Positions 1-29,607 of a DNA stretch of 29,607 nucleotides are shown here, piece by piece; within the stretch, counting starts at the first letter, position 1; each line of letters begins with the position of its first letter. The translations under genes and the position numbers were made by a program. Source of the DNA: a virus; IMG/VR virus record IMGVR_UViG_3300035670_008805, positions 1 to 29,607 of that record. One strand, given 5' to 3'. The notes beneath the pieces were generated by a model that made no database searches, was not told where the DNA came from, and worked only from the letters and a program-made list of their open reading frames with translations.

Positions 1-1591
1 TAGTATTAGGAATTGAGACAAAAAAAGAACCATATTGTAAAGGAAATGGATTAATACTATTTGTTAGTAATATAGGTCCATTACCAGTTGGTCTTGGTTG
101 TTTTAAAAATGATAATAATAAATTACTATATCCAGAATTTATTTTTTCTCCAGGTTTAAAAAACCTTGGACTTTTTACAGAACCACTCATGATTATTTTA
201 AATGCAGGACGAGATGTAACAACACCAAAAGCACCTACAAGTCCAGGAGATCCTAATCCATATGCAAGATTGTCGTCTGGAATTTTTAAATCTACATTAT
301 CTCCATATAAAGTGTCAATATAAGAACTCCAATCTTGTTTGTTTATTTGAGCAGCGAATCCATTACTAGTTAATGCAGAATTGTAAGTAGCTACGTTTAA
401 AAACGTAATTAAATCTCGCCCTGTGTTAACATATGTATTGTTGCCATCACCTGTCAAGTCAATCAATGTTGGTATTTTAGATATGCCTTCTATACCGGTT
501 TCATAATCATGACATCCCGCTGCATATGTTTGATATTTCATATTTTTTCTCTGATTTAATATGAAAAACGTATTAATATGACTTGGTATCCATTCATCAG
601 AAGGTGTTGATGTAGCAGTTCCATCTAATGCATTTGTTCTAGTTGGATATATAGAAAGAGAAGTTGGAAATCGATTTGGCCAAAAATTATAAAAAGAATT
701 GAATGATGCACTTATATCAATAACAATTTTTTCAAGCAAAAACGGCTTGTTAATATAATTACTCATTTTTATTGTTTGTGATGAAGTTGCATGATAACGA
801 GCATCAAAAGGAAAACCAAAGTCTCTAATTGGTAAACCACCTCTATCTAAAAGACGGTATCCACTTTCTAATTCCGCTCCTTGTGATCTCCAGGGTATTA
901 ATGCACTAGGAGTAAAACCATAACAAATTACATAATCATTATAATTTTTACTTCCACTTCTAAAAACCTGATCAGTTACATTAATACCCTGTCCAATACC
1001 TTCCCATTTTTTTTGTTCAACGTTATAATATCCCATTAAAAAAGAACTACTGCCAGGAACAGCAGCCGGAGATAAAAGATTTACTTTTAATGTACATTCA
1101 TTAGCAACACTTATGTCAATTTCTATTTTATTTTTACTCCAAAGTGGACTTGTAAATCCTTCTCCTACATCAGTAACTGCACTACCAGTAGCAAAAAAAG
1201 AATTGTTTGAAGACTTACCATCAACTGCTGGTTGATCATTATCTCTAAATGGAGTTAACTCTTGACCCGGTGTAAAATGAAAAAATGGTAATCCTTCAAT
1301 CACCTGAGAACGAACACTACCAGTTGTAATAATACTTCCAGTTAAATCATTTGAAGCACTATTAATTAACCATATGCTATCTTCTGCAAAACCTATGCCT
1401 GGAATATAATTTTTTGAACCGGTAAAAACGACTGAGTAAGTATCATTGAAATTAACCGGATAATCTCCAGTTCTGCCATCAATAGAAAATCTTACATTTG
1501 TTGGATAAGAACCTGTAAGAGCAGCACGATCTTGAAGTTGCACTTTTGGTGGCAACATTCTCATTCGTGAACCTTTTTCTTGTCTACTCAT
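1..1591 (-). CDS. Structural protein, C-terminus cut by window edge
   Basis: An open frame starts at ATG 1591 (MSRQEKGSRMRMLPPK) and stays open for about 530 codons to the left edge, so the C-terminus is missing. The protein is rich in Ser, Thr, Gly and Asn with scattered TGS motifs. No signal peptide or membrane segment is seen in the parts read. The start lies 1 nt after the stop of the preceding gene, with GGTAG just upstream, so it belongs to the same tail/baseplate transcription unit. The composition and position suggest a virion protein such as a baseplate or fibre component. I do not recognise a family. Confidence is high that this is a gene and low for its role. Confidence 0.75.
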   Translation of the reverse strand, partial: MSRQEKGSRMRMLPPKVQLQDRAALTGSYPTNVRFSIDGRTGDYPVNFNDTYSVVFTGSKNYIPGIGFAEDSIWLINSASNDLTGSIITTGSVRSQVIEGLPFFHFTPGQELTPFRDNDQPAVDGKSSNNSFFATGSAVTDVGEGFTSPLWSKNKIEIDISVANECTLKVNLLSPAAVPGSSSFLMGYYNVEQKKWEGIGQGINVTDQVFRSGSKNYNDYVICYGFTPSALIPWRSQGAELESGYRLLDRGGLPIRDFGFPFDARYHATSSQTIKMSNYINKPFLLEKIVIDISASFNSFYNFWPNRFPTSLSIYPTRTNALDGTATSTPSDEWIPSHINTFFILNQRKNMKYQTYAAGCHDYETGIEGISKIPTLIDLTGDGNNTYVNTGRDLITFLNVATYNSALTSNGFAAQINKQDWSSYIDTLYGDNVDLKIPDDNLAYGLGSPGLVGAFGVVTSRPAFKIIMSGSVKSPRFFKPGEKINSGYSNLLLSFLKQPRPTGNGPILLTNSINPFPLQYGSFFVSIPNT

Positions 1592-1592
1592 A

Positions 1593-2558
1593 TCAACTAC
1601 CTCTCATCCATCCAACATATGCAACCGAATCTGTTCCATATCTTGCTTGTTCTGGACCATATACATCATATCCAGCAGCCGCTGATTTTTGAGTATAATC
1701 TCCTCTAATATCTTCGTCTAATTCAATACTAAGTAATTTAAGTTGTGCTATAAAATCTTGACCATCTACCGTTGAAGTATCAATTTCTAATTGTTTGACA
1801 ATTTCTTCATCTTCAGTATCATCAAATGGCTCTATAACTCTTCTAACATAATCAACATAACCTTCGATTATAATGTCATCAACTATTGGTCCCAAGCCAA
1901 TATATTGTTGTCCAGCATCTAGAAATGGATTTTGTGTTATTGCTGGATTGTAAGGTATAAATTGAAATGTTCTGCTATTTGCATATGGCAAAGCGAAATC
2001 TGTATTTCCATCTTCTATATTTCCCTTTGGTCTATGAATAGGGTATGCACCTTCAATTTTAAATTGGTCTAAACGAAAAGGAATTGTAAGAGGTTCTATA
2101 GCAGCCTCTTCACCTTGTTGTGGACCATTATTGAAATATAATGGATATGGATAATTATCTTTGCCTCCTATTGCTATAAAGAAAACCGGATCAAATTCAA
2201 TAATATTATCATTCCATGTAATACTATTTTGATATTCAGTCCAAGAACGAAATTGACCAAATGTTGTTATACGAGTAGCATGTTCAAAATTACCAGCCCA
2301 TATTTTTGGTTGATTGCTTTTAAAAAGATGTCTGCCATTTAATATCTCAACACCTTGTCTTAAACCATCAGTTGCAGAAGTATCCATTCCACCAGATGTA
2401 GGAGTTGAAGATAATGTAATAGCTTGAATTTTTGTTTCTAAAGGATCGGAATCATCAAATGGAAAAAATTCCAATTGAACTTTATCCATACGGTATTCAG
2501 AACGAGAAACCGGTTCCAATTCTTGATTTACACGTGTTCTTACTAAAGTCGTAGTCAT
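1593..2558 (-). CDS. Hypothetical virion-associated protein, 321 aa
   Basis: This 321-residue soluble protein is not recognised. It begins MTTTLVRTRVNQELEPVSRSEY, has an acidic stretch near residues 245-255 (FDDTEDEEIV) and ends in a Tyr/Gly-rich tail (YGTDSVAYVGWMRGS). There is no signal peptide, membrane segment or nuclease-like motif. It sits between a LamG-bearing tail protein and another structural gene, in the same operon and direction, so a tail or baseplate role is inferred from context only. No Shine-Dalgarno sequence precedes the ATG. The 20 nt before it are A/T-rich and almost all palindrome (see 2561-2579). Confidence 0.75.
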   Translation of the reverse strand: MTTTLVRTRVNQELEPVSRSEYRMDKVQLEFFPFDDSDPLETKIQAITLSSTPTSGGMDTSATDGLRQGVEILNGRHLFKSNQPKIWAGNFEHATRITTFGQFRSWTEYQNSITWNDNIIEFDPVFFIAIGGKDNYPYPLYFNNGPQQGEEAAIEPLTIPFRLDQFKIEGAYPIHRPKGNIEDGNTDFALPYANSRTFQFIPYNPAITQNPFLDAGQQYIGLGPIVDDIIIEGYVDYVRRVIEPFDDTEDEEIVKQLEIDTSTVDGQDFIAQLKLLSIELDEDIRGDYTQKSAAAGYDVYGPEQARYGTDSVAYVGWMRGS

Positions 2559-2560
2559 AT

Positions 2561-2579
2561 ATCTATATTATATATAGAT
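2561..2579. repeat. AT-rich palindrome in front of a start codon
   Basis: ATCTATAT and ATATAGAT form a perfect 8-bp inverted repeat around a 3-nt spacer. It begins 3 nt before the ATG of the 321-aa gene, where a ribosome-binding site would be expected. There is no G/C-rich core and no T-run on the correct side, so it is not a standard terminator. It contains a TATAAT-like hexamer on the minus strand and may instead be part of a promoter or a translational control hairpin. Confidence 0.35.
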
Positions 2580-2592
2580 TTAAACAAAAAAA

Positions 2593-5500
2593 CTAATAAC
2601 GAACAAAATCACCGGTATAAAAGGAAAGTAATATTGTATCCTTTAAACTGTTTCGGTTTGTATCTCCAAGATAGATATCTTCAAACAAATATTGAAATTT
2701 AGGTCTTTCTAACATATGACTTTCAATAACAAAGTTTGTTCCATAAAATTTAGTCTTTTTTGGGATTAATTGATACACGAAATTACCAATGTTAGTATCT
2801 ACCCATTTAAAAAATTCAACAAATTGTTTATAACTCACCTTATCAGTTAAACGATTAAAATAAACATTTCTTAAATTTTCTAAACCAGGATAATCAGCAG
2901 AAAATAATAATTCTGGATTTCCTAAAACATTGTCCAATTCATCTAAAGTAGAAAATATAGATGCAATATCTTGATTTAAAGCATCAACCATGCTGAAATC
3001 AATTGAAAATCTTGTATTGTCCGTTGGAATTTCTGATTTAGGTATTTCATATACCGGCGCTACCTGTGCCCAAGGAGTAACTTGAACTTCTTCAAATTGC
3101 TCAAATGAGCGTATACGAACTTTGTTTGTTGTGCTGGCTTCATCAAAATAAGGTGAAATATAACTGAAATAAAACTTTTCTGGATATATGATTTGAGAAT
3201 CTGAAATAAAATTAGTTCCAGATAATGTGAAATTATTTTGAGAATAATCAAATATATCAATATTTCCAGAACCATCAGACTGAGTAACGGCTTGTTCTGT
3301 TGAAGCATCAATTCTTAATCTTTGGAAAGATCCGGATTTATATGTTACGAAATTGAAATTTGTTAATGGATCTTGAACACCAATAGATTTATAATTTCTT
3401 ACGTGTTCTCTCCATTCTTTATCTTCAAGATATTTGCTCCAAAATCTTATTTGAGTGACGTAGCCATTAATATCTGTTATGCGACTTTCATCTGGTATCG
3501 CTATATCATTTAAGAAAGCAGTTGGTGCAGTATTGATTGAGCTTGAACCTATTATAAAGTAGGAACCGCTTGCATTTGAGGTTGCATTAATTTCATTCCA
3601 AACGTTAATACCGCCGCCTGCATAATCATTGAAATAAGATTGAGTAACGTAATATTGGAATATTTCTCCACCCATATTTTTTGCAACTCTCAAGAAATAT
3701 GAACTGGAAATAACGCTGTCTAAATTATCATCATTTCTTTGTCGTCCAAAAGATACATACCACTTATCTGTATCAAATATATTCACTCCAGATATATGCA
3801 TTTTGAGATATGGCGAACTCGAGTTATCATTCGAACGAACGTATAAAGTTAATGAACCGGTAATTTTATATAAATCGGTTGTATATTCCGGTTGCGCTAT
3901 TAGATTTGTTATTAATGCACCGTTATTGACAGTAAAACTTGATCCCGTAGTATAAAATCTTACAAGACTCACTTTATCTGTATAGTCATAATCAGAATAT
4001 GGATATTGATATGTTGCCTCATATGTCCAAGAACCTGAAGTCAACAAGCCATCTGACATTGTTCCCGCAACATCCGGATATCCAGGCTCTACTCTGCTGG
4101 CTGATAAAAATGGACTTGTTAATAAACCACCATCTAAGAAACTTACTTTTGAAGATATTTTAGTTCTTATGTCTCTTGCAAAATTTAAGTTTTGTTTTGA
4201 TGGACCACCAAATTCTCTAATTCTAAAATTATTATCTGGATCAATACCAAGAGAACGAATATATGTTTTTATTGAATGTATAGTTCCTTTTGATGTAACA
4301 ATTTCTCTTAAATTAACAAGAATTCTTCTCCACATTTGATTTTGAATATATTGAAGAGAATATTGATTTAAACTTGGATAGGTTGAAATATTTTCGCCAT
4401 TAATAAATTGATTAACTGTTGCATCTGTAAAAAATGGTGGTAATTCAAAACCTTGATTACGAGCAAAATCTAATAAAAACTGATCTGGAACAGTATCAAT
4501 ATTATCATAATCAACCGCAATCAAATCGCTAAATGCTTGTATGTAAAGTTTTAATTCATCAAAGAATTTAGCCCAAGTATATAAAAGAAGTAATAAGACT
4601 TGTGTTGCACCTAACCGGGTTGAACGAGGATCAGCTCCAGCAGTTAAAGTATCAACAATTGGACCTTGTTCTGTTTCCAAAGCGTCTTCTACTTGTCCTT
4701 CCCACAAATAATGACGAGGAATTAGTTTTGTTATTATATTTGGATTAACGTTATCATAGATACTGGCGCTGGTGTAATACGACGTGCGATAATCTACAAC
4801 GTCCGGATGATTTGGAAATAGAATTGGCGACAAATATAGATCTTCATATGTAACTGGATCTGAACCAGACCATAAAGATGAAGTGTTTACATTTCTTACT
4901 TGTAATACGTTATATGCATTATAACTTAAATTTCCATGTAAACTATTTGCAGAATAATCAATGACAATTGGTGAAGTGCTACCAGAAGGTTCATTAAATT
5001 TATAATAAAGCTTTAAATTATCTTGAGCAAAAATGCTTTTTTGATAATTGTCGTAAATATCTTCTCGTGAACGTATTGTGTGCCATATACGTAAATCGTC
5101 TAATGCACCAGATAATGTATTATTTGGTAAAAACGTTGCTAATTGACTACCAGAACCAATGTATAAATTATTTAATACATCAACATCTCCATATTCAATT
5201 GGATTAGAACCGGTTCCATAATAAACACCATTCAAATAAGCAGTAATTCCTTCACTTCCTGGTGTTCTATTCCATATCCAAGCAAAATGATTCCAAGAAT
5301 CTTTTTCAAATACTACATCCATTGATTCATAAACTGAACCGCTGGCTAATATCAAACTACTTGTTGCATATGTTGTAGATGTTGAACTGGTCAATGCACA
5401 TAAAAATCCTGTTTGACCATCATGTTTTGAAAATATAACTTGATTGTCATTTGTTTTTGGTGGAACATTAATCCAATATTCAAATGTCATTGAATTATAT

Positions 5501-6030
5501 CGTGGATTAATAATACTAGCAGCATCAGTTCTTCTGGCCACATCACTATATGCACTTCCAGCTTTATCAACAACAGTTACATATGTTCCAGCGCCAGCTT
5601 CAAATCCACCATTGGTTCCGGAAAAAAATAAATATCCTTTATGCTTTGGATAAGATTCATAAAGATACGTTTCAAATCCAGTTAATCTATCTTGAAATAT
5701 TTCAGTTTCTTTTTGTGTTCCATCAAAAGGAAATCCATTTTGAATTTTATCAAACGCAACGTTTACCTTGACTTGAGCCGAATTAAAAAAAGTATGATTT
5801 TCAAATTTACTCCAATCAATATTCAATTGCTGAGTTGAACGTAAACCTTGTCCATACATGTTATAACGAAATGAACCGGTATTATCTAATGATGTATCTG
5901 CATATGTAATTGGAGCTGCTAAATTAAAAGTTACTGATCCATCTGGTGGTTCCAATAAAGAACGAACGACGGACGGTTTAAACAACGTCGGCGCTCTTCT
6001 TTGTAAATTTCTTACATTGTTGTTAGCCAT
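2593..6030 (-). CDS. Tail/baseplate protein: gpI-like core with two LamG-like lectin regions
   Basis: This 1145-aa protein has three recognisable parts. Residues about 175-335 look like a LamG/concanavalin-A-like lectin domain (FEYWINVP, WNHFAWIWN, AYLNGVYYG, GALDDLRIW). Residues about 475-610 resemble the P2 gpI / T4 gp7-type wedge protein, with the hallmark WRRILVNLREIVTSKGT followed by an IRSLGI helix. Residues about 665-880 look like a second, weaker LamG-like jelly roll (GYVTQIRFWSKYL). Its start overlaps the previous stop by 1 nt (TAATG). In P2-type tails gpW, gpJ and gpI act together in the wedge, and here gp25- and gp6-like genes lie just upstream. Lectin folds in such a protein suggest carbohydrate binding at the baseplate. 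The tail role is fairly safe; the gpI assignment is by motif only. Confidence 0.75.
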   Translation of the reverse strand: MANNNVRNLQRRAPTLFKPSVVRSLLEPPDGSVTFNLAAPITYADTSLDNTGSFRYNMYGQGLRSTQQLNIDWSKFENHTFFNSAQVKVNVAFDKIQNGFPFDGTQKETEIFQDRLTGFETYLYESYPKHKGYLFFSGTNGGFEAGAGTYVTVVDKAGSAYSDVARRTDAASIINPRYNSMTFEYWINVPPKTNDNQVIFSKHDGQTGFLCALTSSTSTTYATSSLILASGSVYESMDVVFEKDSWNHFAWIWNRTPGSEGITAYLNGVYYGTGSNPIEYGDVDVLNNLYIGSGSQLATFLPNNTLSGALDDLRIWHTIRSREDIYDNYQKSIFAQDNLKLYYKFNEPSGSTSPIVIDYSANSLHGNLSYNAYNVLQVRNVNTSSLWSGSDPVTYEDLYLSPILFPNHPDVVDYRTSYYTSASIYDNVNPNIITKLIPRHYLWEGQVEDALETEQGPIVDTLTAGADPRSTRLGATQVLLLLLYTWAKFFDELKLYIQAFSDLIAVDYDNIDTVPDQFLLDFARNQGFELPPFFTDATVNQFINGENISTYPSLNQYSLQYIQNQMWRRILVNLREIVTSKGTIHSIKTYIRSLGIDPDNNFRIREFGGPSKQNLNFARDIRTKISSKVSFLDGGLLTSPFLSASRVEPGYPDVAGTMSDGLLTSGSWTYEATYQYPYSDYDYTDKVSLVRFYTTGSSFTVNNGALITNLIAQPEYTTDLYKITGSLTLYVRSNDNSSSPYLKMHISGVNIFDTDKWYVSFGRQRNDDNLDSVISSSYFLRVAKNMGGEIFQYYVTQSYFNDYAGGGINVWNEINATSNASGSYFIIGSSSINTAPTAFLNDIAIPDESRITDINGYVTQIRFWSKYLEDKEWREHVRNYKSIGVQDPLTNFNFVTYKSGSFQRLRIDASTEQAVTQSDGSGNIDIFDYSQNNFTLSGTNFISDSQIIYPEKFYFSYISPYFDEASTTNKVRIRSFEQFEEVQVTPWAQVAPVYEIPKSEIPTDNTRFSIDFSMVDALNQDIASIFSTLDELDNVLGNPELLFSADYPGLENLRNVYFNRLTDKVSYKQFVEFFKWVDTNIGNFVYQLIPKKTKFYGTNFVIESHMLERPKFQYLFEDIYLGDTNRNSLKDTILLSFYTGDFVRY

Positions 6031-7619
6031 TAGGGCATCACCTTAAATCTAAATCCAGAATTACTAATCAAATAATCTTTACCACCATAAGTAATCATTA
6101 ATTCAATTTCATAAACTTCGCCCTGTGCAAAATCCTGCATCCATATATCAAAATACATACCTTCAGCATCATATGAACACAATGTCGCTACATTATCAAA
6201 TGGAATAACAACTGCTCGTGAATAAGCATTAATCATTCTCCATTTAAGATTATTCAATATAACGCTCTTTGGTTGTAATGGTAATCTACTTGCACTTTGT
6301 TCTGTATTGTAGTCTAATACAAAGATACGCAATCTTGCCTGTTCTGTGCTCTTATATTGCTGTTTAAGGTTGGTTATATTGACTACCCAGTTCTTCTCCT
6401 CTACGTTGCCTATAGAGCCTTGTGGGAGCTTATAGACGGTCTTTCCAGAAGCATATGTGAGGGTGCCATCAAGACTGGTCCATGCATATGTAAATTCCTG
6501 AGAAATAGAACCGGTAAGGAAATCTTTTAATACCGTATTATCAATTGTATTGAAGTTGACAGAAGTGTTATATATACCGGGTTGTGGAATGCTACCAATA
6601 TTATATTGACTACCAGTAAAGCTTTGAGTTATAGCATAAAGACTACGTGTTAAATGAGTAATGCTGGCACTATGAGATAAGGAGAAACTGGATGTATAAT
6701 ATGTAAGATATTTGTCGCCATATAAATTAAACAACAAACAATCTGATCCAGTTATTTCTGTGCTGCCAGAGAAATAATTTTGATATTGACCATTAATACG
6801 ATTAAATGTAAATAAGCTTTGAGAAACATTGAACAGGGTATTGCCCATATCATCGGTTAATTGATCATTATATTTGATAACCAATTGTGGATGAAGATCG
6901 GCATTTTTAGCTTGACGAGAACCAAATCGTTTAACGAAACGAGTTATGTTGTCTTGTTCTTGTGAATCAATAAAACTTAATCTCCAACCATAATTTGGCA
7001 TTTGACCGGCTATTGTTGCACTAACAAGTGTAGAAACATCCATTAAAAGATTTTCATCGCCACGAGGAAATTGTGCGGTTACGGTTAAATCTTGTAAACC
7101 AGCGCCAAAATTACCTGACACAATAATATCAATATTGGGATCGCCAAGAGAACCACTTGCAGCAGCACCAGATATTGCCCAAACATCTGCACCTCCATTA
7201 ATAACCGAAGCTGTCAAGAAATTTGCTGTATCCAAATCACGAAATGCTACAACGTCAAAGCCCCTGCCCTCATCCCAACTTCTGGAAATCGGTATAAGCC
7301 TTATAGAATAATTGGAAGGGGTAGTTTGACCTCCATACACATCTTTCAATGATAAGAAAGCTTTAAAGCTGGGATCATTGATATTAAGAAATGAACCGGT
7401 TATTTGTTGCAATGGTTCATAATCAAATTGCAATAAAATTCTGCTTAATTCAATAACACCAGATATAGGAGTTGTTCCACTAAGAACCGTTGTTTGATCA
7501 TAAAGTTTAAAAAGATCTAAAGTAGCGGCTTGTCCTACGTTAGAAGTTGTGCAACGTTCTCCAGCTATGTATTTGTCTGTAATATATGTGTCTTTACTTG
7601 CAGATAATATTCTATACAT
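6030..7619 (-). CDS. Baseplate-region protein with N-terminal DNRLRE/CBM-like pattern
   Basis: This 529-aa protein begins MYRILSASKDTYITDKY, followed by NVGQAATLDLFKLYD and later SRILLQFDYE. That order (KDTYI, then N.G.A..L.L, then R.LLQFD) resembles the DNRLRE/carbohydrate-binding module found in many surface and phage proteins. The middle is rich in TGS/SGS beta-type sequence. The C-terminal part (about 400-529) looks like a separate beta domain. No signal or membrane segment is seen. It lies 7 nt downstream of the gp6-like gene and overlaps the gpI-like gene by 1 nt, so it is translated with the baseplate wedge set. It could occupy the place of a wedge-peripheral or fibre-attachment protein. 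Family assignment is tentative. Confidence 0.7.
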   Translation of the reverse strand: MYRILSASKDTYITDKYIAGERCTTSNVGQAATLDLFKLYDQTTVLSGTTPISGVIELSRILLQFDYEPLQQITGSFLNINDPSFKAFLSLKDVYGGQTTPSNYSIRLIPISRSWDEGRGFDVVAFRDLDTANFLTASVINGGADVWAISGAAASGSLGDPNIDIIVSGNFGAGLQDLTVTAQFPRGDENLLMDVSTLVSATIAGQMPNYGWRLSFIDSQEQDNITRFVKRFGSRQAKNADLHPQLVIKYNDQLTDDMGNTLFNVSQSLFTFNRINGQYQNYFSGSTEITGSDCLLFNLYGDKYLTYYTSSFSLSHSASITHLTRSLYAITQSFTGSQYNIGSIPQPGIYNTSVNFNTIDNTVLKDFLTGSISQEFTYAWTSLDGTLTYASGKTVYKLPQGSIGNVEEKNWVVNITNLKQQYKSTEQARLRIFVLDYNTEQSASRLPLQPKSVILNNLKWRMINAYSRAVVIPFDNVATLCSYDAEGMYFDIWMQDFAQGEVYEIELMITYGGKDYLISNSGFRFKVMP

Positions 7620-7626
7620 AATTCAC

Positions 7627-9465
7627 CTATACTACAGTTCCTACAATGTCATAATCTTTATAGCGCACTTCAAATATGGATCCTGGTGAACCAAATACAA
7701 TTCCACGATATGTATTTGAAACTATATCAAACACTTCATTTGAATAAAATCTATTATCTGATGCACCATATATATTCGTTATATCTAATGATACAAGAGA
7801 TATAACGCCTTTACTGTTATAAATGATGTTTTGTATATCTGAAATTATTAATGGTTGATCGATGTCAAAATTCTTAATGTCAAAATATTGTTTAACATTT
7901 TGCAAACAATTTCTTAAAACCAATTCTCTATTTTCAGTTGGATCAACGACAATACTAAAGGTAATTTTTAAATTTAATACTCTTGCATCCAATATGTCAA
8001 TTGCATCTGAAATCATACGATATTGATTGAGATATGTGACCAAATTCTTTTTAAGGGTATCTGGACTTACGATCAATTGATTTGAAGTATTACGAGAAAT
8101 AATGAACAATTGAGTTGCTAATGGATTATTTGGATTTGTTCTTATACCGGCACGATAAACTCTTCCGAAATTTGATGGCAAAGAATATACACGTGCTAAC
8201 AAATCTTCTTTGGTAACAATACGATTTTGCATTGAGCGGAAAGTTGGAATTTTTGATTTTAAACTGTTGATATCTGGAGCAGATTCTCCTCCAGATGCTC
8301 TACTTGGATTATTAACAGCTAAAGAATTTCTAACATACCCGGCTACGTTGGCCGATGGAAATCTTGGAAAAAATATATTCAATGATGTAATAGCATTAAC
8401 AGTTCCAGCTTCAACGTTATGACTTAAACCACCACCATAACGATATATAATTTCCAAATCTGTATTTTCTGCCATTACTCCAAATGTTGTTGTTTGTAAT
8501 AAATTATTTGGATTGATTTCAAATCTTGAGAATGTTTGTTTGCCATATAATGGTAATGCAAATTCGCTTGGATCTGGAATTACATCATCATTAACTGTTT
8601 GAGCATTTCCACCTCCAAAAACTAATGAAGTTATACGTGTTTGTAAATCTGTTTGACTAATAAAACGATATGGTGCTGGAATTGGAACCATAGTTTCTGG
8701 AATTAAATTAAAATCATATCCAACATTTGCAACCCGACGATAGATGGTATCTTGCGTTAAATTGTCAACCTCATAATATGTGTTGCCTAATGTATCTTTA
8801 ACACTTATTATTTCTGTTACATCATTATTATTTAATGCAATTTTTCTATATGGAATAAAACTCGTAACAGTAGCAAATTGTGTTGCTAATTTTCCGGAAA
8901 TACATAAACCATCGAGAGTTAAAATATAATTTTGCGGTATATTATTAGCATTGACATTACCAACTTGAACATTAGCTTTAAGCCTATTGTCAGGAAATCT
9001 AGCATTAAAATCTAAATCTTCAGTTAATATAAATTCGGTGCCATTATTTGCTCTGACTACTGTATTTTGTTTAATAATAGGCAATGCAAATTCATTAAGA
9101 GTTCCTTGATTATCACTAACAGGAATTCTTACGAAAAATCTAACATTAACAGAAGCCGGCGCTGCACCAGTTATTTTAACTCCAGCATTTTGTAAATGTC
9201 GTTGAATATTATTAAATTCCGAAGCAGTTTCCGGAAACGTTTCTAAAAATTGATGATCCAAATAATAACTTTGAACGTCACCTACATATGCCGCTAAATC
9301 AAGTAACATTCCTCCTAAACTTGCTTCAGAAAAATCATTGATCCTATTAGGAAAGTATGTTCTGGCATAATCTAATAAATCATTTCGTAATGCATCAAAA
9401 TCTTTATTAAGATATCTGCGTTCTCTGATTTGTTTTAAAATTTGTTTTTTACTATCTGTAGGCAT
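7627..9465 (-). CDS. Baseplate wedge protein, gp6 / gpJ-like
   Basis: This 612-aa protein begins MPTDSKKQILKQIRERRYLNKDF and contains LRNDLLDYARTYFPNRINDF and GGMLLDLAAYVGDVQSYYLD. These are the typical N-terminal pattern of T4 gp6 and P2 gpJ family wedge proteins, with the conserved D.A..VGD segment. The C-terminal half has the RIVTKEDLLARVYSLP and YLNQYRMISDAIDI motifs also expected of baseplate J proteins. T4 gp6 is about 660 aa, so the length fits. gp6 forms the inner ring of the baseplate wedge together with gp25 and gp7. Here gp25 is immediately upstream (6-nt gap), preserving the gpW-gpJ order of P2 and many myoviruses. Confidence 0.88.
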   Translation of the reverse strand: MPTDSKKQILKQIRERRYLNKDFDALRNDLLDYARTYFPNRINDFSEASLGGMLLDLAAYVGDVQSYYLDHQFLETFPETASEFNNIQRHLQNAGVKITGAAPASVNVRFFVRIPVSDNQGTLNEFALPIIKQNTVVRANNGTEFILTEDLDFNARFPDNRLKANVQVGNVNANNIPQNYILTLDGLCISGKLATQFATVTSFIPYRKIALNNNDVTEIISVKDTLGNTYYEVDNLTQDTIYRRVANVGYDFNLIPETMVPIPAPYRFISQTDLQTRITSLVFGGGNAQTVNDDVIPDPSEFALPLYGKQTFSRFEINPNNLLQTTTFGVMAENTDLEIIYRYGGGLSHNVEAGTVNAITSLNIFFPRFPSANVAGYVRNSLAVNNPSRASGGESAPDINSLKSKIPTFRSMQNRIVTKEDLLARVYSLPSNFGRVYRAGIRTNPNNPLATQLFIISRNTSNQLIVSPDTLKKNLVTYLNQYRMISDAIDILDARVLNLKITFSIVVDPTENRELVLRNCLQNVKQYFDIKNFDIDQPLIISDIQNIIYNSKGVISLVSLDITNIYGASDNRFYSNEVFDIVSNTYRGIVFGSPGSIFEVRYKDYDIVGTVV

Positions 9466-9471
9466 ATGTCA

Positions 9472-9948
9472 CTAAATAACAAATAACGTTACTTCCATTG
9501 CTGTTTCTTGAATGTTTAAATTTGGTACGGTATATAATATCAACATTTTAATTACGCCAGTATATTCATTTTCATATCGATCCGCTTTTGATTCATATGC
9601 AACTAAGTTAACATAGCTCATATATTTTCCAGCTGCATTTTTTATTCGTCCCATTGCAATACTATCAAAATTATCTTTATTAGAAAATTCTGTTAATAAA
9701 GGTCTTAAATTTGCACCAAAATCGGGAAATCCTAATCTTTCTCCATGATTTGTTAATATTAAATTTCTTAAATTATCAGTTATTTGATCTTTTAAATCAA
9801 AATGCATTTTAAAAATTGCTGAGGAATCAGCGTGATCAATTTCTAATGGAGTTTTAATTCCAATTGGAATTCTATTCTGTTCTTCAGAACTCTTATAAAG
9901 AGTATCTGAAACAGTTGTTCCAACATCTTTAAAACTTAATCTAGCCAT
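9472..9948 (-). CDS. Baseplate wedge protein, gp25 / gpW-like
   Basis: This 158-aa protein matches the compact gp25/gpW fold found at the core of phage baseplates and related contractile systems. Visible hallmarks are an N-terminal linker, KTPLEIDH, then LKDQITDNLRNLILTNHGERLGFPDFG, where the helix followed by GER.G.PDFG is the signature of the family. The usual length is 130-160 aa. The C-terminal strands (IKMLILYTVPN) complete the fold. It sits next to the gp6-like gene, its known structural partner. AAGAAG precedes the ATG as a likely ribosome-binding site. In T4 the protein joins the wedge to the sheath-initiating ring; despite old 'lysozyme' annotations, no catalytic role is implied. Confidence 0.88.
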   Translation of the reverse strand: MARLSFKDVGTTVSDTLYKSSEEQNRIPIGIKTPLEIDHADSSAIFKMHFDLKDQITDNLRNLILTNHGERLGFPDFGANLRPLLTEFSNKDNFDSIAMGRIKNAAGKYMSYVNLVAYESKADRYENEYTGVIKMLILYTVPNLNIQETAMEVTLFVI

Positions 9949-9979
9949 AATACTTCTTAAATATTGTTAATTTTGATTT

Positions 9980-10594
9980 TCATGGGAATGGACCAGAAGG
10001 TTGTCCAGGCTCATATGCACTTATAGAACCAGGATTAACTACCGCAGCCGCAGCGGTGAATGCACCAGGACTGACCAAAGCAAATTTAATTTTATTCATT
10101 TCATTTAAAACGTAGCTTGAAATTCCTTCTCCCATTGTTTCAGCTATTTTTCTATATGCCATTTCAGCATCTCCACTTTCTGGTTCCGTTAAACGCTCGT
10201 TAAATGAACGAAATATTTCATTAATTAATCCATTTTTATCAATCATAGCCATAACAGGTTGAGTTTCCTTCCATTCAGCAAATTGTTGATTTTCTTCTTC
10301 TATTCTAGTCTCGGGAGCCTCTACAAAGGCAGCTAAAATGCCACCAGGAGTCAATGGACCAGTATTGACAGGAGGAACGTTTCCCGGTGCCGTATAAGCC
10401 CCAGGAATCGTTAACGCTAATTTAATTTTATATAATTGATATAAGGTATAGCTATCAACTGCAATGCCAATTTTAAAAGATAAAGCATTATACGCATTTG
10501 CAGGAATTCCAGAAGAATCATTTGATTGATCTAAAAATGCTTGATATATAGCATCTTTTAATTGTTGTTTGGTAAATGGTGCTGGAATTGCCAC
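9980..10594 (-). CDS. Hypothetical baseplate-region protein with internal duplication, 204 aa
   Basis: The 204-aa protein consists of two copies of a unit of about 58 residues (about 12-69 and 123-181) joined by a Pro/Gly-rich linker. Both copies have a helix L..AI/EI.RSF, then a helix ending in Y.LY.LYKIKLAL or YVLNEMNKIKFAL, and both end in a PGA[YF]TA motif. The C-terminal tail is Pro/Gly-rich. There are no membrane segments. It sits between the hub-like protein (3-nt gap) and the gp25-like protein, so a baseplate assembly or attachment role is inferred. I do not recognise the family. Confidence 0.75.
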   Translation of the reverse strand: MAIPAPFTKQQLKDAIYQAFLDQSNDSSGIPANAYNALSFKIGIAVDSYTLYQLYKIKLALTIPGAYTAPGNVPPVNTGPLTPGGILAAFVEAPETRIEEENQQFAEWKETQPVMAMIDKNGLINEIFRSFNERLTEPESGDAEMAYRKIAETMGEGISSYVLNEMNKIKFALVSPGAFTAAAAVVNPGSISAYEPGQPSGPFP

Positions 10595-10597
10595 AAA

Positions 10598-12388
10598 TTA
10601 TTCTCCAAATATTTTAGTAGATTTAACGTGTTCATTGTATGTGTTACGTATGCGATCACCAAAATTGGTTATTTTATTGTCTAACTTTGTTGAAGTAAAT
10701 CCTGGAGAAATTTGATTTACAGTTGATCTAGATTGAAATGCAGTTATAGGACTATATGGAGTTGCAACCGCTGTGCTAAAAGCCTGTATTAAGCTATTTT
10801 CTAAACTCAATATATATTCTTTTAAAGCCTCAATTTGAGATTGAAGAGCTTCAATTGTTATTTTATAAACAGAGTATCTCAAATACGGCTCTGGATTTTC
10901 TACTTCCTCAGAATTTGAAGCTTGTTCTTGTGGCAAAGCTCTTCCTATATAAATTTTTTTGCCTTCAATTTGGATTTGACCTTCTGGATCAAAATATATA
11001 TATGCCAAATCACCTTCTGGTTCGGTAGGTGCAGTAGTTTCCGGAGCTTCTTCATCTCCAGCATCTTCTGGTTGAAAAGTGATATCGTCAACAGTTATAG
11101 TATTATAATTATAATTTCCTTCACGAATTAATAATATTGTGCCTCTAATGTTTGCATTTTCACCAAAATTTGGTTCACGTCTTCCAATAATTCGGATGTT
11201 ATCTGCTTTCCCAACAACATAACTTTTACCATGCAAATTATTTGTTTCGGGTTGTTGATTATTTAATGCTCCAACAGGATATATAATGCCATCATCAACA
11301 TAAGAAACTAGTTTATAATTTTCATCAACACGACTTTGTTGAACAATATATAATCGGGCTGCATCATATATTGGATCCGGATTACCTTCATTTGCATTTG
11401 CTAAAGTTTCCAAATTAGAACGAAATGGATTTTTGTTTGTTTCTAAATGACCTCTTGTATTTTCAATAACTAATGGCGATGTTGAATCAAAGCCTGGGGG
11501 ATTATCATCGGCTTCATCACGTGGATTAACATTTGCCAAAGGCATATAACGTCCACGACCAACAACAATATCAACTGCTCCAGCATATCTGGCTCCATTT
11601 GGACCATTTCTTCCAATATCAATATTATTATTTCCTAATCCACCATGAATTGGACCATTACGATCTTCTCCTAACATTATCAATGCATTATTAGCACCTT
11701 GCAATATCAATTCTTGTGGTCGTTTTTTCCATCTAGGAACTGGCTCGGGTGTAACGTATAAACCAGCAGATGCATAATTGAATATATAATCATATGCATT
11801 TTGACCATTAATATTGTTAATAGTTCTTGTTTCTGGTGTATTAGCACCATTTTGAAACATTTCCGGACTTATATCTGTTGGTCTATTTTCAATATCTGCT
11901 GTTGTATAATTATTAGGATTTGTTGTTGGATCAAATCTACGATCTAAATGCGTGTAATTCACATCTTCAAAAGTATAATAACCTGGTATTCTTGATACCC
12001 AAAACCCTCGAAGTGGACCGGTAATTCCAATATCTTCAAATATAACAAAAACTTGTTCGCCAGGAGCAATTGGCATTTGAAAATGTGTCGGATACAAAGG
12101 AAATAAACAAGTCATCAATTCTGTACCACGACCAGAACCATTACTTACTATTTGAGCAATAATGCTATTTGGTATTAATACATCGATTAATTCTGGATTA
12201 TTTACAACTCCATACAATCTTTGTTTATATTCTTCGCCTAATCCATGCGGATCTGAAATTACATCTACAACTACAGCTCTTTGCAATACAGGTGGACTTC
12301 CTGTAGTAAATGCTGATGTTAATATCTCACGTTGTAATCCACGTCCACCAGTTAATGATCTGGCTATATTTGTGTTGGGTAATACCAT
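10598..12388 (-). CDS. Baseplate hub/spike-type protein with N-terminal OB-like domain
   Basis: In this 596-aa protein residues about 35-145 (AVVVDVISDPHG, then a beta-rich stretch ending in PGEQVFVIFEDIG and GFWVSRIPGYYTFED) resemble the OB-fold that opens T4 gp5 and P2 gpV-type hub/spike proteins. The rest is beta-rich with many Asn/Gly. No lysozyme active-site block is evident, in contrast to T4 gp5. Near the C-terminus a heptad-like helix (YKITIEALQSQIEALKEYIL, about 505-530) may trimerise the protein. Position next to gp25- and gp6-like genes supports a hub or spike role. The OB reading rests on pattern alone and could be wrong; a structural role is fairly secure. Confidence 0.65.
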   Translation of the reverse strand: MVLPNTNIARSLTGGRGLQREILTSAFTTGSPPVLQRAVVVDVISDPHGLGEEYKQRLYGVVNNPELIDVLIPNSIIAQIVSNGSGRGTELMTCLFPLYPTHFQMPIAPGEQVFVIFEDIGITGPLRGFWVSRIPGYYTFEDVNYTHLDRRFDPTTNPNNYTTADIENRPTDISPEMFQNGANTPETRTINNINGQNAYDYIFNYASAGLYVTPEPVPRWKKRPQELILQGANNALIMLGEDRNGPIHGGLGNNNIDIGRNGPNGARYAGAVDIVVGRGRYMPLANVNPRDEADDNPPGFDSTSPLVIENTRGHLETNKNPFRSNLETLANANEGNPDPIYDAARLYIVQQSRVDENYKLVSYVDDGIIYPVGALNNQQPETNNLHGKSYVVGKADNIRIIGRREPNFGENANIRGTILLIREGNYNYNTITVDDITFQPEDAGDEEAPETTAPTEPEGDLAYIYFDPEGQIQIEGKKIYIGRALPQEQASNSEEVENPEPYLRYSVYKITIEALQSQIEALKEYILSLENSLIQAFSTAVATPYSPITAFQSRSTVNQISPGFTSTKLDNKITNFGDRIRNTYNEHVKSTKIFGE

Positions 12389-12413
12389 ATTGATATATTA
12401 TGATAAATTCTGT

Positions 12414-12896
12414 CTATTGTTTGAAATCTGTTGTTTTTTGAATCTTATCATATATATCATCTTCATTCATCATATGATCTATATCTTGTTCACTTGCCTT
12501 GCTTACCAATTCTGCAAGTTTAAGAATTTGATCATTCGCCTTGCTCATTCTTTCCATATAACGAGATAAATTTTGACCATGAATAGCATGTTCATTTGGA
12601 TTGGCATGAACATAACCATAAAGATCTATCCACATTATATAAGCATTTTTACGATCTTGAACCGCATTCTCATATATCTGTTTCCATAAAGCTTTTTGTT
12701 TGTCTTCTACGGAAGATATTTGATTTAATAAACTGGAAAAATCATGAAGTTGTTTGTTTATTTTTTCATCTAAATCATCAATATTTGGACGTTTAAACCC
12801 AACTTCCATTCCGGTTATATCTGGTTCATCTGGCGGTGTTTGCATAACAAATGATGGGGCGGCGGGTTGATATACTGGTGTTTTTTTCTTTGCCAT
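12414..12896 (-). CDS. Hypothetical helical protein, 160 aa
   Basis: This 160-aa protein has a Pro-rich, probably flexible N-terminus (residues 1-40, with a basic MAKKK start). The remainder is strongly helical and charged (LDEKINKQLHDFSSLLNQIS, YMERMSKANDQILKLAELVS), suggesting a coiled coil or helical bundle. No enzymatic or DNA-binding motif is visible. It lies between the late-sigma-like gene (13-nt gap) and the hub gene (25-nt gap) in the same transcript. It could be a tail-assembly chaperone or regulatory partner, but I do not recognise it. Confidence 0.72.
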   Translation of the reverse strand: MAKKKTPVYQPAAPSFVMQTPPDEPDITGMEVGFKRPNIDDLDEKINKQLHDFSSLLNQISSVEDKQKALWKQIYENAVQDRKNAYIMWIDLYGYVHANPNEHAIHGQNLSRYMERMSKANDQILKLAELVSKASEQDIDHMMNEDDIYDKIQKTTDFKQ

Positions 12897-12909
12897 AACC
12901 GTAAGTATA

Positions 12910-13749
12910 TTAAAGTTGAAATTCTTCGCTATTTTTAACTTCTTTATAGTATCTCTTCAAAGAAGATAAGGTCAATGACAATTGTTTGCTTGATAAATTA
13001 GTTAATTCTCTTACATAAAGAAGAATTGCTCTCTTACTCAAAAGATCAACATTATCAATGTTTCCAATTAAAACTTTAATTGCATTAACAACTAAACGTT
13101 CATTGTCAGTTTTTATTTTATTCTCAATTGTATCAACTAATTTGATTAAATGATCATGCATGTTAACAGTCAATAACACTTCTTCAAAATTAGGAACAAT
13201 CTGAAACATTTCAATTCGTTCCATATCTTCTTTAGCAATATTCTCTTGATCATCAATTGAAATATAACTTTGTATACGTTTAATATTTTGTTTGCTTTTG
13301 ATTGTTAACCAATTTTTTGCAACAACATTGAAATAAGAAAAAGCTTTACTACCTTTATCGGCATTAAACTTATCTACTGCCGTATAAAGAAATTGCAAAC
13401 ATTCATTCTTAAGATCTTGTTTGCTTTCATAAATTACAGAAAAACCGTAAACGTTAATAAGATTTTCTACAAGACTATCAAAAGCAGGCAATATTTCTTT
13501 AACATATATTACCTTTTTTTTATTTGAATCAATTTCTTTTTGATATTCAACAATATGTTCTTGTGTTTTTTCTGTAAAGTAATTGATGAGAGTAGGCTCT
13601 GAACCTTTACGTTTTATCTTTTTTCGGTTTTTCTTTTTTTCCGGATAAATTAATGAAGGTATCTCGGGTGCTATATCAACCGTTAATAACTCACCAATTT
13701 CTTCTATCTCTTTTTCAAGATTAACGGAGGATTTCCTTCGGACCTTCAT
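12910..13749 (-). CDS. gp55-like late sigma factor (sigma-70 region 2-type)
   Basis: This 279-aa protein has a basic, low-complexity N-terminus with a Lys/Arg patch at about 38-48. Residues about 95-165 match sigma-70 region 2: LKNECLQFLYTAVDKFNADK, followed by G.KAFSYFNVVAKNWL, which parallels the DL.QEG..GL..A...FD...G.KFSTYA pattern that contacts core polymerase and the -10 element. No region 4 helix-turn-helix is obvious. T4 gp55 (185 aa) is likewise a region-2-type minimal sigma that directs late transcription, so this is probably its counterpart, here longer. It overlaps the previous gene by 29 nt, and AGGAG precedes the ATG. Location next to baseplate genes fits late-gene control. Sigma assignment is likely; late specificity is inferred. 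Confidence 0.72.
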   Translation of the reverse strand: MKVRRKSSVNLEKEIEEIGELLTVDIAPEIPSLIYPEKKKNRKKIKRKGSEPTLINYFTEKTQEHIVEYQKEIDSNKKKVIYVKEILPAFDSLVENLINVYGFSVIYESKQDLKNECLQFLYTAVDKFNADKGSKAFSYFNVVAKNWLTIKSKQNIKRIQSYISIDDQENIAKEDMERIEMFQIVPNFEEVLLTVNMHDHLIKLVDTIENKIKTDNERLVVNAIKVLIGNIDNVDLLSKRAILLYVRELTNLSSKQLSLTLSSLKRYYKEVKNSEEFQL

Positions 13750-14128
13750 CTAATATGTCTCCTCGTAAAAGACGTTCCCTCATCAATTGTTCTTGCAATT
13801 GTTTAATATCAGGTTCTTCTTCAACTACAACTGTATATTTTTGTTTACTTCTTTCTACAAATCGTAATGCTATACGACTTATAGTAGTTTTATTAGCTTT
13901 AATTTCTGACATTACTTCTTGAACAACCATTTGAACTTCACGACTGTCAAAAAATAATCTCATTCCTAAAATCTTTTCAAATGATTTCTCTGTTTCTTCA
14001 AATGCTTCTATGGCATCAGAAAAATCATCTTCTAAAATCATAATAATACGTGCAAAGCGAATTAGATAAAATAAAGATGCTCCTAATAAAATTAAAAGCA
14101 CCAAAGACAAAATACTAAGAAAAATCAT
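13721..14128 (-). CDS. Small membrane-anchored protein, 135 aa
   Basis: Residues 3-25 (FLSILSLVLLILLGASLFYL and following) form one clear transmembrane helix at the N-terminus, with a short external end. The rest is a charged helical cytoplasmic-type domain with likely coiled-coil character (about 30-75 and 105-130: DIKQLQEQLMRERLLRGDIL). The start codon overlaps the stop of the glycosyltransferase upstream (ATGA) and the end overlaps the sigma gene by 29 nt, so translation of the three is probably coupled. No known family is recognised. A role in membrane localisation, holin-like accessory function or sigma control are all possible, with no direct support for any. Confidence 0.75.
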   Translation of the reverse strand: MIFLSILSLVLLILLGASLFYLIRFARIIMILEDDFSDAIEAFEETEKSFEKILGMRLFFDSREVQMVVQEVMSEIKANKTTISRIALRFVERSKQKYTVVVEEEPDIKQLQEQLMRERLLRGDILDEGPKEILR

Positions 14129-15303
14129 CCCAATACATCCTTAAGAGCTGCTGTATATTGTTCTGAAATAGCTTCAAATGAATATTGTTTTTGCAATACT
14201 TCTTTTAATTCTGTTGCCCATTGACGAGGAACAGAAGAACTTTCTACAAACTTCTTTACACGATGTTTAAAATCATCTTCTTTGACATTTGCCCATTTTG
14301 CCTCGGGCATCCAAATCTGATTATCTACACGACTTTGATGAATTTGCTCTAAACGATAATCAAATTTAACATATTTGCCTTTACCAAGATATTCAGTATG
14401 AGCACTCCAACCAGTAGCCATTACTGGAAGTCCAGATGCAGCCGCCTCTAATATCGGAAGACCAAATCCTTCACCTCTTGTCGGAGATATAAGAGCCTTT
14501 ATTTTTGGATGACGATATAAAGCCGCTACTTCATCATCATTCATATCTCCATGCAATAAATAAAATTTAGGAAATTCCGATCCCTTCTTTACTTCAGCAG
14601 TTAATTGAGCCAACATATTTGTTGTTCTAATACGATCTACAACCGTGTTTCTACCAGTATTTGTTTTTATTACAACTCCAACATCCGGATTATCTTTGAA
14701 TTGCTCTGCTAACCATTTAATAGAATAAAAAAGATTTTTGCGATCATTCTCTGGATTGTTTCCAGTTATTTGACCAAATAAAAGAAAATTAAAATCTGTC
14801 GGAAGTTCTAAATCAAGTTCAGGTAATTCTGGTTTACCAACACTATCCATAAAAGCTTCCGGAACTACAACAATATTTGTTTTAACTTCACCAGTATTTG
14901 TAAAAACCTTCTTAACAAATTCTGATGGAACAATAACTAAATCCATACGATTAACAGCTGAAATCCAAGCTGGATTACAACGATCACCCTCTACTCCAGC
15001 CGTAAGACCAACGTTAAAATCTGCAAGAAAAGGATTCCATTCATTGGGAAGTTGAAGTTGTAAAGAAACATCATATTTGTCTCTTTTGCCAGCAGATTGA
15101 ATTAAACGACCAACAAGACCATTTTCCGCATATACATCAACTAACCAAGGTGTAATTCCCCAAGAAAGAGGTTCGGTTACAACATCAATATTTCCTGTTT
15201 TATCTGCTAAATCAAATAACCAACGAGCTATTTGACGAGCATGAACACCATAACCACTTTGAGTTAATACTGGACCACGAAGTATTACTGTTTTCTTTGA
15301 CAT
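14125..15303 (-). CDS. Glycosyltransferase, GT4 family-like (GT-B fold)
   Basis: This 392-aa protein begins KTVILRGPVLTQSGYGVHAR, the Gly-rich loop of the N-terminal Rossmann half. The C-terminal half has NDRKNLFYSIKWLAEQF and the donor-site block ISPTRGEGFGLPILEAAASG, in which the E.G.G.P..EA pattern is the GT4 signature (E..GFGLPILE). The length is typical of GT4 enzymes. It transfers a sugar from a nucleotide donor; donor and acceptor cannot be read off. It is soluble. GAGGAA precedes the ATG, and it is followed by an ATGA overlap with the membrane protein. It is paralogous in layout to the intron-split glycosyltransferase 12 nt upstream, suggesting a tandem pair acting on one glycan. Confidence 0.88.
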   Translation of the reverse strand: MSKKTVILRGPVLTQSGYGVHARQIARWLFDLADKTGNIDVVTEPLSWGITPWLVDVYAENGLVGRLIQSAGKRDKYDVSLQLQLPNEWNPFLADFNVGLTAGVEGDRCNPAWISAVNRMDLVIVPSEFVKKVFTNTGEVKTNIVVVPEAFMDSVGKPELPELDLELPTDFNFLLFGQITGNNPENDRKNLFYSIKWLAEQFKDNPDVGVVIKTNTGRNTVVDRIRTTNMLAQLTAEVKKGSEFPKFYLLHGDMNDDEVAALYRHPKIKALISPTRGEGFGLPILEAAASGLPVMATGWSAHTEYLGKGKYVKFDYRLEQIHQSRVDNQIWMPEAKWANVKEDDFKHRVKKFVESSSVPRQWATELKEVLQKQYSFEAISEQYTAALKDVLG

Positions 15304-15315
15304 AAAATTTCCTCT

Positions 15316-16922
15316 TCACTTGATATTGACTAATTTATTTTTTGGAGCTGGATTAATACCTTGTAAACTCCAACGCTTTAATGTATTTGAATCTTTTTTA
15401 GCTTTAAAGTCTTCAACACATTTTAACATAGTTTCATGCCATTGTTGAACCATATTTTCATATTTAAATTCGTGATCCAAATATTCAGCAGCACGTTCAC
15501 GAAACTCAGCTTTCTTTTCATCAGTCCATTCATAAATCTCCATAAACGCATCTGAAATTTGTCGCTCAGTACAGAAATCTTCAAAAATATAGGGAACCAT
15601 TTGTGAACCAACTAATGAACGCTTGGCTGGTTCTATTCCAACTCCATATTGATAACCATTACGATAATCTTCTACTTGACGTGTTTCTCCACCGGTTTTA
15701 AGAGCTATCATTGGTTTACCAACTTGCATAGAAATAAGAGTAGAAAGACCAAAGCCTTCATTCTTAGAAACGTTAATACAAACATCAGAAAGATTATGAA
15801 GAATATTCATTTGCTCAAATTGAAGACGTTCATTTGAAAACCAAACATGATCATGCAATCCAAACATATCAGATGTTGCAAGAAGATTTGGACCTTCTTG
15901 ATCTGTTGGATCTGTATGCATCATTAATACAGCATTACGATGACCATGTTTCTTTTCAAGATCATCAAGGAATGTTTTCCAACCAAACAAAAGATCATTT
16001 GGCATTTTGCGAGTAGCATTACGATTTACCCAAATAGCTTTAAACCAATCTGCACGAGGTCCAAAATTTTGCTTTTTTAATTCTACAATTTTATCTTCGG
16101 GAAGTGGATAATAAACTTGTTTAGGAAAGGTATGAGGAATATAATTTGTTTTTTCTGGAAAATGCGGTTTTACAAGTTCATAAGTTTTATGTGAAAGACA
16201 GTTGATTAAGTCTGTGCTTTCATACCAAGGAAAATTAAAAGCTGGATATGGATCATTGTCCCAAACGTGCCAATATACTATTGGACATACTTGACGAATT
16301 TCATCTGCCATTTCCCAAACCCAAATAAATTGTCTTGGATCTGTAAATAAGAAAATGGCATCTGGTTGTTCTGAGATAAGAAGTTGGCGAATAATATCTT
16401 TGTTTCCAAATCCATCTACTGGTTTAACTATGAAATCTGGATTAACGGCGATAGTATCATACTTGGCATGTTTCATTGCACCACCTAAACAACGAAATGA
16501 CCATTGACCGGTTTTAATAAGACCATCAATTAAGAAACGAGCTTGCACCCCGACACCCGAAGGAGCTACATAACTTATATTATTTCTAATATAACCAGAC
16601 TATATCATCATATGCTTTAACATATGCTGGGCGCTGTCGGATCATTACCATGAGCTTTAAGGGCTTTTAGGTTAACCGTAGTCGTTGAACCTTTCTCACC
16701 GTTTCCGGACAGAGACTTGGCTGCTGATTGTCCAATCGTCATATTTTTTAAACATTCACGTTTATCGTTTCTGATTGCGTTGTAGTATATGATGCTTAAG
16801 GAGTTTCCAGCAATTCACCCAGTTTTACATCCACTAACTCAATTCAATGGATGATCACTTAACGTGATTACTTTATATTTCTTTTTAAAATTGAACGCTG
16901 TCAAGAAATCACTATCACTCAT
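15316..16922 (-). CDS. Glycosyltransferase, GT4-like, interrupted by a group I intron
   Basis: The gene is in two exons: exon 1 from ATG 16922 to about 16864 and exon 2 from 16573 to 15316. Splicing gives about 438 aa beginning MSDSDFLTAFNFKKKYKVIT and continuing YVAPSGVGVQARF, which restores the Gly-rich first loop of a GT-B fold. Exon 2 read alone appears to start at an internal GTG (16548), which loses this loop. The C-terminal half has VWFSNERLQFEQMNILHNLS, then NEGFGLSTLISMQVGKPMIA, the GT4 donor-site pattern. A plausible ribosome-binding site, AAAGGA, lies 8 nt before the ATG, inside the 3' end of the homing endonuclease gene, with which it overlaps by 8 nt. The enzyme probably acts with the adjacent GT4 in building a phage-encoded glycan. 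Exon ends are inferred, not measured. Confidence 0.8.
16574..16863 (-). ncRNA. Group I intron (IA-like), ORF-less, about 290 nt
   Basis: Read on the minus strand, all four conserved group I core elements occur in order: P (AATTGCTGGAAACTCC, within 16794-16820), Q (AATCAGCAGCCAAG, within 16712-16732), R (TTCAACGACTACGG, within 16670-16691) and S (GATATAGTC, within 16595-16609). Pairings can be drawn: P3 16820-16824 with 16674-16678, P7 16679-16683 with 16598-16602 (GACTA/TAGTC), P2 16828-16853, and a 7-bp P9 16575-16594 directly before the terminal G at 16574. P1 is ATCAC/GTGAT around 16854-16868. A hairpin with CATATG arms just before S resembles the P7.2 region of T4-type IA introns. No ORF lies inside. 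The 3' end (G then TTATG) is well supported; the 5' end is uncertain by 3 nt either way. Confidence 0.88.
16864..16880 (-). repeat. 17-nt direct repeat, copy in glycosyltransferase exon 1
   Basis: AAATATAAAGTAATCAC (minus strand) is the 3' end of exon 1 up to the inferred intron junction. It is identical to 17820-17836, about 0.96 kb upstream on the other side of the homing endonuclease. Confidence 0.9.
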
Positions 16923-17787
16923 ATATAAAATCCTTTATCTTTTTTAGCATATCTTCTTTATTGTTTTGCATATCAGAAGCCCATACTATCATTACAGAAT
17001 AACCTGCCTCTTTTATTATGTTTTTTCTTTTTGCATCAGCTTGCCATATTTCTTCAGCAGTTTTGTTCTTCACTTTGTGAAAATAATTTGCTGGATATAT
17101 TTTTGGGTTTGCGTGCCAGTAGTCTCCATGATATTCAATTACTTTATTTAAATCTGATACCAATATATCTGCAAATATTTTTGTATCTTTTACTGATAGT
17201 TTAACTTCTAATTCTGCTGTTGAATTAATACTTTTAACATAATCAAAAAGCTCTTGTTGTGGCTTTGAAATTTTTCTATGTTGAGCCAACATGTATGCGT
17301 TAGTGACTCCATATTTTTTACTTAAAGACGTTTTCTGTTTATCTTTTTGATCTTTTGTAAGGCGACGACCGAACATCGGATTATTGATGCCGGAAAATAA
17401 ACGTTTCATATACTCTTTTTTACATTCTGGACTGCATACTTTATGTCTTGTAGTTTTTTTATATCTCGGCGGATAATAAATCTCAGTATCACAACAAAAA
17501 CACTTAGCTAAAAACCCAGATTTATCATTACTATGAGATATCCATTTGTCATAGGTTCCATTTATAACATGATATTTTGAAGCGCACGAACGATTGCAAA
17601 ACTTTCCTTTTTTATATCTAATACGTTCAAAACTTTTTTGACAATATAGACAAGTTCTTGCTTCTAATATATTTTTATTACTTTTTTCTCTTCTGTTTTT
17701 ACGATGTTTTACAAGACAGATTTGAGAACAAGTCTTTTTTTGTGGATTTCCTTCAAATTCTTTATGGCAGATATTACACGTATTCAT
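16915..17787 (-). CDS. Free-standing homing endonuclease, Vsr/EDxHD-like with Zn fingers
   Basis: This 290-aa protein opens with three Cys-rich, treble-clef-like zinc motifs: C4/C7-C20/C24, C46/C49-C64/C68 and C96-C99 with C118/C122. A NUMOD3-type DNA-binding motif follows at about 131-145 (SGINNPMFGRR). The nuclease domain at about 176-275 has EVKLSVKDTKIFADILVSDL, then KVIEYHGDYWHANP, and ends in AGYSVMIVWASD. This looks like the PD-(D/E)XK/Vsr-like (EDxHD) class of phage homing endonucleases; H220, D222 and H225 are likely catalytic. It should make a sequence-specific double-strand break. The gene is outside the adjacent intron, flanked by two copies of the glycosyltransferase 5' end, and overlaps exon 1 by 8 nt. 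No good ribosome-binding site precedes its ATG, so expression may be weak or coupled. Confidence 0.85.
   Translation of the reverse strand: MNTCNICHKEFEGNPQKKTCSQICLVKHRKNRREKSNKNILEARTCLYCQKSFERIRYKKGKFCNRSCASKYHVINGTYDKWISHSNDKSGFLAKCFCCDTEIYYPPRYKKTTRHKVCSPECKKEYMKRLFSGINNPMFGRRLTKDQKDKQKTSLSKKYGVTNAYMLAQHRKISKPQQELFDYVKSINSTAELEVKLSVKDTKIFADILVSDLNKVIEYHGDYWHANPKIYPANYFHKVKNKTAEEIWQADAKRKNIIKEAGYSVMIVWASDMQNNKEDMLKKIKDFIYE
16931..16936 (-). promoter_or_regulatory. Ribosome-binding site for glycosyltransferase exon 1
   Basis: AAAGGA on the minus strand, 8 nt before ATG 16922, lies within the last codons of the homing endonuclease. It supports exon 1 as the real translation start of the split glycosyltransferase. 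Confidence 0.55.
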
Positions 17788-17815
17788 ATATGATAAATAT
17801 ATGCGGAGTAGGAGT

Positions 17816-17875
17816 TCATGTGATTACTTTATATTTTTTCTTGAAATTAAATGGACTTAAAAAATCTTCTGACAT
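17816..17875 (-). pseudogene. Duplicated, truncated 5' end of the split glycosyltransferase
   Basis: A 19-codon frame, MSEDFLSPFNFKKKYKVIT then TGA, parallels exon 1 of the downstream glycosyltransferase (MSDSDFLTAFNFKKKYKVIT). Eleven consecutive residues (FNFKKKYKVIT) are identical, but several codons differ synonymously (for example AATTTCAAGAAA against AATTTTAAAAAG), so this is a diverged homologue, not a recent copy. AGGAG lies 6 nt before ATG 17875, a stronger ribosome-binding site than that of exon 1. Homology stops at AATCAC, the inferred intron insertion point, after which comes a stop. The following bases (ATGAACTCCT) have a weak resemblance to the start of exon 2 (TTATGTAGCTCCT). 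Likely a remnant left when the endonuclease entered; it could still act as a short leader for the endonuclease. Confidence 0.7.
17820..17836 (-). repeat. 17-nt direct repeat, copy in truncated exon-1 remnant
   Basis: Identical to 16864-16880. The identity stops at the base matching the inferred intron insertion point (next base A here, G in the intron-bearing copy). Confidence 0.9.
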
Positions 17876-17881
17876 TCATAT

Positions 17882-17886
17882 CTCCT
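17882..17886 (-). promoter_or_regulatory. Shine-Dalgarno of the exon-1 remnant
   Basis: AGGAG on the minus strand, 6 nt before ATG 17875. It is probably the ancestral translation start signal of the glycosyltransferase, now separated from the functional gene by the endonuclease. The rest of the gap 17876-17940 holds A/T-rich sequence with no convincing terminator. Confidence 0.5.
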
Positions 17887-17940
17887 ATATGATGTTCTAT
17901 TTTCGCTAATAAATCATGATATGTTTAAAAACAAGTTTTA

Positions 17941-18402
17941 TTAAGAAATTGTAATTTTACACGTGTTTAAATCATCATGACATATGCCAATATATTGCAT
18001 TTTTTGCCAAAGCTTGTCGGTCCAGAAAATAGAATTATCAGACGGTTGATTGATAACACTATTTGATATAAACACCTCTGGATACGTCCAAATATATCCT
18101 TTATTAGTCATGGTTATCTTATCATTTTCATGCCAGAACCAATGAAAATTAGTTTTAGATAACCATTCTATGGCAGCAATGTTTTTAGCATGGATCCAAA
18201 GATTTTCACTAAAATTTTCTATATATGTTTGATTAATAGAATATTCTGGTGCATCGTGACCAAGATACAGCATATCTTTCTGTAACCACAAATCCACTTC
18301 AGCGTCATATCCATAATCAATAGCAGCTTTTATATAGTCTGGTTTGTTTTCAAATTCGAGTTTTTTTCCAGACCAATTACCTCTATGAGCTATTAATCTC
18401 AT
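17941..18402 (-). CDS. Short GDPD-type phosphodiesterase
   Basis: A 153-aa protein starting at ATG 18402 (MRLIAHRGNWSG). The frame is open further upstream, but this start overlaps the previous stop as ATGA and begins at the conserved strand. It has the glycerophosphodiester phosphodiesterase/PI-PLC-like signature: H6-R7-G8, E18-N19, E35 and D37 (AEVDLW), then LGHD with H49. Later WIHAKN, FHWFWHEND and GYIWTYP are typical of the short GDPD-like proteins found in sugar gene clusters. These residues are the metal and catalytic set, so the enzyme is probably active on a phosphodiester. It is shorter than standard GDPDs (about 240 aa). It is coupled to the HAD/nucleotidyltransferase fusion, so a substrate in the same sugar-phosphate route is likely but unidentified. 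Confidence 0.82.
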   Translation of the reverse strand: MRLIAHRGNWSGKKLEFENKPDYIKAAIDYGYDAEVDLWLQKDMLYLGHDAPEYSINQTYIENFSENLWIHAKNIAAIEWLSKTNFHWFWHENDKITMTNKGYIWTYPEVFISNSVINQPSDNSIFWTDKLWQKMQYIGICHDDLNTCKITIS

Positions 18403-19766
18403 ACAGGATTTTTCTCGAGATAATATTCTAAATCTTCTGGAGTTCCAAGACCCCACATTTTTTCAATATTATATGTAATAAACTTTTTATTATCAGATAT
18501 CGCCTCATTGAATACAGGGCAAACATAGAACTCGTTATTAACTCTAATATTTTTGGATATCATTTGTTCAGCATACTTTACATAATCGCTGCCTTTAGCC
18601 CAATAATATATTCCTACAGTCGCTATATCACTTATAGGATTTTTTTCTGCCACTTCAGTTACAAACCCATCAACTCCTACTTTAGCAAAACTCCATTTAG
18701 GATGAGTTGCTTTAAAAGACACAATACCACCATCAACATCTTGATCTGTCATTTGATAGTAAAAACGATTACTATCCCATTCAACATATTGATCAGAATT
18801 AACAATCAAAAGATGATTATTGTTATTAATATGTTCTTTGGCTAAAAGAGTAGTGCAAGCAGCTCCTTCGGTAACTTGATCAACATATACGATTTTGCAT
18901 CCAGGCGCAATTTGATTTAATGTTTCAGATACCTTATGCTGCTCATGTTCTCGCTGAACTACAAAAATATAATTGCCATCAATATTAAGGTTATTAACAA
19001 CCTTTTCAATCATAGGAATTCCTTGAACATCGATTAGCGGCTTAGGTAACTCATATCCCGCCTTTTGAAATCTGCTGCCATGACCAGCCATAGGAATTAA
19101 AACATTAAAATTATTGCCATTCCACTTCATTAGCTTCTTCTTTCTGTTAAATTTTGTTATCTCTTTAAAAAGATTAGAAACGTTAACTTCAATTGTATTT
19201 TTGACTTTTACAACGTTAGCACCGCTTTCGAAGGCGGCTTCTAATCCATATGGACTATCTTCAACAATAACACAATCTTTAGGCGTTAAACCAAAATAGC
19301 TAATCGCTTTAAAATATATCTCTGGATTTGGCTTTGAATATTTTGCATCTTCGTTTGAAAAGACTTTATCTACATATTGTAACAGTTCCATCTTAACTAA
19401 AACAGAATATGCCGTGTTCGCAACACTATTTGTTGCAACACATATTTTATAGTCTTCCGCCTTAAGCTTTTCAAACAACTCAGTTATGTGAGATATCGGC
19501 TTAACAAAATCATATATATACTGAAGAGTATGAAGCTGTTTACTTTTGTTAATTTTGTCATACAATGATGTATCAAGTTTTTTATATCTTGTTAACAATT
19601 TAAGCTTTTCTTTAGTTGGTAATCCATCATATATTTTATAATGCTCATCTAAAGTTATAAGATAATTTTCTCCATATGCACTTAAAGCCTTGTTTAAACA
19701 AACATAATGAGAGTCTTTCAACTCTACCAAAACTCCATCTAAGTCAAATATTACTAGTTTAATCAT
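18399..19766 (-). CDS. Bifunctional HAD phosphatase / sugar nucleotidyltransferase
   Basis: This 455-aa fusion joins two enzymes. Residues 1-205 form a HAD-like phosphatase: VIFDLDGVLVE (nucleophile D8, acid D10), ATNS (T112), SKPNPEIY (K145) and VIVEDSPYG (E169, D170), of the beta-phosphoglucomutase-like type. Residues about 220-455 form a GT-A-like nucleotidyltransferase: LIPMAGHGSRF, followed by ELPKPLIDVQG, then LIVNSDQYVEWD. This is the order of sugar-1-phosphate NTP transferases (G.G.R...KPL). A sugar phosphate could be dephosphorylated or isomerised and another activated to an NDP-sugar. The exact sugar cannot be read off. TGAGGA precedes the ATG. The neighbour downstream is the GDPD, overlapping by 4 nt, and GDP-fucose genes lie upstream. 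Confidence 0.85.
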   Translation of the reverse strand: MIKLVIFDLDGVLVELKDSHYVCLNKALSAYGENYLITLDEHYKIYDGLPTKEKLKLLTRYKKLDTSLYDKINKSKQLHTLQYIYDFVKPISHITELFEKLKAEDYKICVATNSVANTAYSVLVKMELLQYVDKVFSNEDAKYSKPNPEIYFKAISYFGLTPKDCVIVEDSPYGLEAAFESGANVVKVKNTIEVNVSNLFKEITKFNRKKKLMKWNGNNFNVLIPMAGHGSRFQKAGYELPKPLIDVQGIPMIEKVVNNLNIDGNYIFVVQREHEQHKVSETLNQIAPGCKIVYVDQVTEGAACTTLLAKEHINNNNHLLIVNSDQYVEWDSNRFYYQMTDQDVDGGIVSFKATHPKWSFAKVGVDGFVTEVAEKNPISDIATVGIYYWAKGSDYVKYAEQMISKNIRVNNEFYVCPVFNEAISDNKKFITYNIEKMWGLGTPEDLEYYLEKNPV

Positions 19767-19786
19767 GTTGCTTCCTCAAAATATGT

Positions 19787-20770
19787 TCATAAATTTAAAG
19801 CTCTATGATAATCTGCTTCGTACATCATTTCCGCTAAACCACGAAATGTTGTCTTTGGTTTCCATCCCAACACTCTTTGTGCTTTGGAACTATCTCCAAG
19901 CAATATAGGAACTTCATGCGGACGAAATAATCTTGAATCTATTTTCACATGTTTATTAATATCTAAACCGGCATAATCAAAAACAACATTTAAAAATTCT
20001 TCTACTGTATGAGTCTCTCCAGTAGCAATAACATAATCATCACCCTTTGGTTGTTGTAACATTAACCACATAGCTTCAACATAATCTCCAGCAAATCCCC
20101 AATCTCTTTTCGCTTCAAGATTACCAAGATATAATGTTTCTTGTTTTCCTAATTTAATATTGGCAGCAGCAAGAGTAATTTTACGAGTAACAAATGTTTC
20201 GCCTCTTACTGGACTTTCATGATTAAAAAGAATTCCAGAAGAAATATGAAGACCATAACCTTCACGATAATTTCTGCAAAGATTATGAGCATATAATTTA
20301 GCTGCTGCATAAGGAGAAGCTGGTGTCATACGTGTCTCTTCATTTTGAGGAACATTGACATTATCACCATACATTTCAGAAGATGATGCTTGATAAAATC
20401 GGGCTTGCGGACAGATTAATCTATAAGCCTCAAGAAGCTTTAAAGTTCCACCCCCTACTACGTCAAGGGTTTCTTCTGGAACTTCAAATGAAACCCGGAC
20501 ATGGCTCTGTGCAGCAAGGTTATATATCTCGTCTGGCTTATACTTCGTAAGGAGAGAATATATAGAACTTGAATCGGTCATATTACCATATTCAAGTTTA
20601 AAATTTGGATGATTGAAAATTTCTATATCATCAAGACGATCTGTTGTTATAAGAGAAGTTCGGCGCTTCATTCCTATAACACGATAACCTTTGTCAAGTA
20701 GCAATTTTGCTAAATAAGAACCATCTTGACCTGTTACGCCAGTAATAAACGCAGTCTTTTGTGTTGGCAT
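19787..20770 (-). CDS. gmd: GDP-mannose 4,6-dehydratase
   Basis: This 327-aa short-chain dehydrogenase/reductase-type enzyme begins [20 protein letters not shown], the nucleotide-binding G..GQDG motif characteristic of Gmd. RASF/RRTS-like and YNLAAQSHV segments follow. The catalytic YxxxK is in [12 protein letters not shown], with SSEMYG just before it. [17 protein letters not shown] is highly typical of Gmd. It converts GDP-D-mannose to GDP-4-keto-6-deoxymannose, the first step to GDP-L-fucose. Usual Gmd length is 340-370 aa, so it is slightly short. Its start overlaps the fucose synthase stop by 1 nt, so the two are translationally coupled and act in sequence. Confidence 0.95.
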
Positions 20771-21708
20771 TATACTCCTCTTACATTCGGATATGTTATT
20801 TTAAACCATTCGCAGGTTTTCTTTAAAGCAATATCAAATGGAGTATAGTCTTCTGCACGCCAACTTGTTTTTTCTAATAATTTCTTGTTAGAGGATGGCT
20901 TTCTAAATTGACCGGATGGTTTGTCAGTATTAAAAACTAATTTGCCATCGTATTGCAGATATTCAACAAGCTTCTTTGCTACTGAAGCTATTGAATGTTC
21001 TTCTGTATTGCCGATATTGAGAGGATTTTCTTCATCATATTCTTCTGAGACTTTAAGAATTATTCGTGCTATATCATCAGCATATGTGAACTCTCTTAAC
21101 GGCGAGCCATCACCCCATATTTCTACAGTAGATTTGTTGTTGAGTTTAGCTTCCCATATTTTCCTCATAAGAGCTGGAATCACGTGACCATCTTCTAAAT
21201 GAAAGTTATCATGTTTGCCAAATAAATTATTCGGAATTACGGTAATATAGTTAACCCCGTATTGCTTACGATAAGCCCTGGTCTGTACGTCCAGCATCCT
21301 TTTAGCATAAGCATAACCAAAGTTACTATCATGTGGTGGACCGAGATGCAATTGTTCTTCTGTAAGCGGATAAGAAACGTAAGGGGTGTCTGGATAGACA
21401 CATGTTGATAAGACGGAGACTACTTTGGATACATTAGAAACCAAACACGCATTTAGGACATTTGTATTGATAGCTATGTTTTGATCATAAAAACTACCAA
21501 CAAATTCTGTGTTTGCTTTAACGCCACCCACACGAGCAGCCAAATGATAAACACAATCAATCTTATTATTTGAAATATATCTATTGATACTTTCTTTACT
21601 GGTTAAATTCAATTCTTTACTGGTTGGAGCATATATTGTTTTATTGGTGCAGACCGTTACCAAAGAACGTCCAAGCAAACCATTAGCACCAGTAATTAAA
21701 CAATTCAT
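20770..21708 (-). CDS. fcl: GDP-L-fucose synthase
   Basis: This 312-aa protein begins [16 protein letters not shown], an NAD(P)-binding GxxGxxG fold. [20 protein letters not shown] and [19 protein letters not shown] follow, containing the catalytic Y..AK (YxxxK) and the S/C residues conserved in GDP-4-keto-6-deoxymannose 3,5-epimerase-4-reductases. [20 protein letters not shown] is a hallmark of this family. The length fits the E. coli enzyme (321 aa). It completes GDP-L-fucose synthesis from the Gmd product made by the adjacent gene. The presence of both steps implies that fucose is a component of the phage-directed glycan. Confidence 0.95.
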
Positions 21709-21711
21709 ATA

Positions 21712-22452
21712 TTATTTTCTCGTTCCTAATATCACATAATTTGGCCAACGAGTTTTTGGAAACTCATCTCTAATGATGCAATCAAAATCAGAAGTAACTC
21801 TTTTTAGGAATTTTGTTTTTCGTTCTTCTTCATGCAAATTCATTTGTAGAAATATATGCTTCGAGATTATAACATGGTTGTCGTAATAATTATATAATTG
21901 TTCATCATCAAATTCTGATAAGCAAAATTCGCTTATAAATAAGTCGTTATATTCTGGCTGAACAAATTGAACGTTACTTATTTCAAGTTGATTTAAATAT
22001 TTTCTTGCAAAGTTTTGAACCGGTGGTAAATCGATTAATCCATAACTGTTAACATCAAACAAACAATTTATAATATAACAAAGTCCGCCATATCCTATTC
22101 CCAATTCAGTAACGTTAATTCGATCAAGAAATTTGAAATGACTTTTTATCTGCAAAGCGGAGTTAATATATCTGGCTGTATTTGGTGACATCACTATATC
22201 ATTTTCATAAGCCCACGCTGTCGGTGAACCATATGTGTCATTTTTTATTAATTTTGGCAACAAATCAATCACTTCCGGATGATTTTCACATATGTCTTTA
22301 ATCCATATTTCTGCTTGCCAAACTGAAGACATTCCTACGATTTGATTATAGGAAGGTTCTGACTTAAATTTCGAAAATATCTCTTCAGAATTTAAACACT
22401 TTTCAACTGTTTGAATATAGTTTTCTGCGATATTTTTTTCTGCTAACCACAT
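21712..22452 (-). CDS. Putative sugar O-methyltransferase (SAM-dependent)
   Basis: A 246-aa protein with a Rossmann-type SAM-binding core at about 115-150: FLDRINVTELGIGYGGLCYI (motif I G.GYGG), then YGLIDLPPVQNFARKYL (acidic end of strand 2, ID.P.V). This pair matches the 'putative sugar O-methyltransferase' proteins found in polysaccharide clusters. ISEFCLSEFDDEQL and NYYDNHV continue the fold. GGAG precedes the ATG. It sits 1-4 nt from neighbours on both sides, in the fucose part of the island, so methylation of a deoxyhexose residue is a reasonable guess. It might methylate another sugar or even a protein. Confidence 0.78.
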   Translation of the reverse strand: MWLAEKNIAENYIQTVEKCLNSEEIFSKFKSEPSYNQIVGMSSVWQAEIWIKDICENHPEVIDLLPKLIKNDTYGSPTAWAYENDIVMSPNTARYINSALQIKSHFKFLDRINVTELGIGYGGLCYIINCLFDVNSYGLIDLPPVQNFARKYLNQLEISNVQFVQPEYNDLFISEFCLSEFDDEQLYNYYDNHVIISKHIFLQMNLHEEERKTKFLKRVTSDFDCIIRDEFPKTRWPNYVILGTRK

Positions 22453-22453
22453 A

Positions 22454-23122
22454 TTATATCTCCAAAAAATCTAGGTAATGTTCATTAATATTTTTGACAT
22501 TCAAATTGAAGGTAAATTTATTATATGGATCGACTATTGGAGTCTTATACGAAGATAAATACGTATTTCTTTTAATCCAATACAAATCATTTTCGGTAGT
22601 TATATCAGAATAAATAAAATTAATTGGTATACCGCTTAGGGTTTTAATATATTGCCAAGTTAATATAATTTCGGGAACAGCACAAAAGGCTTTTTCGATG
22701 TCCCATAATTTAATGATATGCTCAATATTTCCATACATAAAATAATCGACAAAATATCCGGGGCACCGAGGATACACTTCGTGTCCATGCCAACAAAAGA
22801 AATTTAAATGATCGTCTTTGAAAGTTCTTACAAAGCTTTCTAAATTAGTAGGAACAATGTCACTCCTCATTTTCAGAACATGAGTATAGCCAAGCTCTTT
22901 AGCCTTATATAAACCCTGAATAGTTGAATGTTGCTGCATCCAAAAATTGGCAGGACCAGGATTTAAAGGCTTGTCATTAAAAACGACAATATCTTTTTCT
23001 AAATCGTAATTTTTCTCTTCACCAACCCATGTTGAATATATTAATGGATAGCCAGTATACCATTTTTTAATTTGACTTATATACGTAGATGGTCCTTGAA
23101 TTACTATGGCAAATTTTTCCAT
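22454..23122 (-). CDS. WavE-like glycosyltransferase-type protein
   Basis: This 222-aa protein begins MEKFAIVIQGPSTYISQIK, followed by YPLIYSTWVGEEK and FNDKPLNPGPANFWMQQHST, then GYTHVLKMRSDIVPTN. The QGP, STW and K.RSD order is the pattern of WavE-type lipopolysaccharide proteins, which resemble GT-A fold enzymes; RSD corresponds to the metal-binding DxD position. The usual family length is 250-330 aa, so this is compact. No membrane segment is seen. It is likely a glycosyltransferase acting on the same glycan as its neighbours. The start follows the previous gene by 1 nt. Confidence 0.75.
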   Translation of the reverse strand: MEKFAIVIQGPSTYISQIKKWYTGYPLIYSTWVGEEKNYDLEKDIVVFNDKPLNPGPANFWMQQHSTIQGLYKAKELGYTHVLKMRSDIVPTNLESFVRTFKDDHLNFFCWHGHEVYPRCPGYFVDYFMYGNIEHIIKLWDIEKAFCAVPEIILTWQYIKTLSGIPINFIYSDITTENDLYWIKRNTYLSSYKTPIVDPYNKFTFNLNVKNINEHYLDFLEI

Positions 23123-23123
23123 A

Positions 23124-23864
23124 TCAACAATATCCTCGTTTCAGCGACTGAATATTAAATTCTCTAAATAACGCTTTTAGTTCGTCTGGATATTCGCTTA
23201 CGTTCCATTTTCCTTTTACTATCGCAGTTGCTATATAAGGAAATACTGTAGTATCATAGTGTCCACCACGTTTTGGTTCTCCTGCATAGTGATATAGACC
23301 ATTCATGTTCAACGTATTCATTGATTTTGCATAGTCTAGACTTTCACCAAAACGGTTCGCCGCTGTCATTCTATAAAGCTTAATAAAATCAGTTTTCCTC
23401 CAAACGGTTGACTGCATGGAAAAGCTATTGATACTGGAATTCTTTATCCCATTTGGAGACACATAATATAAGTTAGATGCATATGGTATTTCAGTAACAT
23501 CACCACATTTGATCATACGAACGTATGAAATTGATTTGTCATTTTTCAAAATATCAATGTAGCTATTGATCTTTTCCAAATCAATGTTGTCATAGAGTAT
23601 AAAATCTTCCTGCATATAAATGAAATATTCATGCGGAACTGCTTCCAAAGCTTTTATAAATTCTCGAGAATATGATGCGTTATCATCATATGTCAAAAAT
23701 TTATGCTCAGGAAACTCCTGAGAAAAAACGTTCGAAAGAATATAGCTTGCAATCTTATTCTGACTATGTTTTTCAAGTCTTGTAACATAAGACTTCCAAA
23801 CATCAGAACAGTTAGAGTGAGTATATGTAAAAAAACATACGTTATTTAGATTATTCAAGTGCAT
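23124..23864 (-). CDS. Putative glycosyltransferase, GT-A-like
   Basis: In this 246-aa protein, NNVCFFTYTHSNCSDVWKSY opens as in GT-A nucleotide-sugar enzymes, and HEYFIYMQEDFILYDNIDLE supplies an ED/D-containing position equivalent to DxD. WRKTDFIKLYR and GLYHYAGEPKRGGHYDT continue a pattern seen in small glycosyltransferases of phage and polysaccharide loci. No signal or membrane helix is visible. It overlaps the FkbM-like gene by 10 nt. Clear family membership is not visible; the glycosyltransferase call rests on the motif, size and context. A convincing Shine-Dalgarno is not seen, so translation is probably coupled to the upstream gene. Confidence 0.65.
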   Translation of the reverse strand: MHLNNLNNVCFFTYTHSNCSDVWKSYVTRLEKHSQNKIASYILSNVFSQEFPEHKFLTYDDNASYSREFIKALEAVPHEYFIYMQEDFILYDNIDLEKINSYIDILKNDKSISYVRMIKCGDVTEIPYASNLYYVSPNGIKNSSINSFSMQSTVWRKTDFIKLYRMTAANRFGESLDYAKSMNTLNMNGLYHYAGEPKRGGHYDTTVFPYIATAIVKGKWNVSEYPDELKALFREFNIQSLKRGYC

Positions 23865-24586
23865 AATTTATTAATGAAGCTAATTGTAAAATTATTGTTG
23901 ACATCAGTTTTAAAATCTGTCGAACTTTTAAAAATGTTGTGAGTTTGCAAAATATTCTGAATTAGCTCGTTTTGTTTTTGTTTGCCTAAGAAAGAATGAA
24001 CCTCCATTACAATTAATTTAATATTAGACAGATCCTTGCTGTATAGCAGATCAAATTCTGCTCCTTCACAATCGATTTTCATTAAATCAATTTTTTTTAA
24101 ATTGTATGTAGAGAATAAACCTTCTAACGATATTGTTTCTACTACTTCGTATATATCATTATCAATCCATCCTTCATCGCTTGTAAAACTATGCAACTGA
24201 GTGCTTAAATTTCCAAGACTACCAATACTATCATAGTTATTGTGCATTAATGGTCGTAATTTAACAGTATTATTATTTTTTGCCGCTACAGCTTTTTGCA
24301 ACGTTATAACGTTGTTAATGTTTTTTTCTCTTATCATGTTGTTGAGAAAATTAATATTTCCAATTGCCGACTCAATCGAAATTAACCGATTAAAGCTATT
24401 TACAAATTTGAATGTAAAAGCACCAAGATTAGCACCAATGTCTACGCATACGTCACCAGAAACGTTTTTTGGTAAAAAATAATTATATTCTTCAACTTCA
24501 CGTGTTATTCTTTTAAACCATATATCTAGATTTTCTTTTGTATATGATATCGAAAGATGTTTATCTAAATTATTCATATCAATCAT
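23855..24586 (-). CDS. FkbM-family methyltransferase
   Basis: A 243-aa protein starting at ATG 24586, which overlaps the upstream stop as ATGA. An in-frame TTG at 24592 and ATG at 24577 are alternatives. The SAM-binding motif is CVDIGANLGAFTFKF, with the acidic residue in LISIESAIGNINFL. The FkbM signature follows in IDLMKIDCEGAEFDLLYS, where K.D.EG.E is conserved. The C-terminus is short, with a GKQKQNEL helix. FkbM enzymes O-methylate hydroxyl groups of sugars and other small metabolites. With two other methyltransferase-like genes nearby, the glycan is probably partially methylated. The exact acceptor is unknown. Confidence 0.85.
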   Translation of the reverse strand: MIDMNNLDKHLSISYTKENLDIWFKRITREVEEYNYFLPKNVSGDVCVDIGANLGAFTFKFVNSFNRLISIESAIGNINFLNNMIREKNINNVITLQKAVAAKNNNTVKLRPLMHNNYDSIGSLGNLSTQLHSFTSDEGWIDNDIYEVVETISLEGLFSTYNLKKIDLMKIDCEGAEFDLLYSKDLSNIKLIVMEVHSFLGKQKQNELIQNILQTHNIFKSSTDFKTDVNNNFTISFINKLCT

Positions 24587-25290
24587 CCCCAATTGCAGAC
24601 TCGCTGCCCCAAAGCTTTACCCATGTAATAATCTCTCTTGTGTCCTTCGGCTTGCAACCAAGGATTGAGAGTTGATCCAATGTCAATATACGTGTTATTC
24701 TTATTTGCTTCCCAAAGTTGATGCGCTAACATATTCCCAAGAGGACCAGCACTAAACAAGAAAACATGATCCCTAGTATCAGTATGTTCTGACGTTATCT
24801 TCTCAATCAAGTCATAATTGTTTTTATAGGCGTGCTGATCAATGAAATATATCTGTTCTGGCTTGAATGGAAGATTATCTACTTTACCATTTCTATTGCA
24901 TATCAGTATAGTCTTCACGGTTGAATAAAAAGGAACTATGTTTTCTACATAATATTCATAGTTCGCATTAACGAAAATATTAGCATATGTAATGTGATCG
25001 TCTGGTTGCTTTGAAACTCTAATCATCATTTTGTGAGTTTCTATTCCTTGACAACATGGGCAACTTATTCCAATGTAATAACCTGGATCTCTAAACCGAT
25101 ATGATTCTAAAAGCTTATCAGAATAGAAATAATCTGTCGTAGGATTATATACAAATTCTCCTCTAGATTCAATTGGCTTATTGCTTAACATCGCCCATTC
25201 ACCATCTGCATATTTTGAGAAGGCAAATTTCTCTCCGGATAATAATCGATTGTGCAGTTTTTTTATCTCTTCTTGGAATATTTTTGTCAT
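24583..25290 (-). CDS. GT-D fold (DUF1792-like) glycosyltransferase
   Basis: In this 235-aa protein, FAFSKYADGEWAML at residues 22-35 gives the F.R/KY.DGE signature (D29, E31) of GT-D fold enzymes, the metal-independent-looking class first described in streptococcal glycosylation loci. The end, FLFSAGPLGNMLAHQLWE followed by TYIDIGSTLNPWL, matches the second conserved block (A.G...... and D.GS). A Cys pair (CPCC, about 77-80) is unusual. There is no membrane segment. Its start overlaps the epimerase stop (ATGA). The family usually extends a glycan on a protein, which fits a cytosolic glycoprotein pathway. Confidence 0.78.
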   Translation of the reverse strand: MTKIFQEEIKKLHNRLLSGEKFAFSKYADGEWAMLSNKPIESRGEFVYNPTTDYFYSDKLLESYRFRDPGYYIGISCPCCQGIETHKMMIRVSKQPDDHITYANIFVNANYEYYVENIVPFYSTVKTILICNRNGKVDNLPFKPEQIYFIDQHAYKNNYDLIEKITSEHTDTRDHVFLFSAGPLGNMLAHQLWEANKNNTYIDIGSTLNPWLQAEGHKRDYYMGKALGQRVCNWG

Positions 25291-26297
25291 AAATTTTTTA
25301 TTATTTTCGCTATTTTAATCGAGGAATTACCATCGCCATATATATTATTTGGTTCAATCATGTATTTGTCTCTAAGACTTAATTCATGCATTTTTAAATC
25401 TTGTGGTTCTAAACACATGATTGTGTTAATCCCAATTGTCTCTGGTCGCTCAGTTACTTTACGACAAACAATTACTTTCTTTCCTAAGAAACTGGCCTCC
25501 TCTTGTATGCCGCCGCTATCAGATATCAAATATCTAGATTTAACCAGCCGTTCTAAGAACTGCTCATAAGGAATTGGATCAACTACATTAACTCCTTTAA
25601 GGAGACTTTTATGTTTTTGAACGTTTGGATTTGGATGAATTGGTAATGTATACATAGTTCCTGGATTACTTAAGGCTATTTCAGAAATAACTGAGAACCA
25701 TTCGTCCATTCTTTCGTGGTTCTCTCTTCGGTGTAACGTAATAAGAACTTCATTGCCATAAGATATCTTATCTCTATATGAAACAAGATTATCTAATACC
25801 GTATTCCCAACCTTAAAATATCTTCCTAATACGTGTTCTCCGTCTAAATTTGAAACGTTTTGACTCGTAGGAGCTAAATGAATATCTGCAATTCTCGATA
25901 TGAGTTGTCGATATGTTTCTTCTGGATATGGGTTTTCTTTATCTCTTGTGCGTAATCCGGCTTCTAAATGTATTACCGGTATCTTTCTATGAAATGCAGC
26001 CAATGCACACGTAAATGCTGTAGCTGTATCTCCCTGCACCAATACATGAGTTATATCCGTAAAAGCTTCTGCCGAAATATTAACAATGTTTGCTATGATG
26101 TTATCTAATCGATTTGTATTTAAGTCATGACTAGAAATATCTAAAAAATAATTTACGTCTTGATTATCTTCTAGAAGAGTTGAATGCTGTTTTACTTGCA
26201 GAACTCGATATTTTATATCTTGAGTTTTAAATACAGAAATTATCGGCTTAATCTTAATCCATTCTGGACGTGTGCCATAACATATTAATATGTTCAT
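25287..26297 (-). CDS. wecB: UDP-N-acetylglucosamine 2-epimerase
   Basis: This 336-aa protein carries the full epimerase pattern: ICYGTRPEWIKIKPII at the N-terminus, VLVQGDTATAFTCALAAFH, PVIHLEAGLRTRD with ENPYPEETYRQLISRIADIH, ITLHRREN, then ISDSGGIQEEASFLGKKV and RKVTERPE. The catalytic Asp/Glu/His and UDP-binding residues appear intact. It interconverts UDP-GlcNAc and UDP-ManNAc. The family is usually 360-380 aa, so this is slightly short. It overlaps both neighbours by 4 nt. No UDP-ManNAc dehydrogenase is present, so ManNAc itself may be transferred. Gene symbol by function only. Confidence 0.93.
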   Translation of the reverse strand: MNILICYGTRPEWIKIKPIISVFKTQDIKYRVLQVKQHSTLLEDNQDVNYFLDISSHDLNTNRLDNIIANIVNISAEAFTDITHVLVQGDTATAFTCALAAFHRKIPVIHLEAGLRTRDKENPYPEETYRQLISRIADIHLAPTSQNVSNLDGEHVLGRYFKVGNTVLDNLVSYRDKISYGNEVLITLHRRENHERMDEWFSVISEIALSNPGTMYTLPIHPNPNVQKHKSLLKGVNVVDPIPYEQFLERLVKSRYLISDSGGIQEEASFLGKKVIVCRKVTERPETIGINTIMCLEPQDLKMHELSLRDKYMIEPNNIYGDGNSSIKIAKIIKNL

Positions 26298-27043
26298 GTT
26301 CTTTCTCTGACAAATCGATAACCGTTTTTACGAGCTAGCATAACATATTCATTCATAGATAATCCACCATTTGTTTGAGGATTAGATACAGCAACTAATT
26401 CTGTTCCATATCTCATTGCCTTATCAGGTTGCGAACCCCATAAACTTAAATCATCCTTTGGGTGAGGAGGAACATATGTCTCTAGTCCCATATATTTCTG
26501 CAATGTATACGAGAAATGAATATCTTCACCACAACGAACAAATTTAGGATCTGGCAATTCTCTCCAGAATGCCGTTAAAAGCTCTTTTTCAAAGAACCAT
26601 GAATGTCCTACTATATCTGCCCGCTCGAGCTCTGTATTGGCGTTTGGCCAGCCTACACGGGCATACGGTCCATCATAGCCGTTAATGCTATTGAATATAA
26701 TTCCAACCGTTCCATAAAGTCCACGATTGCCTTTATTATATTTGTAACAGTTTTCCAGCCAACGATTACCTGGAATAGTATCGTCGTCAAATATGCAAAC
26801 ATATTTTGTTTTAGCCATTAGAGCATATGCAAAACGTGCCCAAACACCAAGATTGGCATTTCCTTGAAATGCTACTGTATTACCAACAACTTCTTTATCA
26901 AATTGATCGGATATCTCTGAGTGATTATGCCAAAACATAATCTCTTTAGGTTTTTTTGTTTGAGCTATTATTGCCTGATATTGTTCTCGCAATACATGCG
27001 GTCTTTTATAGCCATTTAAAATTACGGTTATATCTTCATTCAT
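26294..27043 (-). CDS. Glycosyltransferase, GT2-like (GT-A fold)
   Basis: A 249-aa protein with ITVILNGYKRPHVLREQYQA at the N-terminus, a GT2-type donor strand. TKYVCIFDDDTIPGNRWLEN holds the DDD (DxD) metal site. A catalytic-loop-like segment follows: FWRELPDPKFVRCGEDIHFS, with the GED/ED acid. There is no membrane helix. It starts in an ATGA overlap with the previous gene and ends in another with the epimerase gene; GAGAGGAC precedes the ATG. It is one of the clearest transferases of the island. Donor and acceptor cannot be deduced. Confidence 0.85.
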   Translation of the reverse strand: MNEDITVILNGYKRPHVLREQYQAIIAQTKKPKEIMFWHNHSEISDQFDKEVVGNTVAFQGNANLGVWARFAYALMAKTKYVCIFDDDTIPGNRWLENCYKYNKGNRGLYGTVGIIFNSINGYDGPYARVGWPNANTELERADIVGHSWFFEKELLTAFWRELPDPKFVRCGEDIHFSYTLQKYMGLETYVPPHPKDDLSLWGSQPDKAMRYGTELVAVSNPQTNGGLSMNEYVMLARKNGYRFVRERT

Positions 27044-28044
27044 TTAGTCCTCTCAATCCATTGTTTTATTATATCCGGATGACCCATTTCAACTATATAT
27101 GAATTATTTCTGCTACCATCCCAAGGACGATGAAACACATGACCTCCAGTCCCTTGCTCCAATTCTAAAGCCTTATCTTTAATCATGTCGTCTGTAATCT
27201 CTGCCCATGTAAGACCTGGAAACATAGGATTGTTTTTTTCATCTCGTGTTTCATTATACATAGCTGGCCAAAATGTAGTCCAAAACGTTCTATAATTTCT
27301 TATCTTACGTTCAATATTAAACCATGAATAATGATGAACTCCTGGCAACTGAGAATATGTGTCATTTAAAAATTTCTCTACTTTAGACACAAGTTTTTCA
27401 TCCTTTGTAGATGCTTGCTTCATTTGTTCAAAACCAGACGGAAGATATCCAACACACGGAATAACATTTCCAGTTGTTGCCGATATATAATCACAACCAT
27501 CCGTTCCATGATGAGCATACAATAATCCATTTTCATATTTACGCAATTGAACCGGTATACCATGAATAATATCAGGTTTATTTTTAGATAAACGCCATTT
27601 CCAAACAGTTACATCCAATCGTGCTTTACCTTCACGACCCCAATAATCAATAACAGGTAATGCCATCAAATCATAACCATTTTGTTTCATAAATTGTTCA
27701 GCTAATGGTCTAACCATCAATGCATGTTTTTCATGAACAATTTCATCAATATCAAATTGCCAAAGAACATCTCCACTACATTGTTTCCTGGATAATGTTT
27801 TTGTATATCCATCAAATACACCATGATTAGGTGCCGACCAATCAATTTTATCACTATGAACTATTTTAAGTTTTGGTTCTTCAATAGCTAATGCTTGTAA
27901 TTTCTCAAGCGTCTTATCTTTACCATCACTTGTATCAAAAACTACAACCTCATCAGCAAAAACTAAATGACTTTTTATGGATTCCAAATATGGATATTCC
28001 ATCTCATCAGCATTTCTACATGTACAATATGCACTTATTTTCAT
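27040..28044 (-). CDS. Glycosyltransferase, GT2-like
   Basis: The start is set at ATG 28044 (MKISAYCTCRN; 334 aa), with AAGGTG just upstream. A longer frame upstream overlaps the preceding gene and lacks such a site. MKISAYCTCRNADEMEYPYL then DEVVVFDTSDGKDKT opens a GT-A fold. GDVLWQFDIDEIVHEKHA contains the D.DE metal-binding position. The enzyme looks like the glycosyltransferases related to GT2/SPS-type families found in capsule loci. It is soluble. It is followed by an ATGA overlap. Acceptor and donor are unknown. Confidence 0.82.
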   Translation of the reverse strand: MKISAYCTCRNADEMEYPYLESIKSHLVFADEVVVFDTSDGKDKTLEKLQALAIEEPKLKIVHSDKIDWSAPNHGVFDGYTKTLSRKQCSGDVLWQFDIDEIVHEKHALMVRPLAEQFMKQNGYDLMALPVIDYWGREGKARLDVTVWKWRLSKNKPDIIHGIPVQLRKYENGLLYAHHGTDGCDYISATTGNVIPCVGYLPSGFEQMKQASTKDEKLVSKVEKFLNDTYSQLPGVHHYSWFNIERKIRNYRTFWTTFWPAMYNETRDEKNNPMFPGLTWAEITDDMIKDKALELEQGTGGHVFHRPWDGSRNNSYIVEMGHPDIIKQWIERTK

Positions 28045-28048
28045 TTCA

Positions 28049-28564
28049 TCACCTTGTGTATAAAACATCGCCCCAGCCATTCTCACCAAGGCTCTTAATC
28101 TTTTGTTTAAAATCAAATTGAGAAAGATATGTATCAGTCGCTCTGATATCTCTCAATGACACATGAACGTTTTTAATAAATGATGGAATACGAGAAAAAT
28201 TCTTCTCAAATCCTTGCAACACCTTTAATTCACTTCCATCATTAACATCAACAATTAATGTATCATAATTTTCAATAGGAATGCGAGCCATATTTTCTCT
28301 ATGAAAACTATCAAATGTTCTTGAAACATCTTTTACATCTTTATCCAAAAAGACGTCTGTTATATATTGCTGAAGCAATGGATATTGTTTTGTTTTATTA
28401 TATAACTCAGAAAGATTACCACGATTTCTATCAAGCCACAATACATGATTTACATGATTATCTGAATATATTCTTCCTTGATCTCCAAGATTTGTTCCTA
28501 CGTGGATTAAACCATATACGGGGCGACCAATTTCTTTTATTAACGTTCTAAACGTAATATTCAT
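28049..28564 (-). CDS. Small FkbM-like methyltransferase-fold protein, possibly degenerate
   Basis: In this 171-aa protein, GLIHVGTNLGDQGRIYSDN and HVLWLDRNRGNLSELY correspond to the SAM-binding motif I and the acidic loop (here D). YDTLIVDVNDGSELKVLQGFE matches the FkbM signature (D.[QE]G.EL.VL.G), but the usual D/E-x-Q/E-G is altered to NDGS. Normal FkbM proteins exceed 200 aa. GAGGTAG lies just before the ATG. It is the first gene after the terminator/promoter gap and therefore heads the glycosylation island. It may be a methyltransferase or a non-catalytic paralogue. Confidence 0.7.
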   Translation of the reverse strand: MNITFRTLIKEIGRPVYGLIHVGTNLGDQGRIYSDNHVNHVLWLDRNRGNLSELYNKTKQYPLLQQYITDVFLDKDVKDVSRTFDSFHRENMARIPIENYDTLIVDVNDGSELKVLQGFEKNFSRIPSFIKNVHVSLRDIRATDTYLSQFDFKQKIKSLGENGWGDVLYTR

Positions 28565-28581
28565 ACTACCTCAATTTGTTT

Positions 28582-28622
28582 GTTTTATAGAATATTATAA
28601 GCACAACAAAAACCAAAAATAA
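28582..28622 (-). promoter_or_regulatory. Candidate promoter of the glycosylation island
   Basis: Read on the minus strand, TATAAT (28594-28599) is a perfect -10 hexamer, but the -35 position has only a weak TTATTT. A second candidate, TATAAAAC (28582-28589), is 6 of 8 like the T4 late motif TATAAATA. The gap between terminator and first gene (28565-28643) holds nothing else obvious. Confidence 0.35.
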
Positions 28623-28643
28623 TTGCATGGATACCCAAAACAT

Positions 28644-28676
28644 AAAAAATCCTGTGGCTTATAAAGCTCACAGGAT
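28644..28676 (-). terminator. Rho-independent terminator of the nuclease gene
   Basis: ATCCTGTG and CACAGGAT form an 8-bp stem, extended by GCTT/AAGC across a bulge, with a short ATA-type loop. On the minus strand a T-run of six follows directly. On the plus strand no T-run follows, so it acts one way. It lies about 32 nt after the nuclease stop codon. Confidence 0.8.
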
Positions 28677-28707
28677 ATTCTATCTCACGCCGGTATATTT
28701 GGTTATC

Positions 28708-29607
28708 TCAGATACAATGTTCGGTTCCGTTATATTCACAAAACCGACAAGAATTGCGATTTTTAATTGCCATACCACTTGCTACTTGATTAATCATATT
28801 GTTCAATACTTCAAGAGCTCGGGCTTCTGTCTTTGGTCCTACACTAACAGGAACTAATTCACAACGACTATTATCACTCTTACGTGGAGTTCTTTTCAAC
28901 AATACAAAACCACATTTAACTTGATCTAAACGAAGATTAAATATTCTACAAAAATAATGCTTGTAAAATACTAATTGCAATTGTTTTTGAAAATCTCTTT
29001 TTCTATCAGTATCCCAACCCCAACTGGTGGTTTTCCAATCCAAAATCCAAAATTCATATCCTTCGCCAAATTCTTTGGATTCTTCGGGATTAACTTGATT
29101 TACAAGTTCTGATAAACGCATCGTCATAGGATTACCAGAACGATCTGGTAAACTACCACCACGCTTCTTACGTGCATTCTTAGGCACACGAATTATCGTA
29201 TCAATATATCCTTTAAAATATTTATTTGTTTGTCCAGCTACACTTTCATAAAGTTGATGTTCAGCAGCAAAACCTTTCCAATTAGGAAAAGTGTTGTTAA
29301 GAAAATCTGGAACCGATCTTACAATCTCAGGAATAGTATTGGAAAAACTATTAAAATCTTTGTCAGAAACATCAACCCCATGATCTTGCTTTATTTTATC
29401 AACAAATTCACGAAATTGTTGTTGAGCCGCCGTGATAGTCTCATCCTCCATTTGATGCTTACCAAGAATATAATTCTCCAAAACATCATGAACAACTTGA
29501 CCATATTCAGTATGAATACTTGGCTTGCCCAATTCAATTTTTTGAATATGTTTAAGACGATGACGAAAAGAACAATCCATCCAATCAGATATCTCGGAAT
29601 AACTCAC
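28708..29607 (-). CDS. RecB/Cas4-like PD-(D/E)XK nuclease with Fe-S-type cysteines
   Basis: 299 residues are visible, starting with a GTG at the window edge (SYSEISDWMDCSFRHRLKH). This is close to the normal N-terminus, but the true start may lie outside. Motifs of the RecB-family nuclease domain follow: H40 (GQVVHDVLE), E116 (AEHQLY), D136 (GYIDTI), D190 and K192 (ILDWKT), and Q211-Y215. The distribution of C12 with C287, C290 and C298 is that of Cas4/AddB-type 4Fe-4S nucleases. It should cleave DNA ends or single strands in phage replication or recombination. It belongs to an upstream unit closed off by the terminator and is not part of the glycan genes. Confidence 0.85.
   Translation of the reverse strand: MSYSEISDWMDCSFRHRLKHIQKIELGKPSIHTEYGQVVHDVLENYILGKHQMEDETITAAQQQFREFVDKIKQDHGVDVSDKDFNSFSNTIPEIVRSVPDFLNNTFPNWKGFAAEHQLYESVAGQTNKYFKGYIDTIIRVPKNARKKRGGSLPDRSGNPMTMRLSELVNQVNPEESKEFGEGYEFWILDWKTTSWGWDTDRKRDFQKQLQLVFYKHYFCRIFNLRLDQVKCGFVLLKRTPRKSDNSRCELVPVSVGPKTEARALEVLNNMINQVASGMAIKNRNSCRFCEYNGTEHCI

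Follow-up and report, generated by a model that had tools for sequence, protein, structure and literature searches.

A putative collaborative-homing cassette with a replacement first exon at a viral glycosyltransferase gene

Inspection of a 29,607-nt stretch of viral DNA (IMG/VR record IMGVR_UViG_3300035670_008805, hereafter the window) revealed a glycosyltransferase (GT) gene interrupted by a group I intron and preceded by a homing-endonuclease-like gene (HEG) and two copies of its first exon. This locus is probably a collaborative-homing cassette, which moves as one unit together with a replacement exon 1, while the truncated exon copy in front of it represents the broken exon of the recipient. 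The distinguished features, in the direction of transcription, are as follows.

17816..17875, minus strand: truncated upstream copy of exon 1, 19 codons (MSEDFLSPFNFKKKYKVIT) followed by TGA, located behind the resident ribosome-binding site
17788..17818, minus strand: spacer X between the truncated exon and the endonuclease start, opening with a stop codon in the frame of the exon
16915..17787, minus strand: open reading frame of the HEG, 290 aa
16847..16922, minus strand: replacement exon 1 (exon 1′), 76 nt, comprising MSDSDFLTAFNFKKKYKVITLSDHP and the first base of a Leu codon
16569..16846, minus strand: ORF-less group I intron, 278 nt (Rfam RF00028), with boundaries set by intronless relatives and by P1 and the terminal G
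15316..16568, minus strand: exon 2 of the target gene, encoding a GT4-type glycosyltransferase

The upstream copy begins with an ATG at 17875 and is closed by a stop codon at 17818-17816; the left junction of the cassette falls after position 17819. Spacer X contains the repeat ACTCC-ACTCC, which was also read by eye in contig L102. The stop codon of the HEG overlaps the start of exon 1′ at 16922 (ATGAGTGA). As proposed in the initial annotation of this DNA, which was based on the sequence alone, the endonuclease adjoins an ORF-less intron from the outside; it is encoded by a 290-aa frame on the same strand as the RF00028 intron. The two exon-1 copies, MSEDFLSPFNFKKKYKVIT* upstream and MSDSDFLTAFNFKKKYKVIT in exon 1′, gave a local alignment score of 44, compared with a maximum of 36 in 2000 shuffles and 28 for the best unrelated segment of the window; the 11-mer common to both copies is not significant by itself. 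The diverged upstream copy noted in the initial annotation was thereby confirmed, but it ends 16 nt short of the intron insertion point, at which it had been thought to end. That the downstream copy is a replacement exon was a point absent from that annotation.

The intron core matches RF00028 with 85.6 bits (gathering threshold 50), and both a P1 helix with a U.G pair at the 5′ splice site and a terminal G are present. The sequence KVITLSDHPLAPSGVGVQ is continuous in eight close intronless relatives, and about 60 more distant intronless relatives are likewise unbroken here, mostly with the residues SDHPL-x-x-SGVG. Exon 1′ therefore runs 16 nt further, to GATCATCCAT, whereas the upstream copy stops after GTAATCACA (17819), 16 nt before the intron site. 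On the basis of the intronless relatives and the P1 pairing, the intron was placed between T and TA of a Leu codon (HPL), i.e. between CCAT and TAGCTCC; the same evidence rules out the earlier reading of the site at GTAATCAC. The predicted joined reading frame encodes a GT of 442 aa, which matches intronless relatives end to end. No extra residues were found in this comparison, so the locus itself does not have the character of a split-intein fractured gene. A search of phages for DNA similar to this region returned 107 records and, among the matches listed, all fall on the intron. In another contig (L418) the same intron core word occurs twice, at 3113-3134 and 4766-4787, about 1.65 kb apart.

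The HEG product is composed of Cys-rich N-terminal repeats (zinc-finger-like, with repeated Cys pairs in the N-terminal half), a NUMOD3-like stretch, labelled on the basis of the relative in L256, and a C-terminal nuclease domain matching viral VSR-like and endonuclease families. An AF2 model of the C-terminal domain (pLDDT about 90 or more) was compared with known structures using Foldseek, which matched it to the I-Bth0305I catalytic domain (3r3p; target TM 0.73, prob 0.99, E 0.08) and to Vsr (1cw0; prob 1.00, E 0.009), with 1vsr matched too. The protein is thus predicted to have a Vsr-like catalytic fold, and the Vsr/EDxHD likeness suggested at first reading is borne out at the level of predicted structure. 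PDB sequence searches gave weak Vsr matches and spurious low-complexity matches, and nothing else. The putative catalytic-type residues D207, E218, H225, H237 and D251 are invariant across seven relatives, and E179 is present in most rows. Between the window and contig L014 the HEG shows a dN of 0.079 and a dS of 0.37 (dN/dS about 0.21), which indicates selection for function.

The HEG was not found in a search of bacterial and archaeal genomes. Named phages contain no close relative of the HEG or the GT (best matches 25-43% and 26-32%, respectively). Distant HEG relatives (about 25-42% in the catalytic part) sit elsewhere, e.g. between apparent split-intein halves. Nuclease-domain relatives in L015/L016 (3324-5787), L017 (3944-7096) and L018 (4628-8890) lie between such apparent halves of RecA-like and terminase genes. 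Close HEG relatives beside unrelated genes, an arrangement that the initial annotation had set against the link with this site, were not found among the relatives.

All relatives of the locus are metagenomic contigs. This intron occurs at this site in 12 viral contigs, and in all 11 that could be assessed the HEG, its C-terminal remnant or its cut-off end lies immediately upstream of exon 1′. Five of the 11 (the window, L014, L102, L119 and L414) have an intact HEG, and a remnant or a cut-off end is found in six, i.e. a C-terminal remnant in L228, L374, L390, L399 and L409, and a gene cut by the contig end in L362. In L229 only the 3′ part of the intron is present at the contig end, and this contig was left out of the HEG count. 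The gene order of the window recurs in L014 (the contig of L004, L115 and L248; HEG 84% aa and GT 85% identical) and in L102/L119, which were found by intron sequence alone (HEG 45% and GT 62% identical to the window); these contigs also carry two exon-1 copies. An assembly artefact or a tandem duplication was ruled out, since independent contigs show the same arrangement with different sequences, and the two copies of a given genome have diverged (43 of 57 nt identical in L014). A second intron scan and a wider GT set, the latter from a search that gave 80 loci encoding GT relatives, added L228, L229, L362, L374, L390, L399, L409 and L414, all with the same intron site. Six of these eight (L362, L374, L390, L399, L409 and L414) were found by intron sequence alone. 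The scans were made without the HEG, so the co-occurrence is not circular for the loci found in this way; as they used exact 22-base words, they sample introns and do not exhaust them. The duplicated exon is not universal, since L414 lacks the upstream copy.

In the set used for the GT tree the HEG or its remains are present in 9/9 intron-bearing but only 1/73 intronless rows (Fisher 3.4e-11, a value that ignores relatedness), the latter being those with at least 200 bp of upstream sequence. Intron presence on the tree of 86 GTs requires eight gains or losses, at least seven of which are forced by well-supported branches. All six phylogenetically independent pairs with a difference in the intron show a concordant difference in the HEG (p 0.031). 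The initial annotation had suggested checking relatives for co-occurrence of intron and endonuclease: with 11/11 against 1/73 and the six concordant pairs, the comparison lends strong support to its view that the two are a likely collaborative homing pair. Since the HEG or its remains stand beside the intron in every checkable relative, both appear to spread together as one unit.

The single intronless locus with a HEG, L256, is relevant to another explanation, namely that an ordinary free-standing HEG homes without an intron into the 5′ end of the GT gene and is protected by differences in exon 1, the intron being either independent or a co-converted passenger. In L256 the HEG relative overlaps the start of an intronless GT; this contig is the best evidence that the HEG can persist at this gene in the absence of the intron. 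L255 is 99.2% identical to L256 over 4.1 kb up to the GT start, but has no HEG within the 195 bp upstream, while in L256 the HEG is located directly upstream (GT starts at about 197 and about 529, respectively). Exon 1 of the two also contains a short patch of mostly synonymous differences, which would be expected if the HEG-positive allele were protected. They appear to be a natural pair with and without the HEG, pointing to a cut region. Full independence of the intron is disfavoured by the HEG or its remains in 11/11 assessable intron alleles and by the at least six independent contrasts. Co-occurrence does not count against passive carriage, because co-conversion would include the intron anyway, at a distance of no more than 76 nt from the HEG; the chief difference from collaborative homing is whether the intron site is the cut site. 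We consider this explanation rather unlikely.

The age of the cassette bears on a further possibility, that it is old, inherited vertically, lost many times and currently immobile. Remnant HEGs are common among the intron-bearing relatives, and GTs with the cassette are as little as about 42% identical, as such a history would allow. However, between the window and L014 the dS of the HEG is 0.37, several times below that of most backbone genes (GT exon 2 1.63, GT2 1.29, fcl 1.33, orf135 0.96, GMD 0.83, orf160 2.23, orf279 saturated). The intron and exon 1′ are 92-98% identical in this pair, compared with about 80% for exon 2. Judged by these values, the cassette is younger than the backbone between the two contigs. 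Moreover, in the GT tree L014 groups with an intronless allele and the window falls outside, so that the two are not sisters. The upstream copy in L014 is identical to intronless relatives at 60 of 62 nt but to L014's own exon 1′ at only 43 of 57 nt, whereas that exon 1′ matches exon 1′ of the window at 55 of 59 nt. By these identities the upstream copy of L014 is the resident exon and its exon 1′ a foreign one, as expected if a cassette had entered a resident gene and provided it with a new first exon. Together with the low dN/dS of the HEG, these data make purely vertical inheritance very improbable.

Comparison of P1 helices identified the copy of exon 1 that is likely to be spliced. The CAUCCAU element of exon 1′ in the window pairs with the guide GUGGAUG, while in L102 exon 1′ reads CAUCCGU and pairs with the guide GCGGAU, a compensatory change relative to the window; CAUCCAU in the upstream copy of L102 would mismatch this guide. 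This compensatory pairing argues that exon 1′, and not the upstream copy, is the spliced exon. Two exon-1 copies do exist, and endonucleases are commonly found inside group I introns, but the alternative with the upstream copy as the true exon 1, the segment from 17818 to 16569 as one large intron with an internal HEG, and exon 1′ as a pseudo-exon is ruled out for practical purposes by the P1 pairing in L102, by the absence from the upstream copies of the window and L014 of the CAUCCAU element needed for P1, by the stop codons that end the upstream copies, and by other intron alleles, which keep exon 1′ though they have no upstream copy.

A free-standing HEG adjoining an ORF-less intron is the arrangement known from collaborative homing, and joint acquisition of the two is indicated by comparison, i.e. 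by co-occurrence, independent contrasts and a cassette younger than the backbone. This adjacency, co-occurrence and youth, together with a target that is apparently disrupted in both exon copies, are what collaborative homing predicts. From the sequences we infer cleavage, splicing and co-transfer of the HEG and the intron in the following manner. In a co-infected cell, the endonuclease would cut exon 1 of the intronless GT gene, either at the intron site or no more than about 20 bp away from it. The break would be repaired from the cassette-bearing genome, with the spacer, HEG, exon 1′ and intron copied in one piece, and exon 1 of the recipient would be left behind as a short, truncated frame that stops at the join. 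The gene would be rescued because exon 1′, started inside the HEG end, is joined to exon 2 by splicing of the intron. The new allele would be immune, since the 3′ half of the target is missing from its upstream copy and the intron interrupts its exon 1′. Later, the HEG may decay from the 5′ side, with its 3′ end, which carries the start region of exon 1′, being kept.

The recombination scars can be read along the same lines. The left junction is located 16 nt 5′ of the intron site in the window and L014, but 6 nt 3′ of it in L102; given this difference, the scars do not fix the position of the cut, which is predicted in the interval between these junctions and not at a precise base. L102 and L119 are about 99% identical elsewhere and, among other differing places, contain a tract of exon 2 of roughly 100 bp with 77% identity (about 23% different), flush with the 3′ end of the intron. 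This tract likely results from co-conversion from a different donor.

Persistence of C-terminal HEG remnants may be explained by the start of exon 1′, which lies inside or overlaps the HEG end: the GT should tolerate loss of the remainder of the HEG, but not loss of its end. A purine-rich ribosome-binding sequence was seen by eye at the start of exon 1′ (AAGGAG in L102, GGAGG in L414). In L399 (reverse complement), a possible N-terminal HEG fragment (1070-1285; E about 0.001) precedes a GDP-mannose-dehydratase-like gene and a C-terminal fragment (2344-2583) follows it, as if this gene had landed inside, or displaced, a HEG.

Collaborative homing in T3/T7-like phages, reportedly described by Bonocora and Shub in 2009, involves other nuclease families and genes than the present locus. 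HEGs of the EDxHD type have been described inside introns or between split inteins (fractured genes), whereas the HEG reported here lies outside the intron and is joined to a replacement exon, with intein-like halves at the loci of distant relatives only. I-Bth0305I belongs to this EDxHD type, and its catalytic domain shares the predicted fold of the HEG C-terminal domain, as does Vsr.

For cyanophage S-PM2, the free-standing endonuclease F-CphI and the psbA group I intron were assigned to collaborative homing (Zeng et al. 2009, as summarised in PMC6083498); according to the section on this system, the presumed role of the intron is to protect the genome that carries it, and that of the HEG is to mobilise the intron. 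F-CphI is an Endo VII-like nuclease with a psbA target and demonstrated cleavage, while the phage cassette described here, known from sequence, combines a Vsr/EDxHD-like nuclease with a GT target. That section does not mention a duplicated exon; here, the HEG lies between the truncated resident exon and the replacement exon, and successive stages of decay can be recognised. The terL gene of ICP1 with an adjacent T5orf172 HEG, again a different nuclease family and gene, is treated in a part of PMC10448857 that calls the origin of such an arrangement not clear and does not mention exon duplication, in contrast to the duplicated exon 1 found here.

A further parallel is provided by mobile ORFs of fungal mitochondria that bring along a duplicate of a gene end (Allomyces atp6; Glomus atp6, atp9, cox2 and nad3), in which a foreign copy of the displaced part restores a hybrid gene and the native end becomes a relic (PMC3630166). 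In both settings an endonuclease gene is inserted together with a foreign copy of the displaced gene part. However, the fungal elements replace the C-terminal end, in mitochondria, and the Glomus nucleases are of the LAGLIDADG or GIY-YIG type, whereas the present cassette carries an N-terminal exon, in phages, next to a group I intron, with a Vsr/EDxHD-like nuclease. The cassette thus seems to work like these hybrids without being one of them. The replacement-part principle was already known from these ORFs, at gene ends (PMC3630166), and is extended here to phages and to gene starts. New with respect to the open-access literature are the nuclease family in a collaborative-homing role, the replacement first exon with its scar, the recipient's truncated exon, and the range of states between a lone HEG and a decayed cassette.

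One target gene is represented by intronless, HEG-only, full-cassette and decayed-cassette alleles across at least six independent contrasts, and the scars predict where the break was joined; the origin, co-transfer and decay of the cassette can hence be tested with a few synthetic DNA fragments. We tentatively propose a three-part phage mobile unit (free-standing nuclease, replacement first exon and intron) that brings its own gene repair and leaves the broken exon of the recipient as a scar. The series from HEG alone (L256) through HEG with intron (window, L014, L102 and L414) to remnant with intron (L228, L374, L399 and L409) would then show the origin and decay of collaborative homing, with the HEG coming first; the chances of this reading as a whole seem slightly less than even.

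A short reading frame, MNSYSAYIYHI (window 17786-17819; MNSYSTYIYRV in L014), overlaps the stop codon of the truncated exon and the start of the HEG, and could possibly couple the translation of the two. Hairpins were predicted by the HEG start in the window (17788-17818), in L014 (about 4970-5003) and in L102 (upstream of 4232, minus strand). They are predicted to hide the ribosome-binding site of the HEG in L102 (12-bp stem) and its start codon in the window and L014, resembling the translational control known for HEGs of phage T4. Elsewhere in the window, a gene at 18399-19766, inside a sugar-gene cluster, encodes a 455-aa fusion of a HAD-type hydrolase and a nucleotidyltransferase.
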